A DNA stretch of 64,000 nucleotides. Source: Nitrospira tepida. Lineage in GTDB: Bacteria > Nitrospirota > Nitrospiria > Nitrospirales > Nitrospiraceae. The position numbers and the translations under genes were made by a program. Positions within the stretch are counted from its first letter, which is position 1. Each line of letters starts with the position of its first letter. Positions 1 through 64,000 of this stretch are shown in pieces. The stretch lies in assembly GCF_947241125.1 (NCBI RefSeq), contig NZ_OX365700.1, positions 868,001 through 932,000 on the forward strand, read 5' to 3'. The notes under the pieces were generated by a model, which ran no database searches, was not told the DNA's origin, and was given only the letters and a program-made list of their open reading frames with translations.

Positions 1-99
1 AGATGCATGTACAGTCTGTTCCGGCGCAGCCTGGCCCGCCTGGGGCAGGCCAGGCGAACAACAGAAAAGTGTGATGGCAAACGGTAATCCCAGTCGCAT
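1..99 (-). CDS. N-terminal part of an exported protein, cut by the window edge
   Basis: Thirty-three codons are open from an ATG at 99 down to base 1 without a stop. The peptide begins with a short basic start (MRLG), then a hydrophobic stretch (LPFAITLFCC) and a small-residue region (QAGQAA-PE) that looks like a Sec signal peptide with a possible cleavage after the alanines. A weak purine-rich stretch (GGGGGTGGG) precedes the ATG. It lies downstream of the cysteine-rich gene at 162-554 in the same direction with a 62 bp gap, so the two may be co-transcribed. Function cannot be told from the signal peptide alone. Confidence 0.55.
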   Translation of the reverse strand, partial: MRLGLPFAITLFCCSPGLPQAGQAAPEQTVHAS

Positions 100-161
100 G
101 TAACCCACCCCCGTCGATTACCACCCAGCCTGATACGGACCCTGCAAAAGAAATGGAGGCC

Positions 162-554
162 TCACTGTTGTGCCATGGGATTCATGCTGGACTGTTGGGC
201 TTGGGGTTCTTTCATGAAGCCGGTACAGACCACCTGCTCATCAACACTGATGAGCCCGCAGTCGCCGGGCTTCATTCCGTCCAGCACGTCCAGATCTATG
301 AGGGGGAAGATAATCGGTTCACCATCCGGGGTGGATTTGGTGAAGGTGGCTTGGCGCTTGTCCGGGTCGATCGATTTCAGGCACACCTTTTTCCCATTTG
401 CGTCTGAGCAGCCGCATCCACAAGTGCAGGAGCCATCAGTTGGACAGGTGGCACTACACGCACAGCAAGGTTTGATATGGCCTGCGTAAGCGGAGCCGGA
501 CAAGATCACGAATGCCAAGACAAGCACGACACGAAGTAAGTTGGGTGCGAACAT
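162..554 (-). CDS. small secreted cysteine-rich protein, probably metal binding
   Basis: The 130-residue product starts at ATG 554, chosen because an AGGAGG ribosome site lies seven bases upstream and a signal peptide follows directly (hydrophobic LRVVLVLAFVILSG, cleavage near SAYA-G). A longer reading frame upstream has no such support. The mature protein opens with a cluster of nine cysteines between residues 30 and 58, in CC, CxC and CxCxCxC spacings, followed by a cysteine-poor tail. Such density suggests binding of soft metals (Cu, Zn or similar) or a disulfide knot; this is inference from composition. I do not recognise the family. The hairpins at 767-1026 lie upstream and could belong to its leader or to a separate element. 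Confidence 0.75.
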   Translation of the reverse strand: MFAPNLLRVVLVLAFVILSGSAYAGHIKPCCACSATCPTDGSCTCGCGCSDANGKKVCLKSIDPDKRQATFTKSTPDGEPIIFPLIDLDVLDGMKPGDCGLISVDEQVVCTGFMKEPQAQQSSMNPMAQQ

Positions 555-766
555 GAGAGTTCCTCCTGTGAGCGGGGTGAGTGGCGATAACCAGTATGGG
601 CTGCAGTCGCCGCGATTCGCTGAGAAGTCCTGTTGGCCCGGGGAGAACGTCATGGCCAACTCCTCTGCTCCGCTCGGTCGGGAAGGAAAGACCGGGCAAG
701 AGCAACACGACAGGGAAATCAGAGATGGGGGATGGGTAGATAGGCCCTTTCGAGAGTTTTGGCTAT

Positions 767-796
767 CCCTAGTCCGGCTAGGGCCGAACGGCCCTA
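767..796. promoter_or_regulatory. two overlapping, mutually exclusive hairpins
   Basis: CCCTAG (767-772) can pair with CTAGGG (778-783), while TAGGGCCG (779-786) pairs perfectly with CGGCCCTA (789-796). The shared CTAGGG segment cannot be in both stems, which is the geometry of an attenuator or a two-state operator. The same core, GGGCCG-two bases-CGGCCC, also occurs at 32378-32391 at the start of a lipoprotein gene. No T-run follows on either strand. Confidence 0.4.
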
Positions 797-900
797 CTCA
801 CGCTGGTTAGCGCCTATTCATTCCGTCCCCCTTCGCGCTTCGCATTTCCCGTCGTTCATTCAGTCCAGTCCTTGCGGCACAGTCGATCGCGGAGAAGGAG

Positions 901-934
901 AGCCGCGTCCCGGAGTCGTCCTCGGGACGCGGCT
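901..934. repeat. perfect 12 bp inverted repeat with 10-base loop
   Basis: AGCCGCGTCCCG (901-912) is the exact reverse complement of 923-934. It lies about 120 bases downstream of the small membrane gene at 1057-1185 on the minus strand, where a pyrimidine-rich stretch follows it, so it could act as a terminator without a clean U-run. Confidence 0.45.
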
Positions 935-998
935 CAACGGCAAAGCTCCTGAGGCGGCCAGATCGACTGGATGGGCACGGTCCAGAAGACCCCCTCGG

Positions 999-1026
999 TC
1001 CACCGCCGTCTGTCGTCGACGGTGGA
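999..1026. repeat. 10 bp inverted repeat, one mismatch
   Basis: TCCACCGCCG (999-1008) pairs with CGACGGTGGA (1017-1026) across an 8-base loop with one mismatch. It lies between the 12 bp hairpin at 901-934 and the stop of the small membrane gene at 1057. Confidence 0.35.
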
Positions 1027-1056
1027 TGGTGTGACCGGCTCGGCGCTTTGCCTGGA

Positions 1057-1185
1057 TCAGCGCCACAGCACGATGACCACGCCGGCGATCGTCAGCAGCA
1101 GCGCCACAAGTCCGACAAATTCCCACACGAGTCGCTCTGCTCCTTCAAGAGGCTGACGGTTGGGTGTTGCCGGCCGTTTGATCAT
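1057..1185 (-). CDS. 42-residue single-pass membrane protein
   Basis: The frame runs from ATG 1185 to TGA at 1057-1059. A GGAGAGG ribosome site sits three bases before the ATG. The product has a polar, basic N-terminus (MIKRPATPNRQPLEG) followed by one strongly hydrophobic segment (FVGLVALLLTIAGVVIVLW) ending in a single arginine before the stop. This is the layout of a small inner-membrane protein with a cytoplasmic N-terminus. It has no recognisable family. Coding is supported by the ribosome site, the stop directly after the membrane helix and the GC-rich third positions; no homology check was possible. Confidence 0.6.
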   Translation of the reverse strand: MIKRPATPNRQPLEGAERLVWEFVGLVALLLTIAGVVIVLWR

Positions 1186-1525
1186 CGACCTCTCCGCTTG
1201 ACGCGGGAAAGAGCAATGGCCGTGCCCTGTTGGCAGAGACTCGGCGAGGTCTCGACCGTCAAGGTCTAACGTGGCGGAAACTTTTCGCGAGATGGGTGTC
1301 GGCCGTTCCGGAGAGTCGAACGGATCTGATCGGAGAACCGACTAGGTCTGGATGCACTGTATCGAAATGTCTCTGCGGACGGTATCTACTTGGATACACT
1401 TGGAGGGAAACTGTGGGATTTATGATATGACAGGGCGCTCCGCCCTCTGCGGCATTGCGGAAGCGTAATCGGAGTATTTTTAGAGCAACGAACAGAAATG
1501 CATATATTTCCAGCGCGACTCGGGT
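1186..1525. other. 340 bp intergenic stretch without a gene
   Basis: No supported frame is visible. Composition becomes more AT rich toward 1400-1510. A 6 bp stem (1432-1446) is the only structure noted. Confidence 0.5.
1432..1446 (-). terminator. possible weak terminator after the Uma2 gene
   Basis: AGGGCG (1432-1437) pairs with CGCCCT (1441-1446) over a 3-base loop, 80 bases beyond the stop of the Uma2 gene. On the minus strand it is followed by a mixed AT-rich stretch, not a clean U-run. Confidence 0.25.
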
Positions 1526-2086
1526 CTATGCGAAGACTTCCGCGATTGGAATGCTTAGGGAAGGCAGGAGCGGTGTGACGAGCGAATGATTCTCTTCCTT
1601 AGTCAGCTCCGCGACGCGGGCGTAGCCGCGATCCGTCATGCGATAGACCTTCATCGTTTCGAGGACCGGATCCGCCACCCAATATTCCTGCACCCCGAAG
1701 GTTTCATAGCGCTTCCGCTTGACGATTTCGTCCGTCTTACGGCTGCTGTCGGATAGGATTTCTATCAAGAGATCCGGGGCGCCCTGGGTATTGGATTCGG
1801 TGATGATCGAGGATCGTGAGGAGGACACGAAGACCAAATCAGGCTGAAGGACGTCCGTCTCGGACAGGACGACGTCATAGGGCGCGGCAAAGACCCGGCC
1901 CATCTGCTTGTCATGGACGAATCCAGCGAGAATTCGATGGAGATTCGACGAGACGGTCTGATGTTTCGTGTTGGGCGAGGGGGTCACGTAGTGATCTCCA
2001 TCGATCAGTTCATGGCGCTTCCCGTCCTCGGGGAAGGAGAGATAATCCCCGTAAGTCAGCTTGACTCGGTGGGTTTGAGGCGACAT
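1526..2086 (-). CDS. Uma2-family (DUF820) PD-(D/E)XK nuclease-like protein
   Basis: The 186-residue product matches the Uma2/DUF820 family, a large group of PD-(D/E)XK-fold putative endonucleases common in cyanobacteria and other bacteria. Visible family features in order are: the N-terminal YGDYLSFPEDGKRHELIDGD strand region; QPDLVFV with its acidic residue; PDLLIEILSDSSRKTD with the E-I-L-S core; the K-x-x-x-Y helix; and GVQEYWVADP. Length is typical. The ATG at 2086 gives a normal family start. The biological role is unknown; many paralogues are found as scattered single genes. No toxin or antitoxin partner is seen next to it. Confidence 0.8.
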   Translation of the reverse strand: MSPQTHRVKLTYGDYLSFPEDGKRHELIDGDHYVTPSPNTKHQTVSSNLHRILAGFVHDKQMGRVFAAPYDVVLSETDVLQPDLVFVSSSRSSIITESNTQGAPDLLIEILSDSSRKTDEIVKRKRYETFGVQEYWVADPVLETMKVYRMTDRGYARVAELTKEENHSLVTPLLPSLSIPIAEVFA

Positions 2087-2200
2087 GAAATCCCTTCGCT
2101 ATGCCATCGGAGCAACTAACGAAAGGGTAGCAAGCAGTCCGATAAAACTCAAGAATAGCCTTCCCGCGGGAGCAGAAGCAGCGGGTCCCGTCGAGACTGG

Positions 2201-2734
2201 TCAGAAATGCAGGTATTTCAGAGCGGCGGCGCAGAGGATGATGAAGAGGCCCAGGACCAGCCCCAGTTTTTGAAACGGGACCGGTTCTTCGTACTGCTCC
2301 TGGCGCTCCTCGGCATCCTCGTCCCCCGAGGCTTCCGTCTTGAAGACCACGGTGTAGAGGTAGAGGGTCAGGACGACCAGCACCAGCGAGAGCTTGATGA
2401 AGAAGATTGTCAGGTACTTCGCATTGTGGGCGACCCCGCCGGTCTCTCCCAGTTGGGCCACCATCATCTTGTTGATGAAATGGAGATTCAGGCCGCCGGT
2501 GAACAGGATGACGACCAGCACGATGCCGATGATCTTCTTGTACTGGCGGTAGAAGATATCGGCCAGCGGCTTGACGTATTCCTTGGGGACCGATTTCTGG
2601 AGGCCCGGCGTGACGACCATGACGAGAAAGGCCAACCCGCCGATCCAAATGACCGCCGACGCCAGGTGCAGCCAATGGTTGACGATCGGCAGGAGGGTGT
2701 TGAGGTCGGTGGCGATGTTCGTGAGGGCGGTCAT
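2201..2734 (-). CDS. CopD-like four-to-five-helix membrane protein
   Basis: The 177-residue protein has hydrophobic segments near residues 15-45, 75-95, 110-135 and 155-175. The first carries WLHLASAVIWIGGLAFL, with a histidine and tryptophan pattern typical of the CopD/DUF membrane family; the VVTPGL that follows is also family-like. A charged loop (GDEDAEERQEQYEE) precedes the last helix. I chose ATG 2734; an upstream TTG at 2746 lies inside the heptad repeat and is less likely. CopD proteins are linked to copper import, but this short form is often uncharacterised, and no copper gene is beside it. The 5' end abuts the repeat arm at 2741-2770. Confidence 0.7.
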   Translation of the reverse strand: MTALTNIATDLNTLLPIVNHWLHLASAVIWIGGLAFLVMVVTPGLQKSVPKEYVKPLADIFYRQYKKIIGIVLVVILFTGGLNLHFINKMMVAQLGETGGVAHNAKYLTIFFIKLSLVLVVLTLYLYTVVFKTEASGDEDAEERQEQYEEPVPFQKLGLVLGLFIILCAAALKYLHF

Positions 2735-2740
2735 GGAGTT

Positions 2741-3212
2741 CGTCAAGCGTCAATCGTCATTGGTCAAACGTGGAAGACTTGCCAGCGGAGGCTTGACATC
2801 GTCCGTGCGAGCCGATTTGCCGATGCTGCGAATGTAGCCGTTCACCAATTGAATAAAGCGCAGTAGCTTCGATCGGAGTGTGTCATGCCCTTGGTCATCC
2901 AGGTAGCCCAAGTCTTTGCAAGTGATCAGGTGGTCCAACAATTCGTAAGCTGATCCCCTCGCGATACGGCAGAACTGGACGTTCTCTTTGTAATGAAATC
3001 GTCCATATCCTTCTGCGATGTTGGAGGTGAGTGAAATCGAAGCAGCACGAATCTGTTGCGCAATGACGTATTGCTCTTGCTTCGGGAGACGGGCGGCCAG
3101 GTTGTACAATTCCCTCCTGATGTCTCTCCCGACGATCCACACATCCAGGTCCTCGAAGGACGTAATGGCCTTCACGCGGCGCCTATTGACGGATGACGAG
3201 TGACGATTGACG
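2741..3212. mobile_element. IVS-like element: heptad inverted repeats enclosing an S23/IVP gene
   Basis: Left arm 2741-2770 reads as CGTCAAG, CGTCAAT, CGTCATT, GGTCAAA. Right arm 3186-3212 is the inverse type: TTGACGG, ATGACGA, GTGACGA, TTGACG. They can pair to close a long stem around the gene at 2750-3175. The left arm supplies the last codons and stop of that gene, and the right arm lies ten bases before its start and touches the stop of the radical SAM gene (3213). The design resembles 23S rRNA intervening sequences, which are stem-closed insertions whose loop may encode an S23 protein; here it is intergenic. Calling it mobile is inference. Confidence 0.6.
2750..3175 (-). CDS. four-helix-bundle protein, S23/IVP family
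   Basis: The 141-residue product belongs to the four-helix-bundle family first described from 23S rRNA intervening sequences (TIGR02436/PF05635). Diagnostic features are SFEDLDVWIVGRDIRRELY at the start, then IAQQIRAASISLTSNIAEGYGR, then FCRIARGSAYELLDHL and the late helix LLRFIQLVNGYIRSI. Start is GTG 3175, which gives the usual family N-terminus. The C-terminal TNDD and stop are read from the heptad repeat arm. Family members form pentamers; Avd proteins of diversity-generating retroelements are relatives. No reverse transcriptase is in the window. Molecular function is unknown. Its place inside an inverted repeat shared with gene-less copies elsewhere makes a role in element maintenance or movement plausible, but this is inference. 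Confidence 0.85.
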   Translation of the reverse strand: MKAITSFEDLDVWIVGRDIRRELYNLAARLPKQEQYVIAQQIRAASISLTSNIAEGYGRFHYKENVQFCRIARGSAYELLDHLITCKDLGYLDDQGHDTLRSKLLRFIQLVNGYIRSIGKSARTDDVKPPLASLPRLTNDD

Positions 3213-4598
3213 CTAGAATTTGAACACCGGCGCGTCGTTCCCGAAGCGCTTCTTGCGCAGCTCTTCCATCAGCTCCACGGTCACGATGGGCAGGCCCTGT
3301 TCGCGCGCGTGCCGTTCGACGCCTTTCTTCACCATGGCGCGAAGGAAGTAGGGAATCCGGCTGAGACGGAGTTGCGCCGCCTCATCCCAGGCGACTTCGG
3401 ACTCTTCCGGCGTGTTGAAGGCCACCTGAACCTTCTCGCCTCCCTTCGGGGTGTAGAGACACCATTGATCCTCGTCGAGCCAATCGCCGTGATCGACATA
3501 GGGGCGCGCGCGGCAGCCGCCGCAGATCTCGCTGTATTCGCAATCGCCGCATCTCCCTTTCAGATGGGGATAGCGGAACGAGTCGAAGATCGGCGAGCGC
3601 TCCCACAGGTCCACGAAGCTGCTCTCCCGCACGTTGCCGGCGGAGAGCGGCATGTAGGGGCAGGGGGTCAGCTCGCCGTTGGGGGTCACCCTGGCATAAT
3701 TGGTCGCGGCCAGGCAGCCGCCGCCCATGTAGCCGGTCGCCTTGGTGAGCGGGGAGTTCGGGTCCTTCTCATACGCCAACCGCTTGAAATGCGGAGCGCA
3801 GCGGGCCCGCACCAGCATGTCCTTATATTTGTCCTGGCAGTCCACCAGATAGGCGAGGACCTCTTCATATTGGGTCGGCGTGATATCGGTCAGCTCTTCG
3901 CCCCGGCCGGTGCAGACCATGAAGAAGATGTTGACGACCCTGGCCCCCAATCCATGCGCCCAGTCGATCACCTGCGGCAGTTCCTGATAGTTCATCGGCT
4001 GCGCGCTGAAATGCACCTGGAACTGAAGTCCGTTGCGCTTGCAGGCTTCGATGCCGGCCACGGCCTCTTCCCAGGCGCCCGGCACGCCCCGGAACCGGTC
4101 GTGCTTCTCCTTGTCGAGGGAGTCGATGCTGATGCCCACGCCCATGACGCCGATCTCCACGAGCGTCTTGGCCATCCGGTCGTCGATCAGCATGCCGTTG
4201 GTGCCAAACACGACGATGAATCCCTTGGCGACCGCGTGCCGCGCGATATCGAGAATGTCCGGGCGGACCAACGGTTCGCCGCCGGTGATGACGAGCAGGC
4301 AGCCGCGATTGACCTCCGCGATCTGGTCGATCAAACGGAAGGATTCCTGGGTCGTGAGTTCGTCGGACGCGCCGCCGGCCTTCGTCGTGGCATCCAGGTA
4401 GCAATGCGCGCACTTGAGGTTGCAACGCTTGGTGAGGTTGAGCGCGATCAGGTAGGGCTTGAAGTCATCGACGGTGCGCCCGTCGCCGGGACCGGGGGTC
4501 GGCAAGGGGCCGGACATGAACTTCTGGATCTGCCCGGCAAATGACCCAAGCTGGTCGGCCAAACCGGAGATATTCAGAATCGGCAGCGATTTACCCAT
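3213..4598 (-). CDS. radical SAM/SPASM protein (AhbD/NirJ-like) with C-terminal PCP_red domain
   Basis: The 461-residue protein has a radical SAM core with CNLKCAHC (C59, C63, C66) for the 4Fe-4S cluster, TGGEP, and the NirJ/AhbD-like GISIDSLDKEKHDRFRG. A SPASM-type cysteine-rich region follows (about 310-390, including CGDCEYSEICGGC), binding auxiliary clusters. The tail, about 405-455, is a PCP_red domain (AQLRLSRIPYFLRAMVKKGVE...) like the C-terminus of protochlorophyllide reductase subunit B. AhbD and NirJ act on tetrapyrrole side chains, so a haem or haem d1-like reaction is possible; substrate is not proven. ATG 4598 is chosen; a TTG at 4625 lies in the repeat, and neither has a clear ribosome site. 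The next gene upstream shares the PCP_red domain. Confidence 0.85.
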   Translation of the reverse strand: MGKSLPILNISGLADQLGSFAGQIQKFMSGPLPTPGPGDGRTVDDFKPYLIALNLTKRCNLKCAHCYLDATTKAGGASDELTTQESFRLIDQIAEVNRGCLLVITGGEPLVRPDILDIARHAVAKGFIVVFGTNGMLIDDRMAKTLVEIGVMGVGISIDSLDKEKHDRFRGVPGAWEEAVAGIEACKRNGLQFQVHFSAQPMNYQELPQVIDWAHGLGARVVNIFFMVCTGRGEELTDITPTQYEEVLAYLVDCQDKYKDMLVRARCAPHFKRLAYEKDPNSPLTKATGYMGGGCLAATNYARVTPNGELTPCPYMPLSAGNVRESSFVDLWERSPIFDSFRYPHLKGRCGDCEYSEICGGCRARPYVDHGDWLDEDQWCLYTPKGGEKVQVAFNTPEESEVAWDEAAQLRLSRIPYFLRAMVKKGVERHAREQGLPIVTVELMEELRKKRFGNDAPVFKF

Positions 4599-4619
4599 GT
4601 CTTGATTATTGAGAAAAAG

Positions 4620-4761
4620 CGTCAATCGTCATTCGACATCCGTCATTCGCCAGGAACCGGGGGGATGGACTCAGAACACCATACTTCACTTCCGCGATTG
4701 ACGATCAAGGTTGGAGCCTGACGCTCGTCCCTTTTGACGATTGCCGGTTGACGAATGACGC
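4620..4761. repeat. heptad inverted repeat (TGACG class)
   Basis: Left arm 4620-4647 has four 7 bp units (CGTCAAT, CGTCATT, CGACATC, CGTCATT). Right arm 4734-4761 has four inverse units (TTGACGA, TTGCCGG, TTGACGA, ATGACGC). Both arms are 28 bp and pair in register. The right arm ends at the base before the stop codon of the Usp fusion gene. The centre of about 86 bp holds no gene. Confidence 0.75.
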
Positions 4762-6882
4762 TCACTTGCCTGTGAGGTCCGCGATGATGGTTTTGAGGTT
4801 GCCCGTCTTGAGGGCCTCCTCCATGTACTTCTTGGATTCCTCGATGCCTTCGTTCGCGACCTCAAGCGTGATCGTGGTGGTTCCGATCCTCTCCGCATGG
4901 CGGAGGATCAGGGCTCTCGTGCAGTCTCGCATGAATCCTTCGGGAGCCCGCTCAAGCCTCGCCTGGGCGTCCGCCGTCCAGATATAGCGGTCGGTCGGAG
5001 CCGCCGGCTGCGCGGGTCCGCTGGTCGCGGACGGACCGGCATCCGGTGCAGCGGCCGGTTGAGCCTGGGTTCCATTTGTCCCGTTCGTGCCGGAGGCACT
5101 CCTAAGCAAGGCTTCGGCCTCTGCCGAGGTGCCGGCGCCCTTGTTCGCGAAAATCGGGCTGTACTCCTCCGAGGCCGCCTCTTGGATCATGGGCGCGGCA
5201 TATTCGAGCGTGATCGTGGTCATGCCGAGCTTGCGGGCGGTCTTTTCGATCTTGGCCTTGGCGCGCCGGCGCTGGAATCCGGCCGGCACGGCGCGGATGG
5301 CCTCCTTGGCCTCCTTGGTCCATTGCATCGGCACATCGTCGTAGGCCAGCTCGGTTTCCACGGCGCCCTCCGCCTTGGCGGCGGCCTCGAAGATCGACTT
5401 GTCGACCTGCTTGAACCGCGCCCCTTCGGCGCCGCACACGGGGCACTTCACCGGCGTCTCGCCCTTGCCGACGTAGCCGCACCCATCGCACACGAAATAG
5501 TTCTGGCTCATCCGGTCGAGGTAAGCCTGGTTGGCCTTGGTCGCGGCCGGTTTTTCCTCGACGATCTGCGTCATCATGCCGCTGAGCGTATTACCCATCA
5601 GGTCCTGGGCGACAGCGGTATCAGCCTGCATCTTGTCCCGGTCCACGCCCGAAGCGTCCAAACCTGCGCCAAGCGCCCGCATCGCGTCCATCGCGCCCTT
5701 CGGCAGGATGTGGCCGACCGCCGCATCCACCACCGAATTGCTGATGATGGTGTGGCCCTTTTCGATCGCGTACCGATGGATGGCGGTCTTGGCGACGCCG
5801 CGCGCGAACACCGGAATCTTCTCCATCCGGCGCAGCGCCTCCTCCGTCCAGGCGATCGTGTATTCGGCCTGCGTGTCGATCGGCGGCACGTATTTGCGGT
5901 TCGACACCAATACGTTGCAGGGGGCGCTCCGCAGCAGATTTTCGGTGTTGCTGCCAATATCCATGTCGTCGTCGCTATGGACGCCGATCCGGCCGACGAT
6001 CAGCAGCCACGGATTTTCCTTCCGGACATATTGGATGATTTTCTCAAAGGCCTTGCCGTCCAGGAGGGTGGTCTTGATGTCCGTGTTCTCGGCCTGCGCC
6101 ACCTCGCGGGAGATGTCCAGGTGGGATTGGTAGATCTTGGCGAGCCCGCTGTCGATGATTTCTTCGTGGAGCTTTTCCTGCTCCTTGAACCGGAACACCT
6201 TGCCGGCTTCCTCGTTGAGCACGCCCGAGATGCTGTGGAAGGCGGCATAGTGGAAATAGGGATCGAAGGCTGAAATGGCCTCAACCGGCCGGTTCAGCGC
6301 CTTGCCCAGGGCCAGGCCCGTCATCAGGCCACCGAAGGAATAGGGGCTCCCGTCCACTGCCACGACGATCTTGCCTTCGCCGAGGGGTTTGGTGTCCTTC
6401 ACGATGAACATGTCGGAGGTCCGGACGCGCCGGATGACCCGTTCGGTGTTGCTGCCGATCACGCTGTCTTTGACGGCGCCGACTCCCAAGGCCCCCATGA
6501 TGACGAGGTCGTACCCGCTGGTGGCGATGTCCTCGACGAGGACCTTCCAATTGCGGCCTTCCAGCGACTTGCGCTCCAGCGGCAGGTTGGCCTCGGTGCA
6601 CTTCTTATCCACGTAATCGAGATAGGAATCGGTGATGATTTGGAGGCCGCGGGTGATCAACGAGTCGTGGATCTGCCGCTGGCGGTCCAGTTCCTTCTCG
6701 TCGTGATATTCCTCGGGAAGCCCGGCCTCCATTTGCTTGAAGCGTTTATCGTGCATTTTGGCGGCATAGACGTGGCTCCCCACCACCTTGGAACCGAACG
6801 ACTTGGCCAGCTCAATCCCCAGGTCGACGGCGGTATTGGAATGGTCCGAATTGTCGACCGGGATATAGATGGTCTTGTACAT
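4762..6882 (-). CDS. Usp-Usp-PCP_red-rubredoxin-PCP_red-PCP_red fusion protein
   Basis: This 706-residue soluble protein has an unusual domain order. Residues 1-165 and 168-335 are two universal stress protein domains, both with the ATP-binding G-2x-G-9x-GS motif (G130/G133/G143-S144 and G297/G300/G310-S311). A PCP_red domain follows (344-395). Residues 463-500 form a rubredoxin-like zinc or iron knuckle (C465, C468, C480, C483). Two more PCP_red domains lie at 521-570 and 635-690, joined by an Ala/Pro/Gly/Thr-rich linker. ATG 6882 has GTAGGAGG six to seven bases upstream. No family of this exact architecture is known to me. Its neighbours are two radical SAM proteins, one sharing the PCP_red domain. 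Role unknown; nucleotide sensing coupled to redox or tetrapyrrole chemistry is speculation. Confidence 0.85.
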   Translation of the reverse strand: MYKTIYIPVDNSDHSNTAVDLGIELAKSFGSKVVGSHVYAAKMHDKRFKQMEAGLPEEYHDEKELDRQRQIHDSLITRGLQIITDSYLDYVDKKCTEANLPLERKSLEGRNWKVLVEDIATSGYDLVIMGALGVGAVKDSVIGSNTERVIRRVRTSDMFIVKDTKPLGEGKIVVAVDGSPYSFGGLMTGLALGKALNRPVEAISAFDPYFHYAAFHSISGVLNEEAGKVFRFKEQEKLHEEIIDSGLAKIYQSHLDISREVAQAENTDIKTTLLDGKAFEKIIQYVRKENPWLLIVGRIGVHSDDDMDIGSNTENLLRSAPCNVLVSNRKYVPPIDTQAEYTIAWTEEALRRMEKIPVFARGVAKTAIHRYAIEKGHTIISNSVVDAAVGHILPKGAMDAMRALGAGLDASGVDRDKMQADTAVAQDLMGNTLSGMMTQIVEEKPAATKANQAYLDRMSQNYFVCDGCGYVGKGETPVKCPVCGAEGARFKQVDKSIFEAAAKAEGAVETELAYDDVPMQWTKEAKEAIRAVPAGFQRRRAKAKIEKTARKLGMTTITLEYAAPMIQEAASEEYSPIFANKGAGTSAEAEALLRSASGTNGTNGTQAQPAAAPDAGPSATSGPAQPAAPTDRYIWTADAQARLERAPEGFMRDCTRALILRHAERIGTTTITLEVANEGIEESKKYMEEALKTGNLKTIIADLTGK

Positions 6883-7067
6883 CAGCAGCCTCCTACAGGC
6901 GTCGCATCACACCCTGCCCACGAGAAAGAATCGCGTTGAATTCCAAGCGATTAGACGAGGGTCAGCCTACCGAAAGAAAACGGATGATAACACCGGCCGA
7001 AAATGGATTGCAAGCCAAGGGGATAGGGAGAGATGGAAACGGCGATGGGACCTTCCGTCGACCGGGT

Positions 7068-8711
7068 TCACGGTGCCGAGGTCGCCGCCGGTCTCGTCTG
7101 AGTGGCAGAGGAGGACCCGGAGGCCTTGCGGCTGCGCAGGATTTCTTCGAGCGTGAGCAGGGCTTCCCGCCCGGAGTTCCCCTCGACCCCGCGGATCAAG
7201 CTGCCGTCCGCATAGGTCTTTTGCGAGGCGGCGCCGTCGGGCGCCTGTGTCTGCGACAATGAGCCGGTCCAGGGGCGGGGATCGCGGCTCCCATGTTTCT
7301 TTTCCCAGGCGGCGAGACAGGCCTTGGCGATAATCTTGTTGAGCGGCGCAGGGTTGTAGAGCAGCTTCCTGATGCTGGTCGGGGTCAGCATCAGCGGGTT
7401 GTAGCCGGCCGAGAGATAACCCTCCTCCAGCAGGCGATGCTCCAGGTCCGTGTTCGGCTGGATGCCGAGGAAGAACATCAGCGGAAAGACCCGGTCTTCT
7501 CCCAAGATCGACGCCACCTTCTTATAGGCCTCCACGCTCTGGAGCAGCGTCTCCTCCGTCTCCTTCGGCGAGTTCAGCGAATAGTTCAGGATCACCTTGC
7601 CCTTAAAGCCGGCCTCTGCCAGGTACCGGCAGCCGTCGTAGAGCCGTTCGAGCTTGAAGCCCATATGGAGGTTGTTGAGGACCTCCTGGGAGCCGGAGGT
7701 GATCGCGACTTCCAGATCTCCTACGCCGGAGCGGACCATCAGCTTGGCTAACTCCGGCGTGATCAGCGAGGTCCGGATGTAGCCGGACCATTGGATTTCC
7801 AGTTTTTCCGCCAAGATCCGTTCCAGGATCTCCGTGCACTGGGGATAGGCTTCCTTGCCGGTGATGAACTGGGCGTCGGTGAACCAGAACCGCCGGGCGC
7901 CCCACTGGTGGTAATGCTGGGCGATGTCCTGGACGACCATGGCAGCCGGCCGGTACCGGACCCGCTTGCCTTCTATATATGGATAGAGGCAGAAGGCGCA
8001 GTCGTAGGGGCAGCCCCGCTTGCTCTGGACCCCGATCGATTCATCAAGATAGGCGCGGTACTGTGGAAAGATCGAGGTCAGGTAGGGCAGATCGACGGTC
8101 TGGCTGTCGAGCAGCACCGTGGACCGTTGCTCGCCTTTCCTGATCCGCTTTCCCTCGCGGAGGATGTACCGTTCCCCGTCGAGCGGCTGCCCGTCGATAA
8201 CCTTGATCAAGGCGTCTTCCCCTTCGCCGAGAATCCCGAGCACGCCTTCGGGCAATTTCTCGATCAATTGATCCGCGAAGGCCGTGAAGGCCCCGCCGCC
8301 GATCATGATCTTGGCCTTGGGGAACTCCTTATAGATCAGCCAGGGATAGGACAGGTTGGCTCGGATGTCCGAATAGTACCGGTAGAGCTGCTTCAGCCCT
8401 TGGAAGGAGGCGGCCACCCGCTTGAGCGGGTTGCTTGCAAAATAGAAGTTGAACGCATGTTCCAGCGAGGCGTCGCCTTCATGGGGCGAAAAGATCTGGA
8501 TGTCGCGCCAGGAGAAGGCGACCAGGTCAGGCGAAAAGGCGGAGACCGCGTCGCGCAAGACGGCCGGGCGTTGTGCCTGCGGGTAGAGCGACAGGTCGAG
8601 AATTTGCTGGCGGACGTCGGGGCGGCGGCGATGGACGAAGTCGGCCAGGTAGGTGATCCCGATCGGGTACACCTGCTTGCAGGGCAGAAAGACGTAGAGG
8701 ATGGACTTCAT
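7068..8711 (-). CDS. B12-binding radical SAM protein
   Basis: The 547-residue protein has an N-terminal cobalamin-binding-like fold (about 1-175, with the IGGGAFTAF stretch and GEGED) and a radical SAM domain with CPYDCAFC (C234, C238, C241) followed by the long barrel and DLEVAITSGSQEVLNNLHMG. This is the BchE/P-methylase class, whose members cyclise or methylate unreactive carbons. The last 70 residues are low-complexity and rich in Ser, Ala, Gln and Arg, probably disordered. ATG 8711 is followed by the normal family start. No ribosome site is evident. It lies between ubiE and the Usp fusion, all leftward. Substrate cannot be assigned. Confidence 0.8.
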   Translation of the reverse strand: MKSILYVFLPCKQVYPIGITYLADFVHRRRPDVRQQILDLSLYPQAQRPAVLRDAVSAFSPDLVAFSWRDIQIFSPHEGDASLEHAFNFYFASNPLKRVAASFQGLKQLYRYYSDIRANLSYPWLIYKEFPKAKIMIGGGAFTAFADQLIEKLPEGVLGILGEGEDALIKVIDGQPLDGERYILREGKRIRKGEQRSTVLLDSQTVDLPYLTSIFPQYRAYLDESIGVQSKRGCPYDCAFCLYPYIEGKRVRYRPAAMVVQDIAQHYHQWGARRFWFTDAQFITGKEAYPQCTEILERILAEKLEIQWSGYIRTSLITPELAKLMVRSGVGDLEVAITSGSQEVLNNLHMGFKLERLYDGCRYLAEAGFKGKVILNYSLNSPKETEETLLQSVEAYKKVASILGEDRVFPLMFFLGIQPNTDLEHRLLEEGYLSAGYNPLMLTPTSIRKLLYNPAPLNKIIAKACLAAWEKKHGSRDPRPWTGSLSQTQAPDGAASQKTYADGSLIRGVEGNSGREALLTLEEILRSRKASGSSSATQTRPAATSAP

Positions 8712-8718
8712 AACAGAG

Positions 8719-8861
8719 CGTCAATCGTCATTGGTCAATCGCAAAAAAAGAGAATCGTCATGCGTCAATCGTCAAGGGTCAATCGTGTAGACCTTGTCCG
8801 GTGAGGCCTTGCGTGTCCTTCCTACGTTTGACAAATGACGCATGACGAATGACCATTGACG
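8719..8861. repeat. heptad inverted repeat with doubled left arm
   Basis: Left units occur twice: 8719-8739 (CGTCAAT, CGTCATT, GGTCAAT) and 8755-8782 (CGTCATG, CGTCAAT, CGTCAAG, GGTCAAT). The right arm 8827-8861 has five inverse units (TTTGACA, AATGACG, CATGACG, AATGACC, ATTGACG) and ends at the base before the ubiE stop codon. The first left unit begins seven bases before the start codon of the radical SAM gene. The doubled left arm suggests growth by duplication or nested insertion. Confidence 0.7.
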
Positions 8862-9686
8862 TTATTTCGTCCCGATGTGGATCGCCACGATGCCGCCGGT
8901 CAGGTTCCGATAGGTCACCTCGCCGAATCCGGCCTGCCGCAATCGCTCGCACAGGGTCTCCTGATCGGGAAAGGTCCGGATCGAGGCCGGCAAATACTCG
9001 TAGACGCCGGTGGTGTCGTGCGCCACCATCGTGCCGACCTTGGGGAGCAGGGTGAACGAATACCAATCGTAGAGGCTGCGCAGCCAAGCTCGATTGGGAT
9101 GGGAAAACTCCAGACAGACGAACCGGCCGCCTGGCTTGAGCACCCGCTGGATTTCCTGCAAGGCTCGTTGAAGGTCGCCGACGTTCCTCATGCAGAAACC
9201 GGTCGTCACCGCGTCGAAACTTCCGTCCGGAAAGCTGAGATGTTCGGCGTTCACCTCCATGCAGGTGATCCGGTGCCGGCGACCTTGTCGGGCGACCTTT
9301 TTCCGGCCTTCTACCAGCATCGCATGGTTCAGATCGGCGGCGATGACGTGGCCGCCCGGCTGCAAGCGCGATTCAATCAGCAGCGCGAGATCGGCCGTGC
9401 CGGCGCCGATATCCAATATATAACGCGGCTCCGCCAAGACCTCGCCGCTACGGACGCCGCAGGCGCTGCCGCCTGGCGGTATTATCACGTCCAGCACTTG
9501 CCGCTTCCAGCGATGATGAAGCCCGAAGCTGAGGACCGTGTTGTTCAGGTCGTACCAGCGCGCGATGGCCGTGAACATCCGCTGCACGGCCTGCTCGCGA
9601 GCCGATCCCGACCAGCGGGAGACGGTCTGTGCCGGAGGCGAAGACGTCTCTTGCGCAGAAGCGGGCTGCTCTTCAACTTTCAGCAT
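8862..9686 (-). CDS. ubiE: demethylmenaquinone/2-methoxybenzoquinol methyltransferase
   Basis: The 274-residue product is a class I SAM methyltransferase of the UbiE/MenG family. It carries the signatures AIARWYDLNNTVLSFGLHHRWKR, the SAM loop ILDIGAGTADLALL, and the C-terminal CLEFSHP and YEYLPASIRTFP. UbiE performs the C-methylation that finishes menaquinone (or the ubiquinone ring step), acting on membrane-bound substrate. In a Nitrospira-like organism menaquinone is expected. The first 30 residues are variable and polar. The ATG 9686 start is plausible but unsupported by a strong ribosome site. The quinone made here would be the electron acceptor of complex I encoded at 44.7-59.9 kb. Confidence 0.9.
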   Translation of the reverse strand: MLKVEEQPASAQETSSPPAQTVSRWSGSAREQAVQRMFTAIARWYDLNNTVLSFGLHHRWKRQVLDVIIPPGGSACGVRSGEVLAEPRYILDIGAGTADLALLIESRLQPGGHVIAADLNHAMLVEGRKKVARQGRRHRITCMEVNAEHLSFPDGSFDAVTTGFCMRNVGDLQRALQEIQRVLKPGGRFVCLEFSHPNRAWLRSLYDWYSFTLLPKVGTMVAHDTTGVYEYLPASIRTFPDQETLCERLRQAGFGEVTYRNLTGGIVAIHIGTK

Positions 9687-9874
9687 AGGAAGCGTGGTAG
9701 CACCCGGTTTGAGGGCCTGTCAAGCCGGATGGTCCCTCTTCAGGCATGAGGGGAGATGGCCAACGGGCGGATGTCGGTTTCCGCTCGTGGCCTTTGACCT
9801 GGCGACAGGCAGGGGGCGCCAAGGTCATGACCAGAACAAGCTAACCGATTGAGAGCGGGGGGCGGCAGAGTTGC

Positions 9875-9903
9875 TTGACCGTGAATAATCATTGCGATAA
9901 GGT
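9875..9903 (+). promoter_or_regulatory. sigma70-like promoter of the AbrB/PIN pair
   Basis: TTGACC (9875-9880) and TAAGGT (9898-9903) are separated by 17 bp and lie 30 bases before the antitoxin ATG. The spacing is ideal; the -10 is imperfect. Confidence 0.4.
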
Positions 9904-9933
9904 AAGGAATCTATAAAAACGAAAGGACGCTCT

Positions 9934-10182
9934 ATGGCGACCGCAACGCTGACCAGCAAAGGGCAGACAACCATCCCCAAGGAGGTCCGAGATCATCTTC
10001 ACGTCAGCCCCGGAGACAAGCTCGATTTTTTAATCGATGCAGAAGGGCGGGTGGTGGTGCGTCCGGCTACGCTGGATGTCCGCCAGTTAAAGGGAATGCT
10101 CAAACGAAAGCGAGTCAAACCGGTCTCGCTTGAAGAGATGGACCGGGCGATCGCGGAGGGGGCTGCGAGGAAGCGTGCATGA
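9934..10182 (+). CDS. AbrB/MazE-fold antitoxin
   Basis: The 82-residue product has an N-terminal swapped-hairpin DNA-binding domain of the AbrB/MazE type (ATLTSKGQTTIPKEVRDHLHVSPGDKLDFLID, about 4-40) and a charged C-terminal tail that normally wraps the toxin. An AAAGGA site lies seven bases before the ATG. Its stop overlaps the start of the PIN toxin by four bases (ATGA), the standard antitoxin-toxin layout. It should repress its own promoter at 9875-9903 and neutralise the downstream nuclease. Family membership is clear; partner pairing is by adjacency. Confidence 0.85.
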   Translation: MATATLTSKGQTTIPKEVRDHLHVSPGDKLDFLIDAEGRVVVRPATLDVRQLKGMLKRKRVKPVSLEEMDRAIAEGAARKRA

Positions 10183-10574
10183 TCGGCATCGATACGAACC
10201 TCTTGGTCCGGTACCTGACGCAGGATGATCCAGCCCAATCCAAAAAGGCCAGCGCGGTCATTGAGAAGGCGCTGGCCGGAGAGAGCGGCGTCTTCATCAA
10301 TCACGTCGTCTTGTGCGAGGTTGTATGGGTGCTCGACCGTGCGTATGGATTTCCCCGTGCGACATTGGGGGAGGTGGTGGAGAAGATTCTCCAAGGGAAG
10401 CAGTTTGAAATCGAAGACAAACCGACGGCCTGGCAAGCGCTGAACGATTTCAAATCCAGCAGGGCCGACTATGCCGATTGCCTGATCGGAGCCAAAAACC
10501 GGAAGGCCGGCTGCACGACCACGCTCACGCTCGACCGCGCCACCTCGGCGTTATCGACTTTCTCGCCGTTATAA
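10179..10574 (+). CDS. PIN-domain ribonuclease toxin (VapC-like)
   Basis: The 131-residue protein is a single PIN domain. The acidic metal-binding residues are present: D5 in MIGIDTN, E47 in VLCEVVW, D97/D100 in RADYADCLIG and D119 near the end. All are intact, so it is predicted active. PIN toxins cleave tRNA or rRNA using Mg2+ or Mn2+. It is translationally coupled to the AbrB-type antitoxin by a four-base overlap. The usual late TFD motif is replaced by TLD, a common variation. Which RNA it cleaves cannot be read from sequence. Confidence 0.85.
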   Translation: MIGIDTNLLVRYLTQDDPAQSKKASAVIEKALAGESGVFINHVVLCEVVWVLDRAYGFPRATLGEVVEKILQGKQFEIEDKPTAWQALNDFKSSRADYADCLIGAKNRKAGCTTTLTLDRATSALSTFSPL

Positions 10575-10628
10575 GCACCCTTCGTCTGTCCAAAGTAGAT
10601 TGCCGTGCATTCAAGAATGGCTTTGCCT

Positions 10629-10896
10629 AGCCCGCATTATTCATGAACGCTTCTGCTGCAATCGCGGATTCGCCGCTGCGACAGAGCCAACATGCAAAGT
10701 CGAAGGCAAAGTACCTCTCCGCCGCGACATGATTGAACGCGGCGGTTCAAGCGAAGCTTGGTATGGCGGGCGTGCTCGCCGCTCAGTCCCTCGACGTACT
10801 GTTTCAAGTACGCCTTGGTCCTTCGCGGCTGTGCTTGCCCGTCTCGCTTGGCGACTGCGCGATTTCGCGACGAATCGTCATGAATAATGCGGGCTG
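10629..10896. mobile_element. 268 bp MITE-like element with 18 bp terminal inverted repeats
   Basis: AGCCCGCATTATTCATGA (10629-10646) is the exact reverse complement of 10879-10896. Imperfect similarity continues inward for roughly 40 more bases on each side (shared CGCG and TCGCC blocks). The interior has no convincing gene. Size, terminal inverted repeats and lack of a transposase fit a miniature element moved in trans. No clear target duplication is visible at the edges. A histidine-kinase fragment begins directly to its right. Confidence 0.6.
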
Positions 10897-11180
10897 GACT
10901 GATGGCGTGGTGCAGTACCAGGGCCAGGGGTTGAGCCGCGAGGTCCAGTTGAAGCTGTTCCAGCGGGGAGTCAAGCTGAGCCGCGTTCCGACCGGAGGGG
11001 AACCCTCATCCGGCTATGGATTGGCCGTGGCCCGTGGCCAAGGAGCTGGCGACATTCATGCATGGAGAGATCTGGTGCGAGAGTGAACTTGGAAAAGGAG
11101 CACGGTTTCTCGTCTGCCTGCCCGGGTATGACGACACGAGCGAGACGCATTCCGGCTCACTAAAGGCCCCGGCTCAATAA
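10897..11180 (+). pseudogene. 3' remnant of a sensor histidine kinase, frameshifted
   Basis: The translation runs GQGLSREVQLKLFQRGVKLS...GYGLAVA in one frame, then continues as VAKELATFMHGEIWCESELGKGARFLVCLP in the next. Together these are the G1/G2 part of a HATPase_c domain. The break is a 7 bp tandem duplication: CGTGGCC at 11026-11032 repeated at 11033-11039, giving a +1 shift. Removing one copy restores GLAVAKEL. The N-terminal bulk of the kinase is absent; the fragment starts next to the element at 10629-10896. It ends at TAA 11178-11180. Confidence 0.75.
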
Positions 11181-11226
11181 CTCCCTGCTGACTCGTCTAC
11201 TCACCCGCTGGGTCACTCGCATCTTC

Positions 11227-11244
11227 TTGTGTGAAGTCACACAA
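11227..11244. promoter_or_regulatory. perfect palindrome upstream of uvrA
   Basis: TTGTGTGA (11227-11234) and TCACACAA (11237-11244) are exact inverted arms with two central bases, about 40 bp before a TATAAT at 11282-11287. It looks like an operator. The TGTGA/TCACA half-sites recall CRP, but CRP sites need six central bases, so another regulator is more likely. Confidence 0.45.
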
Positions 11245-11281
11245 CGGTACCACCTATCGATTTCTGGCTGAAGCAGCATGG

Positions 11282-11287
11282 TATAAT
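11282..11287 (+). promoter_or_regulatory. uvrA: -10 box TATAAT for uvrA
   Basis: A consensus TATAAT ends ten bases before the uvrA ATG (11297). No good -35 is present at 17 bp. A transcript from it would have an extremely short leader. Confidence 0.35.
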
Positions 11288-11296
11288 CGACCGCTT

Positions 11297-13807
11297 ATGT
11301 CCGGCTCGATCATCATCAAGGGCGCGCGGGAACACAATCTCAAGAATCTCGACGTGGAGATTCCGCGGGACAAGCTCGTCGTCATCACGGGCTTGAGCGG
11401 CTCGGGCAAGTCCTCGTTGGCCTTCGATACGATCTACGCGGAGGGGCAGCGCCGGTATGTCGAGTCCCTGTCCGCCTATGCCCGGCAGTTTCTGGAACAG
11501 ATGGGCAAGCCGGACGTGGATTCGATCGAAGGGCTCTCGCCCGCCATCTCCATCGAGCAGAAGAGCACCAGCCACAATCCCCGCAGCACGGTCGGGACGG
11601 TCACGGAAATCTACGACTACCTCCGCTTGCTGTTCGCCCGGGTCGGCCATCCCTATTGTTATCAATGCGGCCAGGAAATCGCCGCCCAAACGGTCCAGCA
11701 GATGGTGGATGCGATTCAATCGCTTCCCGAAGGGGCCAAGGTCCAGATCCTGGCCCCCATCGTCAGGGGGCGGAAGGGCGAGTATCGCAAGGAACTGCTC
11801 GACATGCGGCGGGCCGGGTATGTCCGCGCGCGGATCGACGGCAAAGTCGTGGATCTCGGCGACGAGATCACGCTCGACAAGCAGAAGAAGCACACGATCG
11901 AAGTCGTCGTCGATCGGCTCGTCATCAAGCATGATCAGGCGATGGCCCGGCGGATGGCCGACTCCGTCGAGACCGCGCTGAAGCTGGCGCACGGATTGAT
12001 CGGGGTGCTCGACCAGCAGGACCAGGTCACCCTCTACAGCGATACCTTGGCCTGCATCCGCTGCGGGGTCAGCTATCCGGAGATCACGCCGCGCGTCTTT
12101 TCCTTCAACAGTCCGCACGGCGCCTGCCCTGCCTGCGACGGGATCGGCTATGCGGTCGCCCCCGGCTGTCCGGAAGAGCAGGACTTCACGACCCTTGAAT
12201 TGTGCCAGACCTGCCAGGGAGCCAGGCTCAGGCCGGAGAGTCTGGCGATTAAAGTGGGCAAGCGGTCCATTGCAGAGGTCACGCGCCTGTCCGTGCGGGC
12301 TGCGGCGGAGTTCTTCAACCAGCTCAGCTTGACTGAGCGCGAGCAATTCATCGCGCAACGCATCCTTAAGGAAGTCCGCGAGCGGCTCGGATTCCTCGTG
12401 AATGTCGGGCTCGATTACCTCACGCTCGACCGGGCCGCCGCGACCCTCTCCGGCGGGGAAGGCCAGCGCATCAGGCTTGCTACCCAGATCGGCTCCGGCC
12501 TCGTGGGCGTGCTGTACATCCTGGATGAACCCTCCATCGGACTCCATCAGCGCGACAATCGGCGCCTGCTCCAGACGCTGCTCCGGCTGCGGGATCTCGG
12601 CAACACGGTGGTCGTGGTGGAGCATGACGCAGAGACGATGTTGGCGGCCGATCACATTCTGGACCTGGGGCCTGGGGCCGGCGCCCACGGCGGCGAATTG
12701 ATCGCGCAGGGAACGCCGGCCGAGATCATGGAACATCCCGACTCTCTGACCGGCCGATATCTCAAGGGGGCGCTGAGCGTCACGTTGCCGCACCGCGAGC
12801 GGCGAGCCAAGCGCGTCCTTTCGATTGTCGGAGCCAAGAAACACAACCTCAAGGGCATCACGGCGAACATCCCATTGGGATTGTTGACCTGCGTTACGGG
12901 CGTGTCCGGCTCTGGCAAGAGCACGCTCGTGCTCGAAGTATTGTTTCATTCCCTGTCGCAGTTGCTCTATCAGAAGCACCCGAAGATCGACGGATGCAAA
13001 GAGATCCAGGGAGCGGACGCGCTGGACAAGGTCATCGACATCGATCAGTCCCCGATCGGCCGGACGCCTCGGTCGAACCCCGCCACCTACACGGGACTCT
13101 TCACCTTCATCCGCGACCTGTTCGCGCAATTGCCGGAATCGCGCGTGCGCGGCTACAAGCCGGGCCGCTACAGTTTCAACGTGAAGGGCGGGCGCTGCGA
13201 GGCCTGCGAGGGGGACGGCCTCATCAAGATCGAGATGCATTTCCTTCCCGACATCTATGTCACCTGCGAAGTCTGCAAGGGGCAACGATATAACCGGGAA
13301 ACGCTGGACGTGCTCTATAAAGGACGCAGCATCGCGGACGTGCTGAACATGACCGTGGACGAGGCCCTGGCCTTCTTCGACGCCGTGCCCTTCATCAAGG
13401 CCAAGCTCCAGACCCTCCATGACGTCGGGCTGCACTACATCAAGTTGGGCCAATCTGCGACCACGCTATCGGGCGGTGAAGCCCAGCGGGTCAAGCTCTC
13501 CCGGGAACTGTCGAAGCGCGCCACCGGCCGGACGCTCTACATCCTGGACGAGCCGACGACCGGCCTGCACTTCGCCGATACGCAGCGGCTGCTGGATGTA
13601 TTGAACCGTCTCGTGGAAGCCGGCAACACGGTTCTCGTGATCGAGCACAACCTGGACATCATCCGGAACGCCGACTGGATCATCGACCTCGGCCCCGAAG
13701 GGGGCGATCGCGGCGGCGAGATCGTGGCGGAAGGCACCCCGCGCGACATCGCCAAATCCAAGCGGTCCTATACGGGGCAGGTGTTGAGGGAAGCTGGGCT
13801 AGGCTGA
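11297..13807 (+). CDS. uvrA: excinuclease ABC subunit A, lacking the insertion domain
   Basis: The 836-residue protein is UvrA, the damage-sensing ATPase of nucleotide excision repair. It has two ABC modules: Walker A GLSGSGKS (32-39) and GVSGSGKS (about 535-542), with signatures LSGGEGQR and LSGGEAQR. The UvrB-binding domain (about 118-250) and the first zinc finger (C253, C256, C277, C280) are intact, as is the second (CEACEGDG...CEVCKG). Between C280 and the next [10 protein letters not shown] (C303, C306) there are only 22 residues, where typical UvrA (about 940 residues) has over 120. The missing part is the insertion domain. ATG 11297 gives the canonical [15 protein letters not shown] start. 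The frame is intact, so this is an in-frame loss, not decay. Confidence 0.95.
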
Positions 13808-14001
13808 AGAACGCAGAATGGTAGTGGAGCCGGTGATCGGCCTCCCCTTGTGCTCGCGCACCGCGCGCGCAAGACCGATTGAATGTTCGGTCAAAGCGGG
13901 CGGTGCTTGCTTGGGAACAGGCGCGTCTCCTCAGCGTCCATCTCGTCAATCCCCCATCTGCTCCGTTCCAGTCGGCAACCTATGCAGCCGTTTTTCCTTG
14001 C

Positions 14002-14030
14002 TAGACAAGTATACGTCTCTGACGTATAAT
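14002..14030 (+). promoter_or_regulatory. promoter with overlapping operator of the HigBA-type locus
   Basis: TAGACA (14002-14007) and TATAAT (14025-14030) are 17 bp apart. A perfect palindrome, TATACGTC-TCT-GACGTATA (14010-14028), fills the spacer and covers most of the -10 box, so a bound repressor would block polymerase. This is how HigA-type antitoxins autoregulate. Expected transcription start is about 14037, at the toxin's GTG. Confidence 0.65.
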
Positions 14031-14035
14031 GCGCC

Positions 14036-14350
14036 GTGCTCACCTTCGTCGAAACTCCGCTCTTCACCTGACTCGTCACGACGTACTTATCGGATGAAGA
14101 ATATGGGAAGCTACAAGAGACGCTGCACGATGATCCAGAGGCAGGAGAGATCATCCCGGGATCAGGCGGAGTTCGGAAGTTGCGGTGGGCACTGCCCGGC
14201 CGCGGGAAACGAGGCGGATTGCGCGTGATCTACTATCTCCGTCGCCATCAAGGTGTGATTTGGATGCTGACGCTGTATCCCAAGAACGTGGCCGAATCGA
14301 TTCCGAGTCATATCCTCCGCAAGATTCGAAAGGAGATCGAGGATGAGTAA
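14036..14350 (+). pseudogene. RelE/HigB-type toxin interrupted by a nonsense codon
   Basis: Reading from GTG 14036 gives LTFVETPLFT, then TGA (14069-14071), then LVTTYLSDEEYGKLQETLHDDPEAGEIIPGSGGVRKLRWA and on to a stop at 14348-14350. This is a full-length RelE/HigB toxin of about 104 codons with one in-frame stop at codon 12, at a place where family members have a basic residue; CGA to TGA would explain it. No good internal start follows. The toxin is therefore probably dead unless the stop is read through. Its 3' end overlaps the antitoxin start by eight bases. Confidence 0.75.
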
Positions 14351-14618
14351 GAGACGTTCCCGAGACATTGGAGCCGAAATTCTTGAAGGAATCCGTCAGC
14401 TCAAGCGAGGGAAAGTGGGACGTATCATCAATTGTCCACCCGTCGCCGAGACTCGGACGCGGGTGGGTCTCTCACAAGCCGAGTTTGCGAGGCTGCTCGG
14501 GGTTTCCGTACGGACGTTACAGGAGTGGGAACAGGAACGGCGTGTCCCATCAGGTCCCGCTCGAATGCTCCTCGCCATCGCACACAAGAACCCTCGTGCC
14601 CTCTTGGAAGCGGTGTGA
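14343..14618 (+). CDS. HigA-type (Xre/HTH) antitoxin
   Basis: The 91-residue protein has a helix-turn-helix of the Xre/HigA type in its second half (TRVGLSQAEFARLLGVSVRTLQEWEQERRVPSGPARMLLAIA). The N-terminal 35 residues are basic and would contact the toxin. Its ATG overlaps the toxin's last codons, so the two were one operon in toxin-first order, which is typical of HigBA. The frame is intact. It should bind the palindrome at 14010-14028. With the toxin broken it may survive as an orphan regulator. Confidence 0.8.
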   Translation: MSKRRSRDIGAEILEGIRQLKRGKVGRIINCPPVAETRTRVGLSQAEFARLLGVSVRTLQEWEQERRVPSGPARMLLAIAHKNPRALLEAV

Positions 14619-14908
14619 TGGACCGTACGACCGCAGCGATAGTGGAACTTTGAGCGCCCTATGCGGTGCTGCGAGTCGCGTTGACAAGCGACTGGGCAGG
14701 CGTAAGAACCCGGCCGCGGTGCATGATCCGGAGGGGCATGCTATGTCGGTCAGTATGCTGACTGGTTAGGCCAAACGGGGGAAGTGATGGGGGAAGTGAA
14801 GCTTGAGAAAGCGATCGACACGGCATGGACCCGATTCCCCCATTTTGCTCACTCGGCACGATGTGAGGAACCGATGAAAGCGCTTAGTCCAACTTGGACC
14901 AGCCTTCG

Positions 14909-16591
14909 ATGACCCAATCCGAGGCGCTTGCCATCTTGAAGACAAGTGCCAACGTGTTCGTGACCGGCGAGCCAGGGTCCGGCAAGACGCACACGGTCAA
15001 CGAGTATGTCGCCTACTTGCGCGCGCGAGGGATCGAGCCGGCCATCACGGCGTCAACGGGCATCGCCGCGACGCACATCGGCGGGATGACGATTCACTCG
15101 TGGAGCGGCATCGGCATTAAGACGACATTGGGCCGATCCGATCTTCAGGCCATCGCGTCCAATAAGCCGATTGCCAAGCGCATCGGTCGCGCTCAGGTGC
15201 TGATCATCGACGAAGTCTCCATGTTGGCTGCCGAGACCCTTTCGATGGTCGATGCCGTGTGTCGCGAAATGAAAGAGCGGTCGGAGCCGTTCGGCGGGAT
15301 GCAAGCCGTCCTGGTCGGCGACTTTTTCCAATTGCCGCCGGTCGTCAAAACGGAAGCGGGACAGGGCACGCCGGTTCTGTTCACGGACGAGTCATCGGCC
15401 CGGTTCGCCTATGACGCTCCTGCGTGGAAAGGGGCCGACCTGACAATCTGCTATATCACCGAGCAGCACCGGCAGGACGACGGCGAGTTTCTGGCCTTAC
15501 TCTCGGCGATCCGGCGCAATGCGGTCGGCCCCGACCATGTGCGCCGGCTGACAAGCAGAACCGTCCAGCATCCGGATGCGCCGAAGGATACGCCGAAGCT
15601 CTTTTCGCACAATGTCGATGTAGACCGGGTAAATGACGGCATTCTCGCTCAGTTGCCCGGCAAGCCGCGCGTCTATCCCATGACGTCGGAAGGCCCGGAC
15701 GCGCTTGTCTCTGCCCTGCAGAAGGGATGTCTGTCGCCCGAGACGCTGCGTCTGAAAGTCGGGGCGGCGGTGATGTTCACGAAGAACAATCTCCAAGAGG
15801 GGTTCGTGAACGGGACGCTGGGCGCGGTGGAGGGATTCGATCGCCAGTACGGCCACCCGATCGTCAGAACGCGAAGCGGAAGGAGGATTGAAGTCGAGCC
15901 GATGGACTGGGCCGTGGAGGAGAACGGAACCGTCCGCGCGCGCATTACGCAGGTGCCGCTGAGGCTGGCCTGGGCGATTACTGTGCATAAAAGCCAGGGC
16001 ATGAGCTTGGACGAAGCGGTCGTGGATTTGCGCAACGTGTTTGAGTACGGCCAGGGCTATGTCGCGCTCTCGCGCGTCAGGCGGCTGTCGGGCCTGCATC
16101 TCCTCGGCTGGACGGAACGCGCATTTCAGGTGCACCCGGATGTCTCGGCCAAAGATACGGAGTTCCGCACGCAGTCGGAGCAGGCTGCGCGCAGATTCAG
16201 CGGGATGACCGGAGAGGAGATCACGGCCAAGCACGAGCGATTCCTTCGCCTATGCGGGGGGACGATCCAATCGGAAGGGGGCGCGAGCGCGCCGATCGCG
16301 TCTCGCGCTCCGCAAGTGGTCCGCGAGCGCAGCGACACGAGGGGTGAACGGAAGACTGCTCCTCCATCGGGTTTCGACACCATCAGAGCACGTCACCCTC
16401 ATGCGTACTTGCCATGGGATCAGGCGCAGGAGAACCGATTGAGGGACCTCTTTGCGAAGGGTACGCCCGTCGCAGACCTCGCGAAATCGTTCAACCGAAC
16501 GAGAGGGGCGATCCGGTCGCGGCTGGCCAAATTGGGACTGGTGGAAGATGGAGACATCGCGCGCCCCGCGGGCGACGGTCCGCAAGAGTAG
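14909..16591 (+). CDS. PIF1-like DNA helicase with C-terminal Myb-like domain
   Basis: The 560-residue protein is an SF1B helicase of the PIF1/Dda type. Motifs: Walker A GEPGSGKT (20-27), motif Ia ITASTGIAATHIGG, Walker B LIIDEVSML (D101, E102), motif III VGDFFQLPPV, then EQHRQ, and the C-terminal ITVHKSQGMSLD and YVALSR. These helicases unwind 5' to 3', including forked or G-quadruplex DNA. Residues about 500-545 (LPWDQAQENRLRDLFAKG...NRTRGAIRSRLAKLG) resemble a Myb/SANT-like DNA-binding motif. ATG 14909 is chosen over TTG 14894; neither has a clear ribosome site. It stands alone, next to the toxin-antitoxin remnants. Confidence 0.85.
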   Translation: MTQSEALAILKTSANVFVTGEPGSGKTHTVNEYVAYLRARGIEPAITASTGIAATHIGGMTIHSWSGIGIKTTLGRSDLQAIASNKPIAKRIGRAQVLIIDEVSMLAAETLSMVDAVCREMKERSEPFGGMQAVLVGDFFQLPPVVKTEAGQGTPVLFTDESSARFAYDAPAWKGADLTICYITEQHRQDDGEFLALLSAIRRNAVGPDHVRRLTSRTVQHPDAPKDTPKLFSHNVDVDRVNDGILAQLPGKPRVYPMTSEGPDALVSALQKGCLSPETLRLKVGAAVMFTKNNLQEGFVNGTLGAVEGFDRQYGHPIVRTRSGRRIEVEPMDWAVEENGTVRARITQVPLRLAWAITVHKSQGMSLDEAVVDLRNVFEYGQGYVALSRVRRLSGLHLLGWTERAFQVHPDVSAKDTEFRTQSEQAARRFSGMTGEEITAKHERFLRLCGGTIQSEGGASAPIASRAPQVVRERSDTRGERKTAPPSGFDTIRARHPHAYLPWDQAQENRLRDLFAKGTPVADLAKSFNRTRGAIRSRLAKLGLVEDGDIARPAGDGPQE

Positions 16592-16865
16592 GAGGATGCA
16601 GGGGCATGACAGACTCACGTTGTCGAGCAAAATGACTCACTACGCCGGGTAAGTCGGAACTCACGTCCTTCATACGAGCCTATGGCGCCGTTCCTCCCCC
16701 CAGTCTCGCGTATGGGGAAGAAGGTAGGGTAAAGGGTGGCGACGCGTGGGCGCATTCGGCTCCGCCCCGAGGCGCGGTTCAACGATTTCCTCATTCACTG
16801 TTCTGTCCGGCAATTCCAGGAGACAATATCTCCGCCCCATTCTCTAAGGGAAAGGAGTCTGTTGT
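16592..16865. other. 274 bp intergenic stretch
   Basis: No supported gene or strong structure is seen. The last 20 bases contain the AAGGAG ribosome site of the next gene. Confidence 0.4.
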
Positions 16866-17195
16866 ATGCAAACTGTCGCCCTGCTGACGATTTCGAATGT
16901 GTTCATGACGATGGCCTGGTACGGACATCTGAAGTTCAAGGAATATCCGCTCTTCACCGTCATCTTCGTCAGTTGGGGCATCGCCTTCGTCGAATATTGT
17001 TTTCAAGTCCCCGCGAATCGCATCGGACATGCCCAATTCACCGCCGCGCAATTGAAAACCATCCAGGAGGTCATCACCCTGGTTGTGTTCTCCGTTTTCT
17101 CTGTCGTCTACCTGAAGGAAGCGCTGAAGTGGAACTACATCGTCGGGTTCGCGTTGATGATCGGGGCGGTGTTCTTTATCTTCAAGGAATGGTGA
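16866..17195 (+). CDS. DUF486 (DMT-like) small membrane protein
   Basis: The 109-residue protein matches the DUF486/PF04342 family: four hydrophobic segments (about 3-22, 28-48, 68-86, 88-107), with MTMAWYGHLKF early, a conserved SWGIAFVEYCFQVPANR in the middle and LKIQEV-like ITLVVFSVFSVVYLKE later. It is a half-sized relative of drug/metabolite transporters; function is unknown. The start is secured by AAGGAG seven to ten bases before ATG 16866. It appears to be monocistronic; the next gene converges on it. Confidence 0.85.
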   Translation: MQTVALLTISNVFMTMAWYGHLKFKEYPLFTVIFVSWGIAFVEYCFQVPANRIGHAQFTAAQLKTIQEVITLVVFSVFSVVYLKEALKWNYIVGFALMIGAVFFIFKEW

Positions 17196-17229
17196 GCCCA
17201 AACGGCTGCTGCAGCTCTAGAAGAACTGT

Positions 17230-18186
17230 TCAGGTCCGTTTCTTGAAGCGGTCGTAGACCTGCAAGAGGTCGATCATCAGCCGAGCCCCGAAGGTCGGTC
17301 CGAAGTCGCCCCCGCCGATATCATTCCAGGTTTCCCACTTGAGATAGGGAATTCGGATCGCAACCGCAATGAAACGCCCTTCAATTCCGTTGCCCGAGGG
17401 GTCCACAAAGAGACCCGAATCGATGGCCAGGCCGATCTCCAGTTCCCAGCGAGGCGGCGCTGCCTGCTCATTGCGATAGTCGGCGATGCTGATGGAGGCT
17501 TGCCCGAAGTAGCTCTGACGGGCCAATTGGTCGTAGGCGCTGCTGCGGAAGATCCGGCCATACCGGCCCATGAAGGAAAAGCGGGCGAAATGTGAGAAGT
17601 CTTCCAGGCCTCGCGATGAGCCGCCCAGACTCTTGGCGACATCGGAGAGGGGGAGGCGCCGGATGCCGACATTGATGTAGGGTTCATGATAGAGCGTCCC
17701 CGTTGCCGCCCCGGCGCCGATGAACCCCCGATCGGCCGATCCGAAGAGTGTGAACCATCTGGTCACGGAGCCGTTAATCATGAAATCGATTTTTTCCCGC
17801 ACGGCGCTCACCGGCACAGGATCGAGGCCCAACACCTTATGAATGACGTCGTTCTGAAGGAACCGGGTGAATTTGTCGTCCGTCGGCCCTGCGCCGATGG
17901 TCAGATTGGTGGTCCATCCGGGCAGTCTGGACCAGCGTTCCGTCCAGGTGAGACTGGCAAAATTGAAGCCGGCTGTTTCTTGAATCCCGTTGTAACGGTT
18001 CCCATAGCGGTTGAATTCCGTGAAGCGATTGACGGTAAGTCCAAGGTCCAGCGCCCGATCGCGGTCCGGAAACGACAGGGCGCCCCAGTGCAGACTGGGG
18101 GCCGGTGTCTCGGCGAAACCGGCCGGTGGAAGGACCAGCAGGATCACCAGGAGCGCCAGCCATGAGTATGGGGGAGTGAGAGACAC
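17230..18186 (-). CDS. secreted protein, probable outer-membrane barrel, unrecognised
   Basis: The 318-residue product begins with a signal peptide (LALLVILLVLPPAGFA-ETP). The mature part is rich in aromatic and glycine residues with alternating polar/hydrophobic stretches, for example TVNRFTEFNRYGNRYNG, FNFASLTWTERW, FSFMGRYGRIF and FGQASISIADY. This pattern fits an outer-membrane beta barrel. Start is GTG 18186; no ATG fits and no strong ribosome site is visible. I cannot place it in a family. It faces the DUF486 gene convergently and is divergent from the Gfo/Idh-SDR gene. Confidence 0.7.
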   Translation of the reverse strand: MSLTPPYSWLALLVILLVLPPAGFAETPAPSLHWGALSFPDRDRALDLGLTVNRFTEFNRYGNRYNGIQETAGFNFASLTWTERWSRLPGWTTNLTIGAGPTDDKFTRFLQNDVIHKVLGLDPVPVSAVREKIDFMINGSVTRWFTLFGSADRGFIGAGAATGTLYHEPYINVGIRRLPLSDVAKSLGGSSRGLEDFSHFARFSFMGRYGRIFRSSAYDQLARQSYFGQASISIADYRNEQAAPPRWELEIGLAIDSGLFVDPSGNGIEGRFIAVAIRIPYLKWETWNDIGGGDFGPTFGARLMIDLLQVYDRFKKRT

Positions 18187-18319
18187 TGGGTTGCTCTGGT
18201 ACGGACGGTCATACCTGAGGCCCTGTTGACGGACAAGAGGACCTTTGGTCTTGTGGTGTTCCGGAAATTCCTCGATCGTGATCGGGTTCCGAGTTAGAGT
18301 TCACAGTGGCTCCTGAAGA

Positions 18320-18343
18320 CCATGGTTGATCCATGGTATAGTT
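18320..18343 (+). promoter_or_regulatory. extended -10 promoter with operator-like inverted repeat
   Basis: ACCATGG (18320-18326) and CCATGGT (18332-18338) are exact inverted arms around five bases. TGG-TATAGT (18335-18343) forms an extended -10 box overlapping the right arm. It is about 100 bp upstream of the gene at 18445. Confidence 0.35.
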
Positions 18344-18444
18344 GCAACCTGCCGAAAGCCGCGGCCACGACATCGAGGCAAGCTTGCCGCGGCTCCCCGA
18401 TGATGCGGTATCCCTGTGACCAAACCTCCTACTAGACAGGCTTT

Positions 18445-20448
18445 GTGACAGCTTCGAGCCGGACCACTTCAGGAATCCGCCCGCTTCGGATTGCGCTGTT
18501 TGGCGCCGGACGCCATGCCCAGCACCATGCGCGCGCGATCCTGCGCTGTCCCGGAGCCGAACTGGTGGCCGTGGCCGATCCGTCGGAGGCTGCCCAAACG
18601 GCCATGCGCGGGATCGTGGCGGCGGTCGCCTCCTTCAAGACGCCCGACGAGCTGCTGGCCGCCGCACGTCCCGACGTCGTCCATATCATCACGCCGCCGG
18701 CATCCCATGCGCCGCTGGCGCAGGCCGCGCTTGAGGCCGGATGCCATATCTATGTGGAGAAGCCCTTTACGGAGCGAGTCGAAGATGCGCAGCGAATTCT
18801 GGACGAGGCGCGCGCCAAGGGCCTGTTGGTCTGCGCCGGCCACCAGTTGCTCTATGAACCGCCGACCAGAGTCTTGGCCCGCTACCTGCCATCGATCGGG
18901 CAGGTCGCGCACGTGGAGAGCTATTTCTCGTTTCGAACGGTCCGGCATGCGCCGGGCGGCCGCACCGTGCTCCGCGCAGACCATCAGTTGCTCGATATCC
19001 TGCCGCATCCGGTCTATCTGTTGTTGCTGGTCCTTGAACAGGCGGGCAACGGGACCATCGAGCTGGTCTCGTTGGAGCTGAGCCAGGCGGGCACGGTTCA
19101 CGCGCTGGTGCGCCGGGGCGGGGTGACGGGCACGCTGGTCGTGACGTTGGAAGGGCGGCCCGTCGAGAGTTATCTCCGGGCGGTCGGCCGGAACGGATCG
19201 CTGTTCGCCGACTACGTGCGGAGCACGGTGCAGCGGGCCATCGGCCCCGGCTCGTCGGGGATCGATAAACTCTTCGCTCCCTATCGGCAGGCCTGGCAAC
19301 TCCTGACCGGCACGACCGCCGCGATGGCGCGCCGCTTCCTCAAGCGCCAGCAGAGTTATCCGGGCTTGGCGGAGCTGTTTTCGGCGTTCTATGAGTCCAT
19401 CCGCAGCGGAGCCCCGTCCCCCCTCTCTCCCGAGAGCCTGTTGGAGACCGTGCGGATCTGCGAAAAGGTGGCGCAGGCGCTTCGCGAGCGGGAAGCCAAG
19501 GCGCTGGCGGCGGCTGCGCCGAGACCGGTCGAGAGCCGCGGCGTGATCGTGACCGGGGGAACCGGATTTCTGGGAAAAGAAATCGTGCGCTCGTTGCTGG
19601 CGCGAAACCGTCCGGTCCGTGTGGTGGCGCGGCGGGAGCCTTCGCCGTGGGAACGCATCGCCGGAGCCGAATATGTCGTGGCCGATGTCGCGACCGGAGC
19701 GGCGGTCCATTTGTTCAAAGGAGCAGACACGGTCATCCATGCCGCGGCCGAAACCGCGGGCGGCTGGGACGAGCACCGGCGCAACTCGCTGAACGCAACC
19801 GAGCAGATGGTCCGCGGCGCGGCGGCGGCCGGTATCACGCGGTTCATCCATATTAGCAGCCTGGCGGTGCTGGCCCAGGGAACCGGCGACCCGATCGGCG
19901 ACAACCATCCCTTGGAGCCGGACAGCAAGGGCTCCGGTCCCTATGTCTGGGGCAAGCTGGAATCAGAGCGGCTGGCCGTGCTGGTGGGGAACGAACTCGG
20001 CTTGTCAGTGAAGGTTGTCAGGCCGGGCGCGTTGGTGGACTATCGTGATTTCGACCCGCCGGGCCGTCTCGGGAAGCGGCTGGGCAATATCTTCGTGGCC
20101 GTCGGCTCGCCGAGCGACAGGCTCGGCGTCGTGGATGTCGGCTTCTCGGGACGCTTCCTGGCCTGGACGGTGGATCATTGGGATGACGTGCCGAGTCCGT
20201 TGAACCTGCTCGATCCCGTCTCGCCGACCAAGCGGGAGCTGCTGGATCACCTTCGCAAGGCCAATCCCGACCTCACCGTGATCTGGCTGCCGAGATTCGT
20301 GCTGATCCCGCTCTCCTGGACGGCCATGCTCGCGCAAAAACTGCTCCGGCCCGGCAAGCCTCCCATCAACATCGCCAAGGTCTTCAGCGTGCTGCCGTAC
20401 GACACCTCGCTCATTGCCAAGCTCGCGCCCCATATTCCTCCTCAATAG
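18445..20448 (+). CDS. fusion of Gfo/Idh/MocA oxidoreductase and extended SDR epimerase
   Basis: The 667-residue protein joins two nucleotide-sugar-type NAD(P) enzymes. Residues 14-350 are a Gfo/Idh/MocA oxidoreductase, with Rossmann IALFGAGRHAQHH and the EKPF motif (105-108) whose lysine is usually catalytic. Residues 368-667 are an extended short-chain dehydrogenase, with GGTGFLG (about 372) and an active-site YVWGK (Y about 500). Each is normally its own protein. Together they could carry out successive steps on one sugar or cyclic polyol; the substrate is unknown. The C-terminal segment has a hydrophobic, amphipathic stretch (VLIPLSWTAMLAQKLL). Start is GTG 18445, with weak ribosome support. 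Confidence 0.8.
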   Translation: MTASSRTTSGIRPLRIALFGAGRHAQHHARAILRCPGAELVAVADPSEAAQTAMRGIVAAVASFKTPDELLAAARPDVVHIITPPASHAPLAQAALEAGCHIYVEKPFTERVEDAQRILDEARAKGLLVCAGHQLLYEPPTRVLARYLPSIGQVAHVESYFSFRTVRHAPGGRTVLRADHQLLDILPHPVYLLLLVLEQAGNGTIELVSLELSQAGTVHALVRRGGVTGTLVVTLEGRPVESYLRAVGRNGSLFADYVRSTVQRAIGPGSSGIDKLFAPYRQAWQLLTGTTAAMARRFLKRQQSYPGLAELFSAFYESIRSGAPSPLSPESLLETVRICEKVAQALREREAKALAAAAPRPVESRGVIVTGGTGFLGKEIVRSLLARNRPVRVVARREPSPWERIAGAEYVVADVATGAAVHLFKGADTVIHAAAETAGGWDEHRRNSLNATEQMVRGAAAAGITRFIHISSLAVLAQGTGDPIGDNHPLEPDSKGSGPYVWGKLESERLAVLVGNELGLSVKVVRPGALVDYRDFDPPGRLGKRLGNIFVAVGSPSDRLGVVDVGFSGRFLAWTVDHWDDVPSPLNLLDPVSPTKRELLDHLRKANPDLTVIWLPRFVLIPLSWTAMLAQKLLRPGKPPINIAKVFSVLPYDTSLIAKLAPHIPPQ

Positions 20449-20612
20449 ATCGTCCGCGAAACCATCGCATTTCCCTTCTCCCTTGCCCTCTTCACCGTGG
20501 AGGAGAGCGCGACGGTGTCGTCCATGGGCCAATGGCGCCTGCTTGATCGTCGGGAGAGGCCCCCATAAAATGATGCGCCCAGCCGACCTATTCCCTCATG
20601 ACGGAGGCCCCC

Positions 20613-23144
20613 ATGTCCAAGATCAAGAAGAGCGAGACGACAAAAACCAGCGCGCCCGGTTCCAAGGAAGCATCCCCGTCGTCCGCGCCGACCGCGCAGG
20701 ATTTTGAGAAGCTCGGCCTGTTTTATTTGGGCAGGCCCTTCGATCTCGCCACCAAGACTCCGTTGCCAGGCTGGCTCCTCTATGATTCCAAGGATCTGGT
20801 GACCCATGCCGTCTGCGTCGGCATGACCGGAAGCGGCAAGACCGGCCTCTGCCTGGCCTTGCTTGAAGAGGCGGCGATCGACGGCATCCCGGCCCTCATC
20901 ATCGATCCCAAGGGCGATCTCGGCAACCTCCTCCTCACGTTTCCCGAATTGCGTGCGCAGGACTTCGAGCCCTGGATCAACGAGGACGAGGCCCGCAAGA
21001 AGGGACTCTCGCCAGCCGACTATGCCGCGAAACAGGCGGAGACTTGGAAGAACGGGTTGGCGAAGTGGGGACAGGATGGGGAGCGGATCGCCCGGTTACG
21101 GGCGTCGGCCGATTTTGCGATCTACACGCCGGGAAGCCACGCGGGCCTGCCGGTGTCCATCCTCAAGTCCTTCGCGGCTCCGGAGGAGGGGATTCGCGGC
21201 GAAGCGGAATTGCTGCGGGAACGCATCAACACCACAGCCACGAGCCTGCTGGGCTTGCTGGGCATCGAGGCCGACCCCATTAAGAGCCGCGAGCATATTC
21301 TGCTGTCCACCATTCTCGATGTTGCCTGGCGAAAGGGGCAGGACCTGGACCTCGCGGCCTTGATCCACCAGATCCAGGCGCCGCCGGTTTCCAAGGTGGG
21401 AGTGATGGATCTGGAATCGTTCTATCCCGCGAAGGACCGGTTCGCCCTGGCGATGCAACTGAATAATCTGTTGGCGGCGCCGGGGTTTGCATCCTGGATG
21501 GAAGGGGAGGCGCTGGAGCTGTCGTCGCTGCTCTATACGCCGGAGGGAAAGCCGAGAATGGCGATCATGTCGATCGCGCATTTGAGCGAGGCCGAACGGA
21601 TGTTCTTCGTCTCGCTCCTGCTGAACCAAGCGCTCGGCTGGGTCAGGGCCCAATCCGGCACGACCTCGCTGCGCGCCCTGATCTATATGGACGAGATCTT
21701 CGGCTACTTCCCGCCGGTTGCCAATCCGCCGTCAAAAGGTCCGTTGCTGACCCTGTTGAAGCAGGCGAGAGCCTTCGGCGTTGGGGTGGTGCTGGCGACG
21801 CAGAATCCCGTGGACCTGGACTATAAGGGGCTGGCGAACACCGGTACTTGGTTTATCGGGCGGCTCCAGACGGAGCGGGACAAGGCCCGGGTGCTCGAAG
21901 GGCTTGAAGGGGCGTCGGCAGGATCGGGACAGCGGTTCGATCGCAAACGGATGGAGGAAACATTGGCCGGGCTGGGCAATCGGATCTTTCTGATGAACAA
22001 CGTTCACGAGGACGAGCCGGTGATCTTTGAGACCCGCTGGGCCCTGTCGTACCTGCGCGGTCCCTTGACGCGGACCCAGATCAAATCGCTGATGGACCCG
22101 GTGAGGCGGCAAACGTCAAGCGTCATGCGTCAACCGGGTGGAAAGGCTGAATCCGACTCGTTACGAATGACGAATGACGGATTACGAATGACGGCATCAC
22201 GTCCCGTTCTCCCTCCCGGCGTTCCGCAATATTTCGTCCCGATGCGCGGAACTCGGCCGAGCGGCAGTCAGCTCGTCTACCGCCCGATGGTCCTCGGTCT
22301 TTCGCAGATCCGGTTTGCCGATGCCAAGAAGGGGCTGGAAGCCATCCATGACGAAGCCCATGTGATGCCAGCCGACCGGGCTGCGGCAACCCTGGACTGG
22401 GAGCGGAGTGAGGCGATCTCGATCGTGCAGGACGACCTTGAACGAGAGCCGAACTCTGAGGCACGGTTCGAGGAGATCGCCACAGCGGCAGGCCAGCCGA
22501 AGAGTTACGACGAATGGAAAAGGGACTATTCGAACTGGCTCTTCCGGACCGCCAAGCTCGATCTCTATCGGAGTCCAAGGCTGTCCGAGCTCTCCAAGCC
22601 CGGTGAGTCCGAGCGAGACTTCCGGGTCCGGTTGCAGCAGGTGGCGCATGAGCGTCGGGATGCGGCCGCCGACAAGCTCCGCCAGAAATACGCGCCGAAG
22701 ATTGCCGCGCTGCAAGAGCGTCTCCGCCGCGCGGAACAGGCCGTGGAGCGAGAAAAGGAACAGGCAAAGCAGACCGGGCTTCAAACGGCCCTGTCGGTCG
22801 GTGCGACAATCCTCGGCGCGTTCATGGGCAGGAAGAGCATCTCCGCCACCACGATCGGCAAGGCGACCACGGCTCTCGGCAAGGCCGGCCGGACGATGAA
22901 GGACATGAAGGATGTCGGGATGGCGCAGGACAATGTGGCGGCGCTGCAACAGCAACTGGCCGACCTGGAAGCTCAGTTCAAATCGGAGACCGACCAGCTC
23001 TCGGCTTTTGATCCTCAGTCCGAGCCGTTGGAGACCCTGGCGCTCCGGCCCACCAAGACCAACATTGCTGTGAAACTGGTCGCGCTGGCCTGGCTGCCCG
23101 ACTGGCAGGACGCGCAAGGGGCGCTGACTCCTGCCTGGGAATAG
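20613..23144 (+). CDS. HerA/VirB4-like ATPase (DUF87-type) with long coiled-coil tail
   Basis: The 843-residue protein has Walker A VGMTGSGKTG (70-77) and Walker B ALIYMDEIFG (about 356-362), followed by VVLATQNPVDLDYKGLANTGTWFIGRLQTE, the hallmark of HerA/FtsK-like pumping ATPases. A charged coiled coil covers about 680-730 and 770-800, and a glycine-rich stretch (VGATILGAFMGRKS) sits between. ATG 20613 is chosen since GGAGG precedes it by six bases; an ATG 15 bp earlier lacks this. Around residues 500-527 lies a heptad repeat element read in frame (see 22114-22193). Substrate may be DNA or protein. No nuclease partner is adjacent, so a defence role is only a possibility. Confidence 0.8.
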   Translation: MSKIKKSETTKTSAPGSKEASPSSAPTAQDFEKLGLFYLGRPFDLATKTPLPGWLLYDSKDLVTHAVCVGMTGSGKTGLCLALLEEAAIDGIPALIIDPKGDLGNLLLTFPELRAQDFEPWINEDEARKKGLSPADYAAKQAETWKNGLAKWGQDGERIARLRASADFAIYTPGSHAGLPVSILKSFAAPEEGIRGEAELLRERINTTATSLLGLLGIEADPIKSREHILLSTILDVAWRKGQDLDLAALIHQIQAPPVSKVGVMDLESFYPAKDRFALAMQLNNLLAAPGFASWMEGEALELSSLLYTPEGKPRMAIMSIAHLSEAERMFFVSLLLNQALGWVRAQSGTTSLRALIYMDEIFGYFPPVANPPSKGPLLTLLKQARAFGVGVVLATQNPVDLDYKGLANTGTWFIGRLQTERDKARVLEGLEGASAGSGQRFDRKRMEETLAGLGNRIFLMNNVHEDEPVIFETRWALSYLRGPLTRTQIKSLMDPVRRQTSSVMRQPGGKAESDSLRMTNDGLRMTASRPVLPPGVPQYFVPMRGTRPSGSQLVYRPMVLGLSQIRFADAKKGLEAIHDEAHVMPADRAAATLDWERSEAISIVQDDLEREPNSEARFEEIATAAGQPKSYDEWKRDYSNWLFRTAKLDLYRSPRLSELSKPGESERDFRVRLQQVAHERRDAAADKLRQKYAPKIAALQERLRRAEQAVEREKEQAKQTGLQTALSVGATILGAFMGRKSISATTIGKATTALGKAGRTMKDMKDVGMAQDNVAALQQQLADLEAQFKSETDQLSAFDPQSEPLETLALRPTKTNIAVKLVALAWLPDWQDAQGALTPAWE
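22114..22193. repeat. heptad inverted repeat inserted in frame within a gene
   Basis: Left units 22114-22134 (CGTCAAG, CGTCATG, CGTCAAC) and right units 22159-22193 (CGTTACG, AATGACG, AATGACG, GATTACG, AATGACG) have the same form as the intergenic copies. They are translated as SSVMRQPG and SLRMTNDGLRMTA within the HerA-like protein. The frame stays open across the element. Confidence 0.75.
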
Positions 23145-23187
23145 CCGCGTGTTGCGGCGGTGAGCTGGCCGATCATCGCCGCTTCGC

Positions 23188-24507
23188 TCAGCTCTTGGGC
23201 CAATACCCGAGCGTAAAGATCAACTCATACCCGCCCACGCGGCTGGTGGTATTGGGCCCGTAAAGGGGGCTGTTGTAGGTTTGCGTGCCGGCGAGGACAT
23301 AGGTGAAGTTCGAATCCAACCAGAGGGAGGGTGTGATCCGATACAACAGGCCGCCCACGAAATGGTGCTCGGTGATGTTGGCGGTGGTCGGGTCCAATGA
23401 GGTCGAACGGGTGGGATTGTTCCCGAAATTGTAACCGCCATGAAGATTCAGGGACGTGGTGAGGTCGTAGGCGGCGCCGAGGGCGGTCACGTACTGGTCG
23501 CGCCAATTGAACGGCACGACCGCCTGGCTGGTCGGGGCCAACGGGTTGCTCCCGTTCGTGAAGTCGATGACGATGTTGTTGAGGGCGCCGTCCCAATTGA
23601 TCCACTGAAATTTCAACGCCAGCAGCAGCGCGTCGGTGGGACGGTACGAGAGCCCGACGGACAGGTCGTCCGCCCATTTCAGCCCCGTCGCCTTGACATC
23701 GAAGCTGGCGGTTCCGAGCGGGCCTAGGTTTTGGGTTCCGCGCCCGTTGCGAAGCGGGAGATTCGTTCCCATCGTGTAGGCCAGGCCGAGGGTGAGACGG
23801 TCGGTGACCTGGTACATGATCCCGAACTTGGGGGTAATCCCGAGCGCGTAGGCGCAGGTGCCGCCGGGAGGGGCCAAGCCGCTGTGGTGGGTGCAGGACC
23901 CTTCGATGGCAAACCCGGTCGGGGTGTTGGGCAAGACCGTCAACGCCGCGTCGGCATAGGAGAGCCCGATCGACGCGCCGATCGACAGGCTGTCCGTGAG
24001 TTGGATGGACACGGACGGCGTAACCTTGTAATGGCGCAGTTGGCTGCCCGTTCGATCATCGAGCGCGAAGGGGGTGCGGAGCCCTCTGAAATCGGTGGCG
24101 ATGCCACCCGTCGTGAAAAATCCGATTCCTAGGGAGATCGGTGTGCCAGCCAGCGCCTTGATATACCCGAAGTTGGTGAACAGCAGCGCATCGTCGCTGC
24201 CCTCGACGTTGTTCGCGACATTCTGAAATCGGCTGTTCGGCTTGATCGTGCCGAACGACAAGCCCGCCGTCCATTCGGTGATCCGACTCATGCCCGCCGG
24301 GTTGGTATTCATCGTCGTAAAGTCCAGGGCGATGGCGGTGTCGGCGCCGGCGAGGGCAGAAGACCAGCCTCCCGATCCAATGAGGTTCAGGCCGTTGACC
24401 GCATCGGCGGCCTGCGGCGTTCCCATCACCATCCACAGTGCGAGCAAGGCAAGCGGCATCCGGCCGAGGACCGGCAGCCGCGCCTGCGAGATCGGGCGCG
24501 TCCTCAT
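23188..24507 (-). CDS. FadL/OmpP1-family outer-membrane transporter
   Basis: The 439-residue protein has a signal peptide (LALLALWMVMGTPQA-ADAVNG) and the FadL signature at the mature N-terminus: NLIGSGGWSSALAGADTAIALDFTTMNTNPAGMSRI, the plug region. A long beta-rich barrel follows, ending with GGYELIFTLGYWPKS. FadL proteins bring hydrophobic molecules (fatty acids, aromatic compounds, alkanes) across the outer membrane. Length fits the family. Start ATG 24507. It converges on the HerA-like gene and is followed upstream by a sensor kinase reading the same way. Confidence 0.9.
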   Translation of the reverse strand: MRTRPISQARLPVLGRMPLALLALWMVMGTPQAADAVNGLNLIGSGGWSSALAGADTAIALDFTTMNTNPAGMSRITEWTAGLSFGTIKPNSRFQNVANNVEGSDDALLFTNFGYIKALAGTPISLGIGFFTTGGIATDFRGLRTPFALDDRTGSQLRHYKVTPSVSIQLTDSLSIGASIGLSYADAALTVLPNTPTGFAIEGSCTHHSGLAPPGGTCAYALGITPKFGIMYQVTDRLTLGLAYTMGTNLPLRNGRGTQNLGPLGTASFDVKATGLKWADDLSVGLSYRPTDALLLALKFQWINWDGALNNIVIDFTNGSNPLAPTSQAVVPFNWRDQYVTALGAAYDLTTSLNLHGGYNFGNNPTRSTSLDPTTANITEHHFVGGLLYRITPSLWLDSNFTYVLAGTQTYNSPLYGPNTTSRVGGYELIFTLGYWPKS

Positions 24508-24565
24508 ATGTCTGATGTCCTTTGTCGAAAGTGATTCCGAGATCGATCCATTCGATCAGCGTGGG

Positions 24566-26956
24566 CTAACTCTGGTTCGAGCCCTTGGAAGGGGAGGAGG
24601 CATCAAGCAACAATTCGCGCAGTTTACCGGTGAGTTCCTGACGAGTAAAAGGTTTTGCGAGAATCAAACCGACCGGCGTCGTGGCGTTGTGCCGGATCAA
24701 CCGGTCTTCCTGATAGCCGGAGACATACAGGACCCGCAGCATCGGGCGAATCTTGACCAGCCGGCCGGCCAGTTCGGGGCCGCTCATACCGGGCATGACC
24801 ACGTCCGTCATCACCGCGTGGATGTCCCCGTCATGCTGCTGGGCGATCGCCAATGCCTCCTGTCCATGGCAGGCGATCAGCACCTGGTAGCCGAGTTCCT
24901 GCAACAGCGTGCCGGCATATTCCCGCACCACCGGATCATCTTCCACGAGCAGAATGGTGCCGGTGGCCTGATCCGGATGCGCGTGAAGGTCGATCGGGGC
25001 CTGGGTCGGCGAATGGGCTTCGGGGAGCAGGATATGAAACGAGGTTCCGATGTCCACTTGGCTGGTGATGCTGATCTTGCCGCCGGCCTGCGATACGATC
25101 CCTTCGACCACGGATAAGCCCAAACCCGATCCCTGCCCCACTTCCTTGGTGGTGAAGAACGGTTCGAAGGCGCGTTGCAGGACATCGGGACCCATCCCGG
25201 CGCCCGTATCGGTGACGGTGAGGCAGACATAGTGCCCCGGCGGCAGTTCGGCCTGGTCCTCGTTCAGCAACAGGCTGGCCGTCGCGAAGGTCAGGCAGCC
25301 GCCGTCCGGCATGGCGTCGCGCGCGTTGGCCGCCAGATTAAGAATGACCTGCTGCAACTGAGTCGGGTCGAGCTTGACCGGCTTGAGGTCGGGGGTGAGA
25401 TCAAGCAACAGCTCGATATCCTCTCCCAGCGTCCGCCGGAGCAGGTCCTCGCTCTCGCGAATCTGCCGGTTGAGATCCAACACGGTCGGGGTGACCGGTT
25501 GTTTGCGGCCGAAGGCCAGGAGCTGGCGGACGAGCGTGGCGCCGTGCAGGGCGGCGCGCCTGATATCCAGGAGGCGCTTGGCTTCGAGGCTGTCGGGCGG
25601 CGCTTTGGTCAGCAACACCTCCGCGTAGCCCAGGATAGGCGTGAGCAGGTTGTTGAAGTCGTGCGCCACTCCCGCCGCCAGCCGGCCCACCGCCTCCAGC
25701 TTTTGGGCCTGCAACAGTTGCTCTTCGAGCGTCTTGTGCTCCGTGACGTCGAGCAGGGAGCCGGACATGTGGACCGGCGTGCCCGATTCATCCCAGATCG
25801 CCTGGCCTCGCGCGGCAAACCACCGGCAGTCTCCACCCTTGGTGAACATGCGGAACTCGATATCGAAGCGCGCCCGCTCCTCCAGGTGGCGGCGGAGGGC
25901 GCTGAACACGCGGCCTGCATCGTCGGGATGGATGCGGGACATCCAGCTGTCCATGACGCCGGGGAATTCGTCCATGGCATAGCCTAAAAGCTCGGTGAAC
26001 CGCGGCGAATAATAGATGGGCTGATCCGGATGGAACCAATCCGGCGACGTCCAGCGGACGTCCCAGATGCCTTCCCGCGATCCCAGCACCGCCCGGTTGA
26101 ACCGTTCGACGCTCTCCTGGAGCGCCAGCGCGATCTTCTGGCGTTCGAACACCTCGGCCCGCAGCGCCTCGTTGGCGTGGGCCAGTTCCGCGGTCCGTTC
26201 CTGGACCCGTCGATCCAGATCGCCGTAGGCCTGATGGAGCGCCTCCTCAGCCTGGCGCCGTTGCTCGACCTGCCTCCGCAGATCCGTGATCAAGGTTTGG
26301 TTATCGAACCGCAGCTCGAGTGAGGCGGTGATGGTGCGGTACATCCGTTCGGCGATGGCGATGGACAGGGCGGCGAAGAGGCCGGTCATGGAGCCGATGG
26401 CGATCGAGAACGGTTCGCCCTCGGCAAACAGCGTCCAGACCAGCGGGCCCAGCGTCGGCACGGCGAAACAGAGAAACGCTTCCCGTCTGGGCGAGAGGGC
26501 GATCACGGCTCCGGCGATGGTGCCGGCCAGCAGGAAGGGGATAAAGACCTGGTGAGCGTGGGAATTCGACGGAATCATCCATATCCCGGTCGCGCCCCAT
26601 CCCAATCCCCCGAGCAGCGTGCCCGTAAGAAACCACCGCTCCCAACGGCGGAGATCGTGGCGGGATTCCGAACGATGCAAGAAGGCGTACACGAGGGCCA
26701 GCCGCCCGACGATCACCACCAGCATATATCCGACCCATGCCAGCAGGATGCGGGGCGCGACGACGTGGCGCTGCACCAGCACGAGAATCAAGGCGTTCAA
26801 CGAGGAGATCAGCAGCGCGAAGGGGGCGTTGGCGAACAACAGCCGGATCTGTTCCCCGTGAATCGTCTCGCGGCGGTCGCGCGACTGGCGGGGATGGCTG
26901 GGATCGGGAGGACGAGAGGCGGTTGCCGGCTGAAGGCTATGTGTGGGGGTGGTCAT
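24566..26956 (-). CDS. hybrid sensor histidine kinase (membrane-PAS-HisKA-HATPase-REC)
   Basis: The 796-residue protein has an N-terminal integral membrane sensor of about six helices (45-205), a coiled coil (220-280), a PAS domain with PAC motif (about 285-405), HisKA with GVAHDFNNLL (H near 432), HATPase_c (NLAANARDAM, DTGAGM, GQGSGLGLSVVEG) and a C-terminal receiver (LLVEDDPVVREYA, phospho-acceptor D near 717 in MTDVVMPGMSG, K in LAKPF). The receiver makes it a hybrid kinase needing a phosphotransfer partner or acting as its own brake. The signal sensed is unknown. ATG 26956 precedes the polar start MTTPTHS. A FadL porin gene lies just downstream. Confidence 0.9.
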   Translation of the reverse strand: MTTPTHSLQPATASRPPDPSHPRQSRDRRETIHGEQIRLLFANAPFALLISSLNALILVLVQRHVVAPRILLAWVGYMLVVIVGRLALVYAFLHRSESRHDLRRWERWFLTGTLLGGLGWGATGIWMIPSNSHAHQVFIPFLLAGTIAGAVIALSPRREAFLCFAVPTLGPLVWTLFAEGEPFSIAIGSMTGLFAALSIAIAERMYRTITASLELRFDNQTLITDLRRQVEQRRQAEEALHQAYGDLDRRVQERTAELAHANEALRAEVFERQKIALALQESVERFNRAVLGSREGIWDVRWTSPDWFHPDQPIYYSPRFTELLGYAMDEFPGVMDSWMSRIHPDDAGRVFSALRRHLEERARFDIEFRMFTKGGDCRWFAARGQAIWDESGTPVHMSGSLLDVTEHKTLEEQLLQAQKLEAVGRLAAGVAHDFNNLLTPILGYAEVLLTKAPPDSLEAKRLLDIRRAALHGATLVRQLLAFGRKQPVTPTVLDLNRQIRESEDLLRRTLGEDIELLLDLTPDLKPVKLDPTQLQQVILNLAANARDAMPDGGCLTFATASLLLNEDQAELPPGHYVCLTVTDTGAGMGPDVLQRAFEPFFTTKEVGQGSGLGLSVVEGIVSQAGGKISITSQVDIGTSFHILLPEAHSPTQAPIDLHAHPDQATGTILLVEDDPVVREYAGTLLQELGYQVLIACHGQEALAIAQQHDGDIHAVMTDVVMPGMSGPELAGRLVKIRPMLRVLYVSGYQEDRLIRHNATTPVGLILAKPFTRQELTGKLRELLLDASSPSKGSNQS

Positions 26957-27078
26957 GGGTGGTCCTCATCGGTGGCGGCTGCCACGAGGCTTGGTCGGTC
27001 ATCCCACGCCGAGCAGCCGGAGGAATTCTGGTCGGGATGCGGGGACAGCCATGGATACGAGCCCGATCCCTGGAGACA

Positions 27079-27139
27079 CGTCATTCGTCACGCGCAGGAG
27101 GATCTCCTACGGTTGACGGTTGGCCATTGACGGTTGGCG
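27079..27139. repeat. heptad inverted repeat, short copy
   Basis: Left units 27079-27092 (CGTCATT, CGTCACG); right units 27112-27139 (GTTGACG, GTTGGCC, ATTGACG, GTTGGCG). The centre is only about 19 bp. It lies between the hybrid kinase and the UPF0114 gene. The arms are more eroded than in other copies. Confidence 0.6.
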
Positions 27140-27177
27140 CCTTTGCATGGCCGCCGGGACCGCGCGACGGACGTCGG

Positions 27178-27753
27178 CTAGGACCCGTGCTTGCGGTCCC
27201 GTTGCATGAGCTTGTCGGTCCATGCCAACAGAATGGCCGATCCGAGAAATGTCATGTGGATCAGGATCTGCCATTGAATGTGTTCCGGCGGCACGTTGCT
27301 CACGTTGACGAAGGCTTTCAGCAGGTGGATGCTCGAAATGCCGATCAGCGAAGCGGCGAGCTTGACCTTGATCGTGCCCGGGTCGACGTGGCTGAGCCAG
27401 TCCGGCCGGTCCGGATGGCCATCGAGATCCAGCTTGCTGACGAAGGTGGCGTAGCCGCCGATCACGACCATGGTCAGCAAATTGGCGACCATGGTGATGT
27501 CGATCAGGGACAGCACGCCGAGCATGAAGACGGTCTCGGAGATGTCTCCGATGTGATGCACCATCTCCCAGAGTTCGACCAGGAACTTGTAGGCGTAAAG
27601 CAGTTCCGCGACGATCAGGCCGCCGTACAGCGGAGCCTGAATCCAGCGGCTGGCGAAGACGACGGTCTCAAACGCCTGCTCGACTCGCGGCACGGCGGCG
27701 GCATGGAGACGGGGTTGTACCGGGTGCCCGTGGTCGTGGTGCGAGTCAGCCAA
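27178..27753 (-). CDS. UPF0114 (YqhA-like) membrane protein
   Basis: The 191-residue protein matches the YqhA/UPF0114 family. It has a histidine-rich N-terminus (MADSHHDHGHP), the conserved FETVVFASRWIQAPLYGGLIVAELLYAYKF, and LIDITMVANLLTMVVIGGYATFVSKLD, then a final hydrophobic pair (LAASLIGISSIHLL, LIHMTFLGSAILLAW), giving about four helices. Molecular function is not established. Start is TTG 27753 preceded by a GAGG site; no ATG fits. It is flanked by a heptad repeat on its 3' side. Confidence 0.8.
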   Translation of the reverse strand: MADSHHDHGHPVQPRLHAAAVPRVEQAFETVVFASRWIQAPLYGGLIVAELLYAYKFLVELWEMVHHIGDISETVFMLGVLSLIDITMVANLLTMVVIGGYATFVSKLDLDGHPDRPDWLSHVDPGTIKVKLAASLIGISSIHLLKAFVNVSNVPPEHIQWQILIHMTFLGSAILLAWTDKLMQRDRKHGS

Positions 27754-27924
27754 CCAAACGCCTCACGGATGGATCAACGTGGAAATCAACGGGACGGCGG
27801 GAGCCTTGGTCTTCGCGCAAGACAGACGCGCAATCGACGAACCGGGCGTATCGTAGCCATCTCGCCCGTCTCTGTCAATGCGCATTTCTGAACGGGCGAC
27901 TCGGGGTCGCCGGTCCAGGCTGCG

Positions 27925-28605
27925 TCACTCGGTGAATGACCCGAGCCCGTTGCGTCCCTGCTCGACGTAGAAGGCGGCGGCCTGGGAGCGCCGCGTGATG
28001 CCGAGTTTGTCGTACATGTTCGCGAGATAATTTTTCACGGTCTTCTCGCTCAGGTGCATGGCGAGCGCGATTTCCTTGTTCGTCTTTCCTTGGGCGATGA
28101 GCGGGAGAATGCGCTCTTCCTGAGGGGACAAGCGACGGGCTTTCGAGGTGGCATGTTTCGCGGCGAGATTGCGCAGCCACGACAGGGTTTTCTTGGCCAC
28201 CGTGGGGTCGAGCAGCGATTCTCCCGAGGCGACGGCCCGGATCGTATCGACGAGCGTGCTGGTGCGGATGTCCTTCAGCACGTAGCCGTGCGCGCCCGCC
28301 AGGACGGCGGCGCGCACCGTGTCTTCGTCCGCGTAGCTCGTGAGAAACAGCACGCGCGTCTCAGGGCAGGCCGACAGGATATCCCGGCAGATGTCGATGC
28401 CGCTGCGGTCCGGCAGTCGGATGTCGAGCAGGACGACGTCCGGCTTCAGGCGGGCGGCTTCGGCCAGACCCCTTCCGGCGGTGTCCGAGGCGCCGACCAT
28501 CCGGATATCCGGCACCAATTGGAGCACGCTGCGAATGCCGGCCAGGACCACCTCGTGATCGTCGACGACCAGCACGGAGATGGCGCGCGGCTTGGCCTTA
28601 CTCAT
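27925..28605 (-). CDS. NarL/FixJ-type response regulator
   Basis: The 226-residue protein has a receiver domain (VLVVDDHEVV, phospho-acceptor D61 in VVLLDIRLPD, switch Ser and Lys in FLTSYADE and YVLKDI) and a LuxR-type helix-turn-helix (about 160-215, EERILPLIAQGKTNKEIALAMHLSEKTVKNYLANMYDKL). GGGAGG precedes ATG 28605 by six bases. It overlaps the stop of the kinase gene by eight bases, so the two are one translation-coupled two-component system, the kinase first. The target genes are unknown. Confidence 0.92.
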   Translation of the reverse strand: MSKAKPRAISVLVVDDHEVVLAGIRSVLQLVPDIRMVGASDTAGRGLAEAARLKPDVVLLDIRLPDRSGIDICRDILSACPETRVLFLTSYADEDTVRAAVLAGAHGYVLKDIRTSTLVDTIRAVASGESLLDPTVAKKTLSWLRNLAAKHATSKARRLSPQEERILPLIAQGKTNKEIALAMHLSEKTVKNYLANMYDKLGITRRSQAAAFYVEQGRNGLGSFTE

Positions 28606-31315
28606 GCGAGCCTCCCTGGGGCAGTTCGATCACAACCGTGGTCCCTCGCCCCACGCGCGACTGCACGAGGAATCGGCCCCCCATCCTTGCGGCGCGCGCC
28701 GTCATATTGTTCAGGCCGAAGCCGGAGGGCTTGACCGTCGCCGGATCGAACCCCGATCCGTTGTCCCCGATCTCAAGGCGGACCCCGCCGCGATACCGGC
28801 GCAGACGGACGCGCACTTCGCGGGCCCGCCCGTGCCGGATCGAATTGCTGACCGCTTCGCGAGCCAGATTCAGAAGATGCAAGCGTTGCTGCTGCGTGAG
28901 CGGCGCCACCGCCTTGGGAGAGACCTGTACCACAAACTGGGTCTGGCAGGAACTGCCGTAGACGCCGATCACCGACCTGAGCGCCTCCTTGAACCGATCA
29001 CCCTCCAACGAATCGAAGTGCAACCCGGTGATGAAACTGCGCACCTCTTCGATCGTGCGGTTGAGCTGCGAGATGGAATGGGCAAACTCCCGCTTGGCCT
29101 TGCGCGGCGCGGCGTCCATGAGCCGGCCGGCCGTATCGAGCCCCAAACCGACGCCGTAGAGGGATTGCAGGATGCCGTCATGCAGATCCTGGCTCAGGCG
29201 CTCGCGTTCTTCCAAGGCGAGACGAAGATGCTCTTCGCTCCGGCGCAGCGCCTGTTCGCCGGCTCTGCGCTCGGTGATGTCGGTGGCGATCACAAGGACC
29301 TGATCCGCCACCCCCTGCTCGTTGGTGAGGGGTCGTTTCACGGTCTGCAACCAGCGGACCTTGCCCGTTGAATCGGTGAGGGGTTCCTCTCGAATGAAGA
29401 TCTCCGCTCCGGTGTCGAAGACGCGCAAATCCATATCCCGAAAGTGCGCCAGCTCCTTCCGGTTGATGCTGAAATCCGCATCCGTCTTGCCGACCAGGGC
29501 TTCGACCGTGGTCCCATAGGCGTCGGCCACCGCCTGGTTGGCCAGGGTGAACCGCCCGTTCCGATCCTTGGCCAGGACAAAATTGGGACTCAAATCGATG
29601 ACCTGGCGGAGGAAGGCCCGTTGTTTGCGCAGGGAGGCTTCCGCCTCTTTGCGCGACGTAATTTCTTCGAGGATGCCGAAAATGCTCGTGATCCGGCCGT
29701 TCTGATCCCGGGAGATGGCGGGCCACAGGCTGATGTCGATCAGGCGGCCGTCCTTGCGTTGCCGGCGCAGTTCGATGCCAGGTTGAACGAGTCCCGCGAG
29801 GCCCCTCTCCCACATGGCATCGGCCTCCTGTTCCATGCCGGACGGCACATATGGAAGCTCGCGTCCCAGCACCTCCTGCTCCGACCATCCGAATATCCGT
29901 TCCGCCGCGGGATTCCATCGGATGACCTGGCCCTGCTCATTCAGGCTCACGATGGCCAGGGGAGAGAGCCGGACCAGCGTTTCGAGTTGGTCGGTCGTGT
30001 TCCGCAATTGTTCCTCGGCGCGCCGCCGTTCCGCCTCCGCCTGTTCGAATTCAGTCACGTCCCGGCAGTCGATCAAAGCGACGGGAGAACCGTCGGCATT
30101 CTTGATGACGCGCACCGTTTCCTCGACCCAGAGTTCCGTACCGTCTTTGCGGATCTTTCGGAGTTTCCAATGATGGATCTCGTGCGGAGCCTGAAACGCC
30201 CGCTCCAGCGCGTTGCCGGCAGGGCCCTGTTGGTCCTCGGGAAAGACCTGGAGAACGGAAGAGCCGATCAGCTCATGCGGCTCGAATCCCAGTTGGCGGG
30301 CGCCGAAGCGATTGACCGAGAGGACGGACCCGGTTTGGTCCACGGTGAAGTACATCGAGGGCGTGTCTTCATAGAGGGTCCGAAACCGTTCCTCGCTGAG
30401 GCGGAGGGCGGCGTTGGCGGTCTCCAGACTCTTGGTGCGCTCGAACATCCGAGCTTCAAGTTCGCGGTTTGCCCGGCGGAGTTCCTCCTCCGCCTCCCTG
30501 GCCGCCGTCATATCCCGCGCGATGACGGCCGCCGCCTCGACGGTTCCGTCCGGACCCCTGAGGGGGGAATAGCGCACCGCCATATATTTGGGGTCGATCG
30601 CTCGGAAGGTGAACCATGCGTCGTCGGCCACCTCTTCCCCCTTGAAACATCGGTCGAGCTGGGGCTTGACCAGGTTCCTAAAGGTGTCTTGGCCGAGGAT
30701 GTCGGCCACATGGGCGCCGAGAATCCGATCTTCCGGCATGCCGTGCGCACGCAGATACATGGGATTTACCCGCCGGTAGCGGTAATCCGGGCCGACGATC
30801 GAGATAAGGTCCGGGACGACCTCCATGACCTGCTGGACGAATCGGCGCTGGTCGTCCTGCGTTGTCCGTTGTCCGGTGAGGTCACGGAATATGCCGACCG
30901 TGCCGGCCACGGCGCCGTTCCGGTCGGCGATGGCGAACATCGAGATGTCGAGGGAGAGGGCGCGCCCGGTCTTGGTCCGGGCCACGATCTCGCCCCGGAA
31001 CATGCCGTTCGCCGCCAGTTGCCGGCCGATGGCGGCATAGGCGGGTTGCCCCATAGCAAGCGCGGGCGTGTGGCCGTACAGATCCTCATCGGTATATTCG
31101 AGCAGGCCGGCATGGGCGGGATTCTGTTCCGCGTATCGGCCCTGATCATCGAGAAAGACCATGGCCTCGACCGATTGGAGGAACAGAGCCCGGTACCGAT
31201 TCAAGACGTCGCAGGCCGGCGATTGCGACAACTGCCGTTCCAACTCGGTGACGCGCAGGCGGAGCTGGAAGACCTCGGTTAGGAGAGGATCGTCCACTGA
31301 CTGGGAAGGGGCCAT
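28598..31315 (-). CDS. multi-PAS sensor histidine kinase, NarX/HisKA_3 type
   Basis: The 905-residue protein has no membrane helix, so it is probably cytoplasmic. It is a chain of about five PAS/PAC domains from residue 30 to 680, each with a recognisable DxxG or FG core (for example VFLDDQGRYAEQNPA, YFTVDQTGSVLSVNRFG, SLNEQGQVIRWNPAAERIFGWS). Then comes a HisKA_3 dimerisation domain, SQDLHDGILQSLYGVGLGL (H near 710), and HATPase_c with NSIRHGRA and DNGSGF. HisKA_3 kinases pair with NarL regulators, and one is encoded directly after it with an eight-base overlap. GGGAGA precedes ATG 31315. Signals may be redox or ligand inputs to the PAS domains; no haem ligand motif is clear. Confidence 0.92.
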   Translation of the reverse strand: MAPSQSVDDPLLTEVFQLRLRVTELERQLSQSPACDVLNRYRALFLQSVEAMVFLDDQGRYAEQNPAHAGLLEYTDEDLYGHTPALAMGQPAYAAIGRQLAANGMFRGEIVARTKTGRALSLDISMFAIADRNGAVAGTVGIFRDLTGQRTTQDDQRRFVQQVMEVVPDLISIVGPDYRYRRVNPMYLRAHGMPEDRILGAHVADILGQDTFRNLVKPQLDRCFKGEEVADDAWFTFRAIDPKYMAVRYSPLRGPDGTVEAAAVIARDMTAAREAEEELRRANRELEARMFERTKSLETANAALRLSEERFRTLYEDTPSMYFTVDQTGSVLSVNRFGARQLGFEPHELIGSSVLQVFPEDQQGPAGNALERAFQAPHEIHHWKLRKIRKDGTELWVEETVRVIKNADGSPVALIDCRDVTEFEQAEAERRRAEEQLRNTTDQLETLVRLSPLAIVSLNEQGQVIRWNPAAERIFGWSEQEVLGRELPYVPSGMEQEADAMWERGLAGLVQPGIELRRQRKDGRLIDISLWPAISRDQNGRITSIFGILEEITSRKEAEASLRKQRAFLRQVIDLSPNFVLAKDRNGRFTLANQAVADAYGTTVEALVGKTDADFSINRKELAHFRDMDLRVFDTGAEIFIREEPLTDSTGKVRWLQTVKRPLTNEQGVADQVLVIATDITERRAGEQALRRSEEHLRLALEERERLSQDLHDGILQSLYGVGLGLDTAGRLMDAAPRKAKREFAHSISQLNRTIEEVRSFITGLHFDSLEGDRFKEALRSVIGVYGSSCQTQFVVQVSPKAVAPLTQQQRLHLLNLAREAVSNSIRHGRAREVRVRLRRYRGGVRLEIGDNGSGFDPATVKPSGFGLNNMTARAARMGGRFLVQSRVGRGTTVVIELPQGGSHE

Positions 31316-31435
31316 GATGTTCTCCCTTGCAAAGGCGCGCGGTTTCCTCCCCGGCGTCTTGCCGACGCCTGGTTGGGCAGGTGGGAGCTTGGACTATACG
31401 GGAATCAGCCGTCAAGATCGCCAGGGAAATGTGGC

Positions 31436-31578
31436 CCTAGTGTCGTGCGTCTAACGCTTCTTGACATTTCACGTTCGCCCTGAGCTCGTCGAAGGGCGTG
31501 TGGTTCCGACGGCTTCGGTTCGTGCTTCGACAGGCTCAGCACGAACGGGTGCAAAGCCATTTCTGACGCAACACTAGG
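31436..31578. repeat. 143 bp palindromic element with nested inverted repeats
   Basis: The outer ends CCTAGTGT (31436-31443) and ACACTAGG (31571-31578) are exact inverted repeats, and the next bases (TGCGTC / GACGCA) also match. Inside, CGTTCGCCCTGAGCTCGTCGAAG (31472-31494) pairs imperfectly with 31525-31547. The inner motif is of the type CTTCGACAGGCTCAG, widely scattered in bacterial genomes. The right end supplies the stop codon of the adjacent receiver gene. It is likely a small non-autonomous repeat. Confidence 0.6.
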
Positions 31579-32038
31579 ATGTGAGGGAAAGAGGGGGGCC
31601 GAACGAGCCGGCCGCGGTGTTTGAGGTCAGGTCGGAGATGAGACCCGCATCGTCTGCCACCTTGGCCGCATATTCCCGCCGCACGAGATCGACGAATGTG
31701 TCCAGTTCGAACGGCTTGGCAATGGTGCAATGAAACCCGTTGGCGCCGTTCAGGTGAGGGGAGTGGGCCGGCTCTGCGCGGCCGGGATCGCCCGAGAGGA
31801 GGATGAAACGAGACCGGGTCTGCGGAAATTCCTGCTTGAACCGGCGGAGCGTGGTCGGACCGTCACATTCCGGCATAGACAGGTCGAGCAGCACGATGTC
31901 AGCCGGCGCGGTCCGGTAACGCTCCAGCGCCTCCCGGCCGTTCGAGGCCTCGGATACCTGAAATCCTTCCCGTTCCAGCGAAAAACGGATCAAACTGCGC
32001 AGCGGCTCCAGATCATCGACGATCAAGACGGAAGGCAT
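31574..32038 (-). CDS. single-domain response regulator
   Basis: The 154-residue protein is one receiver domain, MPSVLIVDDLEPLRSL, with phospho-acceptor D52 in IVLLDLSMPECDG, S in ILLSGDPG and K in IAKPFELD. The last 30 residues are a non-conserved tail (ISDLTSNTAAGSFGPPL). With no output domain it must work by protein contact, as in chemotaxis or phosphorelays, perhaps as partner of a kinase such as the hybrid one at 24.6 kb. Its TAG stop falls in the terminal repeat of the element at 31436-31578, hinting that the insertion changed the C-terminus. Confidence 0.88.
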   Translation of the reverse strand: MPSVLIVDDLEPLRSLIRFSLEREGFQVSEASNGREALERYRTAPADIVLLDLSMPECDGPTTLRRFKQEFPQTRSRFILLSGDPGRAEPAHSPHLNGANGFHCTIAKPFELDTFVDLVRREYAAKVADDAGLISDLTSNTAAGSFGPPLSLTS

Positions 32039-32204
32039 AGCGTGATCTCCCCTTCACGGCCTGGACCGGGGGATGGTTCCATCAGCCAGGTTCAACACGA
32101 TAACGTAACTGTACCACCTGTTCAGGCGATCACGTAGGGAAAGAGGGTGGTGGACGACGAAGGAAAATGGTCCTATTCAGATAGGGCTAAGCTCAGAATC
32201 CGGT

Positions 32205-32233
32205 TTGACTCTTGCGCAGTAAGTCCCTAAGCT
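32205..32233 (+). promoter_or_regulatory. possible sigma70 promoter for the lipoprotein gene
   Basis: TTGACT (32205-32210) and TAAGCT (32228-32233) are separated by 17 bp, 61 bases before the ATG at 32294. Confidence 0.3.
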
Positions 32234-32293
32234 GCGGAACCAGTTTCTGCCAAGCCGCCGACACCGAGACGATCGATAAGGACGGGAAGACCG

Positions 32294-33064
32294 ATGATGA
32301 AGCCGAGAAATGCGGGCGGGATTATAACCATTGTGCTAGTGGTTTGTACAGTGGGATGTGCCAGCGAGCGGTCACTAGGGCCGTTCGGCCCCGATGATCC
32401 GGAAACGCCGGTCACCAAGACTTCGTTGCCTGCGGTGGTTCCACCGGTCCATCTCCTGCAGTTCGACGACGCGGGTCAGGGAGATCTGATGTTGCCGCGC
32501 GGAAGCAGTCATCCGGGTCTGCTTGCCGCCGGAGCATCCGGTGTCGCTCCCGATGAGCAGGCCGTCAGCAAACTCCAGACCGCGGCGTTGGCCGATCCTC
32601 GGGTTCAGGCGGCATTGGGCGACCGGTTCCGATTGGTGGAGGCCGATCAGGTCGAGACGACATCACCGAGGTCCGGGTGCTGTCCCGCTCCCAGCCATCC
32701 AAGCCGGCTTGTTTTTTACAGCTATGGGACGGATACCAGCGTGGAGGTCTGGCTGCGGGGAGATCGAGTGATCGCCGTCACGCCGCGTCCGGGCTATCAA
32801 CCTCCGGAGACCCAGGAGGAGGTGGCGGAGGCGGTGTCCTTGGCTCGCCAGGATCGGCGATTGGAAGGCAAGCTGGAGGGGTTGGACGGACATGGCATCC
32901 TGACTCAGCCGGCGCGCGGGTGGCTGTGGGACGATGCGGGGCAAGGCCATCGGGTGATCTGGGTGACCTTTTCCAAAGGCTTGGAGGGGCGCCCGCTCTA
33001 TGGGGCGCTGGTCGATCTGAGCGCGCGCAAGGTTCTGAAGGCCAGGGAAGAACCATCACACTAA
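32294..33064 (+). CDS. putative lipoprotein, unrecognised
   Basis: The 256-residue protein has a hydrophobic signal region (GGIITIVLVVCTVGC) ending in a lipobox-like TVGC-AS, so it is probably lipid anchored. The rest is hydrophilic with no known domain; a CC pair (SGCCPAPS) sits in the middle. The frame includes the palindrome GGGCCGTTCGGCCC just after the lipobox, the same core as in the hairpin at 779-796. The stop is followed nine bases later by the amine-oxidase-like gene, so the two are likely co-transcribed. Start M1 or M2 cannot be separated. Confidence 0.7.
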   Translation: MMKPRNAGGIITIVLVVCTVGCASERSLGPFGPDDPETPVTKTSLPAVVPPVHLLQFDDAGQGDLMLPRGSSHPGLLAAGASGVAPDEQAVSKLQTAALADPRVQAALGDRFRLVEADQVETTSPRSGCCPAPSHPSRLVFYSYGTDTSVEVWLRGDRVIAVTPRPGYQPPETQEEVAEAVSLARQDRRLEGKLEGLDGHGILTQPARGWLWDDAGQGHRVIWVTFSKGLEGRPLYGALVDLSARKVLKAREEPSH

Positions 33065-33073
33065 GGTGAGCTC

Positions 33074-34060
33074 ATGAAACGGACGGCGGTCGGCATCATG
33101 GTCGGCGCGGTGATCGGGGTCTCGTTGCTGCTCGGCGCTCGGGCCTGGGCGGAGCCTTCGGGCGGACACATCGACTGGGAGTCCTGGTCCCTCGACTGGG
33201 AAGTCAAAGGCAATACGGGGTTGGCGCTCCGTCACGTGACCTACAAGAACGATCTCATCCTTGGCAAGGCCAGCATGCCGGTCCTGCGCGTCAAATATGA
33301 CAAGGAACGGGTCTGGTGGAATCCCTTTTCCTGGTTCGGGTCCCGCGAGGAAACCGGCCGCTGCGGACCGTTCCAAGATCGCCTCTCCTGGACCAACAGC
33401 ATTCCCATCACCTCTTGCAACGGCAAGAAGGTTTGTACGAGGGAACATACTATCGAGGGCCTGAAGTGGCTCGAACTCGGGCTCTATGCGCGGATCGGGG
33501 AATACCACATCTATCAGGCCTGGTATCTCTCGGCGGACGGCGAAATCCATCCGGTCGTGCAGAGCCGGGGCCTGTCCTGCGTCACCAATCACGTGCACCA
33601 TCCCTATTGGAGGCTGGATTTCGACGTGGCCGGCCGCGGTCTGGATCAGGTGTTCGTCCGCAACGAAGGGGCGCCGGACGAAGGCTGGGGACCTGGGTGG
33701 CACAAGTATACGAACGAGGTGAATACGTTCAAACAGACGGCCACCAACCGGGTCTGGTTCGTGCGGGACTATCCGACCGGCCGAGGCGTGTGGGTGATTC
33801 CCGGATACGGCTATGAGCCGATCAAGGATGACGGCGTGCGCGACGAGTTTTCAGATCGCGATGTGTCGATCAGGCGGGCCAGGGCCGACGAAGACCTCCC
33901 CTGGCTGTTCGGGGCGCGCGGAGAACTCGCCTTCGATCAAGATCATGAGGGGGTTCAGGAGCAGGATATCCTGTTCTGGTATGTGGCCCACCTCCCGCAT
34001 CCGGCGGCCCTGGGCCCCACTGCTTGGTTGGCCGTCGGGCCGGTCATCCGCGTGGAATAG
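33074..34060 (+). CDS. compact copper-amine-oxidase-like secreted protein
   Basis: The 328-residue protein has a signal peptide (VGAVIGVSLLLGARAWA-EP). The mature part resembles only the C-terminal catalytic domain of copper amine oxidases, which are normally over 600 residues. Matches are LALRHVTYKND...ASMPVLRVKYD, GEYHIYQAWYLSADGEI, TNHVHHPYWRLDFDVAG and DILFWYVAHLPHP. The copper ligands H173, H175 and H309 are in the expected places. The topaquinone tyrosine (Asn-Tyr-Asp/Glu in the family) corresponds to Y144, here in E-Y-H, so cofactor formation is doubtful. AAGGTGAG precedes the ATG. It follows the lipoprotein gene closely. It may be a copper-binding or altered-chemistry relative; assignment is from motif reading. 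Confidence 0.65.
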   Translation: MKRTAVGIMVGAVIGVSLLLGARAWAEPSGGHIDWESWSLDWEVKGNTGLALRHVTYKNDLILGKASMPVLRVKYDKERVWWNPFSWFGSREETGRCGPFQDRLSWTNSIPITSCNGKKVCTREHTIEGLKWLELGLYARIGEYHIYQAWYLSADGEIHPVVQSRGLSCVTNHVHHPYWRLDFDVAGRGLDQVFVRNEGAPDEGWGPGWHKYTNEVNTFKQTATNRVWFVRDYPTGRGVWVIPGYGYEPIKDDGVRDEFSDRDVSIRRARADEDLPWLFGARGELAFDQDHEGVQEQDILFWYVAHLPHPAALGPTAWLAVGPVIRVE

Positions 34061-34094
34061 CGACCTATCCACGGCGGGACGAAGGGGCGACAAT

Positions 34095-34189
34095 CGTGAT
34101 TCGTCACCCGTCAATCTGGGAGGTACTCGACACCGAGCACCGGCTCTCCTCTCGCCGGACGATTGACCTATGACGGTTGACGCCTGACG
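34095..34189. repeat. heptad inverted repeat
   Basis: Left units 34095-34115 (CGTGATT, CGTCACC, CGTCAAT); right units 34162-34189 (ATTGACC, TATGACG, GTTGACG, CCTGACG). The right arm ends nine bases before the stop of the gene at 34199. It lies between convergent genes. Confidence 0.7.
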
Positions 34190-34198
34190 GCATTCGAA

Positions 34199-34723
34199 TC
34201 AGGCAGCGGCCAGCTTCAGGCCCACCTTGAGCGCAATCTTCGTCATCGCGATCGCGCCGTCCAGCAAGGCCGCCTTGCGCTTTTTTGAAGCCGTGTCCAG
34301 CATCGCGCGCTCCAAGAGGCGCTTCAGCTCCTCCACCTCCGCCTCGCTGAACGAGATCACCTTCTGCACCGTCGTGTCGTAGGTGTTCGCCATCGCGAGA
34401 TACAGCTTGGCCCGGTGACTGTGAAAGAGGCCGACGAGTTCAGGCTCATCGCTGAACAGCATGATCTTCTTCCCGTTCTCCCCGATCTCTTGCAGGATCT
34501 TCTCCTGGGTCGCCCGGATGTCCTGGTCCTTGTCGATGGCGAATTTGGCCTGCCCGAGAGTCTTGATCAAGTCCTCCGTATCGGTGCGGGAGACTTCGAG
34601 CCGGTTGGCGAGCTTCTGCAATTCGGTCAGCGCGCCTTCGCCGGTTTCCATGACCTCTTTGATCAGCTTGTCGTTGCCCCTCATGAAGTTGACCACGCCT
34701 TCCAGCGAACGAGTAATGCTCAT
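34199..34723 (-). CDS. alpha-helical coiled-coil protein, unrecognised
   Basis: The 174-residue protein is charged and mostly helical, with coiled-coil-like stretches (SLEGVVNFMRGNDKLIKEVMETGEGALTEL, DIRATQEKILQEIGENGKKI, EAEVEELKRLLERAM) and a hydrophobic, Ala/Leu/Lys-rich last 25 residues (LLDGAIAMTKIALKVGLKLAAA) that could be an amphipathic or membrane-seeking helix. No signal peptide. ATG 34723 is chosen: GGGGGA lies seven bases upstream, and the longer frame above it reads through the leader modules. It follows two lipoproteins in the same direction, separated by the module at 34743-34830. Role unknown. Confidence 0.65.
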   Translation of the reverse strand: MSITRSLEGVVNFMRGNDKLIKEVMETGEGALTELQKLANRLEVSRTDTEDLIKTLGQAKFAIDKDQDIRATQEKILQEIGENGKKIMLFSDEPELVGLFHSHRAKLYLAMANTYDTTVQKVISFSEAEVEELKRLLERAMLDTASKKRKAALLDGAIAMTKIALKVGLKLAAA

Positions 34724-34742
34724 GGCAATCCCCCCGTACCAA

Positions 34743-34830
34743 CATACCAACCTTCGGTTGAGCCGGCGGCTCATCGGGCGAAGCCCTTCTTCGTTGCCGC
34801 CGCCGGAGAAACACATCCAGTGATTCTCTT
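34743..34830 (-). ncRNA. structured leader module, copy C
   Basis: On the minus strand the module reads GAGAATCACTGGATG...TTTCTC (a hairpin closed by GAGAA/TTCTC), then CCGGCGGC...GCCGCCGG (8 bp perfect stem with its own inner hairpin), then CAACC-GAA-GGTTG and TATG. The same order and sequence is found twice in tandem at 36269-36440, with compensating changes in the middle stem. A partial copy (GCCGGCGGATCAAGCGAAGGTTGG) follows at 34836-34870. It lies just before the gene at 34723. Confidence 0.55.
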
Positions 34831-34884
34831 CGCTTTGCTTCAAACCAACCTTCGCTTGATCCGCCGGCTCTTCGCTCGGCTCCG

Positions 34885-35586
34885 TCAATCTTTCTTGACG
34901 CGCTCCAGCAACTCGACCAGATCCATGGTCAAGGAGCGCGTGGATTCGAGCGTCCGTCCGCGCAGGAATGAAAAGTTCAGCGCCTCGTCCAGGGCATCGT
35001 TCACGCTGCGGGAAGTTTGCAATACCCGGGCGATATGGTCGGAAGAACCGGGCGCCTGTTCCGCCAATGCGGCTATAAGCTGCGGATCCACGGAAGCGAA
35101 CACGGATTGGTCCGCATAGCGGCGGAGTTGCTGGTGGAGCGTGGCCAAGGCTTTCCAGGAATCGCCGAGCCCGGCTGCCACCTCCTGGAGGGCGCAAAAG
35201 TCCTCGTGAAATTGGTCGTTCACCCGCTTCTGGAGGCCCTCGTACTGAGCCAGGTACAGCGTGCCGAGCAGATAGGTGGCCGAATGGGCGTCCTGGCCGC
35301 GCTTCTTTTCGATATTCTGATAGGACGAAAACACCACGTGGTGGAGCGCTTCGACCTTTTGGAGCTCCTTGCCTGCTTTGTTGAGCTCCTCAATGGCCTT
35401 CTTGAGGTAGTCAATCCGCTCGTCGGTCTGCTTTTCGAATAGGGCGATGTTGGTCTGGGCCCGATCGATCGTGGCCCCTTCTTTGTGAATGAGGTCCCGG
35501 ACGGCTCCGCTATGAATGGCCGAACAGCCGGTGGCCAGGGCCAAGACCGCAAGCGCGCTGACGATGGTGACGGGTCGTTTCGGCAT
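34885..35586 (-). CDS. putative lipoprotein with helical, coiled-coil body
   Basis: The 233-residue protein has a signal peptide with lipobox ALATGC-S, then a predominantly helical mature part (GATIDRAQTNIALFEKQTDERIDYLKKAIEELNKAGKELQKVEALHH and later helices). ATG 35586 has AAGGGAG seven bases upstream; a TTG at 35619 would lie in the upstream gene. The start region overlaps no coding part of the gene before it, but the gap is only 29 bp, so the two lipoproteins form one operon. No family recognised. Charged helices suggest a periplasmic tether or partner of the following helical protein. Confidence 0.75.
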   Translation of the reverse strand: MPKRPVTIVSALAVLALATGCSAIHSGAVRDLIHKEGATIDRAQTNIALFEKQTDERIDYLKKAIEELNKAGKELQKVEALHHVVFSSYQNIEKKRGQDAHSATYLLGTLYLAQYEGLQKRVNDQFHEDFCALQEVAAGLGDSWKALATLHQQLRRYADQSVFASVDPQLIAALAEQAPGSSDHIARVLQTSRSVNDALDEALNFSFLRGRTLESTRSLTMDLVELLERVKKD

Positions 35587-35615
35587 GGCAGTCTCCCTTC
35601 TCATGATCGGCCTGC

Positions 35616-36257
35616 TCAACGAGTCGCCTTGACGGCTTCGGCCAGTTGCCTGATGTCTTCTGGTTTCACGGTCACGTCGATGTCCAGGTATTCCTTGACC
35701 GTGGCGTTGATGCGGCGAAGCGCTGCGATGTTGGTCCGGTAGTCGTCATAGGCACCGGTGTCGAGGGGGCGAACTTCGGCCAGGTAACTCTTCTCGACCG
35801 AGGCGTCGATCAGCGCGACCAACCCGGGCAAGGCCTGCACGAGACCGCTCATCGTACCGTTCCCTTTTGTGAAGATGGGCTGATTATTCGGGCCGGACCG
35901 AGCCGGCAACTCGGCCAACCGCACCTCGTTGATCAGCTTGACGACGTCAGGCCCCAACTCATTGGCGGCTGTTTCCGCGCGGAGCTGCTGCTTCTCGGCC
36001 GCGTCGGACGGAAACGGATCGGTGGTGGCCCATTTCAGGGCCAGGCTGAGTTTGAGCCTGGTTTCGATCAGTTTCTGCCAGTGGGCGAACCGGTGGTTCA
36101 CACTCTCCAGCAGCTCGCGGTATTGCTCCATCAGTTGCGCGTTCTGTTGATAGGCCTGGTCCTTGGCAATCAGGGCCTGTTTCACCTCGGGCGGCGTTGC
36201 GCAGCCGGAAAGCAGGCCCAAGAGCAGGCCGGCCGCGAAGAGACGAGTCGATGTCAT
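35616..36257 (-). CDS. putative lipoprotein, unrecognised
   Basis: The 213-residue protein has a lipobox LLSGC-AT after a short hydrophobic signal (LFAAGLLLGL). The mature protein is hydrophilic and helical (VKQALIAKDQAYQQNAQLMEQYRELLESVNHRFAHWQKLIETRLKL). GGAGG lies seven bases before ATG 36257. It is the first gene of a leftward operon: this lipoprotein, a second lipoprotein, then a helical protein. Two tandem leader modules precede it. No known domain is visible. Confidence 0.75.
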   Translation of the reverse strand: MTSTRLFAAGLLLGLLSGCATPPEVKQALIAKDQAYQQNAQLMEQYRELLESVNHRFAHWQKLIETRLKLSLALKWATTDPFPSDAAEKQQLRAETAANELGPDVVKLINEVRLAELPARSGPNNQPIFTKGNGTMSGLVQALPGLVALIDASVEKSYLAEVRPLDTGAYDDYRTNIAALRRINATVKEYLDIDVTVKPEDIRQLAEAVKATR

Positions 36258-36268
36258 GGTTATCCCTC

Positions 36269-36440
36269 CATACCAAGCTTTGCTAGAACCGGCGGCTCTG
36301 TTGCGCTTTATCGCAATATGACGGCGCCGGAGAAATCCATCCAGTGGTTCTCTTTGTCTTTTTTCATACCAGCTTTTGGTTGAACCGGCCGCCCAATAGA
36401 TTGCTCTTGGCGGCCGGAGAAAAACACCTCCAGGGCTTTG
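36269..36440 (-). ncRNA. two tandem structured leader modules (copies B and A)
   Basis: Copy A (36440-36365) and copy B (36355-36269), read on the minus strand, each have an A/CTGGATG-type hairpin ending TTTCTC, a CCGGC-rich stem and a short hairpin ending GCTnGGTATG. Middle stems are CCGGCCGCC/GGCGGCCGG in A and CCGGCG/CGCCGG in B, against CCGGCGGC/GCCGCCGG in copy C: both strands change together. Copy B could also encode MKKDKENHWMDFSGAVILR, and the peptide core WMxFSG is shared with copy C. They end 11 bases before the lipoprotein ATG, next to its ribosome site, so control of translation is possible. Confidence 0.55.
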
Positions 36441-36864
36441 GGCCGATAGCTTCGATTGAACCGGCGCGACTGTCCTCTCTGCGCGACCGCCGTCCGATAG
36501 GGCAGCCCACTTTGTGGTGGAGTCCTCCCTTCAAGATCAGCAAGGCCTGTGCCAATGGGGCTATGGGCGCGGGATCGGAAATGGCGGAGGAGACGGCTTG
36601 GTTCGGCGGTCTGATCACGACGGACAATGACCAAAGCGCTTGCCGCGCTCCGGTCACTGTATCCAATTGGATACCGACCGTATCTTTCTGTACCGGATAA
36701 CATGAGATTTGGCAGGTGGTCGCCGGCATGATGGAGAAGCGATGTTATGCCGGAGGAAGGGCAGCGTCAATCAAAACTATTGGCGGGAGGATCAGCAGAA
36801 GCGGAAGAATGGGCGCCGTCGATGGAACCGGGGTGCAACCAAGGAAAGGCGGGTGAGCCGGCGG
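36441..36864. other. 424 bp intergenic stretch, upstream region of the lipoprotein operon
   Basis: A partial leader module (36441-36475) and a 16 bp palindrome (36659-36674) are present. No gene is supported. Confidence 0.45.
36659..36674. promoter_or_regulatory. perfect 16 bp palindrome
   Basis: GTATCCAATTGGATAC is its own reverse complement. It is about 400 bp upstream of the lipoprotein operon, on its 5' side, and about 190 bp beyond the uvrC stop. It looks like a dimeric repressor site. Confidence 0.4.
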
Positions 36865-38673
36865 TCAGGACTCTTTCGCCGCCTGCCTGAGCGCCTCCAC
36901 GGTCTTGGATGCGAGACCGGCTTCGCGCAATTCTTCGTCCGATGCCTGCGTGACCGCTTCTGCGCTGCCGAACTGCTCGAGCAGCCGCTTGCGCGTGATC
37001 TCGCCGATACCGATGACCTGATCAAGCTTCGACGAGGTCAAAGCCTTGCTGCGGAGCGTCCGGTGGTATTTGACGGCAAAGCGATGGGCTTCGTCCCTGA
37101 TACGCTGGACCAGATGGGTGGCGGGCGAGGTCGGGTGCAGAATGATCGGGTTCTTGCGGCCAGGGAGGAAGATGCGCTCTTCCTTGTCGCCGCGCGCTTT
37201 GGCGAGCCCGATGATCGGTAATCGAGACAGGCCGACCTGCCTGAGCCCGTCGATGGCGGCGGCCAATTGGCCGAGCCCGCCGTCGATCAGGATCAGGTCC
37301 GGTTGCGGCAGCTCCTCCGCCTGGCCATACCGGCGCATGACGACTTCTTGAATGCTGGCAAAGTCGTTGGCGCCCTGCACTGTCTTGATCCGGAACTTGC
37401 GGTAGTCCGATTTTTTCATCTCGCCCTGCTCCCAGACCACCATCGACCCGACGGACTGGTCGCCGAGGATGTTGGAGATGTCGAACCCTTCGATCCGGTT
37501 GGGGATCTCCTCCAGCCGGAGCAATCGCTTCAGCTCGGCGGTGGCCTGCCGGTCGGTTTCCTCATCCCGCAGATGCTCGACCAGGGCCGCCAGCGCGTTT
37601 TCTTCCGCCAACTGAACAAGCTGGTGCTTCGTCCCTCGTTCCGGCGCCACGATGCGGACCGTGTCTCCTTTTTTCTCGGAGAGCCAGGTCTCAAAGAGGG
37701 CGGCCTCCGGCAGGGGGCAGGGAATCAGCAGCTCCTTGGGAGGCTGGCCGTCCTTGTTGTAGAACTGCTCGATGGTCGAGACCACCAGCTCTTCATCGGG
37801 CGTGTTGGCGCCGGTCGGCCAGTAAAAGTCCTTGCGGCCGATCAGCAGGCCTCCCCGCACGAAGAGCAGTTGCAGGTCCACCGCCGCGCCGCGCCGCGCC
37901 AGTCCGATCACGTCCTGATCCACGGAGGCGATTTGGGTGATTCGTTGCTTCTCCAGCGTCCGTTGAATCTTCAACAGCCGGTCGCGGAGCCTGGCGGCCT
38001 CCTCGAATTCCTCCCGCTCGGCTGCCGCCTCCATCTGAGCCCGCAGGTCGTCCAGGAGTTCGCGGTCCCGGCCTTCCAGAAACTGCCGGACCTGCTTCAC
38101 GATCTTGTGATAGTCCTCTTTGGTCTGGTTGCCCGTGCAGGGCGCCATGCAACGTTTGATCTCGAACTCGATGCAGGCCCGCTCTGCGGTTCCGTCGATG
38201 TCGATCTTGCAGGTCGCCAGCGGAAAGGCCCGCTTGATGATTTTCAAGGTTTCGCGGAGCGCCCCGGCGGGCGTGTAGGGGCCGTAATAGAGCGCGCCGT
38301 CCTTCTGGACGCGACGGACGATCGAGAAGCGCGGAAAGTCCTCTTTGATCGGCAACCGCAGGTAGGGGTACTGTTTGTCGTCGCGCAGGACGACGTTGAA
38401 GCGCGGACGATGCCGCTTGATCAGGTTGCTCTCAAGGATCAGCGCTTCCAGCTCCGATCGGGTGACGATGGTTTCAAGGTCCGCCACCTGATCGACCAGC
38501 AGGGCGGTCTTCGGGTTGTGGTCGCCGCTTCGCTGAAAATAAGACCGGACGCGGTGGGCCAGCACGGCGGCCTTGCCGATGTAGAGGATATCCCCCCTGG
38601 CGTTTTTGAACAGGTAGACCCCGGGCTGAGCCGGCAGGTGGTCGAGTTTGGATTGCAGGACGTCGGTCGTCAT
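36865..38673 (-). CDS. uvrC: excinuclease ABC subunit C
   Basis: The 602-residue protein is UvrC, which makes both incisions in nucleotide excision repair. Domains: GIY-YIG nuclease (about 12-95, PGVYLFKNARGDILYIGKA), the cysteine region CMAPCTG, the UVR motif for UvrB contact (about 195-235, DDLRAQMEAAAEREEFEEAARLRD), the RNase H-like second nuclease with DISNILGDQSVGSMVVWEQG and LILIDGGLGQLAAA, and two helix-hairpin-helix motifs at the end (IGIGEITRKRLLEQFGSAEAV). Length is normal. ATG 38673 directly follows a heptad repeat arm (38675), leaving no ribosome site. UvrA is encoded at 11.3 kb; UvrB is not in the window. Confidence 0.95.
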   Translation of the reverse strand: MTTDVLQSKLDHLPAQPGVYLFKNARGDILYIGKAAVLAHRVRSYFQRSGDHNPKTALLVDQVADLETIVTRSELEALILESNLIKRHRPRFNVVLRDDKQYPYLRLPIKEDFPRFSIVRRVQKDGALYYGPYTPAGALRETLKIIKRAFPLATCKIDIDGTAERACIEFEIKRCMAPCTGNQTKEDYHKIVKQVRQFLEGRDRELLDDLRAQMEAAAEREEFEEAARLRDRLLKIQRTLEKQRITQIASVDQDVIGLARRGAAVDLQLLFVRGGLLIGRKDFYWPTGANTPDEELVVSTIEQFYNKDGQPPKELLIPCPLPEAALFETWLSEKKGDTVRIVAPERGTKHQLVQLAEENALAALVEHLRDEETDRQATAELKRLLRLEEIPNRIEGFDISNILGDQSVGSMVVWEQGEMKKSDYRKFRIKTVQGANDFASIQEVVMRRYGQAEELPQPDLILIDGGLGQLAAAIDGLRQVGLSRLPIIGLAKARGDKEERIFLPGRKNPIILHPTSPATHLVQRIRDEAHRFAVKYHRTLRSKALTSSKLDQVIGIGEITRKRLLEQFGSAEAVTQASDEELREAGLASKTVEALRQAAKES

Positions 38674-38674
38674 A

Positions 38675-38760
38675 CGTCAACCGTCATTCGTCAACCGTAA
38701 GAATAACAGGAACAGAGCGTCCATTTCTTCCGGTTGACGTGTGACGAGTGACGGTTGACG
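38675..38760. repeat. heptad inverted repeat between uvrC and dapF
   Basis: Left units 38675-38695 (CGTCAAC, CGTCATT, CGTCAAC); right units 38733-38760 (GTTGACG, TGTGACG, AGTGACG, GTTGACG). The left arm starts one base after the uvrC ATG, and the right arm ends six bases from the dapF stop. The 37 bp centre is unique. Confidence 0.75.
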
Positions 38761-38766
38761 GCGGCT

Positions 38767-39636
38767 CTACTTGAGCCCACGCACAAATGAGGGACTGAGC
38801 GTTCCTCGCGCGACCTCCGCGACGGGCCCCTTCATGGTCAGATTAAACTCCTTGTCGACGTCGATGTGCAGCGTGCCGCCGGGCATATTCACGGTCACGG
38901 GGCTCTGAACGAGTCCTAGCTTCACGCCCGCGCTGGCCGCGGCGCAGGAGGACGAGCCGGAGGCCTGCGTCTCGCCGGCGCCGCGCTCCCAGATCAGGAT
39001 GAAGATCTCGCGTTGGCCGGTCGGCACGGCGAGCTGCACGTTAGTTCGTCGTGGAAACAAGGCGTGATTCTCCAGCGCCGGTCCAAGCGCCAGCAACTCC
39101 TCGCGGCTCCATTGCTCACCGGCCGGTTTGAAGACCACGCAGTGGGGATTCCCAACGCTGACTCCCGTGAAGTGGAGGCGTTGTCCGGCCGCCTCGATCG
39201 GCTGATCGACTAGCTCCTCCACCGCCAACGAGCAGGGAAGGGCGCCGGGCGCGAAGGTCGCCCGGCCCATCTCGACGGTGACGGAGGCGGCATCGCCGTT
39301 CCGGTCCACGTGCAGGGTACAGGTCACCAGGCCGCCGATGGTTTCGACCGTGAATCGAGTCTTGCGTGTCTTCTGCGTGGCGTGGAGGTACCGGGCGAAA
39401 ATGCGGAGGCCATTGCCGGATTTTTCAGCTTCGCTGCCGTCCGGATTGAAAATCCTTAGGCCGAAATCGGCTTTCTTCGACGGGGCCAGCACCAGGATGC
39501 CGTCGCTGCCGAGTCCCCAATGCCGGTCGCAGATGGCGCGGATGGCCTTCGGCGTCAGCTTAAAGCCGAGTTCCTTGGGATCCATCACCAGATAGTCGTT
39601 GCCCAACCCATGACCACGGAAAAAGCCGTTCTTCAT
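38767..39636 (-). CDS. dapF: diaminopimelate epimerase-family protein with Ser in place of both catalytic Cys
   Basis: The 289-residue protein has the DapF two-lobed fold signatures: GHGLGNDYLVMD, RHWGLGSDGILVL, FNPDGSEAEKSGNGLRIFARYL, GVSVGNPHCVVF and IWERGAGETQASGSSSCAAASAGV. In characterised DapF the two cysteines (in CGNG and ACGTG/ACGSG) exchange a proton at the substrate's alpha carbon. Here they are S73 and S226. Everything else is conserved and the frame is intact. It may be a variant epimerase or have changed substrate; inactivity cannot be excluded. ATG 39636 is chosen with AAGGAGCG seven bases upstream. dapF symbol is by family. Confidence 0.8.
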   Translation of the reverse strand: MKNGFFRGHGLGNDYLVMDPKELGFKLTPKAIRAICDRHWGLGSDGILVLAPSKKADFGLRIFNPDGSEAEKSGNGLRIFARYLHATQKTRKTRFTVETIGGLVTCTLHVDRNGDAASVTVEMGRATFAPGALPCSLAVEELVDQPIEAAGQRLHFTGVSVGNPHCVVFKPAGEQWSREELLALGPALENHALFPRRTNVQLAVPTGQREIFILIWERGAGETQASGSSSCAAASAGVKLGLVQSPVTVNMPGGTLHIDVDKEFNLTMKGPVAEVARGTLSPSFVRGLK

Positions 39637-39658
39637 CTGTCCGCTCCTTGTCAAAAAG

Positions 39659-39893
39659 CGTCAATCGTCAAGCGTCACCCGTCAATCGGAGGAGAGAAAG
39701 TACTTGGGAAAGGAGGAGATCGTAACGGGGGAAGGCGTCAATCGTCAAAGGTCAATCGTCAATCGAGTGGAGAAGGTACCGCGTTGATGGTAAGGATGGC
39801 AACCCTATCAATCTGGGGAATTGCTGTTAAGCCGACGCTTGACTGATAGCGAATGACGCTTCACGAATGACGAGTGACGGCTGACGCTTGACG
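39659..39893. repeat. heptad inverted repeat, large copy with doubled left arm
   Basis: Left blocks 39659-39686 (four units) and 39736-39763 (CGTCAAT, CGTCAAA, GGTCAAT, CGTCAAT) are followed by a right block 39838-39893 of eight inverse units, some decayed (AATGACG, CTTCACG, AATGACG, AGTGACG, GCTGACG, CTTGACG). The right block is five bases from the stop of the VOC gene. It resembles two elements nested in one another. Confidence 0.7.
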
Positions 39894-39898
39894 AGGCG

Positions 39899-40297
39899 TT
39901 ACACCAGCGCGACGCCCGGCGGCCGCTCGATCAACTCGACCTCATAGCCGTCCGGCGCATTGATGAAGATGAAGCGGCTTCCGGAGGAGGTGCGCGTCGG
40001 CCCGTCGGTGATGGGAATGCCCATGGCATTGAGCGAGGCGATCGTGTCGTCAAGGTTTTCGACCTGGAAGGCCAGATGGACCAGGTCCTCCTGCACGGTC
40101 ACCGGTCCGCTCGGAGGGAAGCTGCAGAGTTCGATCAATTCCTCGCTGTTGGGAACCTTCAAGAAGGCCAGGTGAGACCCGCGGGGCGAGACCTTGCGCT
40201 CCATCACCTCCAGGCCCAGGACCTTGGTATAAAACGAAATGGTTTCGTCCATGTCGCTCACCCGCATGCGGGTGTGTAATAGCTTCTTAACCTTCAT
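39899..40297 (-). CDS. VOC/glyoxalase-family protein
   Basis: The 132-residue protein is a vicinal-oxygen-chelate fold protein close to lactoylglutathione lyase: LLHTRMRVSDMDETISFYTKVLGLEVMERK, then VHLAFQVENLDDTIASLNAMGIPI, and the end FINAPDGYEVELIE. The metal ligands H8, E57-like, H74-like and E126-like are in place by pattern. Glyoxalase I detoxifies methylglyoxal, but many VOC proteins with this outline have other substrates; glutathione use is not assumed. ATG 40297 start. It sits between two heptad repeats. Confidence 0.8.
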   Translation of the reverse strand: MKVKKLLHTRMRVSDMDETISFYTKVLGLEVMERKVSPRGSHLAFLKVPNSEELIELCSFPPSGPVTVQEDLVHLAFQVENLDDTIASLNAMGIPITDGPTRTSSGSRFIFINAPDGYEVELIERPPGVALV

Positions 40298-40313
40298 CGC
40301 GCTGTCTCCATGC

Positions 40314-40408
40314 CGTCATTCGTCACTCGTCAGCCGTCAATCGCAAGAAGATCAACGCGCCTCGATGCCCCATCCTCACGTTTGACGCATGACGGTTGAC
40401 GCATTACG
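40314..40408. repeat. heptad inverted repeat between VOC and GNAT genes
   Basis: Left units 40314-40341 (CGTCATT, CGTCACT, CGTCAGC, CGTCAAT); right units 40381-40408 (TTTGACG, CATGACG, GTTGACG, CATTACG). The last right unit contains the stop codon of the GNAT gene (40404-40406). Confidence 0.75.
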
Positions 40409-40898
40409 TGGCTGTCCGCGCCGGTCCCACCGTCTTGCGCACCAGGATTTCCGCGCTGCCCGGAATCAGAAAATCTTTGATGGCGCCGACCTCCTGGTAG
40501 CCATGTTTCTTGTAGAACTGCCTCGCGCTCAGGTTGAAGTCCGACACGCAGGCGAACAGGTTGGTGCCCCGCGCGAAGGTGATTGACTCAAGGTGGGTAA
40601 GGAGCTGGCCGCCGAGCTGACGCCCCCGCGCCCAGCCTGCGACGGCGAACAGTTCGAGATAGTCGCCGAATAGAAAGCGGGGCCGCAGCACGGCAAAGCC
40701 CGCCACCCTCCCGTCGATCTCCAGCACGTAGCCCTCGCGGCCTTGGGAGAGGACGGAGAAATAAGTGTCCCAGTCCTCCGCTTCGTAGCCCAGCCGTTTC
40801 CAGGGATCGGAGGTCAGGAGAATGTCGAGCACAGCCTGCCGGTCCTGCTCGGCGAACGGCCTGACGCGGGATCGATCTATGGGGTCGGCTTCCGGCAT
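40404..40898 (-). CDS. GNAT-family N-acetyltransferase
   Basis: The 164-residue protein has a GNAT fold: IDGRVAGFAVLRPRFLFGDYLELFAVAGWARGRQLGGQLLTHLE covers the beta strands and the acetyl-CoA binding loop (R/Q-x-x-G-x-A/G, here RGRQLGG), then SDFNLSARQFYKKHGYQEVGAIKDF, the typical N-x-x-A-x-x-F-Y-x-x-x-G-Y/F helix. Substrate is not predictable. Its start overlaps the 3' end of the deacetylase gene by 22 bp, so they are co-transcribed, deacetylase first. The stop lies within the repeat at 40408. Confidence 0.85.
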   Translation of the reverse strand: MPEADPIDRSRVRPFAEQDRQAVLDILLTSDPWKRLGYEAEDWDTYFSVLSQGREGYVLEIDGRVAGFAVLRPRFLFGDYLELFAVAGWARGRQLGGQLLTHLESITFARGTNLFACVSDFNLSARQFYKKHGYQEVGAIKDFLIPGSAEILVRKTVGPARTAT

Positions 40899-41602
40899 GT
40901 CAGCAGCTCCGTGACGGTCACGGCGCGCAGTTGCGCGCGGGGCAGGACCGTCTCGTCCAAGGCTTGGATCACTTCGCGGGTGTGTTTGCCCTTGCCGTTG
41001 GCATGGAACACGACGATGCTGCCTGGGCGGAGCCGCCGCGCCACCCGGTCGAGGATGGCATCGGCCGGGAGCGTGGGATCAGGATCGCCGGAGACGAGGT
41101 TCCACAGGATGAACTGAAGTCCCAGCGATTTCACAACCCGCACTGTGACGTCGTCATACTCTCCGTAGGGAGGGCGGAACAGGCCGGCGGAGAGGTGATA
41201 ACGGGAGCGCATCAACGACACGGCGCGGGAGATTTCCGCTTGTTGCCCCGGTTCATCCAATAACGGGAGATGGGCATGGTCCTCGCCGTGGGTGCCGATC
41301 TCGAAAAACGGCACGGCCTGAAGCGCGCGTACGTCCTCCTGGTGTTGCTCGGCCCAACGGCCGGACACGAAGAAGGTCGCCGGAATCTCCCGGGCCTTGA
41401 GGTAATCGATCAGGGCTGCGTCAAAACCGGGCTTGGCGCGCACCGGGCAGAGGTCGAACGTCAGCGCAATGCTCCGGCAGGAAGGAGGCCCGGAGGTGAT
41501 GACGTCTGATTGGCCCGCATGGATCGGGTGCGCCGACGCTGACACGCCTGTGAGGATCAGCAGGATAACAAGGCCGATACGATACCAGTTGGCGGATTGC
41601 AT
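40877..41602 (-). CDS. secreted polysaccharide deacetylase (NodB domain)
   Basis: The 241-residue protein has a signal peptide (YRIGLVILLILTGVSASA-HP) and a NodB homology domain: motif 1 SIALTFDLCPV (normally TFDDGP, so the second Asp is changed to Leu), motif 2 EIGTHGEDHAHLP with the H-x3-H metal pair, motif 3 FRPPYGEYDD, and the late LRPGSIVVFHANGKG. Members remove acetyl groups from chitin, peptidoglycan or other glycans, needing Zn or Co. The TFDL change may weaken metal binding but is seen in some families. I chose ATG 41602 for the signal peptide; an upstream ATG (41665) adds 21 residues without ribosome support. Confidence 0.8.
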   Translation of the reverse strand: MQSANWYRIGLVILLILTGVSASAHPIHAGQSDVITSGPPSCRSIALTFDLCPVRAKPGFDAALIDYLKAREIPATFFVSGRWAEQHQEDVRALQAVPFFEIGTHGEDHAHLPLLDEPGQQAEISRAVSLMRSRYHLSAGLFRPPYGEYDDVTVRVVKSLGLQFILWNLVSGDPDPTLPADAILDRVARRLRPGSIVVFHANGKGKHTREVIQALDETVLPRAQLRAVTVTELLTCRKPTP

Positions 41603-41751
41603 CAGCGGGAGTATACCTGAAGCCACGATCCACGGCATCTGTCGGCGCAAGTCGCAAGGAGCCATTGAATCGGTTGACTGGTCCTTTCGGCGCCTGCTAG
41701 GTTGATTGAAAAGGTCGCATCCGTCGAATCGGTTTCAGGAGAACAGGACGC

Positions 41752-42954
41752 ATGTTTCAGTTTACCAGCGGACAGGGGTGGCAGATCGGCCGGATCTTCG
41801 GGATTCCGATCGTCATCCACGTCTCCTGGTTGTTGGTGTTTGCGTTCGTCACTTGGACCTTGGCGACGGCCTACCTGCCGGCGGCGCTTCCCGGCCAATC
41901 AGGCCCTCGCTATTGGGCCATGGGAGGCATGGCGGCTCTGCTGTTGTTCCTGTCGGTGCTGCTGCATGAGTTGGGGCATTGTTGGGTGGCGTTGCGCTAT
42001 CATGTGCCGATCGGCCAGATCACGCTCTTTGTGTTCGGCGGCGTCGCGCACATGAAGAAGGAACCGCCGACTCCGAAGGCGGAGTTCCTCATCGCCATCG
42101 CCGGGCCGATCGTCAGTTTCGGCTTGGGCGCGGCCTGTCTCGGATTCGGCATCGTGAACGATCTGGCCGGGCTCCGTCCGGACCTGCACGGCCTCACGGT
42201 GCTCGGCTGGCTCCTCGGTACCGTGAACCTCCAGATCGGCCTGTTCAACCTCATCCCCGGGTTCCCGCTGGACGGGGGACGAGCCCTGCGCGCGGGACTC
42301 TGGGCCTGGTCCAAGGATTTTTACGCCGCGACCAGGCGGTCCGCTGTTGCGGGCCTTGCCTTCGGGGTGCTGCTGAGCTGCCTGGGCGGGTCGCTCATGC
42401 TCGGCGCGGGCCTGCACCTGTTGGAAGCCTCGCTGATCACCACCGGCATGTGGGTGGCGATGATCGGCCTGTTCCTGTTTGCGACCGCCAAGGGCACGCG
42501 CCAGCAGGCCGTCTTCCGCGAAACTCTGGCGCGCGTCACGGTGTCCGAGTTGGTGACGCCATCGGTGATTTCGGTGCCCGCAGCCCTCACCATTGAATCG
42601 GCCGTGAAGGGCTATTTCCTGCCGCACGGGTTTTCAGGATTCCCGGTGATGGAGCAGGATCGGTTGGTCGGCATGGTGACCGTGCAGGACCTGCAGCGCC
42701 TTCCTCAAACCCTCTGGCCCTGGCGGGAGGTCCGGAATGTGATGCGGCCCTGGAGCGCGGAAATGGAGATTGCGGCCGGCGCCAGCGCCCTTCACGCGCT
42801 GGAACAGATGGGAATGGCAAGTCTTGATCGGCTGATCGTCAGGCAGGATGGACGGATCGTCGGCGTGCTCACCCGCTCGGCCGTGTGGCGTTATCTGAAT
42901 CTGCGCACGCAGGGCCGGTCTTCATCCACGGTTGATCCCCCGCAAGCCGCCTAG
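41752..42954 (+). CDS. site-2 protease family M50 metalloprotease with two CBS domains
   Basis: The 400-residue integral membrane protein has HELGH (H72, E73, H76) in a hydrophobic segment and NLIPGFPLDGG, the second zinc and active-site motif (about 167-177). About six helices surround them (20-45, 58-78, 105-130, 150-170, 190-215, 225-245). Residues about 265-380 are two CBS domains (VSELVTPSVISVPAALTIESAVKGYF..., NVMRPW...), which bind adenosyl ligands and would gate the protease. The family cuts transmembrane helices in regulated intramembrane proteolysis. AGGAGA precedes the ATG. Substrate unknown. Confidence 0.9.
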   Translation: MFQFTSGQGWQIGRIFGIPIVIHVSWLLVFAFVTWTLATAYLPAALPGQSGPRYWAMGGMAALLLFLSVLLHELGHCWVALRYHVPIGQITLFVFGGVAHMKKEPPTPKAEFLIAIAGPIVSFGLGAACLGFGIVNDLAGLRPDLHGLTVLGWLLGTVNLQIGLFNLIPGFPLDGGRALRAGLWAWSKDFYAATRRSAVAGLAFGVLLSCLGGSLMLGAGLHLLEASLITTGMWVAMIGLFLFATAKGTRQQAVFRETLARVTVSELVTPSVISVPAALTIESAVKGYFLPHGFSGFPVMEQDRLVGMVTVQDLQRLPQTLWPWREVRNVMRPWSAEMEIAAGASALHALEQMGMASLDRLIVRQDGRIVGVLTRSAVWRYLNLRTQGRSSSTVDPPQAA

Positions 42955-43005
42955 CGGGATGTTCAGGAAGGCTGCCAGCCTGGTGATCGCCGCGTCCCAA
43001 ACTGT

Positions 43006-43100
43006 CGTCATGCGTCAAGCGTCATCCGTCAGTCGTCCGGGAAGAGGGAATGCCGTACCAGGCCTTGAGCACCTTCCCGATCGACGATTGACGAATCACG
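43006..43100. repeat. heptad inverted repeat
   Basis: Left units 43006-43033 (CGTCATG, CGTCAAG, CGTCATC, CGTCAGT); right units 43080-43100 (ATCGACG, ATTGACG, AATCACG). It lies between the convergent M50 protease gene and the membrane protein at 43115. Confidence 0.7.
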
Positions 43101-43114
43101 ATGGTCGTCCGTTG

Positions 43115-44560
43115 CTATGCGGCGCTGGCCCGCCGCTTCCCCCGTCTGGCCGCAATTCCCGCCGAATCGTCCCGGCTGTCCGCCTTGGCCCCATAGAGCA
43201 GCGCGAGGTTCTGTGCGATGCTCACGCGGATGAGCGTGAGGCAGAGGATCGCGCCGTAGATGACGCAAAAAAAGTTGAATGCCACCGTGGAATAATCCGC
43301 CAGGATCAGCGGCATGAACAGGACGAAGATCGCGCTGGCGATCAAGAGGCCGAACAGGAGGCGCTGGCAGAAATGAAAGGTCGGCTGTTCATGGATCGGC
43401 GACAGCTCGGCGCGATACCGGCCGGCGCGGGCGGCCCGCGCCGCCCGGACCTGCTCTTCGGCTGGGCCGCGGGCGCGCGCGTGGAAGTACCCGGCGAGGA
43501 TGACCACCCAAGGAGCCGACCAGAGGGGCCAATAGTCGTGTCCCAGGTACGTTTCGGACGAGACTAAAATGGCGAAGGACGGAGCATAGAAGAGCGCCAA
43601 CACCAGCGGCGCCACCCGGTTGTCCTTCGGCGGTCCCTCTTCGTCTCGGCCCAGCGCGAGTTCCTGTTCGAACATCGGAAAGCCTCGCTTGACCAGAATC
43701 AAGGCCACGGCGGCGCTGACCACCTTGTCCGGGATATAGAGCAGGCAGGTTTGGAGCCAGCTCAACAGCCCGTCCCCCCAGCGCTGGACCGCCGTGCTTC
43801 CCACCAGTGAATCGAATTGGTACGAGAGGGCGTCCCTCCAGAGGGCCACGCCTTCCTGGAGCGTGCTGAGCAACATGGCGTTGAGCGCGATCCCGGAAGT
43901 CTGATCGACCACCGACTGCACGACCGTACCGGGGACGCTCATCACGCAGGCCCCCAGCAGGCCGAAGGTCAACAGGAATTGCAGATGGGACAGGACCGAC
44001 GCATGGCCGGTCCTCAGGTAGGTCCGGAACTGATCGGTGCGGGCCAAGGATCCCCACACCAGGGCGCCGGTCATATTGACCAGCGACCAGGGAAAGATCA
44101 GGAGATCGGGATCATCCTGCGGATAGAGCAGCCAGTTGACCAGTGAATTGGTGAGCAGCGCCACCCCGGCGCCCCACCAGGGGCCGAGCAGGATGGCCGC
44201 GAACGCCGTGCCCACCATGTCGAAGAACAGGATGCTCTCCAGCCGCAGGCTGAGCAGCAACCCCACATAGTTCAAGAGGATGCCGGCGCCGAAGATCAAC
44301 GCCAATTCGGACGGCACGAGATAGGCGGGAGCCGGCCCCAACCAGGCAGGCCACTGGATCGTCCAGAAGCGGTCGGACGGTTCGTCTTCCTCGGATTTGG
44401 CGGAGGACCGGAGGGGAGTGTCCTCACCGGCCTGTTCGAGCGCCCTGGCCTTGGCTGCGGCGGCCCGCTCGGTCCAGCCGATCAAGCGCTCGATGATGGT
44501 CAGGACCGCCGCGATGAACCCCGCGAGGGCTCCGGCCATGGCGATCGTTTCTCGTTCCAT
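43115..44560 (-). CDS. multi-pass membrane protein with ECF-S-component-like core
   Basis: The 481-residue protein has around ten hydrophobic segments. Residues about 80-300 include LLNYVGLLLSLRLESILFFDMVGTAFAAILLGPWWGAGVALLTNSLVNWLLYP and PDKVVSAAVALILVKRG, patterns seen in ECF transporter S components and related membrane proteins. An acidic/charged N-terminal cytoplasmic part (AKARALEQAGEDTPLRSSAKSEEDEPSD) and a basic C-terminal tail (RRGKRRASAA) are present. Function unknown. No ECF ATPase is nearby. The start ATG 44560 fits a first helix at 6-25. It lies downstream of nuoN in the same direction, 140 bp away. Confidence 0.6.
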   Translation of the reverse strand: MERETIAMAGALAGFIAAVLTIIERLIGWTERAAAAKARALEQAGEDTPLRSSAKSEEDEPSDRFWTIQWPAWLGPAPAYLVPSELALIFGAGILLNYVGLLLSLRLESILFFDMVGTAFAAILLGPWWGAGVALLTNSLVNWLLYPQDDPDLLIFPWSLVNMTGALVWGSLARTDQFRTYLRTGHASVLSHLQFLLTFGLLGACVMSVPGTVVQSVVDQTSGIALNAMLLSTLQEGVALWRDALSYQFDSLVGSTAVQRWGDGLLSWLQTCLLYIPDKVVSAAVALILVKRGFPMFEQELALGRDEEGPPKDNRVAPLVLALFYAPSFAILVSSETYLGHDYWPLWSAPWVVILAGYFHARARGPAEEQVRAARAARAGRYRAELSPIHEQPTFHFCQRLLFGLLIASAIFVLFMPLILADYSTVAFNFFCVIYGAILCLTLIRVSIAQNLALLYGAKADSRDDSAGIAARRGKRRASAA

Positions 44561-44699
44561 GTCGCGTCAGCGGTTCCGGTCACGAGGTAGTCGGGAAAGG
44601 CGGAGCCATTGTATCGCGGGATCAAAGGACCGCCTAGAAAAACGCCAAAACCCGCGCGCCGATTCGCCACAGGGGAAAGACGCTCTGAGGATGAGGATA

Positions 44700-46175
44700 T
44701 TAAGGAAGAGGAAGCAAAGAAGATGTGGTGAGCGAGATCAAGGGACCGGGGAACAGGCCGAACAGAATGACTCCGACGATCGCGCTGACCAGGACGATCG
44801 TGAGCGCCGGGGAAGGCGTCACCATCGACACCGCGGCGGTCTGCGGGTCCGGTTCGCGCATGTACATCACCATCACGACCCGGAGGTAGTAATAGGCCGA
44901 GATCGCGGCAAAGATCACCGCGGCGACCGCGAGCCAGGTCAGGCCGCTGTGGACCGCCGCCATAAAGAGATAGAACTTGCCGATGAACCCGGCGGTGGGC
45001 GGAATGCCCGCCAGGGAGATCATGAACACCAGCATGAGCAGCGCCGCCAGCGGTTGGCGCTTGGCCAATCCGGTAAAGGATTCGATCTCCTCGCTTTCAA
45101 GCCCGTTCCGGCGGAGCAGCGCGACCATCGCAAACGCGCCGAGCGTCATGAAGGAATAGACCGCCAGATAGAACATCACGCTGGAGAGGCCCTGCGCGGC
45201 CTCGGATGACCGGCTGGAGCCGGCCGCCACCACGCCGATCAAGGCATAGCCCGCATGGGCGATGCTGGAATAGGCCAGCATGCGCTTCATATTGGTCTGC
45301 ACGATCGCAACCAGGTTGCCGATCAGCAGCGTGGCAAGGCAGACTGCGATCAGGAGGCCCGACCAGTCTCCCTTGAGGCCGGGCAGACCTTCCAGGAACA
45401 CGCGCAGGAAGGCCGCGAAACTGGCCGCCTTCGAAGCCACCGCCATAAAGGCGGTGACGCTCGTCGGCGAACCTTCATAGACGTCGGGCGTCCACATGTG
45501 GAACGGCACGACGGCAAGCTTGAAGCCGAATCCGACGACGAGCAACACCATGGCGAACAGCAACATGGGGTTGTCGAGCCCGGTTTGGGCGATGCCAGAG
45601 GCGATCGCATCCAACTTAGTGCTCCCGGTCACGCCGAAGAGCAGCGAGATGCCATAGAGGAGAATGCCGGATGAGAAGGCGCCCAGGACGAAGTACTTCG
45701 CGCTGGCTTCGAGCGAGCGGGCTTCGTATCGCTTGGTTCCGGCCAGGATGTACAGCGAGAGGGACATCAGCTCCGTGCCCAGGTAAATGGTCAGGAGGTC
45801 GTTGGCCGAGACCATGACCATCATGCCCAACAACGAAAGGAGGAGAAACCCGTGGTATTCGCCCAGGACAAGACGCTCTTCCTTCATATAGGCAAGGGAG
45901 AGCAGGATGGTGAGGCCCGTCACCACATAGAGCAACAGCTTCCAGAAGCCTCCGTAAGCGTCGATGATGACGAGGTTGCTGAACAGCAGCGTGCGTCCCT
46001 CCAAGTGGGCCGCCGTGATGCCGCAGCAGACGGCCAGGGCCGCCAGGCTCAGCCAAGCCAGCGTGTCCTTGCGCGAAGGCGCGGTGATCGGGTCCAGCAC
46101 GAGGACCAGGCAGGCCGCCGCCACGACAATCAATTCCGGGAGCACGCCGAGCAGATCCGCGACCGAGGGCATCAT
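44700..46175 (-). CDS. nuoN: NADH-quinone oxidoreductase subunit N
   Basis: The 491-residue protein is NuoN, one of three antiporter-like proton-pumping subunits of complex I. It has fourteen hydrophobic segments and the antiporter signatures LGTELMSLSLYILAG with the TM5 glutamate, HMWTPDVYEGSPTSVTAFMAVASKAASFA with the TM7-8 lysines, and KRMLAYSSIAHAGYALIG. It is the last gene of the locus, overlapping nuoM by four bases. Length fits the family. Start ATG 46175. Confidence 0.95.
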   Translation of the reverse strand: MMPSVADLLGVLPELIVVAAACLVLVLDPITAPSRKDTLAWLSLAALAVCCGITAAHLEGRTLLFSNLVIIDAYGGFWKLLLYVVTGLTILLSLAYMKEERLVLGEYHGFLLLSLLGMMVMVSANDLLTIYLGTELMSLSLYILAGTKRYEARSLEASAKYFVLGAFSSGILLYGISLLFGVTGSTKLDAIASGIAQTGLDNPMLLFAMVLLVVGFGFKLAVVPFHMWTPDVYEGSPTSVTAFMAVASKAASFAAFLRVFLEGLPGLKGDWSGLLIAVCLATLLIGNLVAIVQTNMKRMLAYSSIAHAGYALIGVVAAGSSRSSEAAQGLSSVMFYLAVYSFMTLGAFAMVALLRRNGLESEEIESFTGLAKRQPLAALLMLVFMISLAGIPPTAGFIGKFYLFMAAVHSGLTWLAVAAVIFAAISAYYYLRVVMVMYMREPDPQTAAVSMVTPSPALTIVLVSAIVGVILFGLFPGPLISLTTSSLLPLP

Positions 46176-47755
46176 CGGGGCTCCTCCAAGGCCGGCAAAG
46201 CGAGCTGAGCGGATTTCTTACGCTCGGCGCTGTCCGGAGTACGCTCCGGGGCGCGCCCAGGCCGGTCCGCGTGGGCCGGCGGCGCATCGCTGTCCCCCGA
46301 AGTGTCGCCGCCGAATTCCAGGAGGTGGGTCACGGAGCTGTGCATGGGGCTCAAGAGGACGTTCGGAAAGAAGCCGAGCCAAAACACGAGCACGATCAAC
46401 GGGACGAAGGTCGCCATCTCGCGCAGGCCCAGGTCCGACAGGTGGCCGCTTCCCGGAGGCGTGCCGAACACCACCCGCTGTACCATCCAGAGGAGATAGG
46501 CGGCGGCGAGGATCACCCCGAGCGCGGCGATCGCCGTGATGATCTTGCTGATCAGGAACGTCCCGGCCAGCACCAAGAACTCGCCCACGAAACTGTTGGT
46601 GCCGGGCAGCCCGAGCGAGGACAGGGCGAAGATCACCAGAAACGTGGCGTAGCGGGGCATCGGTCCGGCCAGACCGGTGTTGTCGACGATCATCCGGCTG
46701 TGTGTCCGTTCATAGATGGCGCCGACGCAGAGAAAGAGTCCGCCGGTGGTGATGCCGTGGTTCACCATCTGCATGACGGCCCCTTCGATTCCTTGCTGCG
46801 TAAAGGTGAAGATGCCCAACGTGACGAAGCCCATGTGACTCACGCTCGAATAGGCGATCAGTTTCTTCAGGTCGGCCTGGGCCAGGGCCATGTAGGCGCC
46901 ATAGATAATCGCGATCACCGACAGCAGGATCATGGCCGGCGCGAACCGCTCGCTGGCGTCCGGCAGCATCGGGAGGCTGAACCGCAGGAAACCGTAGGTC
47001 CCCATCTTGAGCAGGATGCTCGCCAGGATGACGCTCCCGGCCGTCGGCGCCTCCACGTGCGCGTCGGGCAACCAGGTGTGGAAGGGGAACATCGGCACCT
47101 TCACCGCGAAGGCGGCGAAGAAGGCGAGAAACAGCCAGGTCTGCAAGTTCGGGTTCAGGTGCAGGCGCGTCAGCGCGAGGATATCGAAGGTGTGACCCCC
47201 CTGAAAATACAGCACCAGAATCGCGATCAGGAGCAGAAAGCTGCCGGCCAGCGTGTAGAGGAAGAACTTGATGGCCGCGTAGAGGCGGTTCGGCCCTCCC
47301 CAAACTCCGATCAGGAGGTACATGGGAATGAGCATCGCCTCCCAAAACACGTAGAACAGCACGAAATCCAGCGCGAGGAACACGCCGACCGTGGCCGCTT
47401 CCATCAGGAGCAGCGTGATCATGAAGCTCTTCACCCGCGTCTGGATCGCCTGCCAGGAAATCAGCACGCAGAAGGGCATCAGAAACGTGGTCATCAGGAC
47501 TAGCGGGAGACTGATGCCGTCGATGCCGAGCCGGTAGACGATCGGCGGTGATGGAATCCAGACGGCCTCCTCGACCAACTGCATGCCGGTCGCCGCGGGA
47601 TCGAAGCCGAACCAGACGGGGAGCGAGAACAGAAATTCCAGGATCGTCACGGCGAGCGCCGTCTGTCTCAGCGACTGTTCCCGCGCGAAGGCAAGCGCAA
47701 GCGCCCCCGCGACGGGGAAGAAGATCAAGAGAGTCAGCCAGGGGATACTTGTCAT
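46172..47755 (-). CDS. nuoM: NADH-quinone oxidoreductase subunit M
   Basis: The 527-residue protein is NuoM: KSFMITLLLMEAATVGVFLALDFVLFYVFWEAMLIPMYLLIGVWGG (with TM5 Glu), then KVPMFPFHTWLPDAHVEAPTAGSVILASILLKMGTYGFLRF, then LKKLIAYSSVSHMGFVTLGIF. All the conserved membrane Glu and Lys for proton translocation are present. The C-terminal 50 residues (DTSGDSDAPPAHADRPGRAPERTPDSAERKK) are a polar extension that the family usually lacks. Start ATG 47755, 28 bp after nuoL, stop overlapping nuoN. Confidence 0.95.
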   Translation of the reverse strand: MTSIPWLTLLIFFPVAGALALAFAREQSLRQTALAVTILEFLFSLPVWFGFDPAATGMQLVEEAVWIPSPPIVYRLGIDGISLPLVLMTTFLMPFCVLISWQAIQTRVKSFMITLLLMEAATVGVFLALDFVLFYVFWEAMLIPMYLLIGVWGGPNRLYAAIKFFLYTLAGSFLLLIAILVLYFQGGHTFDILALTRLHLNPNLQTWLFLAFFAAFAVKVPMFPFHTWLPDAHVEAPTAGSVILASILLKMGTYGFLRFSLPMLPDASERFAPAMILLSVIAIIYGAYMALAQADLKKLIAYSSVSHMGFVTLGIFTFTQQGIEGAVMQMVNHGITTGGLFLCVGAIYERTHSRMIVDNTGLAGPMPRYATFLVIFALSSLGLPGTNSFVGEFLVLAGTFLISKIITAIAALGVILAAAYLLWMVQRVVFGTPPGSGHLSDLGLREMATFVPLIVLVFWLGFFPNVLLSPMHSSVTHLLEFGGDTSGDSDAPPAHADRPGRAPERTPDSAERKKSAQLALPALEEPR

Positions 47756-47783
47756 GCGTCCTTGAACCTCGTTGCGCTGTGCT

Positions 47784-49682
47784 TCACCACAGCAGATACA
47801 GGGCGGCGATGATCGCCGTGCCCAGGGTCATGCCCAGCGCGTAATGCTGCGCCTGCCCGCTTTGGATCAATCGCAGGACGGCGCTGGCCGCTCCGATCGT
47901 GCGGGCGACGCCGTTGACGGCTCCGTCGATCACCGCCACATCGATCCGGCGCCAAAGCGAGTCGGCTGTCTCGAAGGTCGGCGCGACTACGGTCCGATCG
48001 TAGGCTTCATCCACGAACCATTTGTTCAACGACAGGCGGTAGAGGGTGCGCCATTGCTGAGCCAGGCGATCCGGCAAGGCCGGTGACCGGACATAAAGAT
48101 AGTAGGCCGCGGCGATCCCGATCAGCCCGAGCAGGGTGGCAACCGCCATGATGCCGGTCGCGGCGGGACCATGATGGACGGCTGCTGCCGCTGTCTCGGG
48201 AAAGACCGGCGCGAGAAACTCGGAAATGCCGAGGTAGCCGGCGGCGATGCTGAGAAACGCCAGGACCACCAGCGGAATCGTCATCGTGCTGTCCGGCTCA
48301 TGGACGTGTCCTGCGTGGTGCGGATCCACGCGGCTCGATCCCCAGAACGTCACGAAGACCAGGCGGAAACTATAGAAGGCCGTCATCATCGCGGTCAGTA
48401 GGCCGAGGACGGTCAAGAATTGCCCGAGCGGTCCCGAAGCCCAGGCCCCGACCAGCAGCTCATCCTTGCTGAAAAATCCCGCCGTCAGGGGAAAGCCGGC
48501 AAGCGCCAGCGAGCCGATCACAAAAGTCCAATAGGTGACCGGCAGCTTGTCGCGCAGGCCGCCCATGCGGCGCATGTCCTGTTCATGGTGCAGCGCGATG
48601 ATCACGGACCCGCAGCCGAGGAACAGCAGCGCCTTGAACGCGCCGTGCGTCAGCAGGTGATAGATGCCCGCGCCGAAGGCGCCGAGCCCGCAGGCCATGA
48701 CCATGTAGCCCAGTTGGCTCATGGTCGAATAGGCCACGACCCGTTTGATGTCGGTCTGGGTCAGGGCGATCGTGGCGCCCATCACCATCGTGGCGGCCCC
48801 CACGACTGCGACCACCGTCATCGCGGCGGGCGACAAGACATACAAAGGAGCCAGCCTGGCCACCATGAATACGCCGGCCGTCACCATCGTGGCGGCATGA
48901 ATCAGGGCGGAGATCGGCGTCGGCCCTTCCATGGCGTCGGGCAGCCAGACGTGCAGCGGCACCTGCGCGGACTTGCCGACCGCGCCGACAAACAGGAGCA
49001 GGCAGATCAGGGTCATCACCGAGATCTCCCAGGTGCCGCCGAACGGCCCGAGCAGGTTGATCAGCTCGGAAGCCTTGCCCCCGGCCTCCATCAGGACCGG
49101 CTGATAGGCCATCGTTCCGAACGTGTACCACACGAGGAGCACGCCGAGGATAAACCCGAAGTCGCCGACCCGGTTGACGATGAAGGCCTTTGTGGCCGCC
49201 GAGCAGGCGGTGGGCCGCTCGTACCAATGGCCGATGAGCAGGTAGGAGCAGAGGCCGACCGCTTCCCAGAAGATGAACAGTTGCAGGAAATTATTGGAGA
49301 GGACGAGCATCAGCATCGAGAACGTGAACAGCGCGATGTAGGCGAAGAACCGCGCATAGCCCTTCTCGCCCTTCATGTAGCCGATCGTATAGATGTGCAC
49401 GAGCGAGCTGACGATCGTGACCAGCAGGAGCATGGCGACCGTCAGCCGGTCGAAGTACAGGCCCAGTTCCACGGTGAGGCTGCCGGAGGTCATCCAGTTG
49501 TAGAGCGGGATCTCGATGTTCCGGCCTCCCGCCACCTCGCCGAAGACCAGAAACGAGAGCAGGCAGGAGGTCAGCACCGCCGGCACCGCGACCAGGTGGG
49601 CCCGGTCCTTGAGCCAATGGCCGAAGATCCCGACCACGAGGAAGGCCAGGAACGGCAGCAGCGGGATGAGGACCAGATACAC
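47784..49682 (-). CDS. nuoL: NADH-quinone oxidoreductase subunit L
   Basis: The 632-residue protein is NuoL, the distal antiporter-like subunit whose long lateral helix at the C-terminus couples the pumps. Key motifs: FIFWEAVGLCSYLLIGHWYERPTACSAATKAFIVNRVGDFGFILG (TM5 Glu), SAQVPLHVWLPDAMEGPTPISALIHAATMVTAGVFMVARL, and KRVVAYSTMSQLGYMVMACG. Residues about 500-632 form the extra helices. Start is GTG 49682, four bases after the nuoK stop, so they are coupled. Confidence 0.95.
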   Translation of the reverse strand: MYLVLIPLLPFLAFLVVGIFGHWLKDRAHLVAVPAVLTSCLLSFLVFGEVAGGRNIEIPLYNWMTSGSLTVELGLYFDRLTVAMLLLVTIVSSLVHIYTIGYMKGEKGYARFFAYIALFTFSMLMLVLSNNFLQLFIFWEAVGLCSYLLIGHWYERPTACSAATKAFIVNRVGDFGFILGVLLVWYTFGTMAYQPVLMEAGGKASELINLLGPFGGTWEISVMTLICLLLFVGAVGKSAQVPLHVWLPDAMEGPTPISALIHAATMVTAGVFMVARLAPLYVLSPAAMTVVAVVGAATMVMGATIALTQTDIKRVVAYSTMSQLGYMVMACGLGAFGAGIYHLLTHGAFKALLFLGCGSVIIALHHEQDMRRMGGLRDKLPVTYWTFVIGSLALAGFPLTAGFFSKDELLVGAWASGPLGQFLTVLGLLTAMMTAFYSFRLVFVTFWGSSRVDPHHAGHVHEPDSTMTIPLVVLAFLSIAAGYLGISEFLAPVFPETAAAAVHHGPAATGIMAVATLLGLIGIAAAYYLYVRSPALPDRLAQQWRTLYRLSLNKWFVDEAYDRTVVAPTFETADSLWRRIDVAVIDGAVNGVARTIGAASAVLRLIQSGQAQHYALGMTLGTAIIAALYLLW

Positions 49683-49686
49683 GAGG

Positions 49687-49989
49687 TCAGCCTTTCAAGA
49701 GGTTGAATTCGTCCACGTTGATCGTGGATTTCGCGCGGTAGAGCGCGATGATGATGGCGAGCCCCACCGCCACCTCCGCGGCCGCGACGGTCAGCGCGAA
49801 GAACACAAACACCTGCCCGGCCATATTGTGGAGGTAATGGGAAAAGGCCACGAAGTTGATGTTCGTGGCGTTCAGCATCAGCTCGATCGAGAGCAGGATG
49901 ATGATGATGTTGCGGCGGATCAGGACGCCGACCAGCCCGGTCACGAACACGATCGCGCTCAGCGCGACATAGTAGGAGAGGGGGATCAT
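49687..49989 (-). CDS. nuoK: NADH-quinone oxidoreductase subunit K
   Basis: The 100-residue protein is NuoK with three helices (4-24, 28-50, 60-84) and the two conserved membrane glutamates: [21 protein letters not shown] (E36) and [17 protein letters not shown] (E about 72). It belongs to the E-channel of complex I. It overlaps nuoJ by four bases (ATGA) and is four bases from nuoL. Length and motif match the family. Confidence 0.95.
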
Positions 49990-50522
49990 CCCGGCAACGA
50001 CTCTTGCTCGGAGCGGCCGGGCGGGGCGACGATCAGGTCCCGTTTCGCCAGAATGATCGCGCCGACCATGGCGACCAGCAGCAGCAACGAGGCGATCTCG
50101 AACGGATAGAGGTACTGCGAAAACAGCAGCTCTCCCACCGCCTCGGTATTGCCCTCCGCTTCGGATGTCAGCGCGGAGGCATCGACGCCGGCAAAGCGCG
50201 GGGCGGCGATGATCAGCAACGCTTCGGTGGCCAGCATCAGGCCCAGAAACGCGGCCAGCGGCCCCTGCGAGTGGTACCGCTCCTCGCGTTTCACGTTCAA
50301 CAGCATGACGACGAAGAGGTACAGGACCAGAATGGCCCCCGCATAGACGATCACCTGCACGGCCGCCAGGAACTCGGCGTGGAGCGTGACATAGAGGCCG
50401 GCGACGTGGAAGAACAGGATCAGCATCGACAGCGCGCTGTAGACAGGGTTCTTCAGCAGCACCACCAGCACGGACGTCGCGACGATGACGCCGGCGAGAT
50501 AAAAGAACACGAACTGGCTCAT
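49986..50522 (-). CDS. nuoJ: NADH-quinone oxidoreductase subunit J
   Basis: The 178-residue protein is NuoJ: five helices, with the TM3 motif [26 protein letters not shown], whose tyrosine and glycine-rich pi-bulge switches during coupling. The last helix ([19 protein letters not shown]) is typical. The segment about 115-135 ([22 protein letters not shown]) is a variable loop. It is preceded by a 157 bp gap after nuoI that contains a strong hairpin (50580-50611). Start ATG 50522. Confidence 0.95.
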
Positions 50523-50579
50523 CTCGGCACGGTCCTTCCCAAGGTCACGCCACCTCTGGCGCCTCCGACCCGGTTCACA

Positions 50580-50611
50580 CAGGACGGCCCCGGCGACCGG
50601 GGAACGTCCTG
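50580..50611 (-). promoter_or_regulatory. strong stem-loop between nuoI and nuoJ
   Basis: CAGGACG (50580-50586) pairs with CGTCCTG (50605-50611), and CCCCGG (50588-50593) with CCGGGG (50597-50602), closing a CGA loop, with small bulges. No U-run follows, so a processing or stability element that sets different levels for the two halves of the nuo mRNA is more likely than a terminator. Confidence 0.5.
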
Positions 50612-50679
50612 CTCGATGCTCTCCGGTCTGCCCTCTGTCGCCGGCTGTCTGGGGCGCAAGGCGAGGAGGCGCGGACGGG

Positions 50680-51255
50680 TCAACTCGGCTTCTGTGGAAG
50701 ATCCTTGAACGCGACGTTGAAGAACGCCACGTTCCGGTGTTGCAGCTCCAGCCGTTTCTCGCGGACCGGGAACGACCGGTCGCCGATCGCGAGCAGTTGT
50801 TGCTTGTTCAACTGCAGATCGCGCTTGTCGTAGACGGCCCATTCGAACTCGCGGGTCATGCCCAGCGCATCCACCGGGCAGGCGTCCACGCAGAGGCCGC
50901 AAAAGAGGCAGCGCGTCATGTCCATGTAATATTCTTTCGAGTACCGTTTGGTCGGCTCCCCCGGCACCTCCGCGCTGACGACTCGGATCACCCGCGACGG
51001 GCAGGCGGCCTCGCAGAGGTCGCAGCCCACGCACTTCTCCGTGCCGTCGTCATACCGCAGCAACGCCAACATGCCCCGATAGCTGTCCGGCAAGGTCCGT
51101 TTTTCATGCGGATACTGGAGCGTGATCGGACGATACCGCAGCAGGTGCGTCATCGTCGCCTTCATGCCGACCAGCAGCTCGTAGAAGGTGATGGTCTTGA
51201 CCCAGCTCTTCAGCCGGTCGAGCGGAGACGGCGCTGTGGACAGGGTCGGCGGCAT
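50680..51255 (-). CDS. nuoI: NADH-quinone oxidoreductase subunit I
   Basis: The 191-residue protein is NuoI (TYKY), which carries clusters N6a and N6b. Two 4Fe-4S motifs are intact: CVGCDLCEAACPSRVI and CLFCGLCVDACPVDAL. The N-terminal amphipathic region (RLKSWVKTITFYELLVGMKATMTHLLRYRPITLQYP) packs on NuoH. The C-terminus ends with PQKPS. It starts at ATG 51255, eight bases after nuoH, and is followed by the unusual 157 bp gap before nuoJ. Confidence 0.95.
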   Translation of the reverse strand: MPPTLSTAPSPLDRLKSWVKTITFYELLVGMKATMTHLLRYRPITLQYPHEKRTLPDSYRGMLALLRYDDGTEKCVGCDLCEAACPSRVIRVVSAEVPGEPTKRYSKEYYMDMTRCLFCGLCVDACPVDALGMTREFEWAVYDKRDLQLNKQQLLAIGDRSFPVREKRLELQHRNVAFFNVAFKDLPQKPS

Positions 51256-51263
51256 GGAGTTCC

Positions 51264-52331
51264 TTACGGATTGGCGCCCGGAAAGAAATAGGCGGCCAGC
51301 GAGGTCACCACGATATTGCCCAGCGCGATCGGCAGCATGACCTTCCAGCCGAACCGCATGAGCTGGTCATACCGCAACCTCGGCAGCGTCGCGCGGAGCC
51401 AGAAAAACAGGAACAGAAAGAAGTAGACCTTGACCGTGAACCAGGCGATGTTTTCGATCCAGCCGATGTTGGCCGGGAGGATCGTGCCGGGATAGGGGGC
51501 GTTCCAGCCGCCCAGAAACAGAATCGCCGCGATGCAGGACACCAGGATCATGTTGGCATACTCGGCGAGAAAGTAGAACGCGAACCGCATCCCGCTGTAT
51601 TCCGTGAAAAAGCCGGCGACCAATTCGCTCTCGGCCTCGGGCAGGTCGAAGGGGACGCGGTTGGTCTCCGCCACCGAGGAGATCACGTAGACGACAAAGG
51701 CGAAGATCTGCGGAAAGGGCGCCGCCAGCACGAACCAGTTCCAGAACCAGCCGCTCTGAGCCTCCGTGATCTTGACCAGGCTGAGCGAGCCGGCCAGCAG
51801 CACCACGCCGACGATCGCCAATCCGACGTTCAGCTCGTAGCTGATGATCTGGGCCGCGGACCGCAAGCCTCCCAACAGCGAATATTTGCTGTTGGAGGCC
51901 CAGCCGCCCAGGATGATGCCGTAGGCGCCGATCGAGGCGAAGGCCAGGATGTAGAGGATGCCGATGTTGATGTCGCTGATGACGAAGGGCTTGAACTGGT
52001 AGCCGAACAGCTCCACCGTCTGGGAGGGCCCGAACGGAATCACCGCGAATCCGATCAGCGCGGGCACTAAGGCGAGGATCGGCGCCATGCTGAACATCAG
52101 CTTGTTGGCCCCGGCCGGCACGATGTCTTCCTTGAAGAAGAGCTTGATGCCGTCGGCGATCGGCTGCAGGACCCCGTAGGGCCCGACTTCCATGGGACCC
52201 ATGCGGTCCTGCATCCAGCCGAGCACCTTCCGCTCCGCCAGGGTCAGGAACATCACGGTCAACAAGACGACCGCCAGCACGACCGCGATTTGCCCGAGGG
52301 CAAACGCGACTTTCACACCAAGTTCGGTCAC
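51264..52331 (-). CDS. nuoH: NADH-quinone oxidoreductase subunit H
   Basis: The 355-residue protein is NuoH (ND1), holding the quinone chamber. Motifs: [100 protein letters not shown] and [23 protein letters not shown]. All loop carboxylates of the E-channel entry are present. Start is GTG 52331, four bases after nuoG. Length and helix count are normal. Confidence 0.95.
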
Positions 52332-52335
52332 GACG

Positions 52336-55002
52336 CTACTCCTTTACGACCTCCACGGTCGCGCAATGAAACGACGGCACCTTTGTGACGGGATCGAGCG
52401 TACAGTCCAACAGCCCGGTCATCTCTTGAGCGAAATGATCCGGGAACCAGGCGATGCCCTGTGGGATGCGTTCCGACAGATGCACGGTGGTCCGCGCCTC
52501 GCCCCGCTCGTTCCGCACAAGCACCCGATCCCCTTCGGCAAGAGATCGGCCGGCCGCATCGGCCGGATTAAGCGAGAGGGCGCCGGCCGATTGAATCTGC
52601 AGCAGGCCCTTGGCGCGGGTCGAAAGCTTCCCCGAGTGAAACAGACTTTGTCCCAGCAACAAGCGCAGGCTCGTTCCGGTCTCTGCCGGTCGGTCGGCGA
52701 GCCCGTAACGGCTCGGCGCCTCGACACGATAGCCCTCCCGCTGGTATCGATCCACGGCGGCCGGAACCGGCTTGGGCGGGATCGGGGTCGGGCCCAGCGG
52801 GCCGTACCCGGGGACCACGCTGCGAAGCTCCTTCGCGATCTCCTGCGCGTCGGCATATTCGAGCGGATAGCCCATCAGCGTCGCGAGGCCGGACAGGATT
52901 TCCCAGTCGGGCCGGCTGTCGCCGATGGGATCGATGGCCCGGCGGACCTTCTGAACGTAGCCTTCCGTGTTGGTGAACGAACCGTCTTTCTCGGCATAGG
53001 AACAGGCGGGAAGGATCACATGGGCCAGCTTGGCCGTCTCGGTGAGAAACAGTTCCTGGCAGACCAGCAGCTCGAGTCGTTCCAAGGCCTCGCGGGCCTT
53101 GGCGCTCGGGGGAAGCGTGCCCACGGGATTCTCTCCCACGATGAACATGGCCTTCACCGTTCCCTGGCGGGCCTGATCCAGCAACTCCATCATCGTCGGC
53201 GGCTGGCCTTGCGGGAGATCTTCCGTCCAATGTTTGGTGAGCAACTCACGCGCCGCGCGATCCTGAACGGGGAGGCCGCCGGGCAGGTAGCCGGCGACGG
53301 CGCCGACATCGATCGCGCCCTGTTCGTTGTTCTCTTCCGCGAGCGGCGCGAGCCCGCACCCCGGTTGGTCATGACGGCCGAGCAGCATCAGCAGGTCCAG
53401 CAGGGTGATCGAGGCGGCATAGCCGGACGGAGAGCGCAGCAGGGCCTGCCCGACGAGGATGACGGTCCTCTTGCCCTTGGCGAGCGCCGCCGCCATGTCT
53501 TGCATCGCCTGCGCTCGGGCGCCGGAGGCTCTCTCGATCACGGACCAGGACAGGGCCGCAGTCATCTCGGTGAGCCAGCGCACATAGTCGGGAGCCTTCT
53601 GGGCAAGATCCGGGTCCGCCATCCCCTGTTCAATGACGGCCTTGACCAATCCCACGAGCACGGCCTGGAACTGATCCGGACGCGCGGTGACGTGATGGTG
53701 CGCCAGGTTGGTGATGTTGCTGGTTTTCTCGACGGCCGGTTGGGCGGTCTCGACGGTCAGCAATGTGGCACGGCGTTTCTTGACCGCTTCCTTCACGCGC
53801 AGCCCCGTGACCGGATTGGTCTCCGTGATGTTCGTGCCGACCAACAGCAACAGGTCGGCCGCGACGACGTCTTCCATCGCGACCGTCCACCGGGTGACGC
53901 CGAGCCCCAGCCGGAGCGCGCGGATGGTGTTGATGTAGCCGTAGCGCACGCTGCTGTCGAGCTTGTTCGTGCCGATCGCCAGGCGCATGAATTTCTGGAA
54001 GAGGTACAGGTCTTCGTTGGTGCAGCGCGTGCCGATCAGGCCCGCGAAGGCGTCCGACCCCTGTGACAGCTTGAGCATGACCGAGGTCTCGGCGACATAA
54101 CCCAGCGCCTCTTCCCACGTGGTCGGGACCAACCGGCCCTCCTGCCTGATCAACGGCACGGTGAGCCGGTCCGGATGGGTCGTGACATGGTAGCCGAAGA
54201 AGCCGCGCGCGCAGAGGTCGCCGTTGTTGCGGCCGGCGCCGTAGGCGGAGTTCACTTCGATCAGCTCGTTGTTCTTGGTTTGGATCGTGATCTGGCAGCC
54301 GTCTCCGCAGTAGGTGCAGACGGTATCGGCCCGTTTCACCATCCAGGGACGGTACTCGTACATGGAGAGCCGGCTCGTGATGGCGCCCACCGGGCAGATC
54401 TGCACGCAGCCGCCGCAGAACTCGCAATCGAGCTGGTGCGAGGTGAAGTGCTTGATCTCCGTCATCGTCCCGCGCCCGCTGGGAGCCAGCGCCTTCACGT
54501 CCATGACCTCGTCGCAATATCGGACGCACCGGAGGCACTGGACGCAGCGGTTCATCTGCGTTTCGATGAGCGGGCTGAAGTACTCCTTCTGGAAGATGCG
54601 CTTGACCTCGATGAATCGGCTGGTCGTGGGCGTGTATTCGTGCGAAAAGTCCTGGAGGTCGCACCGGCCGCCCTGGTCGCAGACGGGACAGTCGAGCGGG
54701 TGGTTCGCCAGGATGAACTCCAACACGGACTTATGCGCGTTGTTGACCACGGTCGTGGCGGTCCGGACGGCCATGCCCTCGGCCACCGGCGTGCTGCACG
54801 AGGTCTGAAGTTTCGGCATCTTCTCGATCTCGACCAGGCACATCCGGCAATTGGCGTCCGGCTTGAGTTTGGGGTGGTAACAGAAATGCGGAATCATCAC
54901 CCCGACGCGGCGCGCGGCTTCGATCACCAAGGTGCCTTTCGGCACGGTGACGGGCATGCCGTCGATCGTCAGATGCACCATTTCAGCGGTGGAATTCATC
55001 AT
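52336..55002 (-). CDS. nuoG: NADH-quinone oxidoreductase subunit G
   Basis: The 888-residue protein is NuoG. The N-terminal 210 residues hold the 2Fe-2S site ([17 protein letters not shown], then C), the His-Cys3 4Fe-4S site N5 ([15 protein letters not shown]) and N4 ([14 protein letters not shown]). The following molybdopterin-oxidoreductase-like domain has the extra N7 cluster motif, CTYCGDGC with a distant fourth cysteine in NNGDLCARG. Molybdenum is not expected. ATG 55002 is chosen; ATG 54981 (MVHLTIDGM) is equally possible and matches the usual start; a TTG at 55023 overlaps the repeat. Confidence 0.93.
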
Positions 55003-55024
55003 GCTGATTCGTATTCCGTTCAAC

Positions 55025-55100
55025 CGTCAATCGTCATTCGTGAGGTGATCTCCGGATCGCATGCTCGGACCCTGCTCCGAGTGACGAATGACCATTGACG
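55025..55100. repeat. heptad inverted repeat between nuoF and nuoG
   Basis: Left units 55025-55038 (CGTCAAT, CGTCATT); right units 55080-55100 (AGTGACG, AATGACC, ATTGACG). The right arm ends six bases before the nuoF stop codon. This is the TGACG class, inside the operon. Confidence 0.7.
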
Positions 55101-55106
55101 GCCTTC

Positions 55107-56423
55107 TCAGTGTCTCGCTGCCGGCATGACGAGTTCGGAGACGCCGGGCAGTCCCAGCGACTTCGTCTCCCGGATCAGGTCCTCGTACTCGTGCCGCCAG
55201 TACTGGAGCGTGCTCAGGATGGGTGCCACCTCCGCATCGCCGAACGCACACACGGTCCGTCCCGCGATGTTCTTGCACAGATCCGCCAGGGTTTCAAGGT
55301 CCTCCATGCGCCCCCGCTTGTCCAGGATACGACGCAGGGTCTGGGTAAGCCAGGAGCTGCCCTCCCGGCAGGGCGTACACTTGCCGCAGGACTCGTGATA
55401 GAAAAACTCCATCAACCGGAGGGCCGCCCAGACCATGCTCGTGCCTTCTTCCATGACCGTCACGCCGCCAGACCCCAGCATCGACCCGGCCTGAGCGACC
55501 GATTCGAAATCCATCTTTACGTCGAGGTGATCGGGAGTCAGGAAAGGCGCCGAGGCCCCGCCGGGAATGAAGGCCTTGAGCGGCTTGTCCGACCGCATGC
55601 CGCCGGCCTGACCGTAGATCAGCTCGCGAAACGTGATGCCCATCGGCACTTCATAGTTGCCGGGACGCTGGACGTGGCCGCTCACGCAGAACACCCTGGT
55701 GCCGGTGCTCTTGGGCGGGGAGCCGATCGCGGCGAACCATTCGGGTCCGCGATTGATGATATGCGGGAGGTTGGCCAGCGTCTCCACGTTGTTGACCACG
55801 GTCGGCCTGCCATAGAGGCCGTGCGTGGCCGGAAAGGGAGGCTTGACGCGGGGCAAGCCGCGCTTGCCCTCCAGCGATTCGAGCAGGGCCGTCTCCTCCC
55901 CGCAGATATAGGCGCCGGCGCCGCGGTGCACGTAGATCTCGACGGTGATCCCCGTCCCCCAGATGTTCTTGCCCAGGTACCCCGCTGTTCTGGCTTCCCG
56001 GATCGCCCGTTCCAGGATCGCGGCGCCCAGTGCAAATTCTCCGCGGATATAGATGTAGGACGTTTCCGATCCGATCGCGTAACTGGCGATGGCGATCCCT
56101 TCCAGGACCTGATGGGGATCGCGCTCCATCAACTGCCGGTCCTTGAAGGTCCCGGGCTCGCTTTCGTCGGCGTTGCAGCAGAGGTAGCGGGGTCCTTGAT
56201 AATCCTTGGGCAGAAAGCCCCACTTGATGCCGGTGGGAAAGCCGGCGCCGCCCCGTCCCCGCAGGCCGGACTTCGTCACCATCGCCGTGACCTCGGCCGG
56301 CGCGACCTTGCCCAGGACCTTGCGCAGGGCTTGATACCCGCCGGTCCGCTCATAGTCCGCCAGCGAGCCGGTATAGCCCGGCTGCAGCATGTTCTTGAGT
56401 AAGATGGGCTCGTGCATCCGCAT
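55107..56423 (-). CDS. nuoF: NADH-quinone oxidoreductase subunit F
   Basis: The 438-residue protein is NuoF, which binds NADH, FMN and cluster N3. Motifs: KSGLRGRGGAGFPTGIKW (NADH/FMN), CNADESEPGTFKDR, YIRGEF, GAGAYICGEETALLESLEGKRG (FMN) and the N3 cluster motif ESCGKCTPCREG with a fourth cysteine in VCAFGD. Start ATG 56423 (or ATG 56417). Heptad repeats flank it on both sides. Confidence 0.96.
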   Translation of the reverse strand: MRMHEPILLKNMLQPGYTGSLADYERTGGYQALRKVLGKVAPAEVTAMVTKSGLRGRGGAGFPTGIKWGFLPKDYQGPRYLCCNADESEPGTFKDRQLMERDPHQVLEGIAIASYAIGSETSYIYIRGEFALGAAILERAIREARTAGYLGKNIWGTGITVEIYVHRGAGAYICGEETALLESLEGKRGLPRVKPPFPATHGLYGRPTVVNNVETLANLPHIINRGPEWFAAIGSPPKSTGTRVFCVSGHVQRPGNYEVPMGITFRELIYGQAGGMRSDKPLKAFIPGGASAPFLTPDHLDVKMDFESVAQAGSMLGSGGVTVMEEGTSMVWAALRLMEFFYHESCGKCTPCREGSSWLTQTLRRILDKRGRMEDLETLADLCKNIAGRTVCAFGDAEVAPILSTLQYWRHEYEDLIRETKSLGLPGVSELVMPAARH

Positions 56424-56439
56424 CGTAAATGTTGTGAAC

Positions 56440-56505
56440 CGTTAATCGTTATTCGTTAAACGTCCACGAACGCGGCGTTGAACGGTTCACGTTGAACGGT
56501 TCACG
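56440..56505. repeat. heptad inverted repeat, drifted TTAACG/TTCACG class
   Basis: Left units 56440-56460 (CGTTAAT, CGTTATT, CGTTAAA); right units 56478-56505 (TTGAACG, GTTCACG, TTGAACG, GTTCACG). The pentamer differs from TGACG (G to A or C at one position), but the 7 bp period and arm orientation are the same. The stop codon of nuoE (56487-56489) is inside the right arm. Confidence 0.65.
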
Positions 56506-57023
56506 CTCTCCGGTTCCGGCCACATGAACGGCCCGCTTTTTAATGAAGACGTCCCGGTCCGTTTCAGGTCGGCCAGGATCTGATCGACCTTCTGCTCGGT
56601 GAGACGCTCGTAGTAATCGTCGTTGATCTGCATCATGGGACCGGTGCCGCAGGCAGCCAGACATTCAACGGCGCTGACGGTGAACAGCTTGTCCGGCGTC
56701 GTCTCGCCCGGGCCGATCTCGAGTTTCGCCTTGAGCCAACTCAGGACCGTGCCCGAGCCCACGAGGGCGCACATCAGGGACTTGCACACCTGAATGTGAA
56801 ACTTGCCGACCGGTTTCAGGTTCAACATCGTATAGAAGGTGACCACCTCATACACCTGGGGCGGGGTCAGGCGCAGCAGTCCGGCGATTTCGGTCATGGC
56901 CTGCTCGCTGACATAGCCTTCTTCCCGTTGCGCCAGGTACAGCAACGGAATCAGCGCCGAGCGCCGCTCCGAATAACGGCCCAGGATCTCGGCTATCTCG
57001 TCCCTGTATTTTTCTAACAACAT
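56487..57023 (-). CDS. nuoE: NADH-quinone oxidoreductase subunit E
   Basis: The 178-residue protein is NuoE, a thioredoxin-fold 2Fe-2S subunit (cluster N1a). The four cysteines occur as VCKSLMC and, 35-40 residues on, CLAACGTGP. Upstream helices (RSALIPLLYLAQREEGYVS, LRLTPPQVYEVVTFYTML) are typical. The last residues (EPESVNRST) come from the heptad repeat arm, showing that the element has extended or replaced the natural C-terminus. Start ATG 57023. Confidence 0.95.
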   Translation of the reverse strand: MLLEKYRDEIAEILGRYSERRSALIPLLYLAQREEGYVSEQAMTEIAGLLRLTPPQVYEVVTFYTMLNLKPVGKFHIQVCKSLMCALVGSGTVLSWLKAKLEIGPGETTPDKLFTVSAVECLAACGTGPMMQINDDYYERLTEQKVDQILADLKRTGTSSLKSGPFMWPEPESVNRST

Positions 57024-57041
57024 GCGGCTGTCTTGCGATCT

Positions 57042-57126
57042 CGTTAATCGTTAGACGTTAACCGTTAAACAAGAAAAGGGTCTCCTTAGCCGCTTGCGGT
57101 TAACGCTTCACGAATCACGGTTAACG
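57042..57126. repeat. heptad inverted repeat, TTAACG class, between nuoCD and nuoE
   Basis: Left units 57042-57069 (CGTTAAT, CGTTAGA, CGTTAAC, CGTTAAA); right units 57099-57126 (GTTAACG, CTTCACG, AATCACG, GTTAACG). Both arms are 28 bp. The right arm ends three bases before the nuoCD stop. Confidence 0.7.
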
Positions 57127-57129
57127 GCC

Positions 57130-58881
57130 TCACCTATCACATTCCCCCATGACGATATCGTACGTCCCGAAGATCGTGATGATGTCCGAGATCAGATAGC
57201 CACGGGCCATGTGGTCGAAGGCTCCCATGTGGATGAACGACGGCGCGCGGATCTTCATCCGGTAGGGGCGCGGGCTCCCGTCGCTGATGAGAAAAAATCC
57301 CAATTCTCCCTTGGGCGCTTCGGTGGCGCAGTAGGTCTCGCCCTTCGGCGGCTTGAACCCCTGGGTAAAGATAATGAAATGGTGGATCAGGCTTTCCATG
57401 TCCCGCATGACCTTTTCCTTGGGCGGCGGGATCACGGTCGGGCTGTCGGCCATGATCGGTCCTTGAGGCATCTGGTCCAGACATTGGCGGATGATCCGGC
57501 AACTCTGGCGCATCTCCTCCATCCGGATCCAATAGCGGTCGTAGGTGTCGCCGTTCTTGCCGACCGGCACCTCCCAATCGACCTTGTCGTAGGCGCCGTA
57601 GGGTTCGTACTTACGGACGTCGTAATCCACGCCCGAGCCCCGCAAGGTCGGTCCGGTCAGGCCGAAGCTGATCGCGTCTTCGGCCGAGATCACGGCCACC
57701 CCCTTCGTGCGGCCGAGCCAGATCCGGTTGTTCATGATCAGGCTGTCGTATTCGCGAATATGGTCGGGAAACGTGTCGAGAAAGGCCTTCAGGCGCGCGA
57801 CCAGGTCCGGCGTGAAATCGGCGTCCACGCCGCCGATCCGGTAATAGTTCAGCGTGAGGCGCGCTCCGCAGAGCTTCTCGAACATGTCGAGCAGCACCTC
57901 GCGCTCCCGGAAGGTCCAGAAAAAGACCGTCATCGCCCCGATGTCCAGCGCCTGGGTGCCGAGCCAGAACAGATGGCCGATGATCCGCTGCATCTCGGCC
58001 ACGATCGTGCGGATGTACTCGGCCCGTTCCGGGACGGTGATCCCGACGAGCTTTTCCACCGCCCGCACATAGGCATAGTTGTTGGTCATCGAACAGACAT
58101 AATCCAACCGGTCGGTGTGGGGAATCACCTGCATATAATGGAGGCCTTCGGCCAGCTTCTCGACCCCGCGGTGCAGGTAGCCCAGGTCCGGCGTCGCTTT
58201 GACGATGCGTTCGCCGTCGAGTTCGAGCACCACCCGCAAGACCCCGTGGGTGCTGGGGTGTTGAGGACCCATGTTCAACAGCAGCTCTTCCGTCCGGCGC
58301 GAGGATGCCGGCGCTTCTGCGTTTGCAAGAAAGGCCTGTTTCTCCTCGGCCGGGATTTCTTCGGCCAGCTCGGCAGGCGGCTCGTCCAGGCGGGGAATGA
58401 AGGGGAACGACCCGCGCCACCCCCGTCCTTCGGTCGGGAAGTCCTTGCGAAGCGGGTAGCCCTCGTCGTAATCCTCCGGCATCAGGATGCGGCGGAGGTC
58501 CGGATGCTGTTCGAAGACGATGCCCATGAGGTCGTAGACTTCCCGTTCCATGAACTCGGCTCCGCGCCAGATGCCCGTCACCGAGGGGAGGGCCGGGCTG
58601 TCTTCCGTCACGCGGGCCTTGACCCGGATACGGTGCCGGTGCGGCAGGGAAAGAAAATGGTAAATCACCTCGAACCGCTCGGGGGCGTCCGGATAATCCG
58701 CGGAGCAAATATCCGTGATATGGTCGAACGCGAGGGCGGGATCGTCATGAAGAAAGCGGCCGATATCCACGATCCGGTCGGCGCGCACCTGCGCTGACAA
58801 GTCGCCGCGCGTCTCATCCTCCTGCACCGCGAGCACTGCGTCGGGGAATTGGGTCTTCAATCGTTCGAGCACCGGATGCAT
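57130..58881 (-). CDS. nuoCD: NADH-quinone oxidoreductase fused subunits C/D
   Basis: The 583-residue protein joins NuoC (about 1-175; RFEVIYHFLSLPHRHRIRVKA, MEREVYDLMGIVFEQHPDLRRILMPEDYDEGYPLRKD) to NuoD (about 195-583; MGPQHPSTHGVLRVVLELDGE, the quinone-site His; YLHRGVEKLAEG, DYVCSMTNNYAYVRAVEKL, FVFFWTFRE, GGVDADF). The fusion is common in several phyla. NuoD is the usual methylation substrate of MidA homologues. ATG 58881 is chosen; a GTG at 58887 lies in the repeat arm. It is flanked by repeats. Confidence 0.95.
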   Translation of the reverse strand: MHPVLERLKTQFPDAVLAVQEDETRGDLSAQVRADRIVDIGRFLHDDPALAFDHITDICSADYPDAPERFEVIYHFLSLPHRHRIRVKARVTEDSPALPSVTGIWRGAEFMEREVYDLMGIVFEQHPDLRRILMPEDYDEGYPLRKDFPTEGRGWRGSFPFIPRLDEPPAELAEEIPAEEKQAFLANAEAPASSRRTEELLLNMGPQHPSTHGVLRVVLELDGERIVKATPDLGYLHRGVEKLAEGLHYMQVIPHTDRLDYVCSMTNNYAYVRAVEKLVGITVPERAEYIRTIVAEMQRIIGHLFWLGTQALDIGAMTVFFWTFREREVLLDMFEKLCGARLTLNYYRIGGVDADFTPDLVARLKAFLDTFPDHIREYDSLIMNNRIWLGRTKGVAVISAEDAISFGLTGPTLRGSGVDYDVRKYEPYGAYDKVDWEVPVGKNGDTYDRYWIRMEEMRQSCRIIRQCLDQMPQGPIMADSPTVIPPPKEKVMRDMESLIHHFIIFTQGFKPPKGETYCATEAPKGELGFFLISDGSPRPYRMKIRAPSFIHMGAFDHMARGYLISDIITIFGTYDIVMGECDR

Positions 58882-58969
58882 CGTCACTCGTTGTTCGTTA
58901 ATCGTTAATCGGAGCTTCCAACCGAGGGCTGTTTCTTAGCGATTCACGTTTCACGATTCACGTTTCACA
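58882..58969. repeat. heptad inverted repeat, TTAACG/TTCACG class, between nuoB and nuoCD
   Basis: Left units 58882-58909 (CGTCACT, CGTTGTT, CGTTAAT, CGTTAAT); right units 58942-58969 (ATTCACG, TTTCACG, ATTCACG, TTTCACA). Left units begin right at the nuoCD ATG, and the right arm ends at the nuoB stop codon (58970). The first left unit is still the CGTCA type. Confidence 0.7.
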
Positions 58970-59449
58970 TTATTTCACGAACACCTTCTCCCGCTGAATC
59001 TTCTCCTGCAACTTCAACAGGCCGTCGATGAGCGCTTCGGGCCTCGGCGGGCAGCCCGGCACGTAGACGTCGACCGGCACGATCTGATCGACGCCCTGCA
59101 CGACGCTATAACTGTTGTAATGGTTCCCCGAGGTGGCGCAGGACCCCATCGAGATCACGTAGCGGGGTTCGGCCATCTGGTCATAGATCCGGCGGATGAC
59201 CGGCGCCATCTTGCGGGTCACCGTGCCCGCGACGATCATCAGGTCGGACTGGCGCGGAGAGGCGCGGAAGACCCCGGCCCCGAACCGGTCGATGTCGTAC
59301 CGGGAGGAGACGGAGGCGATCATTTCAATCGCGCAACAGGCCAGGCCGAACGTCATGGGCCAGAGCGCGGACTTCCGGGCCCAGCCGATCAGCGCGTCCA
59401 GGTTCGTGGTAATGATGTTCGGCTCGAACTGCCGCTCTAAGACGCTCAC
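58970..59449 (-). CDS. nuoB: NADH-quinone oxidoreductase subunit B
   Basis: The 159-residue protein is NuoB, holding the terminal cluster N2 next to the quinone. The four cysteines are present as CCAIEM (tandem Cys), GSCATSG and [51 protein letters not shown] is the conserved core. Start is GTG 59449. The stop abuts the heptad repeat at 58969. Confidence 0.96.
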
Positions 59450-59461
59450 GTCAGTCGCTCC

Positions 59462-59475
59462 AGTGCTGAGTGCTG
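59462..59475. repeat. short tandem heptad AGTGCTG x2
   Basis: Two exact 7 bp units at 59462-59475, followed by a partial third. It lies in the nuoA-nuoB gap where other genes carry a heptad element, but with a different pentamer and no visible inverse arm. Confidence 0.35.
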
Positions 59476-59556
59476 AGTTATCGGAAATGCCATAGATGAA
59501 ATCCAGTCTTTACGATACCATCCTCGGTGAGCGAGTCGGAGAGCCTTCGTTGCGCG

Positions 59557-59928
59557 CTAATCCCATTCCAAGGCGCCCTTCTTCCAGGCATACCAAAAGC
59601 CTACGACAAGGATGGCGATGAACAGCATCATCTCGAGCAGGCCGACCAGCCCGATCTTCTGGAAGACCACGGCCCAGGGAAACAGGAACACGACTTCGAT
59701 GTCGAACACCACGAACAGCATCGCGATGATGTAATACCGTATCGGGAACTGCACCCGCGCATCCTGAAACAGCGGGCTGCCGCTTTCATAGGGAACGAGT
59801 TTGGCCCTGTAGGGCCGATGCGGGCGGACGATCTTGCCGACCAGCAGCGACACCAGGCCGAAGGCCAGCGCGATGCCGATGAACAGCAGGATCGGAACAT
59901 AGTTCAGGGGCGGCGCCTCGGTGGCCAT
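59557..59928 (-). CDS. nuoA: NADH-quinone oxidoreductase subunit A
   Basis: The 123-residue protein is NuoA: three helices (10-32, 65-88, 95-117) and the conserved loop YRAKLVPYESGSPLFQDARVQFPIRYYIIAMLFVVFDIEVVFLFPW, including the membrane glutamate in FDIEVVF. It is part of the E-channel. Its ATG is six bases after the midA stop, so midA and nuoA are in one transcript. Length is normal. Confidence 0.95.
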   Translation of the reverse strand: MATEAPPLNYVPILLFIGIALAFGLVSLLVGKIVRPHRPYRAKLVPYESGSPLFQDARVQFPIRYYIIAMLFVVFDIEVVFLFPWAVVFQKIGLVGLLEMMLFIAILVVGFWYAWKKGALEWD

Positions 59929-59934
59929 CGCGCG

Positions 59935-61176
59935 TTAATGTCCCTCCGATTCGCAGTTCTGTCGCAGGATCGACCCGAAGAAGGGTTGATGCGTCAACCC
60001 CTCCAGCTTGCGCGCTCTGTCCACCGGCAGGCCCTTCTGCTGGATCAGAATCTTGAAGGTGCGGCCCATACCTTCCGGCCGCAACAATTGGACAACCGCC
60101 TGAAATTCGGGTGAGCCGGGCTCCAGCGATTCGAGGAATGATTCCACTCCCAGGCTGATCAGGAAGCTCATCTGGTTGGTGAATCCGGCCAGGCCCAACC
60201 CGGCATCCGCTCCCGCCTGAGCGAGCGTCGTGAAATCGACATGGCTGGTCAAGTCCTGCTCTCCGACCCGGACCAACGGATTTTCGGCGATCATGTGCCG
60301 GTAGTAGCCGAGCAATGTGCCGTGCCGTCGTTCAGGACCATAGAGGTCATGGGCGGCATGGCCGTAGTCGATCGTGATGACGTAGCCCCGGGCAAGGGTG
60401 CGGGCGACCTCGCGCATCCAGTCCATGGCGGCGAGGTTGACCTCGGCGCAGGCGCCTTCTTCAAGGGTGACGCCCAGGCGGGAGAAATAATCGGCCAGGG
60501 CCGGAGTGGACAGAGGTCCCGGCGTCTCTCGCAAGCGGTCTTGGGAAAGGCCTACATAGAGTTCTTCCAACCGGCCCCGGTTCATCCGGACCCGGTGCAC
60601 CGGAAAAGCGTCCACCAGTTCGTTGGACAGCAGCAGCCCGGTCACGCTCTCCCTGCCCAAAGAGGCCAAATCCTCCGCCCAGACCACCTTACCCGGCATA
60701 TCAATCCACTCGGCCAGGGTCTGTTGCTGGATGCGCCGGTGCGCCGGGCTCCGGTCCACCAGCACGTAACTCACTCGGGCAAAAAGATCGCGATTCCGCT
60801 CAGCCAAACAGGTCAAGATGTCCCTGGCCAAGAGGCCCTTGCCAGCTCCCATCTCGACGACGGTGAACGGTGAATGACGTCCCAGGATCTCATTCATTTC
60901 AACGAGTTGTCTGGCGATCGCCCATCCCAGGGCCCCATGCACGTCCGAGCTGGTGTAGTAATCGCCGTTCCATCCGATGCGTTCATGCTGCAGGTCGGAG
61001 GATAAACGGGTGTAATAGCCGTGCTCCGGATGATAGAGCGCCAAGTCCATGAATCGAGCGAAGGTGATCGGGCCGGCCCGCGCGATCTCCTCGCGGAGCA
61101 GCCGGACCAAACCGGGGACACCTTGGCTTACAAGTCCGCGATTTGCCGAGTCGGTATCAGCCAATGCCAGCTTCAA
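59935..61176 (-). CDS. midA: MidA/NDUFAF7-family SAM methyltransferase
   Basis: The 413-residue protein belongs to the MidA/NDUFAF7 (DUF185) family: REEIARAGPITFARFMDLALYHPEHGYYT, then the SAM loop FTVVEMGAGKGLLARDIL, LLSNELVDAFPVHRV, RGYVITIDYGHAAHDLYGPERRHGTLLGYYRH, and DLTSHVDFTTLAQAGADAGL. In mitochondria NDUFAF7 dimethylates an arginine of NDUFS2 (the NuoD equivalent) and is needed for complex I assembly. Here the gene is the first of the nuo transcript, ahead of nuoA by six bases, supporting the same job. Start is TTG 61176; other starts are possible because no ATG occurs in the first 40 codons. Confidence 0.88.
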   Translation of the reverse strand: MKLALADTDSANRGLVSQGVPGLVRLLREEIARAGPITFARFMDLALYHPEHGYYTRLSSDLQHERIGWNGDYYTSSDVHGALGWAIARQLVEMNEILGRHSPFTVVEMGAGKGLLARDILTCLAERNRDLFARVSYVLVDRSPAHRRIQQQTLAEWIDMPGKVVWAEDLASLGRESVTGLLLSNELVDAFPVHRVRMNRGRLEELYVGLSQDRLRETPGPLSTPALADYFSRLGVTLEEGACAEVNLAAMDWMREVARTLARGYVITIDYGHAAHDLYGPERRHGTLLGYYRHMIAENPLVRVGEQDLTSHVDFTTLAQAGADAGLGLAGFTNQMSFLISLGVESFLESLEPGSPEFQAVVQLLRPEGMGRTFKILIQQKGLPVDRARKLEGLTHQPFFGSILRQNCESEGH

Positions 61177-61668
61177 GGGACACCAAGCACACCGAGACTG
61201 TCGTCCGGGGAAAAAGAGGGGCTAGGGTAGCGGTTCGGCGCGCGGAAAGTCAATCGGAAGGGAGGGATATGTCGACCTGGGCGCTCCGTTGCCGGCGTCA
61301 CCATGGCGCTACCCGCCAAGCACGCAGGAGCTTCTCCGCGGCAATCGAGGGCCGACCGGTCCGGGCAAACAGGTTCGTCAACTGAGTGGACAAGGCGGTC
61401 AGGGTCAGGTCCGCGGACTAGCGGATCGGTCGCAGCGGATGCGTCACGGGCACACGCGCTTCGGGAGGGCGGTAACTGAGGAGCCCGGCTTGCTGGGTAT
61501 CCTGAACCTTCCTTGGAGTGGTGCTAAAAAGTTTTACCTATCCAATCCAGGGAGCAGGGAAACAGAGGAGTTCGTCCGCAGCCTGCTAAGGTGGGCTGCA
61601 CCAACCACTTTCGGCTTGACATACCGCACTAAATGAAAGAACCTCTGCAGACGTCATAAATCAGGAGT
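61177..61668. other. 492 bp intergenic stretch, likely promoter region of midA-nuo
   Basis: Two divergent genes flank this stretch. A TTGACA is at 61616-61621 on the plus strand but lacks a matching -10. Small open frames in 61269-61636 have no recognisable features. Confidence 0.4.
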
Positions 61669-63471
61669 TTGGTCCAGTTCCGGCCCGTCATTTTCAGCAC
61701 CAACCGGATCATTGAGTTGCGCCTTCCCCCCTGGAATTTCGACGAGCCGAGAGGACGGGTTTCCAACCGAACCTCTTGGTTCTATCCACCCGTTATCTTG
61801 TTTCTGACCTGTCTCGTGTTGTTCCTCCTCGGCTTGGACAAAATCGACGAAGCGTCCGATCCGGCCTATGAAGACACCATTTCCTATTTAAAGGTAGCGA
61901 CCTTCCTCCAGGATCACGGGGGCTTGGCCAACTTCTGGACCTTGTTTATCAAGGGCGAGCACAAGGCCGTCCTTCAACACCCACTCTATCCGTTGTTGCT
62001 GGCGAGCTTCGGTGTGGAGCCGCATGAGCTCTTCGCTGCCGGGAAAATGCTCTCGCTGATCGTGGGGGTGGCTGTTGTCGCAACGTGCTTCCTGATCGCC
62101 CGAAACCTTTACGGGAATCTGGTCGCGTATCTGGCCACGCTGCTCTTGGCGTTCAACGTGACCTTCTTGAGAACGGTCTCGCATGTCATGTGCGAGTCTC
62201 TCCTCACCCTCTTTGTACTGCTCAGCGTGTACTGGATGATCACCGGAGTGGAAAAAGAGCGCCACTGGCCATGGGCGGGGGCGGCGGCGGGCTTCGCTTA
62301 TCTGACAAAGGGAACAGGATTCCTCTTGCTGCCCGTCTTTACCGTGACGGCCATCCTAGGTGCAGGCTTCCGATCGTTATCCAGGCGGTGGTTTTGGCTC
62401 TTTTTTGTGTTCTTTGCGTTGATCGCTTCACCGCTGATCGTGCGAAATCTAGTCGTGTACAACCAGCCCTTCTACGAAGGAGCTAACTCCAGGGTTCCCT
62501 GGCTCGATAACCTCGAAGGTTTCTATCAGGTCGGGACAGGGTGGGCCATCAAATTCCCTGAAAAGGTCTGGGATGAAGACCGGTTCCCAACCATGCGGTC
62601 CTATCTCGCTACCCATTCGTGGGGGGACATCCTTGCTCGACTTCGCCATGGGGTCAAGCAGGAGACGCAATTGCTCCTGGACAGTCTCGACCTGATCCTC
62701 CTTCCACAAGAGCGCTATCATGGCGATCTCGTGTTTCTGTTCTTTATGCTCGGTCTCGCACTGGCCCCGACTCGGGCGCAGATGATCTGCATCGTCACGA
62801 CCGTGGCGGCATTCTTCGTGCCTTTCTCATGGTATTATCAAGTGGTTCCGAAGGAAGACGGAGCAGTCAGGTTTATTGCCCCCCTTGTTCCCTTGGTCTG
62901 CCTGTATGCGGCGGTGGGGATCGTCAAGGTTCTCATGCTAGTGGACCAAGGGCTCGCGGCTCGCTCCTTACGCATGTCCCTGCAAGCATTGGCGCCCCCT
63001 TCTCTGATTGTCTTGCTGCTCTCGGTGACGGGATACGCTCTTGCCACGCAAGATACACATTTTCCCGGGAAGCTCCCGCCGATACCAGAGGATCATGCCG
63101 AGCTACACCAGTGGCTCGTAGAGAACATGACCAACGACGATCTGATCATGACCAGCCACCTGACGCCGTATTGGCAATACCTCTGGCTGGCGAAATTTCA
63201 CGGAAAATGGGCTTTCTGGTTTGCAGATAGCCGTGCGGTCCAGCAAGACGGCATCGTTGAATTGAACCGCCTCCTCAAGGACAAGCATGTGCGTCACAGG
63301 CGATATATCCTGATCCATCGTGAGGACGTGACAAAAATCGCGATTCTGAGGCCCTATTTCAGTTGGAGTGAGTCGCAAGGGTTGTTGTCCGACAAAGCGA
63401 TCGCGGGTTGGACACAGGTCTACCGGCATTCGCAGCATCCCTCGTCGTTTCTTATTTTTCTGGTTGAGTAA
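61669..63471 (+). CDS. GT39/ArnT-like integral membrane glycosyltransferase
   Basis: The 600-residue protein has an N-terminal membrane region with about ten helices and the GT-C class features: an acidic first loop (DKIDEASDPAYEDTISYL), then GEHKAVLQHPLYPLLLASF, AARNLYGNLVAYLATLLLAFNVTFLRTVSHVMCESLLTLFVLL and AGAAAGFAYLTKGTGFLLLPV, matching the ArnT/Pmt (GT39/PF13231) pattern. Residues about 480-600 form a soluble periplasmic part (ENMTNDDLIMTSHLTPYWQYLW...). Such enzymes move sugars from polyprenyl-phosphate carriers. Start TTG 61669 with AGGAG too close; an alternative start within is possible. It converges with the GtrA fusion gene. Confidence 0.8.
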   Translation: MVQFRPVIFSTNRIIELRLPPWNFDEPRGRVSNRTSWFYPPVILFLTCLVLFLLGLDKIDEASDPAYEDTISYLKVATFLQDHGGLANFWTLFIKGEHKAVLQHPLYPLLLASFGVEPHELFAAGKMLSLIVGVAVVATCFLIARNLYGNLVAYLATLLLAFNVTFLRTVSHVMCESLLTLFVLLSVYWMITGVEKERHWPWAGAAAGFAYLTKGTGFLLLPVFTVTAILGAGFRSLSRRWFWLFFVFFALIASPLIVRNLVVYNQPFYEGANSRVPWLDNLEGFYQVGTGWAIKFPEKVWDEDRFPTMRSYLATHSWGDILARLRHGVKQETQLLLDSLDLILLPQERYHGDLVFLFFMLGLALAPTRAQMICIVTTVAAFFVPFSWYYQVVPKEDGAVRFIAPLVPLVCLYAAVGIVKVLMLVDQGLAARSLRMSLQALAPPSLIVLLLSVTGYALATQDTHFPGKLPPIPEDHAELHQWLVENMTNDDLIMTSHLTPYWQYLWLAKFHGKWAFWFADSRAVQQDGIVELNRLLKDKHVRHRRYILIHREDVTKIAILRPYFSWSESQGLLSDKAIAGWTQVYRHSQHPSSFLIFLVE

Positions 63472-63516
63472 GGATTGTAGAGCGAGCGAAGACATGGTGG
63501 TGTCCAGCCTCTTTCG

Positions 63517-64000
63517 CTAGTACCTGGCCTTACCCCAGGTATAGAGCTGGGTGACAGCATAGTTCCAAACCGCGCCGACCAACACACCCGCCAATGCTGC
63601 AACCATCCACCCGCTGTGGTTCTCAAACAAGTAGGTGGCAATGCCCACATTTGCTACGGCGCCTACGCTACAGGCTAGCATGAAGCTCAATAGACCCTTG
63701 AGCCACGCCCATCCTTTCAGTTGTTTGTCACGGTAGGTCAACACATTATTGAGCGTAAAGTTGAATATCATCGCAGTTCCAGTAGCAACAGCCTGGGCGA
63801 AGGCGAACCCTAAGCCCGCCCCTTTAAGCATCAATGTCAATACGGTCATATGGATGAATGCGCCCAGACCGCCGACAATTGAAAAAGTCAAAAACCGCAC
63901 CGGAACAAAACGACCGATGATCTTATCGGCCAGGAGCATGCCATACTCCCAGACGACCAATTCCTCGAGCTTGCTTTCCCCAGCGAAGCGGTCGCGGAAG
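63517..64000 (-). CDS. dolichol-phosphate mannosyltransferase-GtrA fusion, C-terminal part
   Basis: The frame is open to the window edge. It reads FRDRFAGESKLEEL, the end of a GT2 polyprenyl-phosphate glycosyltransferase (DPM1 type), then VVWEYGMLLADKIIGRFVPVRFLTFSIVGGLGAFIHM and three more helices of a GtrA domain with the family's NFTLNNVLTYRD. The TTG at 63960 is not a start; codons before it are clearly conserved. GtrA domains are thought to flip or help flip the carrier-linked sugar. Together with the adjacent GT39 gene it suggests a surface glycan modification pathway. Confidence 0.85.
   Translation of the reverse strand, partial: FRDRFAGESKLEELVVWEYGMLLADKIIGRFVPVRFLTFSIVGGLGAFIHMTVLTLMLKGAGLGFAFAQAVATGTAMIFNFTLNNVLTYRDKQLKGWAWLKGLLSFMLACSVGAVANVGIATYLFENHSGWMVAALAGVLVGAVWNYAVTQLYTWGKARY

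Follow-up and report, generated by a model that had tools for sequence, protein, structure and literature searches.

The S23 proteins, or 23S rRNA-intervening-sequence proteins (IVP, PF05635), have been without a known function for some thirty years and are known mainly from within rRNA genes; to our knowledge, no catalytic or transposase-like activity has been described for them. The closest described systems to the locus presented here are the intervening sequences (IVSs) of 23S rRNA in Leptospira and Coxiella, inserts of ~430 bp that carry an S23 open reading frame (ORF) between terminal inverted repeats. In Coxiella the ORF is preceded by tandem GACAGAT heptads and the insert is closed by a 28-bp terminal stem, an arrangement that was not generalised; IVSs are processed by RNase III, and the Coxiella S23 protein is probably not expressed in vivo (PMC4990558). 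IVP genes have also been described as scattered inserts in the rRNA of CPR bacteria (PMC11270868) and are listed within cas loci, one instance lying between cmr3 and cmr2 in Pleurocapsa (PMC3936711).

Heptad repeats have been described separately, and are over-represented in many genomes according to work cited in two papers (PMC4692102, PMC4679880). Rehm et al. (2015) counted 186 GGGAATC arrays in Xanthomonas campestris, among which convergent pairs occurred 70 times, and reported GGGGA(C/T)T arrays in Nostoc, proposing both as possible G-quadruplex elements; the available part of that paper draws no tie to S23 or to mobility (PMC4692102). The genomes of marine Beggiatoaceae contain abundant intergenic TAACTGA heptads, which differ from the arrays described below in being reported mainly as direct repeats (PMC4679880). 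A search of the open-access literature, which leaves preprints and most subscription journals outside, found no paper that links S23 genes with heptad arms.

Here we describe an S23/IVP gene of Nitrospira tepida enclosed by inverted heptad arrays, which we call arms. The element shares with the rRNA inserts its protein family, its terminal inverted repeats and its approximate size, but it lies between protein genes, dispersed gene-less copies share its unit, and the arms recur family-wide. MITEs and REP/RAYT elements are likewise short, dispersed and intergenic with inverted ends, whereas here the ends are defined by their period, the partner gene is S23 rather than a transposase or RAYT, and target duplication is inconsistent. 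The Avd and bAvd proteins of diversity-generating retroelements (DGRs) have the fold of S23, but the elements described here have inverted heptad arms of their own, and in the loci read closely no adjacent reverse transcriptase or template/variable repeats were noticed. Closely related plasmids that differ in the presence of such an element (below) point to S23 elements as a class of mobile DNA that is very widespread and hitherto unrecognised.

The window element and its gene-less relatives

The window, by which we mean the whole stretch of 64,000 nucleotides that was analysed, belongs to a genome of 4.73 Mb in one contig. Its S23/IVP gene occupies 2750..3175 on the minus strand, starts with GTG and encodes 141 aa, and in profile searches the product matches PF05635 (23S_rRNA_IVP; E 4e-29, 101.4 bits against a cut-off of 33.8) and TIGR02436 (four helix bundle protein; 95.8 bits, cut-off 24). 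This is the sole ORF of the element, with no match to any other family, and no recognised transposase was found within the element. The whole element (2741..3212, minus strand) sits between an rSAM gene (3213-4625, minus strand) and a copD-like gene (2201-2736, minus strand), and all three genes share one direction. The rSAM product is a Radical-SAM/SPASM protein with a C-terminal PCP_red domain, for which NirJ2 and heme b synthase are the closest named models, both with scores below cut-off.

Each arm holds about four units of the heptad TGACGNN, read as CGTCAnn in the left arm and TGACGnn in the right one. The left arm (2738..2771; CGTCAAG CGTCAAT CGTCATT GGTCAAA) is the 3' arm when the gene is read in its own direction, and five bases separate it from the copD-like ATG (2736); the right or 5' arm (3183..3214; TGACGGA TGACGAG TGACGAT TGACGCT) abuts the rSAM stop codon (3213). 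The initial annotation had described arms that close around the gene and supply its last codons, and both observations hold: the inverted repeat 2743-2771 / 3189-3217 is 29 nt long, 83% complementary, with 417 nt between its arms, and scores 19 against a maximum of 13 in 300 shuffles, while the last five codons (TTG ACC AAT GAC GAT) and the stop TGA are left-arm sequence. The RNA fold of the element has a z of -1.5.

The AlphaFold2 model of the window protein (pLDDT 92) is a predicted four-helix bundle with the fold of XCC0516 from X. campestris (2GSC; TM 0.78/0.93), and it also matches 2RLD and structures of Avd, both that of Bordetella phage (4DWL) and those within DGR ribonucleoproteins (8UB7 and others). 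Both 2GSC and 2RLD, solved relatives, contain five chains each, and 2GSC was published, by its title as cited in PMC3936711, as assembled from five four-helix bundles. Among 51 IVP members, 34 match the Pfam family bAvd, and L10, W13, Q41, S48, N52, E55, G56, R59 and E78 are invariant; those from Q41 to E78 could have a structural role.

Matches to TGACGNNTGACGNNTGACG with at most two mismatches number 54 in the window, against 0.22 expected, and group into about ten hairpins of identical polarity (CGTCAnn left, TGACGnn right). These copies are armed but gene-less, as had been claimed, and 2750-3175 is the only PF05635 match of the genome that falls within the window. They lie at 4615..4761 (arms 4615-4653 and 4733-4761), 8753..8864 (arms 8753-8786 and 8824-8864), 22103..22195, 34088..34191, 38658..38765, 40311..40408, 43002..43101 and 55016..55100, together with a degenerate hairpin at 27079..27136 and a compound element of two left arms and one right arm at 39654..39895. 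Three further gene-less hairpins have another unit, CGTTAAn / GATTCAC, of the family of a second IVP gene (L002, at 3,143 kb): two are of the CGTTAAn type (56431..56504 and 57039..57127) and one is CGTTAn / GATTCAC (58880..58974).

The genome has five PF05635 matches, and all five lie between period-7 inverted arms with a different unit in each. Two of these genes (L004 and L005) are truncated or match weakly, with heptad arms still on both sides. Exact unit pairs of the TGACG type (CGTCAnnCGTCA) occur 362 times in the genome, against 3 for the reversed control, alongside a single IVP gene of that type. In a 1.23-Mb sample, the 50 kb to either side of the IVP gene hold TGACG arms at 26 per 100 kb and the remainder at 4.9, an approximately five-fold difference with a binomial p of 6e-10, although the arms are paired and the evidence is thus weaker than this p suggests. 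L002 and L005 likewise have gene-less hairpins that share their unit, as probably does L004. GCACTCA / TGAGTGC hairpins (for example at 1,527.6, 1,538.1, 1,675.2 and 3,198.4 kb) have no cognate IVP gene in the genome, and IVP genes with the GCACTCA unit exist in relatives (L293, L301).

The gene-less copies of this genome have only their arms in common with the IVP element, and their behaviour is that of a family united by its ends, not that of simple internal deletions. The proposal that a gene-bearing parent gave rise to gene-less derivatives thus stands in part: the arms are common to both and a Nostoc plasmid supplies one deletion derivative (below), while simple deletion of the gene finds no support in the window genome, where the arms alone are shared.

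Periodic arms across the S23/IVP family

Arms were detected by the lag-k self-identity of flanking sequence, which is independent of the sequence of the unit, and were called where a period of 7, 8 or 9 gave at least 17 of 28 matches on both sides; lags of 4, 5 and 10 served as controls. A first alignment of diverse IVPs proved too variable, and a narrower one was used for the genome scan. Two-sided arms enclose 107 of 152 IVP loci (70%). They were found at 26/35 loci in Nitrospiria and at 58/78 loci of a wider set that spans ~25 phyla (among its members are Xanthomonas, Bacteroidota, Firmicutes, Planctomycetes and CPR bacteria), the latter chosen by a conserved peptide and by closeness to XCC0516 and not a balanced sample of the family. 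Forty extra Nitrospiria loci were added as a check on best-match selection: second matches per genome had two-sided arms in 14 of 19 cases and weak-scoring matches in 9 of 20, with six more one-sided. The ~30% of loci that fail the two-sided test are commoner among weak-scoring genes. In one archaeal contig a period-8 arm is clear, on a single side.

None of 29 ParE control genes from the same Nitrospiria genomes has two-sided arms, positions shifted by 0.9-1.3 kb have them in 1-3 of 72 cases (1-4%), and the control lags give 0-1% of loci. The expectation in the initial annotation that IVP genes elsewhere, and not unrelated genes, would be flanked by period-7 inverted repeats was thus borne out, and periodic arms are the rule for most members of the family. 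As in IVSs, an S23 ORF lies within terminal inverted repeats; in the strict sense the elements are not IVSs, since none of 115 IVP loci lies in 23S rRNA when probed with E. coli 23S. The same count rules out the arms as a feature of rRNA only.

Each element family has its own unit, and what the arms share is periodicity and not sequence. The left arm and the reverse complement of the right arm score 15.4 within loci and 7.9 between loci, and the order of units pairs in register better than a permuted order, a small effect (p 7e-7) beyond unit identity. Both the mode and the median are five units per arm: of 194 arms, 80 have five, 37 have four and 34 have six, against mostly two to three in random stretches. 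Most loci have a period of 7, a minority 8 and a few 9; period 8 was seen at L010, L011, L287, L291, L300 and L303, and period 9 at L023, L029, L054 and L072. On a poorly resolved protein tree the period clusters, with 10 changes against a shuffled mean of 16.3 (0/200 as low), and among proteins less than 60% identical those that are more alike have more similar arms (Mantel r 0.17, 0/2000), a coupling of unit and protein clade that common descent partly explains. IVP genes mostly share the orientation of their neighbours (49/64 upstream, 57/71 downstream), and the 5' arms are alike in one orientation even between unrelated loci. At least one element, that at RNR genes (L240), runs against its neighbours.

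Some of the published heptads belong to such arms. The hitherto unexplained GGGAATC heptads of the literature are present at the Xanthomonas ortholog of XCC0516; here they were found around the IVP genes of Xanthomonas vasicola, Luteimonas and Rhodanobacter. In X. vasicola the gene stands between accB and accC, which were recognised from the sequence itself. A GGGGAGT-type array, closely similar to the published GGGGA(C/T)T of Nostoc, flanks an IVP gene on a Nostoc plasmid. The IVP genes listed in cas loci may likewise be insertions of S23 elements, because an element that inserts between the genes of operons would be expected to produce such cases.

Presence and absence at orthologous sites

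The clearest case is plasmid C of Trichormus variabilis, in which an IVP gene lies inside a conjugation operon, and plasmids 97.5-98% identical to it lack exactly 428 bp, that is, the arms and the gene. The empty site reads AAAAAGTAATTAACAAA and the filled site AAAAAGTAAT-AAATCAGAATTCAG...CTGAGTTCTTCTTT-GTAATTAACAAA, from which the 428 bp read as a 423-bp element (arms plus gene) and a 5-bp duplication, GTAAT. Since near-identical plasmids occur with and without arms plus gene, insertion was precise, and on this comparison of sequences the S23 gene and its arms move as a unit. The copy at the Trichormus insertion site is shortened on a Nostoc plasmid (L244), the one deletion derivative observed, and in Scytonema the Trichormus element recurs with one arm shorter by two units. 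Where one insertion is present in two genera (L238 and L239), the lengths of one arm are exactly two units (14 bp) apart, and arms therefore gain or lose whole units.

Among eight related cassettes of Nostoc, three have an IVP element at one junction and one has an IVP element with a different unit at a second junction; at a third junction several have gene-less hairpins, some of them nested, and one plasmid has none. In L241 and L254 (first junction) a hairpin is nested within a hairpin of the same family, and the inner one in L254 holds an unrelated palindrome. Nostocales plasmids (L248-L251 and ~25 other records) also contain a family of gene-less elements ~180 bp long, whose interior is conserved and whose arms are those of the Trichormus IVP element. 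In Calothrix one copy of this family, of 184 bp, splits rarA, which is intact in two relatives. No target duplication was seen at this rarA site, and at the Nostoc junctions a duplication is ambiguous; with GTAAT in Trichormus, the several junctions examined do not agree on a target duplication of fixed length.

The junction that holds the window element was compared at 30 loci in 29 relatives, with ~80-83% identity in the rSAM gene. It is empty in six of the 30 (L168, L170, L172, L177, L179 and L189), with the stop and start codons overlapping or adjacent, and in many others it holds gene-less hairpins whose unit differs by genome, where the window genome has its IVP element. From these sequences the rSAM/copD spacer of Nitrospiraceae (L166-L195) appears to be either an insertion hot spot or a site of rapid unit turnover. 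The preference for gene junctions may reflect selection against gene damage. Precise presence and absence between near-identical flanks, and multiple copies with shared ends in one genome, are the general marks of transposable elements, and both were found here.

Proposed mode of movement and rival explanations

In our view S23/IVP genes probably represent the coding member of a kind of small mobile element (~0.4-0.5 kb) that is very widespread, has periodic inverted ends and would be moved by way of a protein ring and its arms. The ends are inverted arrays of about five tandem units that keep their period (7, or 8 or 9 in certain clades) and not their sequence. Such elements insert precisely, mostly into tight stop/start junctions and along the direction of their neighbours, and gene-less elements with the unit of the parent spread in the genome, several-fold denser near the parent gene. 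Intervening sequences of rRNA that carry an S23 ORF would then be copies that landed in rRNA, one niche among others.

Five subunits and five units per arm suggest that S23 forms a ring that binds one unit per subunit. Because duplex DNA has a helical repeat of 10.5 bp, with which a spacing of 7 bases is at odds, the simplest geometry is an unwound strand, either RNA or ssDNA, that wraps the ring in the way the RNA repeats of TRAP do. We thus infer a ring of five four-helix bundles in which each subunit would hold one unit of an unwound arm, a five-unit arm would wrap the ring once, and the two complementary arms would bring the ends of the element together for excision or copying by an enzyme. 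That S23 is itself the moving part, a pentameric ring that reads the ends by their period with one subunit per unit and so leaves the end sequences free to change, is quite possible, if somewhat short of an even chance, and the idea that S23 recognises the arms and is behind the movement is plausible enough to deserve the first test.

Much of the same evidence could be read at the level of RNA, with the arms forming a stem in the transcript that RNase III processes as it does in 23S IVSs (PMC4990558), S23 binding RNA as Avd does, and a cellular reverse transcriptase copying the product into DNA. The fold match to Avd and the DGR ribonucleoprotein, the bAvd matches, the prevailing co-orientation with neighbours and the one-way similarity of the 5' arms are all consistent with this, and we hold it as a tentative possibility towards which we lean less than we lean away. 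No reverse transcriptase was noticed beside the elements read closely, at least one element (that at the RNR genes) is antisense to its neighbours, and the fold of the window element is modest by its z. It is unlikely that S23 is only a passenger, a trapped cargo or regulator within MITE-like heptad hairpins that an ordinary transposase or host enzyme moves. That gene-less hairpins far outnumber IVP elements, share nothing with them but arms, and left a 5-bp duplication at one site would suit such a passenger, but arms with a shared period and unshared sequence recur round S23 in ~25 phyla and track its clades, and ParE genes have no such arms. We know of no transposase with such periodic ends.

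A purely regulatory reading, in which S23 is a regulator, the hairpins are its binding sites copied by other means and its own arms autoregulate the gene, would account for intergenic hairpins that abut stop and start codons. We consider it very improbable, given that the orthologous junction has no hairpin, or hairpins of different units, among relatives, that a gene-less copy disrupts rarA, and that elements are precisely present or absent on near-identical plasmids. It is scarcely credible that the heptads are neutral tandem repeats which arose by slippage in spacers where S23 genes landed by chance. The over-representation of heptads in many genomes and the variation of arm length by whole units do agree with slippage, which nevertheless leaves unexplained the inversion, the single arm on each side of the gene, the matching of units within a locus and a 428-bp insertion that carries both arms and the gene; as a sole cause, slippage or chance is ruled out by the controls and the plasmid empty site.

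For S23/IVP, a small protein with a crystal structure available for a relative, the arms suggest a possible ligand in its own heptads and a possible role in mobility. The finding also joins puzzles that have stood apart, namely the S23 ORFs in 23S rRNA, the heptads of Xanthomonas, Nostoc and other genomes, and the co-occurrence of IVP and cas genes (PMC3936711). If S23 drives mobility, the recognition of ends by spacing rather than by sequence would be a new principle, and if S23 is the moving part, a single class would cover the S23 ORFs of rRNA, the heptads of Xanthomonas and Nostoc, and hundreds of intergenic hairpins per genome.
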